Made by a program: the position numbers and the translations under genes. A DNA stretch of 37,239 bases from a virus: positions 1 to 37,239 of IMG/VR virus record IMGVR_UViG_3300047678_000426; one strand, 5' to 3'. The notes under the pieces were generated by a model, which was not told the DNA's origin, searched no databases, and saw nothing but the letters and a program-made list of their open reading frames with translations. The first letter of the stretch is position 1; each line of letters opens with the position of its first letter. Of this stretch, positions 1 through 37,239 are shown one piece after another.

Positions 1-1
1 C

Positions 2-163
2 CGATGGACCGAGCACGCAGTATCGAAGGCATGGTGGGACGAGGTATCACGGATCGAGATCGATCACTTCCCCGACCTGGGCGCCGCCGAGGTCGCCGAG
101 ACGAATGCGATCCGGACCGAGCATCCCCGCTACAACGTCGCCGGTCGACGTCAACCGAAGTAG
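2..163 (+). CDS. GIY-YIG nuclease-like protein, C-terminal part only
   Basis: The frame is open from the window edge to TAG at 161-163, giving the last 53 residues of a protein whose start lies outside. It contains AAEVAETNAIRTEHPRYN, which matches the C-terminal half of the GIY-YIG/URI nuclease fold: a Glu in an AE-xx-AI helix, the metal-binding position in this family, followed by a PxYN motif. The GIY and YIG strands and the catalytic Arg are not in the window, so activity cannot be judged. It is followed at once by a strong hairpin terminator and so closes an operon coming from the left. It could be a homing-type or a phage-specific nuclease. Family call fairly sure, role unknown. Confidence 0.65.
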   Translation, partial: RWTEHAVSKAWWDEVSRIEIDHFPDLGAAEVAETNAIRTEHPRYNVAGRRQPK

Positions 164-189
164 GACGTGGTACTCTTCCGTCATTGATC

Positions 190-222
190 GAGGCGTGTGC
201 CCCAACGGGCCACGCCTCTTGT
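190..222 (+). terminator. Intrinsic terminator after the GIY-YIG gene
   Basis: GAGGCGTG (190-197) pairs with CACGCCTC (211-218). An inner GCCC/GGGC pairing (199-202 with 207-210) continues the stem past a single bulged T. TT and a mixed T-rich stretch follow. It lies between a gene stop at 163 and the next start at 244, as expected for the end of the upstream operon. The stem is strong and the U-tract weak, which is usual in GC-rich actinobacterial DNA. Confidence 0.7.
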
Positions 223-243
223 CGTTCCCCAGTGAGGTGCGCA

Positions 244-510
244 ATGGTCGACGGTCCCTACATCCAGAGGACCATCGACCACGATGGCGAGCACCGCGCA
301 CGCATCCGAGCGGGCAACCACGAACCGCTCATGGCCATCACCGAGGGCATCGTCGACAAGCGCGACGTCGAGACCGCACTGCTTCGCTCGCTCGAGGCGC
401 TGCTCACCGACGACCAGGTTGACGAGCTCGCTCGCGCTGAGCTCGTGATCGCCTACCTCGAGCGCCACGAAGCAGCGCCCTGGCACCATCGACTGGAGCC
501 CGCTCGGTGA
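244..510 (+). CDS. Small hypothetical protein (88 aa)
   Basis: The ATG at 244 is preceded by GTGAGGTG, a usable ribosome-binding site, which decides this start over the longer open frame running back to position 4. The product is acidic and looks alpha-helical, with a C-terminal half rich in Leu, Glu and Asp (ALLRSLEALLTDDQVDELAR). I recognise no domain. It stands alone between the terminator and the tRNA gene, upstream of the packaging genes. It ends TGA at 508-510, 22 bases before the tRNA. Coding is supported by good codon use and the RBS; function is not known. Confidence 0.6.
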   Translation: MVDGPYIQRTIDHDGEHRARIRAGNHEPLMAITEGIVDKRDVETALLRSLEALLTDDQVDELARAELVIAYLERHEAAPWHHRLEPAR

Positions 511-532
511 GCATGGCGGCCTCGACGCTCAT

Positions 533-605
533 CGGCTCGTAGCTCAGATGGCAGAGCGCACCCTCGACACGGGTGAGATCGCTGGTTCGATCCCAGCCGA
601 GCCGA
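533..605 (+). tRNA. tRNA-Val (anticodon GAC), unusual C33
   Basis: A full cloverleaf can be drawn. The acceptor CGGCTCG (533-539) pairs perfectly with CGAGCCG (598-604), followed by U8 A9. The D stem is GCTC/GAGC with a G18G19 loop. The anticodon stem CACCC/GGGTG holds loop TCGACAC (564-570). The variable loop is 5 nt. The T stem GCTGG/CCAGC has loop TTCGATC. The discriminator is A605, with no encoded CCA directly after it. Positions 34-36 read GAC, decoding the GTC and GTT valine codons; GTC is heavily used here. Position 33, almost always U, is C in this reading, so the gene may be atypical or decayed. It lies just upstream of the packaging genes. Confidence 0.8.
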
Positions 606-731
606 CACCACCGGGGGAGGGTCAAAACTCGGAGGCCCCCTCCGCGGACTAAGACCCTCGCCGCTGCGTGTGCCCTGCGCGGTTCCCAGCGTCGATTTGG
701 GCGGGGTTCTGTTTTTTCGGAGGGCCGATCG
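606..731 (+). other. Structured spacer, possible packaging (cos) region
   Basis: There is no gene here. A nested hairpin is visible: outer stem GAGGGTC (617-623) with GACCCTC (653-659), and inside it CGGAGG (630-635) with CCTCCG (639-644) around CCC. Further on, a T6 run sits at about 712-717, just before the HNH ribosome-binding site. Phages with an HNH nuclease beside the terminase are often cos phages that cut near here, so this spacer is the best place in the window for cos. That role is inference; the structure could instead be a terminator or tRNA-processing signal. Confidence 0.35.
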
Positions 732-1091
732 ATGCCGACGAGGCACTGCGCCGACTGCCGGCGGCCGATCCAAATGGCCAGCCGCTGCCCGGCCTGCGAA
801 CGCCGACGCAAGCAGCGTCGCAACCGAGACGCCGCCCGGTGCCGAGCTGCAGTCGCAGCGCATCGCGCCGAGCACGGCGACTGGTGCCCCGGGTGGCACC
901 GTCCCGCACACGAGTCGTCTGACCTGACCGCCGAGCACCCCGAAGGAATCGACGCCGGCGACCAGGAGCTCGAGGTGCTCTGCCGGTCGTGCAACGCGCG
1001 GAAGGGCAAGCCCAATGGCAGCACCGCGGAAGGCTCACACCCAGCCACGATCGTCCACCGCCAACCGCGTCTCGCAAAGGGGATCTGGTAG
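732..1091 (+). CDS. HNH endonuclease of the packaging module (119 aa)
   Basis: The ATG at 732 follows CGGAGGGC, a good RBS, and removes an implausible Arg-rich upstream extension. Two zinc-binding pairs are seen, CADC near residue 6 and CPAC near residue 20. A core with WCPGWH, a His in AEHPEG and the typical end motif LCRSCNARKG near residues 90-100 follows. This is the HNH nuclease signature. In many HK97-type phages an HNH protein next to the terminase is needed for cos cleavage and packaging, and its place here fits that. Its last 77 bases overlap the terminase small subunit gene in another frame. Confident on family, good on role. Confidence 0.85.
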   Translation: MPTRHCADCRRPIQMASRCPACERRRKQRRNRDAARCRAAVAAHRAEHGDWCPGWHRPAHESSDLTAEHPEGIDAGDQELEVLCRSCNARKGKPNGSTAEGSHPATIVHRQPRLAKGIW

Positions 1092-1638
1092 CGAGGAGAT
1101 GCTCGTGCCGGCGCCCGCCACCGAGCCGGACCCGGGCATCGTCATCCCGCCTCCCCCCGATGACGTGGCCGGCCGTGACGAAGCGGTCGAGGCGTGGAAC
1201 AACATCTGGCTCGAGCCGCAGGCGGCGCACTTCTCGCCCGCCGACCGGGTCATCCTGAATCGGTACATCATCGCCTACGACCAGTGGCTCGGAGCGATGG
1301 CGGCGATCTCGCTCGAGCCGCTCGTCGACGGATCCCAAGGTCAGCCGGTGTCAAACCCGCTGATGGGTTGGGCGCAGTCGCGTGAAGCCGTGATGGAGCG
1401 ATGCGAACGGCAGCTCGGCATCGGCCTCAAGAACCGCACCGACCTCGGCATCTCCGTCGGCGTCGCGAAGTTGACCGCCCACCAGATCAACGAGATGACT
1501 CGTGGAGGGAAGAGTGGCGGCGAAGAAACCGCCGGCAAAGCGCCCGGCCGCAAAGCCCGCCGCACGAAAGCCGAGATCGCCGCAGCAGAAGCCGGCACCG
1601 ACGAGGCCTCGATCATCGAAGCCTTCGAAGTCGAGTGA
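1015..1638 (+). CDS. terS: Terminase small subunit (P27-like)
   Basis: This 207-residue protein sits between the HNH nuclease and the large terminase, the normal place for the DNA-recognition subunit. The N-terminal 40 residues are polar and probably disordered. The central part (EAWNNIWLEPQ, then a helix-rich run with RYIIAYDQW and CERQLGIGLKNR) resembles P27-type small subunits, in which helices bind the packaging site. The C-terminus is Lys/Arg/Ala-rich (KAPGRKARRTKAEIAAAEAG) and is encoded by bases that also encode the start of the large subunit. ATG 1015 lies inside the HNH gene, suggesting translational coupling. An ATG-like GTG further in cannot be excluded as the start. Confidence 0.75.
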   Translation: MAAPRKAHTQPRSSTANRVSQRGSGSEEMLVPAPATEPDPGIVIPPPPDDVAGRDEAVEAWNNIWLEPQAAHFSPADRVILNRYIIAYDQWLGAMAAISLEPLVDGSQGQPVSNPLMGWAQSREAVMERCERQLGIGLKNRTDLGISVGVAKLTAHQINEMTRGGKSGGEETAGKAPGRKARRTKAEIAAAEAGTDEASIIEAFEVE

Positions 1639-3241
1639 CGTCGGCTGCCCGACATGGCGCGACTACCTCGTCTGGAACAAGCCGAAGGGGATCTCCCGAG
1701 GCCTCGACGTCTGCAAGTGGATCCAGTTCCACTGCGTCCACACCAACGACCGTTGGACCGGGAAGCCGTTCAAGCTCCTGCCGTGGCAGGTCATGGTCAT
1801 CATGGCCCTGTTCACCGTCGGCGACGACGGCTTCCGGGTCATCCGCTGGGCGCTCATCGGGATCGGCAAGAAGAACGGCAAGACCGAGCTCGCCGCCGCC
1901 CTCGCGCTGTACTTCGCGTTCGGCCCGTCCGGGCCCGACGGTGAACCGGAGCCCTCCGCCCTCGTCGTGTGCGCTGCGGGCAACGACGCCCAGGCCGACC
2001 TCGTCTTCGGTGCGGCATCGACGATGGCGAAGCTGTCGCCGACGCTGTCGCAGATCCTCGAGGCGTGGGAAGCCGAGATCACCTGCCCGACCCTCCCCGG
2101 CTCCAAGGTCGTCCGGGTCGCCGCCGCCGCCAAGAAGTCGAGCTCCACCCTCGATGGCCCGAACATCTACGTCGTCATCTGCGACGAGCTCCACTGCTGG
2201 GAAGGCAACGGCGCCCGCATCGTCTGGAACACGCTCACCAACGGTGGCGTCACCCGGCTCCAGCCGCTCATCCTGCAGATCACGACCGCCGGGTTCGACA
2301 AGGAAACGCTCTGCGGCGAGCAGTACGACTACGGCAAGGCCGTCGCCGCCGGCGAAGTCGACGACCCGGCCTACCTCTTCTGGTGGGTCGAACCGCCCGA
2401 GCTCGCCAACCACCGCGACCCCGCCGTGATCGAAGCGGCCAACCCGTCGTTCGGGCTGGTCATGGGCATCAAGTTCTACCTCGACCAGGTCACGAAGAAG
2501 ACCGAGGCGGTGTTCCGCCGGTACTTCCTCAACCAGTGGACCGAGAGCGAGGAAGGCTGGCTCGAGGCGGGGCAGTGGGAGAACCTGTCGATCGGGCCGT
2601 TCGAGCTCGAGCAGGAGTCCACGTGGGTCGGCACCGACGCCGCGACGAAGCACGACTCGACCGCTCACGTCGCAGCGCAGTGGCACGAGTGCGACCCGCT
2701 GTGCCCAGGGTGGAACGAGGCTGACGACGAGCGGCTCGCCGCCGGCGTCCCGTCCAAGAAGCTGCGGCTCACCTCGGCGATCTGGTCGCGACCGTACGAC
2801 CCACGCACACGCCGGCTCGTCGAGAACTACCGGCTCCCGATCGCCGAGATCGAGAACTGGATCCGGGACCTCTGGCAGGACCTCGGCTCCGAGCTCCTCA
2901 TCGCCGCCGGCTACGACCCCGCCCTGTTCGAACGCTCCGCCCAAGCGCTCGAGAACGAAGGCGTCCCGATGCAGGAGGTCCCGCAGTCGGACCTCCGGAT
3001 GGTGCCGGCGTCGCAGTCGCTGTACCAGATGATCAACGAGGGCCTGATCGAGCACGACGGCGACCCGGTCTTCACCCGCCACCTCCGAGCAGCGGTCGCC
3101 GTGCAGGTGCGCGGCGGCAACGGCGGATGGCGGCTCGCCAAGGGCAAGACCAAGAAGCACATGGACGCAGCGATCGCAGCGGCGATCGCCGTCCACCTGG
3201 CCCTCACCGAAGAGGGAGAAGAGGCGGGAAACGTATGGTGA
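1514..3241 (+). CDS. terL: Terminase large subunit (ATPase and nuclease)
   Basis: The motor protein that pumps DNA into the prohead and cuts it. The ATPase part has a Walker A-like GIGKKNGKT near residue 118, and Walker B ending in CDE near residue 223 (VVICDELH). The nuclease part shows conserved Asp in VGTDAATKHDST near residue 373 and in KKHMDAAIAA near residue 550. I chose GTG 1514 because GGAGGG lies 4 bases upstream; a GTG at 1502 is in frame but lacks an RBS. No in-frame start lies between 1514 and the conserved region, so a 125-base overlap with terS looks real. That segment encodes an odd Lys/Pro/Ala-rich tail of about 40 residues ahead of the usual terminase sequence. Confidence 0.92.
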   Translation: MAAKKPPAKRPAAKPAARKPRSPQQKPAPTRPRSSKPSKSSDVGCPTWRDYLVWNKPKGISRGLDVCKWIQFHCVHTNDRWTGKPFKLLPWQVMVIMALFTVGDDGFRVIRWALIGIGKKNGKTELAAALALYFAFGPSGPDGEPEPSALVVCAAGNDAQADLVFGAASTMAKLSPTLSQILEAWEAEITCPTLPGSKVVRVAAAAKKSSSTLDGPNIYVVICDELHCWEGNGARIVWNTLTNGGVTRLQPLILQITTAGFDKETLCGEQYDYGKAVAAGEVDDPAYLFWWVEPPELANHRDPAVIEAANPSFGLVMGIKFYLDQVTKKTEAVFRRYFLNQWTESEEGWLEAGQWENLSIGPFELEQESTWVGTDAATKHDSTAHVAAQWHECDPLCPGWNEADDERLAAGVPSKKLRLTSAIWSRPYDPRTRRLVENYRLPIAEIENWIRDLWQDLGSELLIAAGYDPALFERSAQALENEGVPMQEVPQSDLRMVPASQSLYQMINEGLIEHDGDPVFTRHLRAAVAVQVRGGNGGWRLAKGKTKKHMDAAIAAAIAVHLALTEEGEEAGNVW

Positions 3242-3441
3242 GAGTGACCGTCGCAGCGCTGCTCGACTTCCTAGCGAAGAACACGGTCACGCTCCTCGAG
3301 CTCATCGGGATCGCGTGCATCATTCTCCTCGTCGCACTGGTGGCGGGCCCGGTGTGGATGCTTTGCCCGGCCGGCGTCGCCGCTCTCCTGAAGAGCGCCG
3401 AGCTCGACGCCAAGCGCCGCCCGTCCAGGGGTGACCGGTGA
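3235..3441 (+). CDS. Small single-span membrane protein (68 aa)
   Basis: Starts at ATG 3235, overlapping the end of the large terminase gene, and stops within the GTGA that starts the portal gene. Residues about 20-45 (LLELIGIACIILLVALVAG) form one long hydrophobic segment, and the tail ends in a basic stretch (KRRPSRGDR). Tight coupling to terL and portal argues that it is translated. No family is recognised. Small membrane proteins at this spot occur in other actinophages without a known role. Confidence 0.6.
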   Translation: MVRVTVAALLDFLAKNTVTLLELIGIACIILLVALVAGPVWMLCPAGVAALLKSAELDAKRRPSRGDR

Positions 3442-4700
3442 GCCTCCTCGGCGCGGCGCTCCGTTCGCTCGAGTCGCCCAGTAAGTCGCTCACCGACCCG
3501 TCCGTCGTCGAGTACTTCGGCGGCCAGCAGTCGACCGCCGGCGTCGCCGTCACCGAGCGCAGCGTGTACGGGCTCACGGCCTGGTACCGGGCCGTCGCAA
3601 TGCTCGCCGGCACGATGGCGGCGCTTCCGCTCAAGGTGTACCGCAAGGGCACACGCGAGCTCGTCACCCTCAACAACATCGTCACCGCTCCGAGCAAGCG
3701 ATACACGCCGTTCGAGTTCTGGCAGACCATGTACGCCAACGCCCTCAGTTGGGGCAACGCCTACGCCCGCAAGATTCGCAACGGCGCCGGCGTCGTCGTC
3801 GAGCTCGTCCCCATCCACCCGGCGTTCGTCAACGTCGACGACGTCCCGGTGTCGGACGCCTACCCCGACGGCAAGCGGTACTGGCTCCGGCTGCGCAACA
3901 GCCCGAACGTCCTCGTGCTCTCGAGCTACGAGATGTTGCACCTGCCGTACATGTCCGTCGACGGGCTCACCGGCCTCTCGCCCCTCGCGATCGCGCGCAA
4001 CACCCTCGGCATCGGGATCGCAGCGGAGACCACCGCCGGCAGCCTCTACAAGAACGGCTCCCGCCTGCAGGCCGTCCTCAAGACCGACCAGGAGCTCAAG
4101 AAGGAACAGGCCGAGGACCGACGCACTCGGTTCGTGCAGCGCACCACCGGAGCGAACAACGCCGGCGGCATCGCCGTGCTCGACAAGGGCCTCGAGTACA
4201 AGACGATCGCCCTCAGCCCCGCCGACGCCCAGCTCCTCGAGTCCCGCAAGTTCACCGTCACCGAGATCGCCCGCATGTTCGGGATCCCGCCTCACCTCCT
4301 CGGCGACGTCGAGAAGTCCTCGAGCTGGGGAACCGGCATCGAGCAGCAGATGATCGGGTTCGTCACGTTCACGCTCCTGCCGTGGCTCCGCCTCGTCGAG
4401 CAGCGCCTCACCCTCGACGTCCTCCCCGGCGAGTGGACCCGCGGTGTGTGGTTCGCCGAGTACTCCGTCGACGGGCTTCTCCGAGGCGACTCCGCAGCGC
4501 AGGCGTCGTTCTTCCACCAGGCCATCACCGACGGGTGGATGAGCCGCAACGAGGTCCGGATCATTCGCAACCTCGAGCCGATCGACGGGCTCGAGGAGTA
4601 CCTCGCCCCGTCCAACCTCACCCTCATCAGCGTCGACGGCCAGCTCGTCCCGCTCTCAGCGAAAGGCACCGCAGATGCCGCCGACACCAGTGCTGCTTGA
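3438..4700 (+). CDS. Portal protein (HK97 type)
   Basis: The 420-residue product forms the dodecameric ring at one capsid vertex through which DNA enters and leaves. The family is shown by the N-terminal region LTAWYRAVAMLAGTMAALPL, by NALSWGNAYARKIRN near residue 105, and by FGIPPHLLGDVEKSSSWGTG near residue 285, which matches the HK97 portal core ending in a GIPP-x-LLG motif. The length is normal. It starts at GTG 3438 in a GTGA overlap with the preceding membrane protein and overlaps the protease start by 26 bases. The last 15 residues are Ala/Asp-rich. Confidence 0.93.
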   Translation: MSLLGAALRSLESPSKSLTDPSVVEYFGGQQSTAGVAVTERSVYGLTAWYRAVAMLAGTMAALPLKVYRKGTRELVTLNNIVTAPSKRYTPFEFWQTMYANALSWGNAYARKIRNGAGVVVELVPIHPAFVNVDDVPVSDAYPDGKRYWLRLRNSPNVLVLSSYEMLHLPYMSVDGLTGLSPLAIARNTLGIGIAAETTAGSLYKNGSRLQAVLKTDQELKKEQAEDRRTRFVQRTTGANNAGGIAVLDKGLEYKTIALSPADAQLLESRKFTVTEIARMFGIPPHLLGDVEKSSSWGTGIEQQMIGFVTFTLLPWLRLVEQRLTLDVLPGEWTRGVWFAEYSVDGLLRGDSAAQASFFHQAITDGWMSRNEVRIIRNLEPIDGLEEYLAPSNLTLISVDGQLVPLSAKGTADAADTSAA

Positions 4701-5556
4701 CGCACCCGACACGCGCACCGGGATCGCCCGGCCGATCGACCGGTCCGGGCGACACGTGTTCCGCGGGTCGATCGACACCCGCGCCGTCGAGACGAACGAG
4801 GACGGCTCGATCGGGTTCGTCGGGCACGCCATCGTGTGGAACACCCGCACGTGGATCGGTTCGAAGTCGTGGGGCTTCTGGGAGCAGATCGCCCCCGAGT
4901 CCGTCACGAAGACCCTGCAGGAAGCGGACATCCGTTTCCTGCAGAACCACAACCCGGACCTCCTCCTGGCCCGCAACAAGTCGGGCACCCTCCGGCTCAC
5001 CTCCGACGCCACCGGCCTCGCCGTCGACGCCGACATGGCGCCCGTCACCTACGCCCAGGACCTCGCCGTTCTCCTGGAGCGAGGCGACATCAGCCAGATG
5101 TCGTTCGCGTTCGAGGAGCTCGGCTACAAGTCCGAGCTTCTCGACGACGGCACCCGGCTCTACACCGTCACCGAGATGCGTCTCTTCGACGTCGCCGTCG
5201 TCACCTACCCGGCCTACGAGGAGACCGACGCCGGGCTGCGCTCCCTCGCGTTCGAGCAGCTCTGCCGCGCCGCCGGGATCAGCGGCGCTGACTCCCGCCG
5301 CCTCATGCGCCACTTCGCATCGGGCGAGCCAATCGACCCCGAGATCTTGTCCCACCTCCAGCGCGGCGTCGCGCTCGAGGCGGGCACCCCACCCGAGCCG
5401 CCGGCGGAAGCCGAGCGGTCCGAGAGCGAGCCGGCCACGACCACTCGCTCAGAAGCCAGTCCGCCGGCAGAGACCACGGGCGACAGAAGCAAGTCCAGCG
5501 AACTCCGGCGGCGAACCCTCGCCACCCGGACCAACCTCTTGGAAGGAACCCAGTAA
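4675..5556 (+). CDS. Prohead maturation protease (HK97 family, S78/U35)
   Basis: A capsid maturation protease that would trim the N-terminal scaffold region of the major capsid protein inside the prohead. The herpesvirus-like protease signature is visible: His92 in FLQNHNPDLLLA and Ser143 in ISQMSFAFEELG, followed by DVAVVTYPAYEETDAGLRS, the typical strand and turn after the catalytic core. The C-terminal third (about 225-293) is Glu/Pro/Ser-rich and probably a disordered tail. ATG 4675 lies inside the portal gene. The stop overlaps the ATG of the capsid gene by one base, so the three genes are translationally coupled. Confidence 0.92.
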   Translation: MPPTPVLLDAPDTRTGIARPIDRSGRHVFRGSIDTRAVETNEDGSIGFVGHAIVWNTRTWIGSKSWGFWEQIAPESVTKTLQEADIRFLQNHNPDLLLARNKSGTLRLTSDATGLAVDADMAPVTYAQDLAVLLERGDISQMSFAFEELGYKSELLDDGTRLYTVTEMRLFDVAVVTYPAYEETDAGLRSLAFEQLCRAAGISGADSRRLMRHFASGEPIDPEILSHLQRGVALEAGTPPEPPAEAERSESEPATTTRSEASPPAETTGDRSKSSELRRRTLATRTNLLEGTQ

Positions 5557-6821
5557 TGCCCACTCTGCAGGAACTTCGTGACCAGCGCGCCGTGGCCTAC
5601 ACCACGGCGCAGACCTACAACGAGCGCAGCAACACCGGCGGCGACATGACGCCCGAGGACGAGACCGCCTGGGAGCGGGCCCTCTCCGAGGTCGACATGC
5701 TCGGCGTCGCGATCCGCAACCGCGAGACCCAGGTCGAGCTCGACGCCCGCTTCGCCGCGATCGACGAGACGACCCGTGACAACGGCGGCCCCGCCGGCGG
5801 CGACGGCGGCTCGATCGACGACTACCGAGCGGCGTTCCGCAGCTGGATGCAGCGCGGCATGACCGGCCTCAACGACGAGCAGCGCTCGCTCATCGAGTCG
5901 TCCATGGTCGACCTCACCGGCACCGGCCAGCGCTCCCTCGGCACCAGCCCCGGCTCCGCCGGCGGCTACACCGTGCCCGAGACGTTCTGGGCGAAGGTCA
6001 CCGAGGCGATGAAGTACTTCGGCGGCGCCACCAACGGCGCCGAGGTCATCACCACTGCCGGCGGCAACGACATGCCCTGGGCGACCAACGACGACACGGC
6101 CAACGAGGGCTACTTCGTCGGGGAGAACGTCGAGCTCACCAACGAAGCGGACCTCAGCTTCGGCCAGAAGGTCCTCAGCGCCTACATCCTGGCGTCGGGC
6201 CCGGCGCGCCTGTCGCTCGCCGTCGTCAACGACTCGGCGATCGACCTCGAGTCGCTCGTCGCCCGCAAGATGGGCGAGCGCATGGCACGCCGCGCGAACC
6301 GGGCCCACACCACGGGCACCGGCTCGTCCCAGCCGCAGGGGTACATGACGGCGCTCACCACGGGGAAGACCACCGCCTCGGCGACGGCCATCACCTACGA
6401 CGAGCTCATCGACCTCATCCACTCCGTCGACGGCGCCTACCGGGCCACCGGCCGGTGCCGCTTCAAGCTCCACGACCTGGTGCTCAGCTACGTCCGGAAG
6501 ATCCGTGACGACAGCGGCGGCGCCGGCGTCGGCCGCCCGATCTGGGAGCCGTCGATCCAGGCCGGTGTCCCCGATCAGCTCCTCGGCTACGGGTACGACA
6601 TCAACAACGACCAGGACTCCACGGTGGCCGCCACCAAGAAGACCCTGGCGTTCGGCGACTTCCAGTCCGCCTACGTCGTGCGCAAGGTGAGCGACGGTCA
6701 GATGATGCGCCTCGCCGAGCGGTACGCCGAGTACCTCCAGGTCGGCTTCATCGCCTACGAGCGCATCGACGGCCTCGTGCAGGACGCCAACGCCGCGAAG
6801 GTGCTGCTCCAGCACGCCTGA
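5556..6821 (+). CDS. Major capsid protein (HK97 fold)
   Basis: The 421-residue protein is of typical length for an HK97-like capsid subunit that carries its own scaffold. Residues 1 to about 105 (LRDQRAVAYTTAQTYNERS and following) look helical and charged like a delta domain, then a Gly-rich link. The shell domain begins near GTSPGSAGGYTVPETFWAKV and runs to the end. Family features include GGNDMPWATNDDTANEG, RRANRAHTTGTGSSQPQG and a C-terminal EYLQVGFIAYERIDGLV strand. GGAAGGA before ATG 5556 is a strong RBS. The upstream gene encodes the matching protease. A strong hairpin follows the stop. Confidence 0.93.
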   Translation: MPTLQELRDQRAVAYTTAQTYNERSNTGGDMTPEDETAWERALSEVDMLGVAIRNRETQVELDARFAAIDETTRDNGGPAGGDGGSIDDYRAAFRSWMQRGMTGLNDEQRSLIESSMVDLTGTGQRSLGTSPGSAGGYTVPETFWAKVTEAMKYFGGATNGAEVITTAGGNDMPWATNDDTANEGYFVGENVELTNEADLSFGQKVLSAYILASGPARLSLAVVNDSAIDLESLVARKMGERMARRANRAHTTGTGSSQPQGYMTALTTGKTTASATAITYDELIDLIHSVDGAYRATGRCRFKLHDLVLSYVRKIRDDSGGAGVGRPIWEPSIQAGVPDQLLGYGYDINNDQDSTVAATKKTLAFGDFQSAYVVRKVSDGQMMRLAERYAEYLQVGFIAYERIDGLVQDANAAKVLLQHA

Positions 6822-6844
6822 TCCCACGTGATCACCCGGTGGAT

Positions 6845-6872
6845 CCGGGGGCGGCAGCAACGCCGCCCCCGG
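6845..6872 (+). terminator. Hairpin after the major capsid gene
   Basis: CCGGGGGCGGC (6845-6855) pairs perfectly with GCCGCCCCCGG (6862-6872) around the loop AGCAAC. It starts 23 bases after the capsid stop codon. No U-tract follows, so it may act as a partial terminator or a 3' stabiliser that keeps capsid transcripts more abundant than downstream ones, as is often seen after capsid genes. Confidence 0.6.
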
Positions 6873-6921
6873 GGCCCACCACCTCGACCGCTCCAGCACC
6901 ACCCCTCTCGAAAGGCCCCCC

Positions 6922-7311
6922 ATGCAGAACCGCGATCTCAACAACACCATCGCGTGCATCACCAGCGTCCCGCCGCTGCTCCGCACCGCCACCATCACCC
7001 CGTCCGTCGGCGTCGACCTCGTCGGCTTCGACCGTGCAGCGGTCGTCGTCGTCGTCGGTGCTCTCACCGATGGCACGCACACCGTGTCGATCGAGGAGTC
7101 CGACTCGTCGGGTTCCGGCTTCGCCGCCGTCGCCGCAGCGCAGCTGTCGGGCACGCCCGGCGCCGTCGCTGCGAACACGGTGTACGAGTACGGCTACCTC
7201 GGCACGAAGCGGTACATCCGCGCCGTCGTCACCGTCACAGGCTCCCCGTCGACGGGCGCCAATATCGCCGCCATCGTCGTCAAGGCCGGCGCCAAGACCC
7301 TCCCGGCCTGA
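6922..7311 (+). CDS. Small virion protein, head decoration-like
   Basis: A 129-residue protein directly after the capsid gene, with an RBS (GAAAGG) before ATG 6922. The pattern VGVDLVGFDRAAVVVVVGALTDG, then SIEESDSSGSGFAAV and YLGTKRYIRAVVTVTG, is one I know from small beta-rich proteins found beside capsid genes in many tailed phages. They are usually annotated as hypothetical or head decoration/stabilisation proteins. No enzyme motif is present. The position between capsid and connector genes supports a virion role. The family resemblance is recalled, not searched. Confidence 0.6.
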   Translation: MQNRDLNNTIACITSVPPLLRTATITPSVGVDLVGFDRAAVVVVVGALTDGTHTVSIEESDSSGSGFAAVAAAQLSGTPGAVAANTVYEYGYLGTKRYIRAVVTVTGSPSTGANIAAIVVKAGAKTLPA

Positions 7312-7351
7312 CCCGCCCGACATATCCCACCGACACCAAGGAGGGCCCGCT

Positions 7352-7795
7352 GTGCGAGTCCAGATGCGAACGAAGATCGGCGGCTTCCGCGACGGGCTCG
7401 AGTGGCCCGATCGCGGCGGCTACCTCGAGGTACCCGACCACGAAGGCGAGGACCTGATCCGAGCCGGCTACGCCAAGGAGGCCGTCGATGAAGCACCCCT
7501 CGAAGACGGCGACGAAGACGCCGCCCCGAACGGCGACGGAACGCCCGCCGAGGACGGCAACGCAGTCGCCACCGAGGACGGCAACGAAGACACCGGGGCA
7601 GCATCGGTGACGGCCGACGGTGCCAACGACGAGCTCCTCGCCCATGACGCCGGCACACCGGCGACCGACGGGGCCTCGTCGACGGGCACCGTGGCGGACG
7701 CACCCGCTGCGCCGGCCAAGCGCGCCCCCGTCAAGAAGGCCGCTGCGAAGAAGGCGCCGGCCAAGAAGGCGCCCGCCAAGCGGACGGCGAGCTGA
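7352..7795 (+). CDS. Acidic protein with a Lys/Ala/Pro tail (147 aa)
   Basis: GTG 7352 is chosen because AAGGAGGG lies 6 bases upstream; an ATG at 7364 is a weaker option. Residues 1-45 look folded (KIGGFRDGLEWPDRGGYLEV and an IRAGYAKEA helix). Such short folded heads occur in proteins beside phage capsid genes. Residues 46-115 are Asp/Glu/Gly/Ala-rich and low in complexity. The last 28 residues are a histone H1-like tail (KKAAAKKAPAKKAPAKR). The tail DNA contains a 21-base block repeated at the end of the next gene. Function unknown; possibly a capsid-associated DNA-binding or linker protein. Confidence 0.7.
   Translation: MRVQMRTKIGGFRDGLEWPDRGGYLEVPDHEGEDLIRAGYAKEAVDEAPLEDGDEDAAPNGDGTPAEDGNAVATEDGNEDTGAASVTADGANDELLAHDAGTPATDGASSTGTVADAPAAPAKRAPVKKAAAKKAPAKKAPAKRTAS
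7748..7768 (+). repeat. Direct repeat, left copy, flanking the methyltransferase
   Basis: This 21-base block in the tail of the Lys/Ala protein matches 8308-8328 at 20 of 21 positions (C versus A at base 10). Both copies sit in the same codon phase (AAG AAG GCG start), reading KKAPAKK here and KKATAKK there. It marks the left edge of a possible methyltransferase cassette. Confidence 0.7.
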
Positions 7796-8337
7796 TGCAC
7801 CTCGAGGCGTACGAGTTCGTCGCCGCTCACGCGACCAGCAATGCCGTCGCCGTGCTCGATGTCGGCGGCCGCAACATCAACGGCACCGTTCGCGGCCTGT
7901 TCCCCGGGGCGACGTCGTACACCGTCGTCGACCTGGTCGAGGCTGACGGCGTCGACGTTGTTGGTGACATCACCGGGCTCGGGCTCGTCGACGTCGCCGA
8001 CGTCGTCGTGTGCGCCGAGGTCCTCGAGCACGCCGCCAACTGGGCCGACATCGTCAGCGCGTGCGCCGCCGCCTGCCGTCCCGGTGGCACCGTGATCATC
8101 ACGGCGGCCGGGCCCGGGCGGGAGCCCCACTCGGCGATCGACGGTGAGGCTCTCCGCAAGGGTGAGCACTACGCCAACATCGAGCCCGACGCCCTGTACG
8201 CGGCGCTCGTCGCGATCGTCGACGACGCCACGGTGGAGACCGCCGGTCACGACGTCCGCGCTGTGGCCAACCTGGCGAAGCCCCGGGTCCGGAAGGCGGC
8301 CGCCACCAAGAAGGCGACGGCCAAGAAGTCGGCGTGA
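7795..8337 (+). CDS. Class I SAM-dependent methyltransferase with a basic tail
   Basis: The 180-residue protein has a Rossmann-type methyltransferase layout. Motif I is VLDVGGRNINGTV near residue 18, an acidic end of strand 2 is YTVVDLVEADG, motif II is ADVVVCAEVLEHAANW, and motif III is CRPGGTVIITAAG. This matches the small-molecule/UbiE-like group (Methyltransf_11/23), not DNA methyltransferases: no DPPY or PCQ motif is seen. The last 20 residues are Lys/Ala-rich (KKATAKKSA). ATG 7795 overlaps the upstream stop and its stop overlaps the connector start. A methyltransferase inside the head module is unusual. A role in modifying virion proteins or their glycans is inference. Confidence 0.8.
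   Translation: MHLEAYEFVAAHATSNAVAVLDVGGRNINGTVRGLFPGATSYTVVDLVEADGVDVVGDITGLGLVDVADVVVCAEVLEHAANWADIVSACAAACRPGGTVIITAAGPGREPHSAIDGEALRKGEHYANIEPDALYAALVAIVDDATVETAGHDVRAVANLAKPRVRKAAATKKATAKKSA
8308..8328 (+). repeat. Direct repeat, right copy, flanking the methyltransferase
   Basis: Second copy of the 21-base block at 7748-7768 (20 of 21 identical), inside the Lys/Ala tail of the methyltransferase gene. It is 560 bases from the first copy and in the same codon phase. Loss of the DNA between them would fuse the tail of the preceding gene to this one, keeping the stop and the GTGA link to the next gene. Confidence 0.7.
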
Positions 8338-8918
8338 CACTCCGGTACGCGCCCGACATCGAGGTCCTGCGCGACTGGCTGAACCTCGGTGACGACTGGC
8401 GCGCCGACGACGCCACGATCGAGACCGTGCTCGCTGCGGTCGAGAGCGAGATCGACAGCCACTGCCACCGCACATTCGTCGCTCCCACCGGCACACCGAC
8501 GCCCCGGATCTTCCGGGCGGCCACGGTGCCCGTCGACGGCGAGTACATCACCTACGTCGACGACGCCGCAGAGTTCGGGGAGCTCGAGACGTCGTCGGAC
8601 CGCACGAACTGGACGACCGTCACCGGATGGTGGGCGGAACTCGACAACGAGCCGGTCGTCACGAAGATCGTGTCGGAGTCGCCGTTCTCGAAGTGGATCC
8701 GCTCCACCTCGGACTGGGGCTACCCCGGCGGGCCCCCCGACAAGGTGATGATGGCGCTGAACGTGCGCGGCGCCGCGCTCCTCGACCGCAAGGACTCACC
8801 CGGTGGTGTCGCCGGCGGCAACGAGTTCGGCACCGTCTACGTCTCCAGGTACGACGACCCCGACTTCGTGCGGCTCCTCGCCGACTTCGTCCGAGGCGAC
8901 CGCGTCGGCATCGGCTGA
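8334..8918 (+). CDS. Head-tail connector (adaptor) protein
   Basis: A 194-residue protein in the first connector position after the head genes, starting at GTG 8334 in a GTGA overlap. The N-terminal region (LRDWLNLGDDWRADDATIETVLAAVESEIDSHCHRTF) is the helical pattern of gp6/gp15-type adaptors, which bind the portal ring and begin with a helix pair that ends at a cysteine or His-rich turn. The middle is beta-rich and the C-terminal part (KVMMALNVRGAALLDRKDSP) is another helix typical of the family. Good confidence on role, moderate on subfamily. Confidence 0.72.
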   Translation: MTLRYAPDIEVLRDWLNLGDDWRADDATIETVLAAVESEIDSHCHRTFVAPTGTPTPRIFRAATVPVDGEYITYVDDAAEFGELETSSDRTNWTTVTGWWAELDNEPVVTKIVSESPFSKWIRSTSDWGYPGGPPDKVMMALNVRGAALLDRKDSPGGVAGGNEFGTVYVSRYDDPDFVRLLADFVRGDRVGIG

Positions 8919-9307
8919 TGGCCACCGTCGACGAGGCGCGCAAGGCGCTGGCCAAGACAGTGAGCTCCGGGGCCGGGATCCGGTGCAACCCGTACAACCC
9001 GGCGAAGGTGTCACCACCAGGCGGGTTCATCGGCACCCACGAATCGAACCTGCTCGACACCGACGGCACCAGGTCGATCACGTTCTCGTTGTGGATCGTC
9101 GTCGAGGCGAACCACATCTCCAAGCAGCAGAAGCTCGACGACGCGCTGACTGCAGCGGTCGACGCCATCGATGAGGAACCTGGTCTCGGCCGGGCCCAGG
9201 ACGACGTGTGCGCGGCGTGCTCACCGTGGGAGGACTACGGGGACGTCACGATCGCCGGCTCCACCCTGTGGGGAGCGAGGATCCCTGTGGAGATCTTGTT
9301 CTCATGA
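8918..9307 (+). CDS. Tail terminator or tail-completion protein (129 aa)
   Basis: Starts at ATG 8918 in a TGATG overlap with the adaptor. The early part VDEARKALAKTVSSGAGIRC and the end GSTLWGARIPVEILFS resemble small actinophage proteins that cap the tail tube (gp17/gpU-like). The middle has SLWIVVEANHISKQQKLDDAL, a beta strand then helix. In the usual gene order a stopper, an HK97 gp10-like protein and a terminator sit here. With this fold pattern I favour the terminator, but the sequence is too divergent for a firm call. Confidence 0.55.
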   Translation: MATVDEARKALAKTVSSGAGIRCNPYNPAKVSPPGGFIGTHESNLLDTDGTRSITFSLWIVVEANHISKQQKLDDALTAAVDAIDEEPGLGRAQDDVCAACSPWEDYGDVTIAGSTLWGARIPVEILFS

Positions 9308-9942
9308 GCACGATCACGGACCCCGCCGTGCTCGCCGACAAGATCCGCCGGGCCGCCACCGCGATGGAGGCAATCCAAGCCATCACAGTGAAGGAGATCG
9401 CCCAGGCGGGCAAGGACGCGATCCAGCCGAAGATCAACACTGCGACCGGTGGGAACCGGATGCTGTCAGGCACGCAGCGCACGAAGACGAACCGCAAGGG
9501 CGTCACGAAATCCACCCGGGAGAAGACGATCTCGGTGTCGTACCGGATCCGTGACGGCGTTGCGGGGCCTACCGCTCTGTTGAGAGCGACCGGTCCGCTG
9601 CAGCTCGTCGAGAACGACGTCAAGCGCCACGTGGTCGTGTCGTCGTTCGCCCGGGCGGCTGGCTACGAGACGACGATCCTGACCGGCAAGAACGCCGGGA
9701 AGACCCGGGCCGGGCGCAACACCAGAGACGCCCGCATTGCTTCGGTGCTCACCGGCGCCGGCACATCCGGCACACGACGAGCGGTCCTCAATTTCGGCGA
9801 CGGCACCTACCGGCGGTGGACCACGTCGCACTCAACAGGCCGACACCCGTGGAAGCGAGGCGTCGATGAGATGGGACCGAACGTGCTCGACATCCACGCC
9901 CGCAACCAGCGCAAGGCCCTCCTGTCGGTGTTCGACGCATGA
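9304..9942 (+). CDS. HK97 gp10-like head-tail joining protein
   Basis: A basic 212-residue protein starting at ATG 9304 (ATGA overlap) between the terminator-like protein and the glycosyltransferase. The N-terminal helix (AVLADKIRRAATAMEAIQAITVKEIAQAGKDAIQP) and the very basic middle (RTKTNRKGVTKSTREKT) fit the HK97 gp10 group of joining and tail-completion proteins, whose molecular job is poorly defined. The segment GKNAGKTRAGRNTRDARIASVL looks flexible. It ends in TGA shared with the next ATG. Moderate confidence, based on both position and composition. Confidence 0.5.
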   Translation: MSTITDPAVLADKIRRAATAMEAIQAITVKEIAQAGKDAIQPKINTATGGNRMLSGTQRTKTNRKGVTKSTREKTISVSYRIRDGVAGPTALLRATGPLQLVENDVKRHVVVSSFARAAGYETTILTGKNAGKTRAGRNTRDARIASVLTGAGTSGTRRAVLNFGDGTYRRWTTSHSTGRHPWKRGVDEMGPNVLDIHARNQRKALLSVFDA

Positions 9943-10985
9943 GGGTCATGGTCGTCCACCCGGGCCATCACTTCTCCACCGCCGACGTGTACCGAGGGTG
10001 GGTGCGAGGCCTCCAGGCGAACGGTGTGAAGACGTGCGAGTGGGACACGGCGTCGAGGATCCTGTTCTACGAGAACGCCCACCTCCAGGCCGAGGACGGG
10101 GAGTTCTACAAGCCGTACGACCTCAGCGACGTTGCCCGGATCCTCGCCAACGGGATCCACGCAGCGTGCTACCAGTTCGTGCCGGACGTCGTGCTGGTCA
10201 TCTCTGCCCGGTACATCCCCGACTACACCTACGACATCATCCGCCAGCGCGGCGCCCGGGTCGTCGTGCTGCACACCGAGTCGCCGTATGAGGACGATGA
10301 GCAGCAGCTCATCGCCGACCACGTCGACCTCAACCTGATCAACGACCCGACGAACCTCGAGGCGTGGCGCCAGATCGGCCCGACCGAGTACGTGCCGCAC
10401 GCGTACGACCCGACGGTGCACCGACCGGCGCCGCACCGGCTCGACCTGTTGGACTTCGTGTGGATCGGCACCGCCGGCAACACGTTCCCGTCGAGGACGG
10501 CGTTCCTCGAGCAGGTCGACTGGGACGGCGTCAACGTCGGCCTCGGTGGGCTCTGGCAGGGCACCCGCGAGAGCTCGCCGCTCCTCAAGTACGTGATGCC
10601 CGGTCTTGGCGAGTCGGTCTACAACGACACCACCACGGCGCTGTACCAGCACTCAAGGATGACCGCGAACCTGTACCGCTCCGAGGCGAACAGCGCCGAG
10701 CTCGTCGGCGGGTGGGCGATGGGCCCACGCGAGCTCGAGGCGGCCGCCACCGGGTGCTTCCTCGCCCGCCACTCCCCGGCCGACCACGGCGGCGAAGGCG
10801 ACCAGATCCTGCCGATGCTCCCACAGTTCACCGAACCCGGCGAGCTCGGCGAGATCATTCGCCACTACCTCGCCCGCCCCGACAGCCGAACCCGCATCGC
10901 CACCGAGGCCCGTGCGGCGATCGCGGACCGCACCTTCGAACACCACGCCGCCCAGCTGCTGCAGCGCCTCGAGCGCGCCGCGTAG
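9939..10985 (+). CDS. Glycosyltransferase, CgeB-like (GT-B fold)
   Basis: The 348-residue product shows a GT-B type two-domain layout. The N-terminal Rossmann half opens with MVVHPGHHFSTADVYRGWV and contains VVVLHTESPYEDDEQ and LNLINDPTNLEAW. The C-terminal half has DFVWIGTAGNTFPSRTAFLE near 172 and a donor-site-like region GPRELEAAATGCFLARH with an acidic residue near 267. This matches the CgeB/group 1 glycosyltransferases carried by some actinophages. It is translated from an ATGA overlap inside the structural operon, just before the major tail protein. Phage glycosyltransferases in this position are known to sugar-coat capsid or tail proteins; that target is inference here. Confidence 0.82.
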   Translation: MRVMVVHPGHHFSTADVYRGWVRGLQANGVKTCEWDTASRILFYENAHLQAEDGEFYKPYDLSDVARILANGIHAACYQFVPDVVLVISARYIPDYTYDIIRQRGARVVVLHTESPYEDDEQQLIADHVDLNLINDPTNLEAWRQIGPTEYVPHAYDPTVHRPAPHRLDLLDFVWIGTAGNTFPSRTAFLEQVDWDGVNVGLGGLWQGTRESSPLLKYVMPGLGESVYNDTTTALYQHSRMTANLYRSEANSAELVGGWAMGPRELEAAATGCFLARHSPADHGGEGDQILPMLPQFTEPGELGEIIRHYLARPDSRTRIATEARAAIADRTFEHHAAQLLQRLERAA

Positions 10986-11037
10986 GGCCCCAGAGCTTCC
11001 CGCCCACACACCAGCCTCACCGAGGAGAACCCCCACC

Positions 11038-11454
11038 ATGGCAACCGCACAGCACGGCCGGAACGCACTGTTCTACGCCGACGTCACCCCGACCGCCGAC
11101 GGCTCGCTGTCGAAGATCCCGATGCTGGTCGACTGGTCGATCGACAAGGAGACCGACGACGTCGAGACGACCCACACCGAGTCGTCCAACAAGGAATACG
11201 TGTCGGGCTTCGGCAACTTCAACGGCACCCTCAACTTCAACGACGACAAGGACACGGACTACATCGACATCCTGTCCGACGGGCTGCCCCGCAACGGCCT
11301 CCTCTACCGCAACCGCGCCGCCGGCGTCGGGAAGCGCAAGTACGACCACGGCCCCCTGATCTTCGCGATGTCCGCCGCCGGCGGCGTGTCCGCCAAGGTC
11401 GCCGGATCGCTCAAGTTCAAGGCCGCCGGCTCCGTCACCCACGGCTACGCCTGA
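11038..11454 (+). CDS. Major tail tube protein
   Basis: A 138-residue protein with GAGGAG before ATG 11038. The pattern LVDWSIDKETDDVETTHTES, KEYVSGFGNFNGTLNFNDDKD and, at the end, SLKFKAAGSVTHGYA is that of a siphophage tube subunit, with beta strands of the tube fold and a Gly-rich turn. It follows the connector genes and precedes the frameshifted chaperones and tape measure, as tube genes do. The protein is short but within the family range. It is the likeliest target of the neighbouring glycosyltransferase. Confidence 0.85.
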   Translation: MATAQHGRNALFYADVTPTADGSLSKIPMLVDWSIDKETDDVETTHTESSNKEYVSGFGNFNGTLNFNDDKDTDYIDILSDGLPRNGLLYRNRAAGVGKRKYDHGPLIFAMSAAGGVSAKVAGSLKFKAAGSVTHGYA

Positions 11455-11786
11455 TGCCCGTCGAAATCACGCTTCCCGACAAGACGAAGGTCCGCACCGA
11501 CCACCTCCCGGTCGGTGTCATCGCCGAGGCCGCCAAGAAGGCCGAGACGAACTGGGCGCACCTCACCGAGGCACCATGGCTCGGCGACGGCTTCGCCATG
11601 ATCTTCCTGTACGAGGGCGCCTGCAAGCATGCCGGCCAGGCGGTGCCCGATGGCCTCACCGCCGGCCAGCTCGCCGACCTACTCGTCGCCGTCGACGGCG
11701 ACGACCGGCCCACCGAGTACGTGGACGGCATGCCGGACCCTCAGCCGCCGGAGAGCCCGGAGGAGGGCTCTTCGGCGACGACCTGA
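11454..11786 (+). CDS. Tail assembly chaperone, zero-frame product (gpG-like)
   Basis: The 110-residue protein starts at ATG 11454, overlapping the tail tube stop by one base. Its place between tube and tape measure, and a C-terminus that ends Pro/Glu/Ser-rich (PPESPEEGSSATT), are typical of gpG chaperones, which coat the tape measure during tail assembly. An open frame one base back continues past this stop and supplies the T extension, so most ribosomes would make this short form. Confidence 0.8.
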   Translation: MPVEITLPDKTKVRTDHLPVGVIAEAAKKAETNWAHLTEAPWLGDGFAMIFLYEGACKHAGQAVPDGLTAGQLADLLVAVDGDDRPTEYVDGMPDPQPPESPEEGSSATT

Positions 11787-11890
11787 TCCTCTGGTTCGTC
11801 CGCTACTTCAAGTGGGACCCAGAGACGGTGCGGGCCTGCCGGCACCGTGACCTGCTGATGATCTACGAAGCCTCCGGAGGGTGGGACTGA
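11454..11890 (+). CDS. Tail assembly chaperone, -1 frameshift product (gpGT-like)
   Basis: The -1 frame is open across the end of the zero frame and continues GLFGDDLILWFVRYF and EYEASGGWD-like residues to TGA at 11888-11890, which overlaps the tape measure start. The extension has no good start of its own, so a fused G-T protein made by -1 slippage is the natural reading. This is a conserved strategy in siphophages. No classical X-XXY-YYZ heptamer is obvious. The nearest candidates are CCCGGAG at 11756-11762 and GGAGGGC at 11762-11768, both imperfect. An SD-like GGAGGAGGG block spans the site and could promote slipping. The slip site is uncertain. Confidence 0.65.
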
Positions 11891-14625
11891 TGGCAACCAT
11901 CAAGGAGGTGTTCGCCCTCCTCCTCACCGCCGACGGCAAGGCAGCCGTCGCCGAGATGGGCCGTCTCGGCGACTCCGCCGAGAAGGACCTCGGGCGGGGC
12001 GGCAAAGCGGCCGGCGACTTCAACAAGCAGATCATCGCACTTGGGGCCGGCATCGCCACCGCCGGCGCAGCAACGATCGCCGTGCTCAAGTCGACGAGCG
12101 ACGCCTACGTGCAGAACGGCCGCGAGGTCATCAAGCTTCAGCGATCCACCGGTGCCACGGCCGAGGAAGCATCACGGCTCCGGTTCGCAGCCCAGCAGTC
12201 CGGCATCGGCGTCGACCAGCTCTCAGCCGCCGTCGTCCGACTCTCGAAGAGCTCGGGTACCTCGGGCGGAGCGAAGGCTCTGCAGACGCTCGGTGTGTCG
12301 CTCAAGGACGCCTACGGCCAGAGCCGTCCCGTCGTCGACGTCCTCACCGACATCGCCGAGCAGGTGTCCAAGCTCGACAACGGCGACCAGAAGAACAACC
12401 TCGTCACCACCCTGTTCGGCAAGGGTGGAGCGCAACTCCTTCCGCTCCTCAACCGAGGTGCGGAAGGCATTGGCGCGCTCGCCGACCAGGCCGACCGGCT
12501 CGGCCTCACCTTCTCCGAGCAGGACGTCGCCAACGTCAAGGAGCTCGCCAAGGCGCAGAAGGACCTCGCCGCCGCCCGTGCCGGGCTCGCGAACCAGATC
12601 GGTCGCGAGGTCACCCCGTACCTCACCCAGGCCGAGACAGCCGTAGCCGGCGTCGCAACGGCCGCTGTCGAGAAGCTTCAGAAGGTTCCCGAGGGCCTCA
12701 AGCAGGTCCTCGCCCAGATCGCGGTAGTCGGTGGTGGCGGCGCCACCATCCTCGGCGGCGTCGCTACCGGAGCCGCCGCACTCAACGAGACCGTCGGCGC
12801 TGCGGGCATTCTCAAGGCTCACTTCCGAGACGCCAACGGGAACATCTCGAACATGACGAAGGGACTCGGCGGCGCCGCCGTGGCCACCGTCGCGTGGGGC
12901 TACGCCATCGGCGAGAACAACCGGCAGTTCGAAGAATCGATCGACCTCATGACCCGGATCGGTGAGCTGCAGCAACTGCAGGCGGCGTTCGATCCGAAGA
13001 ACCCGAAGAACCTGACGCTCACGTCGTTCGAGATCGCCAACACGCTCGCCGGCAAGAACGAGATCGGTCCCTCGAGCGGACTGGACAAGGTCAAGGACTA
13101 CGTCGGTCTCTACTCCGATGACGACGAGACCGACAACCGGATCGCCGCGACGACAGCGCTTCTCGACAAGCTCAAGATCTCGCTCGTAGCGCTCGACGCC
13201 ACGTCCGGTCGAAAGCTGCTCGACGAGGTGTCGCTCGCCATGAAGGACATCGGCGTCGCCGGTCCCGAGATCGAACAGACCCTGCGGCCCTTGTACGACC
13301 TCATCGGCAACCAGGAGGCCGTCGCTCGCGGCGAAGACGCCATGAACGGGTACGCCGGCGGGATCGAGAACGTCGGCGACTCGGCCGAGCGCGCCAAGGC
13401 GAAGCTCGCCGGCTTCGGTACCAGCCTCGACCAGATGCTCGACCTCGCTGACGCCAACGACCGGCTCGCCGCAGCGCAGAAGAAGCAGGCCGAGACCCTC
13501 ACGTCGAACAGCCCGGCGGTGATCTCCGCCTACGACCAGCTCACGAAGGCGCAGCAGCGGCTCCAGGACGTCATGAAGGCGGACGACGGGCTGTCGCAAA
13601 TCTCGCCGGAGGAAGAGATCCGCCGGGCTCGAGCTCGGCTCGCGGACGCCAACGCCCGACTCGCCGCCTCACCTCGAGATGCCGGAGCGATCACCGACAA
13701 GGATGAGGCGCTCGCCGACATCGAGCGCGCGTCGAAGCGCCGCCAGGAGCTCAAGCGCACAGCCGAGGAGCGAGCTGCTGCGACCTCGTCGGCGCAGTCT
13801 GATCTCGCATCGGCACAGAAGGCGTACGACGATGCGGTCGCGAACACCGGCGTCGGAAGCGAGGCGTACGCAGCTGCTGGCCGTGAGATCGTGCGAGCCC
13901 AGCAGGACATCGAGGCTGGCACGAAGGCCCTCGTCGACCAGATGATCGCCGGCAACGTCCCGATCGATCAGATTCGGGCGAAGCTCAAGGAGTGGGAGGA
14001 CCAGGGGATCCTCACGCACGACGCGGTGAAGAACCTCAACGATCAGCTCAACGAGCAGATCCGGCTCGCTCTCATCCTCGCAGCGCTGAACCAGAGCGAG
14101 TTCGTCGTCGACGGCATCGACAAGGAACACCTCGCCGGCCGCCCGTTGACCGGAACCGGCACCGGAGGCACGTCGACCAAGCCGGTGATCCCGGGAACGG
14201 TCGACAACCCCGGGTTCACCCCGGGCCAGATCTGGGGCCCCGGCGGTGCGCCCGGGTACCAGGGCATGCCGTTCGTCAGCGGCACGCGGGCGTCGGGCGG
14301 ATCGGCGCTCGCCGGCAACCTCTACCGAGTCAACGAGTACGGGCGCGGACGCACCGAGTACTTCCAGCCTGGGATCGACGGGAAGGTGCTCCCCGTGCCG
14401 CTCGGCGAGCAGCCTCAGCGCGCTCCCATGGTGATGCGGCCGCCAGGCCCGGCGATCGCCGCGGGCGCCACACAGGCGACGTCGGCCGCCCCGACTGAGC
14501 ATCACGAGCACCTCCACCTCCACGAGGTCCTCACCCCCGCAGCGGCGATCGACGTCTCTGTGCGTGAACGTCGGTCGAAGGCGTACCTGATGGGCACCGG
14601 CTCGACGTCGCCGAGGTCAGGATGA
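11890..14625 (+). CDS. Tail tape measure protein
   Basis: The longest gene in the window, 911 residues, setting tail length by extended helix. ATG 11890 overlaps the chaperone stop and is preferred to GTG 11881. N-terminal part: MATIKEVFALLLTADGKAAVAEMGRL, and at about 45-70 a hydrophobic stretch. A second hydrophobic Gly/Ala stretch lies near 275-300 (VVGGGGATILGGVATGAAAL). The centre (about 490-690) is strongly helical and charged with coiled-coil character. The C-terminus has a Gly/Pro-rich segment followed by His-rich EHHEHLHLHEVL. By the usual 1.5 angstrom per residue rule the tail would be roughly 130-140 nm. Confidence 0.92.
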   Translation: MATIKEVFALLLTADGKAAVAEMGRLGDSAEKDLGRGGKAAGDFNKQIIALGAGIATAGAATIAVLKSTSDAYVQNGREVIKLQRSTGATAEEASRLRFAAQQSGIGVDQLSAAVVRLSKSSGTSGGAKALQTLGVSLKDAYGQSRPVVDVLTDIAEQVSKLDNGDQKNNLVTTLFGKGGAQLLPLLNRGAEGIGALADQADRLGLTFSEQDVANVKELAKAQKDLAAARAGLANQIGREVTPYLTQAETAVAGVATAAVEKLQKVPEGLKQVLAQIAVVGGGGATILGGVATGAAALNETVGAAGILKAHFRDANGNISNMTKGLGGAAVATVAWGYAIGENNRQFEESIDLMTRIGELQQLQAAFDPKNPKNLTLTSFEIANTLAGKNEIGPSSGLDKVKDYVGLYSDDDETDNRIAATTALLDKLKISLVALDATSGRKLLDEVSLAMKDIGVAGPEIEQTLRPLYDLIGNQEAVARGEDAMNGYAGGIENVGDSAERAKAKLAGFGTSLDQMLDLADANDRLAAAQKKQAETLTSNSPAVISAYDQLTKAQQRLQDVMKADDGLSQISPEEEIRRARARLADANARLAASPRDAGAITDKDEALADIERASKRRQELKRTAEERAAATSSAQSDLASAQKAYDDAVANTGVGSEAYAAAGREIVRAQQDIEAGTKALVDQMIAGNVPIDQIRAKLKEWEDQGILTHDAVKNLNDQLNEQIRLALILAALNQSEFVVDGIDKEHLAGRPLTGTGTGGTSTKPVIPGTVDNPGFTPGQIWGPGGAPGYQGMPFVSGTRASGGSALAGNLYRVNEYGRGRTEYFQPGIDGKVLPVPLGEQPQRAPMVMRPPGPAIAAGATQATSAAPTEHHEHLHLHEVLTPAAAIDVSVRERRSKAYLMGTGSTSPRSG

Positions 14626-15104
14626 GCCGCTTCGATCACGCCGGTCTGACGCTGCAGGGCGAGCTCGGGTCCGGGTCGAACCTGTTCCCGATCATGAACC
14701 CGATGCTCCATTGGACGAACCTCGGCGACCTGTTCGACGGGCCTGACACCAGGATCATCACGAAGGTCATCCCGCACGTCGAGGGAGAGAAGCCGCTCGG
14801 AGCGCGGATCGGCAAATCGGTGCGGGTGCTCGAGGGGCTCGTCGACGGCAGCGTCGACATCCACAACGACCCGTACGCCAACGCCGTCGACGGGCTCAGT
14901 TCGAACATCAACTACATCAACTACTACGGCGGATCGGCCTGGTCGCCGGCGGCTGACCGAACCCGCACGTTCCGATTCACGAAGACGTCGGGCACGAAGT
15001 ACGGGCCGGTCCTCGCAACCTTCAAGACCGGAAAGACGGTCGGCCCCGGCCTGAAGCTCGCGACGCTCGAGCTGCAGCTGACCGAGGGTGGGCTCTGGCA
15101 CTGA
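14622..15104 (+). CDS. Distal tail protein candidate (160 aa)
   Basis: Starts at ATG 14622 in an ATGA overlap with the tape measure, the normal place of the distal tail (Dit) protein that joins the tube to the baseplate. The sequence (LTLQGELGSGSNLFPIMNPM, later RVLEGLVDGSVDIHND and ATFKTGKTVGPGLKLATLELQL) looks beta-rich, but I do not recognise a conserved Dit motif. Its size is small for a two-domain Dit. The call is by position. Confidence 0.5.
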   Translation: MSRFDHAGLTLQGELGSGSNLFPIMNPMLHWTNLGDLFDGPDTRIITKVIPHVEGEKPLGARIGKSVRVLEGLVDGSVDIHNDPYANAVDGLSSNINYINYYGGSAWSPAADRTRTFRFTKTSGTKYGPVLATFKTGKTVGPGLKLATLELQLTEGGLWH

Positions 15105-17161
15105 TGGCGTTCGCTCCGATCTTCCCGACGCCACCGAAGCCGCACGCGCCGAACCCCCGGCTCACGGTGCACGTCGAGGGCTCGGAGATCTCCGAGCGGT
15201 TCGGGGTGCAGTGGCAGGACGTCCTGTCTCAGATCGGGACCGGCGAGTTCCAGTTGCTCAACAGTCACACGGCGATCGCGACGATCGAAGAGGACCAGCT
15301 CGTCATCTTCAAGCTCGACGGGACCGAGTTCCTCGCGTGGGTGATCGACGCTGTCACCAAGACGACGTTGGCAGAGGGCGAGGAGGGCGACGAGGTCACC
15401 GTGTTCGCCGGCAAGACGACGCTCAGCGAGCTCACCCGTGGCGTGACACTCCCGGCGAGCGGCGTCCGGTTCGTCGACACCCCGATCTTCACCGGGTACG
15501 TCACCACGAAGCCGTACAGCCCCGAGCGGTTCTTCGGTCCGATGGAGCCGAGCTACGACGACTCGAGCTGGGACGCAGCGGTCGAGGTCGCCGCTCCCGT
15601 CGGATCGTTGGCGCCGGCGAACTGGCCCGATCCCGACGCCTTCTGGATCGGCACCGACGATGATGTGCTCCACCACCGGGAGACGTTCACGACCTCGGGG
15701 GTGTTCACGGTCAAGATCTTCTTCGCCGCCGCCAACGCCGTGCACCTGTTCGTCGACGGCGTCCTCGTCTCCAAGGTCGACGACACGATCGACGGCGACG
15801 CAGCCTCGAAGACCCGCTCGGTAAAGGTCGAGGTCACCGACGGCACCCACACGATCTACGCCCGCGTCGCACGAGGCGCGAAGCCCGACTCGCTGCTCAT
15901 CCTCTCCGTGTTCGAGGTCGGCACCGACAACGTCCTGTGCCGCACCACGAGCTCCTGGAAGAGCTCGCCGACCGTGGAGAAGGTCACTGTCGGGTCCGTG
16001 GCCATCCAGGCGTTCACCGAGGCCCAGGGCCGCGACACCGTCACCGAGTGGGACTGGGACTTCACCGAGCTCGTCGACACCGCCGGGCGACCGTGGCCCG
16101 ACATGGGCGACTGGTACAACGCACCGGTCAAGGACAAGCTCCTCGACCTCCTCAACCAGCTCGTCGAGGGCTGGGCCGAAATGGCGGCGCTCGCAGCGAA
16201 CGGCGGCCGCACCCTGTCGATGTGGGTCGCCGAAGGGGTCCTCGACGGCAACGGCGACGTCGCCCCCGGCCGGCCCCTCGACCTCGAGTTCGAGATCGAG
16301 GTCGGCGTCAACGCCACGAAACTCGTTCACGGCAAGCAGGCGGTATCGGGCAACGTCGGAGCGATCGAGTTCAACGACGGGCTCATCATGGCGCAGCTCG
16401 ACGACAGCGTCACCGCTCACGGCCGCCGCGAGGTCGGCCTGGCGCTCGGCAGCCTCGACGGGCCTATGGCCCTGTACGTCGCCGAGGCGCAGCTGCGGCC
16501 GACGTCGACGCCGGAGCTCACGATCGTCGCCGAGTTCGAACCGGTCGCCGGATCCGAGTCACAACAGCTCTCGATCGTCACCGGCCTCGGCGGGACACTC
16601 ACCGCGCCGAACTGGACCGGCACCCCGACGTCGTACCGGGTCAAGGCCCACTCCGGTGGCGAGGACGACGACGGCAACCTGATCATCCGCCCCGAGCTCA
16701 ACACCGCGACCGATGTCCTCGACAAGCGGTACCAGCAGTTCATGGCCCGCACCAACAACGGCACCAACAACGGGCGGTCCCTGTCCGCCACCGTGACGTC
16801 CAAGCAGGTCACCGGTGCCCAGGTCGTGACCCCGCTCGGAGGCCTCGACTTCTCCACCGGCGGCGCCTACTCCATCGTCGGCGACCGCGGCTCAGCACGC
16901 CGCCCGTCAGAACCGGCGCTCGTCGTCCGCTTCGACGCCGTCGACGACACCGCCGGCGCCTCCGGCGACACCACGTACCAGGTCGAGGTCGACGCCAGCC
17001 CCATCGGCACCGTCACCCTGCCCGACACCGTCGACGAAGGCACCACCACCCTCGCCGCGCCCGTCTACGTCGACCAGGAGAACCTCCTGAACATCGAAGC
17101 CACCGCCGCCGGCGGCCACGTCGGCGTGTCCGTCAAGGTCATCGCCGTCCCCATCGGATGA
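15104..17161 (+). CDS. Baseplate hub/minor tail protein with an inserted lectin-like domain
   Basis: A 685-residue protein just after the distal tail gene. Residues 1 to about 140 (NPRLTVHVEGSEISERFGVQWQD, EFLAWVIDAVTKTTLAEG) resemble the start of Tal/gp27-like hub proteins. Residues about 145-280 contain WPDPDAFWIGTDDDV, FTVKIFFAAANAVHLFVDGV and HTIYARVARG, a jelly-roll pattern like PA14 or carbohydrate-binding domains. The remainder (about 290-610) returns to hub-like sequence, with ELVDTAGRPWPDMGDWYN and LDKRYQQFMARTNNG. The tail is beta-rich. It probably forms the tail tip and contacts cell-surface glycan. Confidence 0.7.
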   Translation: MAFAPIFPTPPKPHAPNPRLTVHVEGSEISERFGVQWQDVLSQIGTGEFQLLNSHTAIATIEEDQLVIFKLDGTEFLAWVIDAVTKTTLAEGEEGDEVTVFAGKTTLSELTRGVTLPASGVRFVDTPIFTGYVTTKPYSPERFFGPMEPSYDDSSWDAAVEVAAPVGSLAPANWPDPDAFWIGTDDDVLHHRETFTTSGVFTVKIFFAAANAVHLFVDGVLVSKVDDTIDGDAASKTRSVKVEVTDGTHTIYARVARGAKPDSLLILSVFEVGTDNVLCRTTSSWKSSPTVEKVTVGSVAIQAFTEAQGRDTVTEWDWDFTELVDTAGRPWPDMGDWYNAPVKDKLLDLLNQLVEGWAEMAALAANGGRTLSMWVAEGVLDGNGDVAPGRPLDLEFEIEVGVNATKLVHGKQAVSGNVGAIEFNDGLIMAQLDDSVTAHGRREVGLALGSLDGPMALYVAEAQLRPTSTPELTIVAEFEPVAGSESQQLSIVTGLGGTLTAPNWTGTPTSYRVKAHSGGEDDDGNLIIRPELNTATDVLDKRYQQFMARTNNGTNNGRSLSATVTSKQVTGAQVVTPLGGLDFSTGGAYSIVGDRGSARRPSEPALVVRFDAVDDTAGASGDTTYQVEVDASPIGTVTLPDTVDEGTTTLAAPVYVDQENLLNIEATAAGGHVGVSVKVIAVPIG

Positions 17162-17171
17162 GGAGCACACC

Positions 17172-17549
17172 ATGAGCACACGCCTCGGAGACGAGCGCAT
17201 CATCTGGTCGAGCAAGCAGGGCGATGGTGTCAAGCGCTCCTGGACCCGCACCACCGGCTCGCGCGCGTACGACCGCGAGAGCCTCCTCGTGCAGATGCGC
17301 AACACGAAAACCAACGCCCTCATCGCCACCAGCGCCGACAGCCCGGCCGAAGGCGTGCTGTCGATCGACCTCGAGCTCTGCGACTTCACCGGGCCCGACG
17401 AGATCACGTTCGGGTTCGAGATCCCACCGATCGGCGCCCCGTACTCCCCGGACTACGTGATCGAAGCTCAGTGCGAGGTCGATGACGTTCTGACCACGTT
17501 CTTCTCACACGCGTGGGAGATCCGCCGGCAGTACACGGTGCCGACATGA
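17172..17549 (+). CDS. Minor tail protein, unknown (125 aa)
   Basis: GAGGAG lies 8 bases before ATG 17172, and the gene ends in an ATGA overlap with the tail fibre gene. The protein is acidic and beta-rich (LLVQMRNTKTNALIATSAD, GVLSIDLELCDFTGPDEITFGFEIPPIG), with no recognised domain. Its place between hub and fibre suggests a tail-tip or fibre-attachment part. Function is inferred from position only. Confidence 0.55.
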   Translation: MSTRLGDERIIWSSKQGDGVKRSWTRTTGSRAYDRESLLVQMRNTKTNALIATSADSPAEGVLSIDLELCDFTGPDEITFGFEIPPIGAPYSPDYVIEAQCEVDDVLTTFFSHAWEIRRQYTVPT

Positions 17550-19822
17550 CCGACGTCTGGGAGGGCACCGTCGTCCGAGAGGACTGGGCCGCGACGGTCG
17601 AGCGCGAGGTGTGGTCGTCGAACGACTACCCGGGCACCACCTTCGTCACCACCGTCGTCGACCCAGACCAGTCGTCCGGCAGCAGCGGCCTCCCGACCCC
17701 GATCGGCGACGACGGCCAGGCACTCATGGTGCGCTCCGGGACGGCAGCGTGGGACACCATCGAGATCGACGACGTCGACGGGTTGAGGGCCATCCTCGAC
17801 GCCGCCGGCGCCACCGGGTTCCTGCGTGTCGCCTACCTGGTCGACAAGCCCGTGAACGCCGCCGGGGTGTTCCTGCCGATGTCGCTCCCTGCATGCCTGC
17901 CCGTGGTCCTCAACGCGCAAGTGACTGGTGCGCAGGACGGCATCTACCTGTCCAACGGCGCAGGTGGCGTCACGGGCAGCCCCACACCGGTCAAGACGCT
18001 CGACAACGCGATGGCCCGCCTCGTCGTCATGGCGCAGGTCGCTCTCACCGACGTCTACAACTCGGCGGCCGGAGCGATCTACGACCCGAACTCACGACCG
18101 GGGAACCAGAACCTCGTCGACGTCCGCATGGTGACCGCCGGGCCCGGCCCGGGCGGCCTCGTTGTGTCGCTGTCGCCACAGGGCCTCCCGGGCCAGGCGC
18201 TGCTCGACCTGTCGGGCAAGGCGTACACGCCGATGATGAACGACTTCGGCGGCGTCAACACGAACCTGCAGCTGACGGTCAATCACCAGATCGTGTCGTG
18301 CAACCCGTCAGGCCCGATCACCATCACTCTGGCGCCACACGCCACGAAGCCCCGTCCGGTGTTCATCTCCGTCGACCCGTCGGCGGCAGGCTCGGTGACG
18401 CTGGTCGAGTACCCCGGCGAGCTCGACTTCTCGCGCACGCTCCAGCCGGGCGACCGGGTGCTGATCCTGCCCGACCAGGCGGCGTGGACCGTGTGGCCGT
18501 TCCCGAACTGGGACGGGCTCACCCCGGCGCTGAGGGTGTCATTCGACCCGGGGGCGACGGGCCTCCCGACGAACGTGCAGCAGGCGATGATCGCGATCTA
18601 CGCGTCGATCCCGTTTACCGGCGACTTCATCACCACAGACGACGCCACGGACCTGATCGACGCCCAGGGCGTCGCGCTCACCATCGTCGACGAGGGCCTG
18701 CAGGCGCAGATCGACACCACGATCAAGGTCGGCACCGGCGCCGGAGGCGCGCTGTCCGGCACCTACCCGTCCCCGGGCCTGAACGTCGAAGCTGTGCAGG
18801 ACCTGGTCGCCGGGTTCCTCGCCGCCGGCCAGGGTGTCGAGATCACCTACGACGACAGCGGCGGGATCCTCACGATTGCCGTCACTGCTCTCGCGATCAC
18901 CTCGAGCACCGTCGTCGCATCCGAGGCGGCGATGCTCGCTCTCACCGCCCAAGAGGGCGACGTCGCTATCCGCAGCGACACGAACACCAACTGGATCCTC
19001 GGGCCCGGCCCGTCGGCGACCTTGAGCTCGTGGCGCCAGCTCCTCACCCCGACCGACGCCGTGCTCTCGGTGGCAGGCAAGACCGGGGTCGTAACCCTCG
19101 CAAAGGCCGACGTCGGGCTCGGCAGCGTCGACAACACGCCCGACGCCGGCAAGCCGGTGAGCACCGCCACCCAGACAGCGCTCGACCTGAAGGTCTCGAG
19201 CAGCCTCTACGACGCCAACACGATCCTGGCGGCTACATCGGACAACACACCCGTCGCCCTCACGATCCCCGAGCAGACGCTGGTGGGTCGCAAGACCGGT
19301 GGCAACATCGTCGCACTGACCGCCGCCGAAGTGCTGACGCTCCTCGGCGTGTCCCCTTCCCCGTGGTCTGTGGTCGGTGAGTCCACGCTCAGCGTCGATT
19401 CGCTCTCGGTCAACATCCCGATCTCGGGAACCTGCGACTTCCTCGACTTCCATTGGATCGCCCAGTCCGACTACACGAGCGGCGCGAACAACAACGTGAC
19501 GTGTCAGTTCAACTCCGACACGGCGAGCAACTACCTCAACGCCTCGTCGGCCTCGTCGTCGTTCACGCTGTGCGCGATCGCGTCGTCGCAGACCAACACG
19601 AACCGGCGCGGGCACGGGCAATGCCGCATCTCCAACCAGGCCGCCTACCACAACCTCGACAGCCGGTACTGGTACCAGAACAGCAACGCCGCGACGACGT
19701 CGGGCGGCAACCTCGGTGGCGCCTGGCAGTCGACGTCGCGGATCACGTCGATTCAGTTGGCGCTGGGCGGGTCGATCAAGTTCGTAGCCGGTTCGCACTT
19801 CGTGGTGTTCGGGAGGACGTGA
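17546..19822 (+). CDS. Tail fibre protein, probable receptor binding
   Basis: The 758-residue protein starts at ATG 17546 (ATGA overlap). Two recurring tail-fibre motifs are clear: GGALSGTYPSPGLN near residues 400-412, and a block near 507-550 reading SVAGKTGVVTLAKADVGLGS followed by VDNTPDAGKPVSTATQ. Both are found in many unrelated phage fibres, where they make trimeric connector or coiled segments. The N-terminal half is beta-rich and likely attaches to the baseplate. The last 130 residues (from about SLSVNIPISGTCDFLDFHW) are Ser/Asn/Thr-rich, with Cys and aromatic residues, and are the best candidate receptor-binding head. No collagen repeat or lyase motif is seen. Confidence 0.82.
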   Translation: MTDVWEGTVVREDWAATVEREVWSSNDYPGTTFVTTVVDPDQSSGSSGLPTPIGDDGQALMVRSGTAAWDTIEIDDVDGLRAILDAAGATGFLRVAYLVDKPVNAAGVFLPMSLPACLPVVLNAQVTGAQDGIYLSNGAGGVTGSPTPVKTLDNAMARLVVMAQVALTDVYNSAAGAIYDPNSRPGNQNLVDVRMVTAGPGPGGLVVSLSPQGLPGQALLDLSGKAYTPMMNDFGGVNTNLQLTVNHQIVSCNPSGPITITLAPHATKPRPVFISVDPSAAGSVTLVEYPGELDFSRTLQPGDRVLILPDQAAWTVWPFPNWDGLTPALRVSFDPGATGLPTNVQQAMIAIYASIPFTGDFITTDDATDLIDAQGVALTIVDEGLQAQIDTTIKVGTGAGGALSGTYPSPGLNVEAVQDLVAGFLAAGQGVEITYDDSGGILTIAVTALAITSSTVVASEAAMLALTAQEGDVAIRSDTNTNWILGPGPSATLSSWRQLLTPTDAVLSVAGKTGVVTLAKADVGLGSVDNTPDAGKPVSTATQTALDLKVSSSLYDANTILAATSDNTPVALTIPEQTLVGRKTGGNIVALTAAEVLTLLGVSPSPWSVVGESTLSVDSLSVNIPISGTCDFLDFHWIAQSDYTSGANNNVTCQFNSDTASNYLNASSASSSFTLCAIASSQTNTNRRGHGQCRISNQAAYHNLDSRYWYQNSNAATTSGGNLGGAWQSTSRITSIQLALGGSIKFVAGSHFVVFGRT

Positions 19823-20034
19823 TGGAACGCACCGATGAGAACGGCACGTGGCTCGTCCAAGACGACGGGTCGGAGCTGCTGATCGAGCCGTCGCAGCAGT
19901 GGATCGACGCCCACCCTCCGGTCGAGATGCCCTCTGACCCGTTGCGCTCCGCCGTCGTCGAGCGCATGACGGACCCGGCGGTCAACTCGATCGCCAAGAT
20001 CAAAGCAGCGCTCGTGACGGTGTTCACCGAGTGA
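19822..20034 (+). CDS. Small hypothetical tail-module protein (70 aa)
   Basis: Starts ATG 19822 in a TGATG overlap with the fibre gene, and its stop lies within the GTGA that starts the next gene. The sequence begins ERTDENGTWLVQDDGSELLIEP and ends in a helix (VNSIAKIKAALVTVFTE). The coupling to both neighbours supports translation. No family recognised; small proteins of this type next to fibres may be chaperones or tip parts. Confidence 0.55.
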   Translation: MERTDENGTWLVQDDGSELLIEPSQQWIDAHPPVEMPSDPLRSAVVERMTDPAVNSIAKIKAALVTVFTE

Positions 20035-20870
20035 CCGACTTCATCTACACCGGAGCGCCCGAGTACTACACGGTCCCCGCTGGCGCGCGGTTCCTCGTCT
20101 TCGGCCTCGAGGGGGCGTCCGGCGGCGACGAGTTCCACGCCACAGCGAATTGGGCGAACGGCGGTCACGGCGCGCGACTCGTCACGACGATCGACCTCGC
20201 CGCCAACGGTGTGTCTGCGGGCGATGTCCTGGAGGTCCGAGTTGGCGGCGAGGGCCAGACAGGCAGCGCGACCGCTGCTGGTGCTGGCGGCTGGAACGGT
20301 GGCGCTGCGGGCGGGTTCGTGTGGAACGGCCTGTCTGGTACCGCTGGCCCCGGTGGTGGCGGTGGTGCGACCGATGTGCGCAAGGCCCCATACACGCTCG
20401 CTGACCGGCTGTGTGTGGCCGGTGGCGGTGCTGGTGCGGGCGGCAACAATGGCACCCTGTCGACCGACGGCAACGGCGGTGACGCCGGCCTCGGCGGCGA
20501 GCGCGGTGCTGGCACGGGCGGTTTGCCCGGGGCGAAAGGAACGTCGTCCGCTGGCGGTGCTGGCGGTTCCGGTGGCAGCGATTCCGGTTCGGCAGGCTCG
20601 CTCGGCGTCGGTGGTGCTGGTGGTGCGACCGGTATCCGTGGCGGCGGTGGTGGCGGTGGCGGCTACTACGGCGGTGGTGGTGGTGCGGGCACGACTACCC
20701 CCGGCACAGGTGGCGGTGGCGGGGGCGGCGGGTCGACCCACACGGTGGGCGCGCTCGATTCGGTTGCTGCGCTCGGCACCTACGGCGACGGGTTCGCCTC
20801 GATCACGCCGATCACTTCGACGCTCTGGGCCGGAGTGTCCGTCGTCGGCGTCGGCGCACGAATCACTTGA
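20031..20870 (+). CDS. Glycine-rich tail-associated protein
   Basis: A 279-residue protein starting at GTG 20031 (GTGA overlap). Residues 1-75 begin MTDFIYTGAPEYYTVPAGAR and look beta-rich with the VPAG pattern often seen at the head of phage Gly-rich domains. From about 80 to 245 the sequence is dominated by Gly with Ala, Ser, Asn and Thr (GGGGGGGGYYGGGGGAG). A short beta-like end follows. Gly-rich proteins of this layout serve as adhesins or fibre tips in other phages (T-even gp38 is a known, unrelated case), where the Gly blocks form a polyglycine sandwich. Here that role is inferred from position after the fibre. Confidence 0.68.
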   Translation: MTDFIYTGAPEYYTVPAGARFLVFGLEGASGGDEFHATANWANGGHGARLVTTIDLAANGVSAGDVLEVRVGGEGQTGSATAAGAGGWNGGAAGGFVWNGLSGTAGPGGGGGATDVRKAPYTLADRLCVAGGGAGAGGNNGTLSTDGNGGDAGLGGERGAGTGGLPGAKGTSSAGGAGGSGGSDSGSAGSLGVGGAGGATGIRGGGGGGGGYYGGGGGAGTTTPGTGGGGGGGGSTHTVGALDSVAALGTYGDGFASITPITSTLWAGVSVVGVGARIT

Positions 20871-20902
20871 CCCTTCCAGATCCTCAACCACGGAGGTCCT
20901 AC

Positions 20903-22225
20903 ATGGCCACCCCAGGACGGCCGTCACCCGGACAGGTGGCGGGCGGCGCACTCGCCGCGCTCTTGCTCCTCATCGGCGGCGTCATCGCTGCGAACCAGCC
21001 GCCATCGACGAGCAGCTCGAGCACAACGACGACCAGGTCGACGTCGACGTCGACGAGCAGCTCGAGCACAACGACGACCAGGTCGACGTCGACGTCGACG
21101 AGTTCCTCGAGCACGACGTCGACCACGGCAGTCGCTCCAACGGCGGGAGTGCGGCCGCTGTTCTCGCCGGCGGCGTCGATCAACCAGCCCGTCGCGACGT
21201 TCGGCGCATCGAAGGACCTGCAGGAGTACTCCACTCGGCTCTGGAACTACGGCGGCGGCGCCGCACCGAAGGGCCGCATCAACGTCGGGTTCGGCGACTA
21301 CTCCGTCCCGTTCTACGACGCCAAGGACGCGACGACGATCGCTCGCGGCTACCAGGCGACGTGGGCTCAGAACCTCATGTCGTTCGGCACGCTCCCGATC
21401 GGCGGTGCGATCCCGTGGAACCCGACGTGGAAAGGCGGCACCGGGAACGACGGCTACCTCATCATCGTCGACCGGGTGACCGACCAGGTGTGGGAGCTCG
21501 GCGGCGTCGGTGGGCCCGCTGCGAACTGTGCGTTCAACCTCGCGAACGCCTCCGCAGGGTTCGACCCTGGCGCATCCCGACACCTGTGTCTGTCGAGGGT
21601 GCAGAAGTACTCCGGGCTCTACACCGCCGACCCGTCGATCGTCGACGGCCGCGGTATGGGCGGAGCGAAGGCGGCGCTCCTCGCCCTCGCCGACGAGGTC
21701 GCAGCCGGGATCATCCCTCACGCGCTGCAGCTGACGATCGTGCCGACGATGTTCGGGCCACCCTGTCGCCCGGTCAACAACGCCAGCGCAGTCGGCGCCG
21801 GATCATCGTGCGGGTTCTACGTGCCGCCAGCGACGAAGCTCGAGCGCAACAATCCCGACATCGGGTGCCCGGTCAAGCAGGCCGTCACCATCGAGGAGCG
21901 CCGCAAGACCATCCCCGAGGGCCTGCGCTTCGCGCTGGCGGTCACCGACGCCGACATCGAGCAGTGGCTCGACTCGAGGGCGTACACCGGGCCGCTGCGA
22001 TCGACGGCGCGAGTGTTCGCAGTGGCGCTCCGGGACTACGGGTTCATCGTTTCCGAGACCGGATGCTTCGGCATGCTCATCGGCACCGACTCCGCCACCG
22101 TCGGGCCCTCCGCACCGAAGTGGCGCGCGCTCGGTATCACCGGGGCAGCACCGAACCCGAACATCGACCTCCTCGCCGGCCTCATCACTCCGGAGCGCAT
22201 CGTCGTGGTGGAGCCGCCCTCGTGA
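20903..22225 (+). CDS. Membrane-anchored protein with a repeat-coded Ser/Thr linker and unknown domain
   Basis: CGGAGG lies 7 bases before ATG 20903. Residues about 9-28 (VAGGALAALLLLIGGVIAAN) form a signal anchor. Residues about 32-78 are a Ser/Thr/Arg linker from two and a half 45-base repeats. The remaining 360 residues look like a compact exported domain: GYLIIVDRVTDQVWELGG, IIPHALQLTIVP, SSCGFYVPPATKLER, IPEGLRFALAV, VFAVALRDYGFIVSETG and several Cys. This resembles a secreted domain family I have seen in bacterial proteins but cannot name. It lies between the Gly-rich protein and the small membrane proteins, so it could be a tail protein, a surface-exposed enzyme or a lysis helper. Confidence 0.7.
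   Translation: MATPGRPSPGQVAGGALAALLLLIGGVIAANQPPSTSSSSTTTTRSTSTSTSSSSTTTTRSTSTSTSSSSTTSTTAVAPTAGVRPLFSPAASINQPVATFGASKDLQEYSTRLWNYGGGAAPKGRINVGFGDYSVPFYDAKDATTIARGYQATWAQNLMSFGTLPIGGAIPWNPTWKGGTGNDGYLIIVDRVTDQVWELGGVGGPAANCAFNLANASAGFDPGASRHLCLSRVQKYSGLYTADPSIVDGRGMGGAKAALLALADEVAAGIIPHALQLTIVPTMFGPPCRPVNNASAVGAGSSCGFYVPPATKLERNNPDIGCPVKQAVTIEERRKTIPEGLRFALAVTDADIEQWLDSRAYTGPLRSTARVFAVALRDYGFIVSETGCFGMLIGTDSATVGPSAPKWRALGITGAAPNPNIDLLAGLITPERIVVVEPPS
21005..21124 (+). repeat. 45-base tandem repeat coding a Ser/Thr linker
   Basis: Two full units (21005-21049 and 21050-21094) are identical through most of their length, and a partial third starts at 21095 and drifts by about 21103. Each unit encodes 15 residues, STSSSSTTTTRSTST. 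The repeat lies between the anchor and the exported domain, so changes in copy number would alter the reach of the domain from the membrane without a frameshift. Confidence 0.8.
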
Positions 22226-22620
22226 GCGCTCAGCAGGCCGCTCATGCCGCTGTCGACTACCGGGCGGAGATCATCACAGCGGTGTGCGCCGGCGTCGCCG
22301 TCATCCTCGGAGCGATCGGAACGATCTACCTGAAGCGGTTCGGGATCAAGGCCGAGGAAGCCCGCGCCGAGGCAGTGCGCGCAGCGGAGAACATCGGCAC
22401 GAAGAACGGGCGCGGCGACGTCGTCACGATGCTCGAGGACCTCCAGGACGCCGTCAGCGCGCTGCGCACACAGACGAACACCGTCGACGGCCGGCTCCTC
22501 GCACACGAGCAAGCCGTCGGGCGCCGCCTCGACGGGATCCACGACGCCATGAAACGCGACCGGAACCAGATCGCCGACGTCGCTGGCCGGGTCACCCGGC
22601 TCGAAGGAGGCCCGACATGA
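22222..22620 (+). CDS. Single-span membrane protein with coiled coil (DUF2746-like)
   Basis: GTG 22222 overlaps the preceding stop. Of 132 residues, about 16-40 (EIITAVCAGVAVILGAIGTIYLK) are one membrane span, followed by a long charged helix (EEARAEAVRAAENIGTKNGRGDVVTMLEDLQD and on) likely to form a coiled coil. The KNGRGDVVTMLEDLQD segment is like the DUF2746 group found in mycobacteriophage lysis regions. It precedes the second small membrane protein and the endolysin, so it is a holin or holin-partner candidate. Its topology, with one span and a large soluble helix, also fits a spanin-like or anti-holin role. Confidence 0.62.
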   Translation: MSAQQAAHAAVDYRAEIITAVCAGVAVILGAIGTIYLKRFGIKAEEARAEAVRAAENIGTKNGRGDVVTMLEDLQDAVSALRTQTNTVDGRLLAHEQAVGRRLDGIHDAMKRDRNQIADVAGRVTRLEGGPT

Positions 22621-22952
22621 TCACTCGCCGACCCGCCGGCGAATCCACCGAGCTGTCCAACGAGCGGCGCGTCGTCAACTGGCTCGGCACGATCGCCGTC
22701 GCAGCCCTCGTCGGCGTCGTGTACCTCGCAGCGACCGCGTCCAAGACCGGCATCGGGATCGACACAGCGGTGATCGTCGCTCTCATCGGCGTCATCGCCC
22801 AGTGCGCGAGTTCGATCGGCACGCGCCGGACCCGCACTAACACCCCGACGAGCGACACCCCCGCCCCACGACCGAGCCCGTGGACCGCTCAACCCCCGAC
22901 CTACGACCCGGCGTCGGCGGCGATCGCCGCCGACCTCCACGAAGGAGCATGA
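22617..22952 (+). CDS. Two-span membrane protein, holin candidate
   Basis: ATG 22617 follows GAAGGAGG, an excellent RBS, and overlaps the upstream stop (ATGA). The 111-residue product has two hydrophobic segments, about 22-40 (WLGTIAVAALVGVVYLAAT) and 49-66 (TAVIVALIGVIAQCASS), joined by a short KTGIGID turn. A basic, Pro/Thr-rich tail then follows. Size, topology and a place directly before the endolysin fit a class II holin that opens the membrane at lysis. It overlaps an RBS region of the endolysin gene. No direct evidence of function. Confidence 0.7.
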   Translation: MITRRPAGESTELSNERRVVNWLGTIAVAALVGVVYLAATASKTGIGIDTAVIVALIGVIAQCASSIGTRRTRTNTPTSDTPAPRPSPWTAQPPTYDPASAAIAADLHEGA

Positions 22953-22954
22953 CC

Positions 22955-23746
22955 ATGGCCACCGAGCAAGACGTGATCGACAAGGCGAACGCCGAGGTCG
23001 GCTACACCGAGTCCCCTCGAGGATCGAACCGCACCAAGTACGGCCGAGAGGCCCGTGCTGACGGGCTGCCCTGGTGCGCCATCTTCATCTGGTGGATCTT
23101 CATGCTGTTCGGCATCGACCTCCGGAAGTACTCCGACAACCCGTGGTACACCCCGAACCTCTTCGCTGACCTCAAGGCGCTCGGCTGGGCGGTGAAGCTC
23201 ACCGAGCTCCGCATGGCGGACATCGTCTTCTACGACTTCCCCGACCGGGTGCGCCGGATCCAACACGTCGAGATCTTCTGGCGATGGGTCGACAAGGTCC
23301 GTGGGTTCTTCAAGGCGATCGGTGGGAACACCGGCATTGGCAACGACAGCAACGGCGGCAAGGTCATGGTGCGCGACCGAACCACCACCACGGTGGCCGG
23401 TGCGATCCGAATCCCGTTCCTCAACAGGTCGGCGATCGCCGCTGCGAACAACACGCTCGCCGAGCTGCAGAAGGTCATCTTCTACGCCAAGACGTTCCAC
23501 CTCGGCGGGCCCGGCGACACCAACCCGGCCGAGGCCGTGAAGATCCTGCAGGTCGGACTCAACCGGTGGGCCGACCAGTTCGCTGCCATGGCCCACCAAC
23601 CGAACCCACCCGACATCCCCGTCGACGGAATGTGGAACCAGACGACGTGGGACGCCGTGACCGCCGTGCAGCAGCTCACCGGCCGCAACGACGGCGGCAA
23701 CCCCGGCACCGTCGGACCGAACACCTGGGCGACGCTCTACCCCTGA
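22955..23746 (+). CDS. Endolysin: CHAP/NlpC-type peptidase plus peptidoglycan-binding domain
   Basis: The 263-residue product cuts cell-wall peptide cross-links for release. Start ATG 22955 has GAAGGAG 7 bases before it; an ATG at 22949 sits only 1 base from that RBS. The catalytic domain (1 to about 155) has Cys41 in LPWCAIFIWW and His104 in IQHVEIF, then GGNTGIGNDSNGGKVMVRDR, the typical end of this amidase/peptidase group. The C-terminal domain (about 180-263) resembles a PG-binding repeat: ILQVGLNRWADQ, PVDGMWNQTTWDAVTAVQ, GPNTWATLYP. No signal peptide, so export depends on the holin. It closes the late operon before a strong terminator. Confidence 0.88.
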   Translation: MATEQDVIDKANAEVGYTESPRGSNRTKYGREARADGLPWCAIFIWWIFMLFGIDLRKYSDNPWYTPNLFADLKALGWAVKLTELRMADIVFYDFPDRVRRIQHVEIFWRWVDKVRGFFKAIGGNTGIGNDSNGGKVMVRDRTTTTVAGAIRIPFLNRSAIAAANNTLAELQKVIFYAKTFHLGGPGDTNPAEAVKILQVGLNRWADQFAAMAHQPNPPDIPVDGMWNQTTWDAVTAVQQLTGRNDGGNPGTVGPNTWATLYP

Positions 23747-23840
23747 CGTCGTCGACGAGATCTCCCGGCTTCGGCCGGAAGGGCAACACAACCCCCGCCA
23801 GGCAGTCGTTGGGAAGCGGAGCCGGGCGGGGGTTGTTGCG
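23747..23840 (+). terminator. Strong terminator hairpin after the endolysin
   Basis: CAACCCCCGCC (23789-23799) pairs with GGCGGGGGTTG (23825-23835), extended by A-T pairs (ACAA/TTGT) and closing on a 25-base loop. GCG and CGTC follow, with a weak tail, as is usual for GC-rich terminators. It ends the plus-strand late operon before the int region and would also block readthrough into attP and int. Confidence 0.75.
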
Positions 23841-24059
23841 CGTCCGGGCAACAACGGTCCTCAAACGGTCCTCAAACTCGGCGGAACGGCCCGGTCCCAT
23901 ACGGGCACACATGGTCCTCTGCCCGCCGAATATCGCCCGATCGCCCGTGATTCTGGGGCTGAATCTGTTCTCCGCCTACAGAACGACTCACCAGCACCCG
24001 GCAGCAATACTGCGGTTCTCAGCCGATCGAGCGAGGCTTAGTCCTCAAACGGTCCTCAA
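23841..24059. other. Probable attP: arm-core-arm layout next to int
   Basis: The 19-base block GTCCTCAAACGGTCCTCAA occurs at 23857-23875 and at 24041-24059. Each copy contains GTCCTCAA twice, spaced 11 bases, about one helical turn. Between them lies an imperfect core-like inverted repeat, GTTCT at 23967-23971 and AGAAC at 23980-23984, with 8 bases between. This is the shape expected for tyrosine-integrase arm sites either side of a core. The right copy lies in the last codons of int. A small hairpin (GCCCG 23889-23893, CGGGC 23902-23906) is also present. No tRNA 3' end is recognised as the core. The assignment is inference. Confidence 0.5.
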
Positions 24060-25152
24060 CGGTGCCGAACACGCCGTCGATCACGAGGCGTGTCTCGTCG
24101 TCCTCGGCTGGCCACAAATGGGCGTAGGTGTCGAGCGTCTCGCTCGCCTTCGCGTGGCCGAGGCGGGCCTGCACGACCTTCACCGACGCCCCACCACGGA
24201 TCAGGACCGACGCGTAGAAGTGGCGGAAGTCGTGCCACGTGGTGCCCTCCGGAGCGCCCACGGCGAGCACCGCCTTGTTCAGCGCATCCTGCACCAGACC
24301 ACGACGCCATGGTGCGCCGGTCGCCGAGTGGAAGATCAGGCCGCTGTCGCCGAGCTCGTACTGCTCGATGTGTCGGGCGAGCTCGATCGACAGTCGCTCC
24401 GGCATCGGGATCACACGCCTCGAGGCCTTCGTCTTCGGCCGCTTGAACTCCCACCCTCGATGGGGTGGCCACCACACCTGCTGGTCGACGACGATCTCAC
24501 GGCCGACGAAGTCGACCCGGTCGACAGTGAGCCCGGTGACCTCGGAGATCCGCAGCCCGCTCATCGCGGACGTGAGCACCGCCACGCCGAGTTCGTCGCG
24601 GATGTGCTCGGCGATCGCCAACACCACCGGCGGCTCGAGCGGAACGATCCGCTCCTCGTCGACGACCGGGAGGCTCAGGTTCACGACCGGCGACTCGATG
24701 ATCATCTTGTCGATGACCGCCGCCGACATGATCGTCGAGAACAGGTGCGCAATGCCGGCGACGTAGCTCGGCGCCAACGCCTTCCGCTTCGGCTCGTCCT
24801 GGTCGACCGACAGGCCCTTCACCCACGCCTGCACCTCCGACGGGCGGATCGAACCGAGCGGCCGATGCGACCACACCGCCATGTGCAGCCGGATCATCGT
24901 CTCCGTCCGGATCGCCGTCGACTCCTGGTGCACCTGGGCCTTGCGCCACGCCTCGGCGAACACCCCGAACGTCACCTTCCCGCGAGCTGGGTCGAGGTAC
25001 GTGCCGCGCAACATGTCGGCCTGCACCGTGATCAGGTGCTGCTCGGCCTCGAGCTCCGAGTCGAAGTGCTTCGCCCGCTGGGTTCCGTCGAGCTCGCGCC
25101 ACCGGGCCCGGTACTTCCCACTCGGACGACGATCAACGGAAGCGGAGGCCAT
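24019..25152 (-). CDS. int: Tyrosine integrase
   Basis: The 377-residue site-specific recombinase has the full set of active-site residues: Arg201 (SGLRISEV), a Lys in the beta-hairpin near 240-242 (RPKTKASRRV), His307 and Arg310 in TWHDFRHFYAS, His333 in ARLGHAKASE and the nucleophile Tyr343 in LDTYAHL. Residues 1-60 look like an arm-binding domain (SGKYRARWRELDG), and 60-165 like a SAM-like core-binding domain. It is transcribed leftward toward the putative attP and ends in the attP region. The start is ATG at 25150-25152. Integrase and repressor on the minus strand and all else on plus is the common temperate-phage arrangement. Confidence 0.95.
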   Translation of the reverse strand: MASASVDRRPSGKYRARWRELDGTQRAKHFDSELEAEQHLITVQADMLRGTYLDPARGKVTFGVFAEAWRKAQVHQESTAIRTETMIRLHMAVWSHRPLGSIRPSEVQAWVKGLSVDQDEPKRKALAPSYVAGIAHLFSTIMSAAVIDKMIIESPVVNLSLPVVDEERIVPLEPPVVLAIAEHIRDELGVAVLTSAMSGLRISEVTGLTVDRVDFVGREIVVDQQVWWPPHRGWEFKRPKTKASRRVIPMPERLSIELARHIEQYELGDSGLIFHSATGAPWRRGLVQDALNKAVLAVGAPEGTTWHDFRHFYASVLIRGGASVKVVQARLGHAKASETLDTYAHLWPAEDDETRLVIDGVFGTVEDRLRTKPRSIG

Positions 25153-25173
25153 CGCCCGATCGTACGCCTGCGG

Positions 25174-25716
25174 TCAACATCTCGAGTCGCCGTACTCGGT
25201 CACTCGGTTGAAGGCGTCGACGTCGGCTCGGTTCGCGATGCGATCGGCCATGTCGCTGTCCATGTCGACGCCCTCGAGGTCATCGATGAGGGTGTTCATC
25301 TCGTCGACTGCCTCCTCGACATCGTCGACCATGGTGGTCGGCCAGCGCACATCCCGGACCATGGAGTCGACGAGCCTCGAGACGTCGGCCGTCGACTCGA
25401 TCTCGATGTCGTTGTTCTCGCTGTTGAACAGCCGCCAGTCGTCGCAGAACTCGGCGATGGATCCCGTCCTGATGTCGGGCTTCTTCGCGAGGTAGTACGC
25501 CCCCGCTCCCCCGACGATCACCAGGACGGCGACGAGAGTTACGGCGACCGTCGCCCGAGAGGGAAGCCGGTTCGGATCCGGCATCGGAGTGTGCGCCGGC
25601 GCGCCTGGCGCGGGTAGATCGACTGGCGGCGGCCCCGTTGGCGCCGCAGCGACCGGCGGGTACCACCGACCGTCAGCTGCAAGCCACCAGTCTGCGGCTT
25701 GGGGCGAGTCGCTCAT
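25174..25716 (-). CDS. Membrane-anchored protein with Trp-rich N-terminus, possible lysogenic or exclusion function
   Basis: The start is set to 25716 because GGAGG lies 4 bases upstream on the minus strand, trimming a five-residue extension. Residues 1-17 (MSDSPQAADWWLAADGR, then WYPP) resemble the short Trp/Tyr motif found at the start of many actinobacterial membrane proteins. A Pro/Ala-rich link leads to one span at about 60-80 (AVTLVAVLVIVGGAGAYYLA), then an acidic helical outer domain with Cys in FCDDW and at the very C-terminus. It lies between int and repressor, where phages often keep genes expressed in the lysogen. Superinfection exclusion is a guess from place and topology. Confidence 0.68.
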   Translation of the reverse strand: MSDSPQAADWWLAADGRWYPPVAAAPTGPPPVDLPAPGAPAHTPMPDPNRLPSRATVAVTLVAVLVIVGGAGAYYLAKKPDIRTGSIAEFCDDWRLFNSENNDIEIESTADVSRLVDSMVRDVRWPTTMVDDVEEAVDEMNTLIDDLEGVDMDSDMADRIANRADVDAFNRVTEYGDSRC

Positions 25717-25739
25717 CGTTCCTCCGGGCAAATGACAAC

Positions 25740-25880
25740 GGTGTGACTATCAGTGGTCGATCGTAGTGTCGGAGGTCCAGCCGGTCGCCGTTGGCGACCA
25801 GGCCGGCGGCGCCACAACTGGGGAGAGACCATGCAATCGTCCAGCTTCGACGCGCCCTCGAACATCATCGGCGAGGTCAT
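25740..25880. other. Spacer between repressor end and minus-strand membrane gene
   Basis: The 160 bases between 25717 and 25876 hold no gene I accept. A hairpin, GGTCGCC (25783-25789) with GGCGACC (25793-25799), lies inside. It could end the repressor transcript or protect it. A plus-strand reading frame across 25753-26028 was not accepted as a gene because it runs antisense into the repressor. Confidence 0.35.
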
Positions 25881-26305
25881 CGTTCGCCAGGTCGTGGGCG
25901 ACCTGCGTGCTCTGCGAGCTGAGCTCGCAGGTCTTCGATCTCAGCTCGCAGAGCTTCCTTCTCCGCCACGAGATCAGCGAGCAGCGTCACCGGAACCTGC
26001 GTCATCTCCGGATATCCGATTGGCGTGATGCGCCGGTAGGGGTGTTCTTCCTTCTGTGCCTCCTCCACGGCGGCAAGCGCTGCATCGATCTTCGCCAAGC
26101 TCGCTTTCGAGATCGGCGGTGCGCCCGGACGCTCCAGCTTCTGCACCGTCGACAACGACACTCCTGCCAGCTCTGCGAGGCGGCTTTGGCTGACGCCGAC
26201 CATCTCTCGGACCTCCCGAGGTGTCATCGGGCGGACCTCCCCGGTCCCTGCATGCTCGATCAGTCTCTCCATGAGTACATCGTTGCCCAGTTCGTCGACG
26301 ACCAT
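25877..26305 (-). CDS. CI-like repressor, helix-turn-helix plus coiled-coil tail
   Basis: The 142-residue protein holds an XRE/lambda-type helix-turn-helix at about 25-60, MVGVSQSRLAELAGVSLSTV followed by QKLERPGAPPISKASLAKID. A coiled-coil-like end (LLADLVAEKEALRAEIEDLRAQLAEHAG) could serve for dimerisation. ATG 26305 is preferred to the TTG at 26314. It has no Shine-Dalgarno, and a CAAGAT -10-like box ends 8 bases before it, so a nearly leaderless transcript is plausible. One operator copy overlaps the start and another lies just upstream. It is the natural lysogeny repressor, probably autoregulated. No peptidase domain, so not a LexA-type self-cleaver. Confidence 0.8.
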   Translation of the reverse strand: MVVDELGNDVLMERLIEHAGTGEVRPMTPREVREMVGVSQSRLAELAGVSLSTVQKLERPGAPPISKASLAKIDAALAAVEEAQKEEHPYRRITPIGYPEMTQVPVTLLADLVAEKEALRAEIEDLRAQLAEHAGRPRPGER

Positions 26306-26434
26306 TGGTTGCAATCTTGCCCGATTGGTTGAGCGACAACGACGTAACTCGCCCTACATCGTTGTAGTTTCCCCGAGTTAAGCCTCAACCAATGCTTGGT
26401 CAAGTCTTGCCTAAGCATCAACCAATGGTTATTG
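26300..26434. promoter_or_regulatory. Divergent immunity switch with four operator copies
   Basis: The motif CAACCAATG (or its complement) occurs four times: 26303-26311, 26323-26331 (one base different), 26386-26394 and 26419-26427. Three lie in palindromes or near-palindromes: AACCAATGGTT (26420-26430) and ACCAATGCTTGGT (26388-26400) are perfect, and GACCATTGGTT (26300-26310) has one mismatch. The left pair flanks the repressor start and the right pair precedes the cro-like gene. A further small palindrome, CTACATCGTTGTAG, lies at 26354-26367. The sites would bind CI-like and Cro-like proteins. Confidence 0.7.
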
Positions 26435-26442
26435 TCCTCGTC
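26407..26442 (+). promoter_or_regulatory. Rightward promoter for the cro-like operon
   Basis: TTGCCT (26407-26412) and TATTGT (26430-26435) are separated by 17 bases, the ideal spacing. The palindromic operator 26420-26430 fills the spacer, so repressor binding would block polymerase directly. The expected start of transcription, about 7 bases after the -10, falls at or next to ATG 26443, predicting a leaderless mRNA. Confidence 0.6.
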
Positions 26443-26769
26443 ATGAAGGAGCGAGGGCGCATCGTCAACGGTCAGGTGTTGCGACTTTGTCGTGAACGAC
26501 TGCTCGGCGAAACGATCGAGGGCAAGCCCTCGATCGTGAAGGCTGCCAAGCTCATCGGCGTCACGCCTCAGCTCTGGTCCCTGTGGGAGCTCGGAGGCCG
26601 AGGAATCTCCGAGGACAATCTGTCGCTGCTCGTCGACCTGTTCCGCCTGCCGGGGCCCCAGGTGCTGCTTGCGTCGACCGCCCAAGACGCCGAGACGGAA
26701 GCCGAGCGGCAGCGCACTCGACGAAACGAAGTCCAGGCCGAACGCACTCGTCGAAAGAATGTCGCGTGA
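26443..26769 (+). CDS. Cro-like regulator (108 aa)
   Basis: First gene of the rightward operon. The HTH lies near residues 28-60 (SIVKAAKLIGVTPQLWSLWE, then LGGRGISEDNLSLLVDLFRLP). A basic C-terminal helix (QRTRRNEVQAERTRRKN) follows. ATG 26443 has no RBS but sits right after the predicted -10 box, which fits leaderless initiation. Upstream in-frame ATGs at 26392 and 26425 would run through the operators and the promoter and are rejected. It likely shares operator sites with the CI-like repressor and so takes part in the lysis-lysogeny choice. The Cro name is by place, not homology. Confidence 0.7.
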   Translation: MKERGRIVNGQVLRLCRERLLGETIEGKPSIVKAAKLIGVTPQLWSLWELGGRGISEDNLSLLVDLFRLPGPQVLLASTAQDAETEAERQRTRRNEVQAERTRRKNVA

Positions 26770-27032
26770 CCGGCATCCTTCTCGGCCGTGAAGCCGCAGC
26801 GGAGGCGCTGGATGTTGGGGCGTCGAGCTTCGACAAGCTGCGCGACCTTCCCGGCTTCCCGAAGCCGACGTGGCTCGACAGCCGGCCTCGCTGGCTCGCC
26901 GCCGACCTCATGACTTGGGCCTCGTCGCTCCCTACGTCGGTCGAGAAGCCCGAGCCGGGAGCGAAGCCCGTTCGCCATCGTCGTTCGAAGCACGACCCCC
27001 CTCGACTGGAGAGCGTCAAGGCCACGGGCTGA
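26766..27032 (+). CDS. AlpA/excisionase-like small DNA-binding protein
   Basis: GTG 26766 overlaps the cro-like stop (GTGA). Of 88 residues, 4-55 form a winged-helix pattern of the MerR/AlpA/Xis type: LLGREAAAEALDVGASSFDK for the helix-turn-helix, then LPGFPKPTWLDSRPRWLAADL for the wing, where a Pro/Lys-rich strand precedes an Arg-Trp turn. The C-terminus is basic. Xis/AlpA proteins bend attachment-site DNA and steer integrase towards excision; the phage has a tyrosine integrase, so this fits. It could instead be a transcription regulator. Confidence 0.65.
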   Translation: MTGILLGREAAAEALDVGASSFDKLRDLPGFPKPTWLDSRPRWLAADLMTWASSLPTSVEKPEPGAKPVRHRRSKHDPPRLESVKATG

Positions 27033-27107
27033 CGCACTCCGGATCCGATCTTCCCAACGAGCACGGCCCGTCGAGGGCCCTGTTCAAACGCGCCTGAGGA
27101 GGCACCT

Positions 27108-27353
27108 ATGAGCAAGTCCAACACGAAGAAGGCGAAGCGCACCACGACGACCGCCGCGCTGCCGGAGCGCGATCTGGTGACGGGTCAGCTGAGCCCGGTG
27201 CTCGAACTGGTCCGTCATGGGTCGGTCGGCGAGCTCGACGATCTGGAGCTCGAGATCCTCCGCGACGAGCAGGCGGCGTTCCCGGTCCTGCCCGACGTCG
27301 TGCGGACGTCGTCGATGTCGGACTGGGTCGCACGCGCCGGGCGGGCGTCGTGA
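27108..27353 (+). CDS. Small hypothetical early protein (81 aa)
   Basis: GAGGAGG precedes ATG 27108 by 6 bases, a strong RBS. A 75-base gap before it contains a weak GGCCC-GGGCC hairpin near 27066-27081. The sequence starts Lys/Thr-rich (KSNTKKAKRTTTTAALPERD) and continues with an acidic helix (GELDDLELEILRDEQAAF) and VLPDVVRTSSMSDWVARAG. No domain is recognised. Its stop overlaps the next GTG. Confidence 0.58.
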   Translation: MSKSNTKKAKRTTTTAALPERDLVTGQLSPVLELVRHGSVGELDDLELEILRDEQAAFPVLPDVVRTSSMSDWVARAGRAS

Positions 27354-27736
27354 CCGCTACGACCCTCATCGCACCGACTGCGCTCGACGTCGCGGAGTAC
27401 TCCACGAAGGAGCTCGCCGCCCTTCTCGGCGTGCCGCACGAGCAGCTCGCGACGAGCGTCGTGGGCCGTTCCCACTGGGGCACGCTCCTCCCGCCGGCGA
27501 CGTCGGCCGAGCGACCGCGACGCTGGCGCCCGATCGACACCGTCGTCATCGCGTGCCTCACCGACCTCCGTGACACCGTCGGCGCTCTCCCGATGGAGCT
27601 GCGCCGCGAGCTCGTCGACGCCCTCTACCTGACCGAGTGGGGCACACCGGTCGTGATCGTCCAGGACGAACGGCGCCTCGTCGTCGGGTACGCACCGGAC
27701 TGGTCGATCGTCGATCGCCTCGAGGCAGCCCGGTGA
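27350..27736 (+). CDS. Hypothetical protein with MerR-like N-terminal helix-turn-helix
   Basis: GTG 27350 overlaps the preceding stop. Residues about 14-60 read DVAEYSTKELAALLGVPHEQL and then RPRRWRPIDTVVIACLTDLRD, like a MerR-type DNA-binding fold, where a helix-turn-helix leads to an RRW strand and a helix. The rest (about 65-128) is a mixed domain, VVIVQDERRLVVGYAPDW near the end. Likely a small regulator in the early operon. The HTH call is from pattern only. Confidence 0.55.
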   Translation: MTATTLIAPTALDVAEYSTKELAALLGVPHEQLATSVVGRSHWGTLLPPATSAERPRRWRPIDTVVIACLTDLRDTVGALPMELRRELVDALYLTEWGTPVVIVQDERRLVVGYAPDWSIVDRLEAAR

Positions 27737-28002
27737 GCGCCCCCCTCCGCGAGGCGGACATCCTGATCCGCCCCCAGGAGAACGGCGCCGTGATCGGGAT
27801 CGAGGTCCGGCGTCGTGGGACGGCGTCGCCGATGCACGACACACCGGTGTGCATGTGGGAGCTCCGACCCCGCGACCCCGCAGCGACGGACCCCGACGAC
27901 GAGTGGGTCGGCCGCGTCGTGATTGGTCGTCACCCTGTCGACCCGATCGCCGGCACGCAGGCGCAACTGCTGATCCGCCTCGCTACGGGGAGGGCGGCAT
28001 GA
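27733..28002 (+). CDS. Small hypothetical protein (89 aa)
   Basis: GTG 27733 overlaps the stop of the previous gene. The product looks beta-rich, with ILIRPQENGAVIGIEVRRRG and VCMWELRPRDP, and ends in a short basic tail. I recognise no family. It is coupled to both neighbours by 4-base overlaps, arguing that it is a real gene of the early operon. Confidence 0.55.
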   Translation: MSAPLREADILIRPQENGAVIGIEVRRRGTASPMHDTPVCMWELRPRDPAATDPDDEWVGRVVIGRHPVDPIAGTQAQLLIRLATGRAA

Positions 28003-28301
28003 CGTTGCTCTCGAACGTGTCGCTCACCGTGTCGGTCGACCCTGTCGGCACGACCGACACCGTGTTCCGCTACGAGCGGAACCTCCAGACGACGTGGCAC
28101 ATCACCAAGGTCGACGGCGGTTGGCGCGCCGTGCAGAAGCACGAGCTCCACACCCGTGAAGGCATGACGTTCGACGGAGCGACCGTCGGCGAGCTGCTCG
28201 GTCGCCTGTGCGGATCGATCTACGAGTGCGGCGACGAGGAGCCGCCCCCGGGTGACCGCCCCCGCCCGTCTGATCGGAGGTCGCACCCATGGCGTCCCTG
28301 A
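27999..28301 (+). CDS. Small hypothetical protein (100 aa)
   Basis: ATG 27999 has GGGGAGGG upstream and overlaps the previous stop. The N-terminal two thirds (NVSLTVSVDPVGTTDTVFRY, TWHITKVDGGWRAVQKHEL, TFDGATVGELLGRLCGSIYE) look like a small alpha-beta domain. The last 25 residues are Pro/Arg/Asp-rich and overlap the next gene by 13 bases. No known domain. Confidence 0.55.
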   Translation: MTLLSNVSLTVSVDPVGTTDTVFRYERNLQTTWHITKVDGGWRAVQKHELHTREGMTFDGATVGELLGRLCGSIYECGDEEPPPGDRPRPSDRRSHPWRP

Positions 28302-28462
28302 CCCCGCTCGAGTGGACCATCCGCTTCACCGCCCTCGTGTTCCTGCTCAGCGCCAGCGCCGGCGGGATCCTCATCGCCGCCCGCCGTCGCCCGTTGCTGA
28401 ACACCGCGCTCGAGGTCCTTGCCGGCCTCGGCCTTCCCGATGACGAGGAGCCCACACCGTGA
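28289..28462 (+). CDS. Short membrane peptide (57 aa)
   Basis: TCGGAGG lies 8 bases before ATG 28289, inside the tail of the previous gene, and its TGA at 28460-28462 overlaps the GTG of the next. The product has one membrane span at about 12-31 (FTALVFLLSASAGGILIAA), then a basic patch and an acidic end (PDDEEPTP). The strong RBS and double coupling support translation. Function unknown. Confidence 0.6.
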   Translation: MASLTPLEWTIRFTALVFLLSASAGGILIAARRRPLLNTALEVLAGLGLPDDEEPTP

Positions 28463-28929
28463 AGATCGCACTCGCACTCTCCGCAGCTGTGTGCATCGGT
28501 GTCGCTGCCGGCGCCTACCTGTTCCGCATGGACCGCCGGCGCACGTCGCCGGGACAGGAACGTCTTCACGACGGCGCCCACCAACGAGCGTCACAGATCG
28601 CCGACCTCGAGGACATGTACCAGGCACCTTCGCTCGCGCCCTACGCCCAACGAGTCGTCACCGAAGCCGACGCGGTTCGCCTCCACCGCCAGGCCCTCGA
28701 CCGCCTCGACGACTTCGGCAACTTCGGCCACCCACCGTCAGGGGTGCCAGCGCCGGAACCGCCGGCGGCTGTCTACGACTGGGCCCGGGCCGAGCGCGAC
28801 GTCACCGGCGTCGACCTCGACGACGACACGGCCCCGAGGTCCCCGGCGATCGACGACGACATCGCACGCCGGGCCCGCACCGCGCTCGACAACGCACCGC
28901 TTCCCCCCAAAAGAGACGAGGACCAGTGA
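28459..28929 (+). CDS. Hypothetical protein with N-terminal membrane anchor (156 aa)
   Basis: GTG 28459 overlaps the previous stop. Residues 2-22 (KIALALSAAVCIGVAAGAYLF) form a signal or anchor segment; Cys12 is in a place that could, but need not, be lipidated, as no clean lipobox is seen. A basic turn (RMDRRR) and a helical, charged soluble part follow (QRASQIADLEDMYQAP, VVTEADAVRLHRQALDRLDDF), then Pro- and Asp-rich stretches. A pair with the small membrane peptide just before it is possible. No domain recognised. Confidence 0.58.
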   Translation: MKIALALSAAVCIGVAAGAYLFRMDRRRTSPGQERLHDGAHQRASQIADLEDMYQAPSLAPYAQRVVTEADAVRLHRQALDRLDDFGNFGHPPSGVPAPEPPAAVYDWARAERDVTGVDLDDDTAPRSPAIDDDIARRARTALDNAPLPPKRDEDQ

Positions 28930-30695
28930 CCCTCCGCGCAACCATCCACAACCTCAACGACGTCAATGCCAGCGAGCTCCTCCTCGGCACCGTCGTGAAG
29001 CTCCTCGGCGAGACGGAGGGGTACGACCGGATCCGACTGAGCGAACCCGACTCGACCCCGCCCGGTGGCGTCGAGATCTCCGTCATCCCGCTCCACGTGA
29101 AGGGGTCGCTTGCTCGCGTCGCCAGCGACGAAGCCGACTCGCTCCTCGAGGCCGACCGAAAGCGAACAGAGGAGTCGATCCTTGACTACCTCGCTACCCA
29201 CACGCTCGTCGGCGCACCGTTCGGCGACATCGCCAACGCCATCACCGACATCTACGGCTTCAACCGGATCCGGTTCATTCCCGACATCCTCGACGACCTG
29301 CTGAGCCGAGGTCGGGTCTACCTCATCGATAACCAGGCTGACAGCGACGACACCTGGCACCTGGTCGACCAGACACCGGCCGAAGTGACGATCGATGTCG
29401 AGCGTCCGACCGGCGGCCCGGTCACCGGCGAGGTGGTCGGCGACACGGTCGAGGGCGGCGAGTACTTCCGGCCGAGCGACTGCCTCCCGGGTCTGGAGTC
29501 TGCGCTCGAGGAGTTCGAGCGTCACACGAACGGCGTCAGCGCCGACCCCGAGCCGGGTCCCTCCTCACCGGCACCGGGCTCGCCTGACGTCCCGGACGAG
29601 GCCGACGAGGCCTCGTCCGCAGCGGATGGGTCGGAGGCGCCCACACCCCCGGCCGCCTCCGACCCTTCGCCCACGATCCCCCCACCAGCGGCACACGTTG
29701 CCGACGGCCCGACGACCCCGGATGTGGAACCGGCCGAGGTCGAGGAAAACGCCGGCGACGCCCCTGCCCCCGATGGGCCGGTACCGGGAGATGACAGCGG
29801 TGTGCACGCTGCTCCCGGTACCGGCGGCGACGTCGTCCCGACCGAACTCTCCCTCGTCGACCTGGTCGTCGCTTACCTGCGCGAGCAGCCCGCCCGGCAG
29901 TCGGCGATCGGGCTGCACCTCGACCGGCTCAACGTCGAGTGGAACACCCCGGTCCTCGTCGCCGCTCTCGACGAGCTCCGCAACGCAGGCCGCGCCACGT
30001 TCAACGGTGAAGCGTGGGCGCTCGTCGACGACGAGTCCGGGTTCGCGTGCCGTGAGTGCGGGTGCACCGACGACCATGCGTGCGAGGGCGGCTGCAGCTG
30101 GGTCGCGGCCGAGCTGAACAACCCTGCCGGCCCGCTGTGCACAGCGTGCGGCACGCCCTCACCTCTGGCTCAGGAGGTGACCGACGAGATCGACGAGGCA
30201 TTCGCCGAGGAGCCGTCGACGGTGCGGAAGTTCATGACGGATGAAGAGCTCCTCGATCACCTCGAGCGGCTGCAGCCCATCGGATGCACCGACCTCCACG
30301 CAGCGATCGGCTACCCAGCGTCGCGCTCCGCTCTCGGGCTGCGGCTCTCGAAGTTCGCGAAGGACGGGCGGGCCGTGTCTCTCGACCGGAAGTGGCGCTC
30401 GCTCCGCAACGTGACGGCACCAACGCCGGTGACGGTGCCGCCGGCGTTGGCCGACGAGCAGCCCGAACCGCCTGAGCGACTCGAGCTCGAGGACGAGCAG
30501 ATCCTGAAGATGACGCTCGAGATGGCCGACCCGAAGACGGGTGTCCTCGTGAACACGGTGCACAAGGCGTTGCCGTGGGTTCTCCGGTCCCGGTTCGAGG
30601 CCCACGACGTCGCCGCCGTGATGTCCCGCCTCGTGTCGTCCGGCGCGCTCACGAAACGGCGCGGCGCCTACTTCGACCCCGACGACGTCCGATGA
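28926..30695 (+). CDS. Multi-domain DNA-binding-like protein: several winged helices and a Cys-rich zinc motif
   Basis: A 589-residue protein starting at GTG 28926 (GTGA overlap). Residues about 80-140 look like a winged helix (TEESILDYLATHTLVGAPFG, then NRIRFIPDILDDLLSRGRV). Residues 150-305 are acidic and Pro-rich. A second winged helix lies at about 310-365 (SLVDLVVAYLREQPARQSAI). Residues about 375-410 hold CRECGCTDDHACEGGCSW and a closing CTAC, a zinc motif known from phage proteins, often beside ParB domains. A third and fourth winged-helix-like stretch lie at about 437-500 and 515-589. The role is unknown; it may organise replication or control early genes. The ParB-like protein is encoded close by. 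Confidence 0.7.
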   Translation: MTLRATIHNLNDVNASELLLGTVVKLLGETEGYDRIRLSEPDSTPPGGVEISVIPLHVKGSLARVASDEADSLLEADRKRTEESILDYLATHTLVGAPFGDIANAITDIYGFNRIRFIPDILDDLLSRGRVYLIDNQADSDDTWHLVDQTPAEVTIDVERPTGGPVTGEVVGDTVEGGEYFRPSDCLPGLESALEEFERHTNGVSADPEPGPSSPAPGSPDVPDEADEASSAADGSEAPTPPAASDPSPTIPPPAAHVADGPTTPDVEPAEVEENAGDAPAPDGPVPGDDSGVHAAPGTGGDVVPTELSLVDLVVAYLREQPARQSAIGLHLDRLNVEWNTPVLVAALDELRNAGRATFNGEAWALVDDESGFACRECGCTDDHACEGGCSWVAAELNNPAGPLCTACGTPSPLAQEVTDEIDEAFAEEPSTVRKFMTDEELLDHLERLQPIGCTDLHAAIGYPASRSALGLRLSKFAKDGRAVSLDRKWRSLRNVTAPTPVTVPPALADEQPEPPERLELEDEQILKMTLEMADPKTGVLVNTVHKALPWVLRSRFEAHDVAAVMSRLVSSGALTKRRGAYFDPDDVR

Positions 30696-30952
30696 GCAGC
30701 GAAGAGCTCTACGCACAGCGGACGCTCCTGCGTCGTGCGGCCGAACACGTCGCCACGCTCCGCACCGTCGACTCGCGGCAGCTCGCAGCGCACCTCGGCC
30801 AACCGGTTGCGGTCGCAGTTGAGCTCCTCGCCGACCTCGAGCGGCACAGCCTCGTCACCTCGGCGTACGGCACCACCGCCCAGCGCACCGTCCGCATGTC
30901 CACCGTCCCTCCGACCATCCCCCGGCCACGCGCACCACGCCGCGCCGCCTGA
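30692..30952 (+). CDS. Small winged-helix-like protein (86 aa)
   Basis: ATG 30692 overlaps the previous stop. Residues about 10-60 (LLRRAAEHVATLRTVDSRQL, LLADLERHSLVTSAYG) match a short winged helix very like those at the end of the preceding protein, so it may be a detached domain. A Pro/Arg-rich tail of 20 residues follows. DNA binding is inferred from pattern. Confidence 0.55.
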   Translation: MSSEELYAQRTLLRRAAEHVATLRTVDSRQLAAHLGQPVAVAVELLADLERHSLVTSAYGTTAQRTVRMSTVPPTIPRPRAPRRAA

Positions 30953-30981
30953 ACCGTGACCCTCCACCCAGAAAGCCGCCG

Positions 30982-31323
30982 GTGCTCCATTCCCCACCCG
31001 ACGTCGAACGCCTCCGCCAGCTCGCTCTCGAAGCGCGCGACGGCACCAGCGCCCTCGGCGCCGACATCCCCCCGTCGATCTTCGTTCCGGTTCACGCCGA
31101 GCACCTCCTGGTCCTGCTCGACGCCGTCACCCAACACGACGTCGACACCGCGACCACCGGGCGGCCCGGTCACCTGCCGGCGGGATGGCTCGCCGACCTC
31201 ACCGACGCCGTCGGCGCCCTCAACAACGCCATCGCCGAGTCCGTCGGGCCCGACAACCTCCGCGCCGCTGCCCGCACGATCGCCCAACTCCTCCACGCCG
31301 CCACCGACGCACTGACCCCCTGA
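30982..31323 (+). CDS. Hypothetical helical protein (113 aa)
   Basis: GTG 30982 is preceded only by a weak AGAAAG. The product looks mainly helical: PDVERLRQLALEARDGTSAL, AEHLLVLLDAVTQHDVDTAT and NLRAAARTIAQLLHAATDAL. No domain. It lies alone between two coupled gene blocks, with short gaps on both sides. Function unknown. Confidence 0.5.
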   Translation: MLHSPPDVERLRQLALEARDGTSALGADIPPSIFVPVHAEHLLVLLDAVTQHDVDTATTGRPGHLPAGWLADLTDAVGALNNAIAESVGPDNLRAAARTIAQLLHAATDALTP

Positions 31324-31353
31324 CCGCTTCCCAACCTCACGAAGGACAACCCC

Positions 31354-33057
31354 ATGGCCACAGCCACGAAGAAACCACCCGCCAAGAAGGCCCCCGTCCG
31401 CAAAGCGGCGGCCGCCAAGAAGACGCCGGCGAAGCGCCCCGCACCGAAGCCGTCGACCCGCCCGCCCGTGCAGCAGGTCCTCGTCGAGTGGGTGAGCCTC
31501 GACGACATCGTCCCGAACCCGGACAACATCCGCCAGGACCTCGGCGACCTGACCGACCTCGCCGCGTCGATCGCCGAGCTCGGAGTCCTGCAACCCGGCA
31601 TCGGCTACCGCCTCGAATCGGACCCGACGAAGGTCATGCTCCTCGCCGGCCACCGCCGCCACGGTGCGTCGGCGATCGCCGGTCGCGACGAGATGCCGAT
31701 GATCATTCGAGCGCAGCCCGACCGTGTCGAGCAGCTCGAGATCATGATCTCGGAGAACAACGACCGGGCCGAGCTCGACCCGATCGAGCTCGGCCTGGCC
31801 CTCGCCGAGCTCAAGCGTTCGGGCCTCCGCTCCGTGAAGGCGATCGCCCAGAAGGCGCACCGCTCCGAGACGTGGACCCGCAACCACATCGCCCTCGTCG
31901 AGAAGCTCCCCGAGGTCATGTGGGACGCCGTCCGCTCCGGCGAGCTCTCCGTCACCGACGCCACGGCGATCGCCACCGCCAAGGGCCTCACGGACAAGGA
32001 ACGGCAGTCGCTCGCCGACGAACCCGACGAGTGGTCCCGCAAGCGTAAGACCAACGAGCTCACGAAGAAGGCGAAGATCCGGGTGCTCAAGGACCGGCTC
32101 CGCAACGCTCTCCCCGAACGCACCATCCACGTCGACACCAACGCCTGGGGCCCACCGAAGACCGGCGCGAAGTTCGAGCCGGTGCGCTACGGCGACAAGC
32201 CCGGCCAGATCACCACCCCGCCACCGATGGGGAACCCCGAGCACCAGTACATCCGGATCGTCAGCGAGACGAAGTACGAGGTGTGGCACACCGCGCCCGA
32301 GCTGCTCGACGCGGCCGACTTCGCGTCGTTCCCCACTCCCGCCGCCACGGACGGCGAACTCGTCAACGAGGTCCACCTCCTCGCCCCGACAGACCCGCTC
32401 CTCGTCGATGCCGTGCGCGCCGTCGACGCACCGGGCTGCTGGGGGTCGTACTGGGCCGACCGGGCCCACCCGTTCTGCGCGTTCCACGCCCTCGTCGACG
32501 CACCGTGGGGCTCCCAGCCGCTCGCCGTGTGCCTCCGCCCATCGGACCACGCCGACGGCGGGCCCGTGTCGTGGCGCGAGCTCCAGGAGCGCCACGGGAA
32601 GGCGACCGCCGCGGCGAAGGGCTCGCCGGCGGAACCCGTCGCACCGGTGCGCCAGCTCCCGCAGTACGACGAGATCTTCAGCCGCCAGCAGACCGAGGTG
32701 ATCAGCGACGCCCTCGAGGAGGCGCTGAAGGCGATCCCCGTCGGCCTCCTCGTGGCCCTGTTCAACGTGACGGCGTGCCCGACGGTCACGATGACCGACG
32801 ACGGGCCCACCCTCGACGCTGGCGACTTCGACGGCCTGTGCGACGACGTCACCGACGAGATCATCCGGGCCCTCACCTCCGGCGCCGGGATTGAACCAGG
32901 CCAGACCGGTGAGGACGCCCCCGTTCTTTACTGGCTCTGCACCACCCTGCGGAGCGCCGACCTGCCGCTGCCCGACGGGCTCGCCCAGGCGCTCGGTGAG
33001 CCGCCCGGCCCGATCGACGACTTCGCGGACCTCGACGACGAGCAGGAGGAAGCGTGA
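31354..33057 (+). CDS. ParB-like protein with a basic N-terminal tail
   Basis: A 567-residue protein, ATG 31354, GAAGGAC upstream. Residues 1-40 are a Lys/Ala/Pro tail. Residues about 47-115 are a ParB N-terminal domain: DDIVPNPDNIRQDLGDLTDL, IAELGVLQPGIGYRL and LLAGHRRHGAS, the last being the GERRxRAA-type box. A helix-turn-helix follows near 165-190 (IAQKAHRSETWTRNHIALVE). The long C-terminal half (about 250-567) is phage-specific. ParB-like phage proteins can partition DNA, nick it or regulate transcription; no ParA is seen here, so a nuclease or regulatory role is more likely than plasmid-style partition. Confidence 0.82.
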   Translation: MATATKKPPAKKAPVRKAAAAKKTPAKRPAPKPSTRPPVQQVLVEWVSLDDIVPNPDNIRQDLGDLTDLAASIAELGVLQPGIGYRLESDPTKVMLLAGHRRHGASAIAGRDEMPMIIRAQPDRVEQLEIMISENNDRAELDPIELGLALAELKRSGLRSVKAIAQKAHRSETWTRNHIALVEKLPEVMWDAVRSGELSVTDATAIATAKGLTDKERQSLADEPDEWSRKRKTNELTKKAKIRVLKDRLRNALPERTIHVDTNAWGPPKTGAKFEPVRYGDKPGQITTPPPMGNPEHQYIRIVSETKYEVWHTAPELLDAADFASFPTPAATDGELVNEVHLLAPTDPLLVDAVRAVDAPGCWGSYWADRAHPFCAFHALVDAPWGSQPLAVCLRPSDHADGGPVSWRELQERHGKATAAAKGSPAEPVAPVRQLPQYDEIFSRQQTEVISDALEEALKAIPVGLLVALFNVTACPTVTMTDDGPTLDAGDFDGLCDDVTDEIIRALTSGAGIEPGQTGEDAPVLYWLCTTLRSADLPLPDGLAQALGEPPGPIDDFADLDDEQEEA

Positions 33058-33632
33058 GGGCCCGCACGATCCTCGCCACCGTCGCCGGCACGCTCGCCGT
33101 CGCCGAGCTCGCCACGATCCTCGAGCGCCGACACGAGGAACTCCTCGACCGCCTCGACGAGCTCACGACCCGACGCGAACGGTCGACGCACGGCCCACTC
33201 AACGGTGCCAGTGGCGGCAGCGCCCTCAACGGTGGCGCCGGCGGAACGAGTGCCGTCGTCGCTCAAGGGGGCGGCGGCGGCGCGAGAGTCGACGTAGCCG
33301 CCGGACAGACGGTCAGCGTGACCATCCCGGCCTCGACCCCCGTCGCGGCCGTGCTGTACGGGCCCGGCACCGGCAAGGTCGCCGTCATCACCACCGACGG
33401 CGGCATCGTCATCCACGCCGCGCCGTACCGGAAGTGGGAAGCCGTCGCGGCCATCGCCCGCACCATCCGCTCCGCCGACGGGCCCGACGTCGACGAGCTC
33501 GAGCGGAAGATGCTCGAGCAGCACCACGGCGCGGTGAAGCACGTGAAGGACCTACCGCCGAAGACGCTGCAGCGCGCCACAACCCGCCTGCTCGACGCCA
33601 TCACCACCACCCCGAACGGCGGCGCGCGATGA
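33054..33632 (+). CDS. Hypothetical protein with helical head and Gly-rich linker (192 aa)
   Basis: GTG 33054 overlaps the ParB-like stop. Residues 3-20 (ARTILATVAGTLAVAELA) are hydrophobic, followed by a charged helix (ERRHEELLDRLDELTTRRER). A Gly/Ser/Asn linker lies at about 50-80. A folded end then has VSVTIPASTPVAAVLYGPGT and a helical tail (VDELERKMLEQHHGAVKHV). No known family. It could be membrane-linked at the N-terminus. Confidence 0.55.
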   Translation: MRARTILATVAGTLAVAELATILERRHEELLDRLDELTTRRERSTHGPLNGASGGSALNGGAGGTSAVVAQGGGGGARVDVAAGQTVSVTIPASTPVAAVLYGPGTGKVAVITTDGGIVIHAAPYRKWEAVAAIARTIRSADGPDVDELERKMLEQHHGAVKHVKDLPPKTLQRATTRLLDAITTTPNGGAR

Positions 33633-34300
33633 AGCTCCTGTACCGTCCGATCGCCACGTGGCCCGGAGAGCGTTCGCGATCGCGCCAGCCGTCCAACTTC
33701 TCGGCGCACTGGTCCGAGACCCTCGCCACGCTCGAGCGCGAGGTCGACATGATCGGCAACCGCGGCCGCAACACCGAGGCCGTCATCCAGCTCGCCGTAC
33801 CCGAGGGCGCCATCCGCCAGGACGGGCAACTCAAGGGCGGTCGCTCACGTCCGGCACACCCAGGCGTCATCATCAGCTTCGAGTCGAAGACCGGACCGCT
33901 GCAGTTCGCGTGCGACCGCTTCGACGCCTCCGGAGCGGACCCGTGGCGTCACAACGTTCGGGCGATCGCTCTCGGCCTCGAGGCGCTCCGCAAGATCGAC
34001 CGGTACGGCATCGGCTCTGGCACCGAGCAATACACCGGCTTCCAAGCCCTCCCACCAGGCACACCGATGCCGGGGGCCATGACGTTCGAGGAGGCGTGCG
34101 AGCTCATGGCGATCGCTCTCGGCCGCGCCGGCGCCGTCCTCGAGCTCCTCAACGGCACCCTCGACCCGAACGAAGCCTGGCGCACCGCCTCGAAGGTTCA
34201 TCACCCCGACGCCGGCGGCGACCCCGAGCAGTTCATCCGCCTCACCGAGGCCCGTGACCTCATCGAAGGCGTCCACTCCACACGAGGGGCCGGCCGATGA
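33629..34300 (+). CDS. J-domain-like protein (223 aa)
   Basis: ATG 33629 overlaps the previous stop. Residues 1-150 contain LLYRPIATWPG, VIISFESKTGPLQFACDRF and WRHNVRAIALGLEALRKIDR, a head found in several actinophage proteins. The end has a J-domain-like helix pair around HPD at residues 192-194 (KVHHPDAGGDPEQF and LTEARDLIEG). In J-domain proteins HPD stimulates Hsp70 ATPase activity. Here the J domain is short and C-terminal, so recruitment of host DnaK is possible but not shown. Confidence 0.68.
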   Translation: MKLLYRPIATWPGERSRSRQPSNFSAHWSETLATLEREVDMIGNRGRNTEAVIQLAVPEGAIRQDGQLKGGRSRPAHPGVIISFESKTGPLQFACDRFDASGADPWRHNVRAIALGLEALRKIDRYGIGSGTEQYTGFQALPPGTPMPGAMTFEEACELMAIALGRAGAVLELLNGTLDPNEAWRTASKVHHPDAGGDPEQFIRLTEARDLIEGVHSTRGAGR

Positions 34301-34986
34301 TCGTGCGCCGCCCCAACAGCGACGAAACGTCCGACATCATCGTCACTCCGACCCACGTGCCCGGCATATATCTCGGCGGGTGCCCTGCGTGCGCCGAGTG
34401 CGGAGCGGTCACGATCGTGCAGCACCTCACCGGCGCGCCGTCCGGTGTCTGCATCGCCTGGTTCACGTCCGGGGTGCTGCCCGCCGAGCGCCACGTCGAC
34501 GACGTCCTCGCACCGCTCGGCGTCGACTGGACGACCACCCCCGCGAACACGCTGCACCCGCTCGTGATGTCCGCCCTCTACGAGCTCAACCAGCTCGGCG
34601 ACATCATCGCAGCGAAGACACGTCAGCTGCACCTCGCCAACCGCCCTGAGGGGGGGGGGTCGGTGACTGACCTACACGCCCAGCCCGAGACGAGCGCCGG
34701 CCAGCGTCAGCCCGGCATACACGGTCACGTCGCTCCGCTGCGGGTTCAACCCGATCCGCACCGCGACGCTTACGACCTCGACACGCACCAAGCCCTCCCG
34801 GCGGAGCTCCTCGAGCAGCTCGGCCGACTCGACATCGACCGTGGCTACGCACGCAGCCCACTGCTTCTCGAGCGACGGGCCCGGGCCGCCATCGACAGGC
34901 GCTCTCGCCGCCGCCAGAGCCCGGCACGCCTCACGTCGCATGACCAGCACCGTACCGACGACCACCGACACGGAACCGCAGCGTGA
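34297..34986 (+). CDS. Hypothetical protein, frame doubtful after a G10 tract
   Basis: ATG 34297 overlaps the previous stop. The first 118 residues are convincing: YLGGCPACAECGAVTIVQHL, two CxxC-like pairs, APLGVDWTTTPANTLHP and a helix (SALYELNQLGDIIAAKTRQL). After the G10 run at 34650-34659 the sequence changes to His/Arg/Gln-rich, less natural protein, and GC at codon third positions drops from about nine in ten to about three in four by hand count. A -1 shift at the run gives TGA at 34668-34670 and a protein of about 124 residues. I give the full frame but believe the true end may be 34670. Confidence 0.5.
   Translation: MIVRRPNSDETSDIIVTPTHVPGIYLGGCPACAECGAVTIVQHLTGAPSGVCIAWFTSGVLPAERHVDDVLAPLGVDWTTTPANTLHPLVMSALYELNQLGDIIAAKTRQLHLANRPEGGGSVTDLHAQPETSAGQRQPGIHGHVAPLRVQPDPHRDAYDLDTHQALPAELLEQLGRLDIDRGYARSPLLLERRARAAIDRRSRRRQSPARLTSHDQHRTDDHRHGTAA
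34650..34659. repeat. G10 homopolymer within a gene
   Basis: Ten G in a row inside the previous gene, directly after an in-frame GAG. It can be a sequencing or assembly error, a slippery site or a length-variable switch. One more G (or -1 slippage) gives an immediate TGA 9 bases on. The neighbour frame at 34672-34941 on the minus strand starts reading well from exactly this place. Confidence 0.9.
34672..34941 (-). CDS. Possible convergent gene on the minus strand (89 aa)
   Basis: Uncertain. The frame ends TAG at 34672, one base after the TGA at 34670 reached if the plus gene is frameshifted, giving a tail-to-tail pair. The product from ATG 34941 (RREACRALAAARAPVDGGPG, then ATVDVESAELLEELRREGL) looks more natural than the overlapping plus-strand frame and has higher GC at codon third positions. 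A GTG at 34971 would give 99 residues. There is no clear RBS, and it would be the only minus-strand gene in the early operon. The plus reading may yet be right. Confidence 0.25.
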   Translation of the reverse strand: MRREACRALAAARAPVDGGPGPSLEKQWAACVATVDVESAELLEELRREGLVRVEVVSVAVRIGLNPQRSDVTVYAGLTLAGARLGLGV

Positions 34987-35339
34987 GCACCGTCGGCCCC
35001 CTCAACCCCGAGCTCAAAGTCAGCGAGGAACTGTTCCAGAAGCAGCTCGTGCGCGCCGCCCGCCTCCTCGGATGGAACCACATGCACGCCCGCCGCTCCA
35101 AGGGCCGCAACAACAAGTGGACGACCGCCACAAACGTGACCGGGTGGCCCGACCTGTTCCTCTGGCACGAAACCCAACAGCGCGCCATCGCCGCCGAACT
35201 CAAGACCGACATCGGCCGTGTCTCCCACGAACAGCGCGCCGTCCTCGACTCCCTCGCCCACGCCGGCATCGAAACCTACGTCTGGCGCCCCCGTGACTGG
35301 GACCAGGTCCTCGCCACCCTGAAGGCGGTCCCCGCATGA
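34983..35339 (+). CDS. VRR-NUC family nuclease (118 aa)
   Basis: GTG 34983 overlaps the stop of the preceding frame. This stand-alone PD-(D/E)XK nuclease of the VRR-NUC type shows Asp57 in TGWPDLFLW, Glu72 and Lys74 in AAELKTD, and a further pair of helices ending WRPRDWDQVL. The order GWPD, then ELK, matches the known active site. Phage members are thought to cut Holliday junctions or flapped DNA in recombination and replication. Length is normal for a single-domain version. It belongs to the early operon with the ParB- and J-domain-like proteins. Confidence 0.85.
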   Translation: MSTVGPLNPELKVSEELFQKQLVRAARLLGWNHMHARRSKGRNNKWTTATNVTGWPDLFLWHETQQRAIAAELKTDIGRVSHEQRAVLDSLAHAGIETYVWRPRDWDQVLATLKAVPA

Positions 35340-35563
35340 TCGGCGCTACCCCCCCCCTCAGCGAACCCCCGAAGCGCGACGCCATGCGCGAGGCCGCCAT
35401 CGAGACGCTCATCCAGGAACACACCGGCGGCAACATCCCCGCCGTCGAGGTGTGGTTCGACCGGGTCACTGGCACGTCCACCGTCATCATCCCCGAACGG
35501 TTCCTCGACACGCTCCTCGAGGCGACAGCACCGCCCTTCTGCCCGAACTGCGGCGAGTGGTGA
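35336..35563 (+). CDS. Small hypothetical protein with a CPNC end (75 aa)
   Basis: ATG 35336 overlaps the nuclease stop. A run of nine C at 35349-35357 encodes part of ATPPLSEPP near the start. The rest has a helix (MREAAIETLIQEHTGG) and strands (VEVWFDRVTGTSTVIIP). It ends in PPFCPNCGEW, a CxxC that may bind zinc or act as a redox pair. The stop overlaps the next GTG. No family known. Confidence 0.55.
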   Translation: MIGATPPLSEPPKRDAMREAAIETLIQEHTGGNIPAVEVWFDRVTGTSTVIIPERFLDTLLEATAPPFCPNCGEW

Positions 35564-35748
35564 CCGTGGCGACCCCTGACGTCGACGAGACGATGTCGTC
35601 ACGCGAGCGGCGCGCCGCGGCCGACGTCGCCGTGCTCGAACGCGCCTGCGAGCTCATGCGCGCCCGTGGCGGGTCGACACTCCGCCGCGTCGACGTCCAC
35701 CAGGCCCAGAACGAGCTCGGCCTCGTCCTGACGATCCGAGCCAAGTGA
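35560..35748 (+). CDS. Small hypothetical protein (62 aa)
   Basis: GTG 35560 overlaps the previous stop. The sequence is helical and charged (SSRERRAAADVAVLERACEL) with an end (VDVHQAQNELGLVLTIRAK). No domain. Coupling on both sides is the main evidence that it is real. Confidence 0.5.
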   Translation: MTVATPDVDETMSSRERRAAADVAVLERACELMRARGGSTLRRVDVHQAQNELGLVLTIRAK

Positions 35749-36086
35749 TGCTCCGCACCGCCCTCGCCGAGATCCTCATCAGCTTCCACGAACGCCACCA
35801 CGCCGACGTCGACATCGACCTCGAGATGTGGGGCAACGTCCTCAGCCGCCTCGCCGACACCGACACCCTCCCGAACGCCCTCGACGAGTGGCACTGGCAA
35901 CACCCCGACGAAGCACCCAAGCCGGCGTTCATCAACGAGCTCATCCGCAACCCCAACAGCAAACGCAACGTCAAGGCCACCATCCGCGACATGCGCCGCA
36001 CCATCAAAGCGTCGATCGCCAAGCGCGACGCCGAACGAGGCCGCCTCAACGGACCACCACCACCCGATCGCCAGGAGGCATCGTGA
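35748..36086 (+). CDS. Hypothetical protein with replication-loader-like helical layout (112 aa)
   Basis: The start is ATG 35748, in a TGATG overlap; a GTG at 35745 is in frame and equally possible. Residues 3-60 are helical (ALAEILISFHERHHADVDID, WGNVLSRLADTDTLPNALDE), and a basic helix near 75-100 (SKRNVKATIRDMRRTIKASI) could bind nucleic acid. It ends Pro-rich. No family is recognised, and I do not claim a replication role. Confidence 0.55.
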   Translation: MLRTALAEILISFHERHHADVDIDLEMWGNVLSRLADTDTLPNALDEWHWQHPDEAPKPAFINELIRNPNSKRNVKATIRDMRRTIKASIAKRDAERGRLNGPPPPDRQEAS

Positions 36087-36295
36087 CCGACGTCGACGAT
36101 CAGATGTTCAGGACCGATGTGCGCCTCGACGACCGGCTCACCGAGGACAAGGTCGTAGCGATCACTGACCGGCTCGTGGTCGTCGACGCCGCCGGCGCTG
36201 AGCTCGACATGGCGCCGCCGATGTTCATCGTGCACCCTCCGCTCCCTGAGGGAGCTCGGCTCCGAGTGGTCGTCGACGTTGAGGTCATCTCGTGA
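36083..36295 (+). CDS. Small acidic hypothetical protein (70 aa)
   Basis: CCAGGAGG is 4 bases before GTG 36083, a strong RBS, and the start also overlaps the previous stop. The product is acidic and beta-like: KVVAITDRLVVVDAAGAELD and PEGARLRVVVDVEVIS. No known family. The stop overlaps the next GTG. Confidence 0.55.
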   Translation: MTDVDDQMFRTDVRLDDRLTEDKVVAITDRLVVVDAAGAELDMAPPMFIVHPPLPEGARLRVVVDVEVIS

Positions 36296-36588
36296 GCAGC
36301 GATGTCGAGAACCCGGACTACATCGCGTTCGCCAAGCGCATCATCGGCGCCGCCGGCCGCCGTGTCGGCGACGGAGACATCGACTCCCTCCCGTACCTCA
36401 GCGCCCTGCGTGACGACGTCGCCCGCGCCGAGATCCGGGCCGTCACCGACCTCCACGCCTGCGGCTACAGCTGGACCGAGATCGCCGACCGCATGGGCAT
36501 GACCCGGCAGTCGTGCCACGAACGCTTCGCCCGCCACTGTCAGGCCCCACCTGACACCAAATCGGACGGCCTCAGAGCCGTCTCGTGA
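36292..36588 (+). CDS. Helix-turn-helix protein (98 aa)
   Basis: GTG 36292 overlaps the previous stop. Residues about 50-82 (EIRAVTDLHACGYSWTEIAD, then RMGMTRQSCHERFARH) form a clear HTH like that of sigma-factor region 4 or small phage regulators. The front part is helical and acidic (NPDYIAFAKRIIGAAGRRVG). A short polar tail follows. As the last full gene before a 76-base gap it may control the downstream genes. Target unknown. Confidence 0.65.
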   Translation: MSSDVENPDYIAFAKRIIGAAGRRVGDGDIDSLPYLSALRDDVARAEIRAVTDLHACGYSWTEIADRMGMTRQSCHERFARHCQAPPDTKSDGLRAVS

Positions 36589-36664
36589 CGCCGCTCACCG
36601 GCACTCCGACGTCGCACGCCCCCACTCTCACCAACCCCTGATTCCCGAACAAGGAGAACACCGA
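36589..36664 (+). promoter_or_regulatory. Spacer with RBS before the Ala/Trp-repeat gene
   Basis: There is no gene here. CAAGGAGAAC lies 7 bases before ATG 36665, a strong RBS. I see no clear -35/-10 pair and no convincing hairpin, so transcription may come from upstream. Confidence 0.4.
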
Positions 36665-37239
36665 ATGCCCCCCACCGACACCCCACAGATCCCGCAAGAG
36701 CGACTCGACTGGCTCGACCAGATCAGCCTCGAGAAGGGCTCACACAACAACGTCGGCGCCGGCGTCTGCGCCATGGAAGCCGCCGCGTACATCGCCGGCG
36801 AGAAGTTCTCCGACCACCCACCGTGCGCGAGCCCCGTCATCGGAGCATTCCTCCGCACCTGGAACGACCAGCTCCCCGACGACCTCCGCCAGGAACTCAA
36901 GCGCCACATCCCAGCACTCGTCGGATCCGCCGGCACACCCGCACAGGAAGCCACCCGCTCCTGGATGGCCACCGACTGGCTCGTCCGTGTCCAGACCCCC
37001 GCATGGCTCCGCCTCGCAGGCCTCACCGACCAGGCCACGATCCTCGAGAACATGGCCGAGATCACCGCCGACACCGCTCCATCGATCCGCCCGGCCCTCG
37101 AGGCGGTACGAACGGACGCCTACGCAGCTCGGCCCGCAGCCTGGGCCGCAGCTCGGCCCGCAGCCTGGGCCGCAGCTCGGGACGCAGCCTGGGCCGCAGC
37201 TCGGCCCGCAGCCTGGGCCGCAGCTCGGGACGCAGCCTG
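36665..37239 (+). CDS. Protein with Ala/Trp/Arg octapeptide repeats, cut by the window end
   Basis: ATG 36665 has a strong RBS (AAGGAG). The frame is open to the end of the window, 191 residues. Residues 1-150 form a folded part with a known look: CAMEAAAYIAGEKFSDHPPC, then RTWNDQLPDDLRQEL, GTPAQEATRSWMATDWLVR and RLAGLTDQATILENMAEI. This occurs in many actinophage and actinobacterial proteins whose tails are Ala-rich helices. From residue 154 the tail repeats AARPAAWA or AARDAAWA. The N-terminal domain's function is not known. The repeats would form a long helix with Trp every eighth position. Confidence 0.7.
   Translation, partial: MPPTDTPQIPQERLDWLDQISLEKGSHNNVGAGVCAMEAAAYIAGEKFSDHPPCASPVIGAFLRTWNDQLPDDLRQELKRHIPALVGSAGTPAQEATRSWMATDWLVRVQTPAWLRLAGLTDQATILENMAEITADTAPSIRPALEAVRTDAYAARPAAWAAARPAAWAAARDAAWAAARPAAWAAARDAA
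37124..37239 (+). repeat. 24-base tandem repeat at the window edge
   Basis: Four full units of 24 bases (37124-37147, 37148-37171, 37172-37195, 37196-37219) and a partial fifth reach the end of the window. Units differ only at one codon, CCC or GAC, coding AARPAAWA or AARDAAWA. Copies are nearly identical, so the assembly may have stopped here and the true copy number is unknown. Confidence 0.9.

Follow-up and report, generated by a model that had tools for sequence, protein, structure and literature searches.

The window, IMG/VR virus record IMGVR_UViG_3300047678_000426, positions 1 to 37,239 (37,239 nucleotides, the whole stretch of DNA analysed), carries an optional methyltransferase gene in its head-tail operon. 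We put at about two in three the probability that the enzyme methylates a sugar on the virion, that its gene was gained by mosaic exchange, and that its Lys/Ala tail resembles that of the upstream protein by convergence. Phage glycosyltransferases, here that of 9939-10985, would attach sugar to capsid or tail proteins, and the methyltransferase would then cap or modify the virion glycan by methylating the sugar. Mosaic exchange at gene boundaries, the usual route in phages, would have brought the gene to its place ahead of the connector, rather than recombination between Lys/Ala tails; the overlap of start with stop codons is in keeping with exchange of that kind. Against this reading, the fold matches of the enzyme include enzymes that do not act on sugars, and mosaicism leaves its Lys/Ala tail unexplained.

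Table 1. Features of the methyltransferase locus and its surroundings in the window.
Feature	Position	Strand	Remarks
DUF7302-like small gene, 147 aa	7352..7795	+	Weak DUF7302 and phrog_2616 matches; follows the capsid and decoration genes
Left 21-base block, AAGAAGGCGCCGGCCAAGAAG	7748..7768	+	KKAPAKK; within the 15-base periodic Lys/Ala array of the DUF7302-like gene
Class I SAM-dependent methyltransferase, 180 aa	7795..8337	+	Pfam Methyltransf_11, phrog_32762, AlphaFold model, PDB fold matches
Right 21-base block, AAGAAGGCGACGGCCAAGAAG	8308..8328	+	KKATAKK; in the methyltransferase C-terminal tail
Head-tail connector	8334..8918	+	phrog_5938, E 9.7e-8; GTGA overlap of its start with the end of the methyltransferase gene
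Glycosyltransferase (Glyco_trans_1_2), proposed partner of the methyltransferase	9939..10985	+	PF13524 above cut-off; homologues near family methyltransferases
Major tail protein, possible glycan acceptor	11038..11454	+	phrog_10528, E 9.8e-6; directly after the glycosyltransferase

The methyltransferase and its family

The product of the gene is a class I SAM-dependent methyltransferase, with a seven-stranded Rossmann-like fold and a Pfam Methyltransf_11 score of 27.9 bits against a cut-off of 21.2; its best PHROG match is phrog_32762 (E 4.3e-13). In the AlphaFold model (pLDDT 95) the fold takes up residues 1-163, with the Lys/Ala tail after it. Class I methyltransferases of many kinds align to these residues, UbiG, Coq5, RebM, NodS and KedS8 among them, and many PDB methyltransferase matches have Z 15-17. 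Such a fold does not by itself give the substrate, and a PDB sequence search returned only general small-molecule methyltransferases. The UbiG equivalog (TIGR01983) was rejected at 26.6 bits against a curated cut-off of 102.95. An anti-phage defence role was also considered, and the PADLOC models gave no match at E 0.01 for either the methyltransferase or the glycosyltransferase.

The enzyme is one member of a large family of class I SAM methyltransferases in phages, UbiG-like in kind. This family, defined in the present analysis by a REPHSAIDG motif, takes in the window protein, and G24, R26, N29, G30, D46, E75, E78, H79, T103 and R109 are invariant across the relatives. A scan with the methyltransferase profile located at least 404 viral loci. 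Elsewhere in the record, a tRNA-Val (gac) lies near the left end (window 533-606).

Two Lys/Ala tails and a 21-base match

The preliminary description had taken the two 21-base blocks as the joint of a gain-and-loss cassette, and what it reported of the DNA was confirmed. The blocks agree at 20 of 21 positions, both begin on a codon boundary in the same phase, and both code for Lys/Ala tails, the left near the end of the DUF7302-like protein and the right near that of the methyltransferase. When they are joined in silico, 560 bp are lost, an upstream protein of 141 aa ending in KKAPAKKSA is left, and the GTGA overlap with the connector is retained. The left block is only the best of several registers, because the motif sits in the 15-base periodic array of the upstream gene's tail.

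As evidence the 20/21 match is nevertheless weak. The phage genome writes Lys as AAG 96% of the time and Ala mostly as GCC or GCG, and back-translation with the amino acids fixed and the codon usage of the window gave at least 20/21 in 7% of trials and at least 19/21 in 42%. This null, which keeps the amino acids fixed, is the right one; a dinucleotide shuffle, under which zero matches are expected, ignores the Lys/Ala composition. Among twelve genes of the window compared in phase, of which the tail gene was read in the wrong frame and is to be disregarded, the best 21-base matches between other gene pairs reached 19/21 four times; three of these involved the methyltransferase gene, paired with the capsid, the protease and the connector. 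The exact 21-mer, in either form, was found on 58 viral contigs, and in 28 of its 62 occurrences the Lys/Ala frame stops within the next 30 codons, which makes the 21-mer there a C-terminal tail. The match thus looks like two low-complexity Lys/Ala tails written in strongly biased, GC-rich codons. Short in-phase repeats in GC-rich phage genomes invite a reading as joints, and the result sets this right, since in such genomes the DNA of Lys/Ala tails converges. The large terminase reading frame (window 1502-3241) also opens with a Lys/Pro/Ala-rich low-complexity basic segment (AAKKPPAKRPAAKPAARKP), and its true start may be further in.

The two tails differ in how far they are shared with relatives. 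The DUF7302-like protein has a variable linker and a Lys/Ala C-terminal tail, and among 21 further complete genes of its kind with no adjoining enzyme, near copies included and a few on contigs that end soon after the gene, 15 have at least five Lys or Arg in the last 30 residues. The basic tail is therefore a feature of the upstream gene family, not tied to the enzyme. The methyltransferase of the window, by contrast, is alone among the 98 family sequences compared in having a Lys/Ala repeat tail: none of the 97 others, near copies included, has one, although L123 has a short basic end. This singularity, together with the likeness of the aligned residues KAAA(T)KKA(P/T)AKK in both tails, would suit a single copying of the upstream tail into the enzyme gene in this lineage, by duplication or gene conversion, with the repeats serving as no cassette joint. 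Outside the block, however, the KAAA common to both tails is written with the Ala codons GCC GCT GCG in one and GCG GCC GCC in the other; all three synonymous sites differ, which counts against a recent copy, and codon bias can attain the 21-base tract at the simulated rate given above. We consider such a copy unlikely. Less probable still is the combined suggestion that the tail is a working part, common by design to the methyltransferase and the DUF7302-like protein, that brings both to one assembly site on the growing virion, or else a short-tract transfer from the upstream gene.

Presence and absence among relatives

Locus relatives, gathered by capsid searches at 46-63% identity, include phages both with and without the methyltransferase, the comparison that the preliminary description had called for, and most are without it. 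In seven of them (L005, L151, L154, L156, L157, L159 and L160) what comes straight after the DUF7302-like gene is no methyltransferase but another gene, mostly connector-like. In L155, whose capsid is 61% identical, the site is taken by a homologous methyltransferase (about 40% identity), with a connector after it. Neither this enzyme nor the L155 DUF7302-like protein has a Lys/Ala tail. The latter (L155:3211-3582) ends instead in a SAP/Rho_N-like domain (PF02037, just under cut-off) that replaces it. On whether one insertion is shared by the window and L155, a tree that kept their methyltransferases together was not rejected (p-AU 0.536); with SH-aLRT support of only 88, the enzyme of the window groups among mostly connector-adjacent copies. 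A search of viral contigs with the connector protein found no close relatives, and the 14 loci found with the capsid profile in genome contigs all lack both the methyltransferase and the glycosyltransferase.

The proposed gain-and-loss cassette accordingly divides into two parts. That the gene is optional held, as did its description as a moron in the sense of being present at the site in some relatives and missing in others. The Lys/Ala repeats as the joint were not supported. If recombination between the blocks inserted or removed the methyltransferase, the in-phase 20/21 match, the coding-neutral product of the join and the presence or absence of the enzyme among relatives would all be accounted for. 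Yet L155 has the enzyme at the same site without the repeats, while L005, L151 and L154 carry the basic tail but lack the enzyme. The methyltransferase is spanned by no direct repeat of at least 16 nt at L155, L111, L135, L077, L078 or L142, the six other loci compared in which it precedes the connector. To this are added the three differing synonymous sites beside the block. The tails of relatives that carry the gene diverge, and the 21-mer recurs widely among Lys/Ala tails of no relation; the two outcomes that the preliminary description had itself set against its proposal are thus largely borne out. Recombination at these blocks is, in our judgement, highly improbable. In the distant relative L007, a different gene of 284 aa (L007:484-1338), glycosyltransferase-like by eye, lies between the capsid and connector genes, and extra genes may therefore commonly settle in the capsid-connector gap.

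Glycosyltransferase neighbours and known systems

The case for a sugar substrate is built on the company that the enzyme keeps. Besides the glycosyltransferase of the window itself, a glycosyltransferase homologue was present in the fetched flanks of 54 of 68 non-redundant methyltransferase loci, against 0 of the 58 contigs with the 21-mer, a convenience set unmatched for gene region or length. Immediately upstream, a phage glycosyltransferase profile was matched by neighbours at 28 of 84 family loci and PF00535 family-2 glycosyltransferases at 27 of 84; downstream, the head-tail adaptor phrog_442 was found in 25 of 77 and phrog_5938 in 8 of 77. In L077, L112, L130, L137 and L148 a glycosyltransferase of the window type lies 1.5-2.1 kb downstream of the methyltransferase, an arrangement that the window shares. 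In L155 no glycosyltransferase is seen, though the contig stops a short way on. Homologues of the window glycosyltransferase are widespread in viral contigs, with at least 581 confirmed among at least 599 candidates. Among loci of this type with enough upstream sequence, only 13 of 54 have a methyltransferase within 4 kb upstream. The two genes are therefore not an obligate pair, and the glycosyltransferase is the commoner part, the methyltransferase an optional addition.

The same neighbourhoods could arise if both genes merely shared a preference for insertion into late operons, with the enzyme acting on another substrate, for example a small molecule or a protein or nucleic acid of host or phage. 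The fold, common to many unrelated methyltransferases, and the 14 of 68 loci with no glycosyltransferase in their flanks are compatible with this. It is unlikely, given that family-2 glycosyltransferases frequently adjoin the methyltransferases directly upstream and that sugar epimerases adjoin them too. On the preferred reading, methylation of a virion sugar, the recurrence of this widespread phage family at the head-tail junction beside glycosyltransferases predicts virion glycan methylation in many uncultivated phages.

Similar gene pairings are on record. A passage in PMC11600133, citing Freeman 2023, says of the cluster O mycobacteriophages that an O-methyltransferase and three glycosyltransferases modify the capsid and tail tube proteins, and a glycosyltransferase and methyltransferase of a Rhodococcus phage were likewise read as virion glycosylation (PMC13313380). 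The likeness of the window to these actinobacteriophage systems, as far as that passage and the Rhodococcus phage paper describe them, is the pairing of a phage methyltransferase with phage glycosyltransferases. Unlike theirs, the methyltransferase of the window has the DUF7302-like gene on one side and the connector on the other, and lies about 1.6 kb from the glycosyltransferase. The SAM-dependent methyltransferase of the Streptomyces phages Zuko and KimJongPhill is homologous to it by tblastn (36-37% identity), and in Zuko stands between two annotated glycosyltransferases. In these phages, however, the gene lies towards the right-hand end of a genome of 82 kb, outside the head-tail operon, and has no Lys/Ala tail. 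The match to the SAM-dependent methyltransferases of phrog_32762 spans window residues 16-114, and the Lys/Ala tail falls outside it. As with phage morons, the gene is an optional one between conserved head genes; unlike them, it is translationally coupled to its operon by TGATG and GTGA overlaps. A scan of 7200-8500 that covered only sigma-70 consensus sites and T-run terminators found no promoter- or terminator-like site. Set beside these systems, the methyltransferase of the window is a largely ordinary case.
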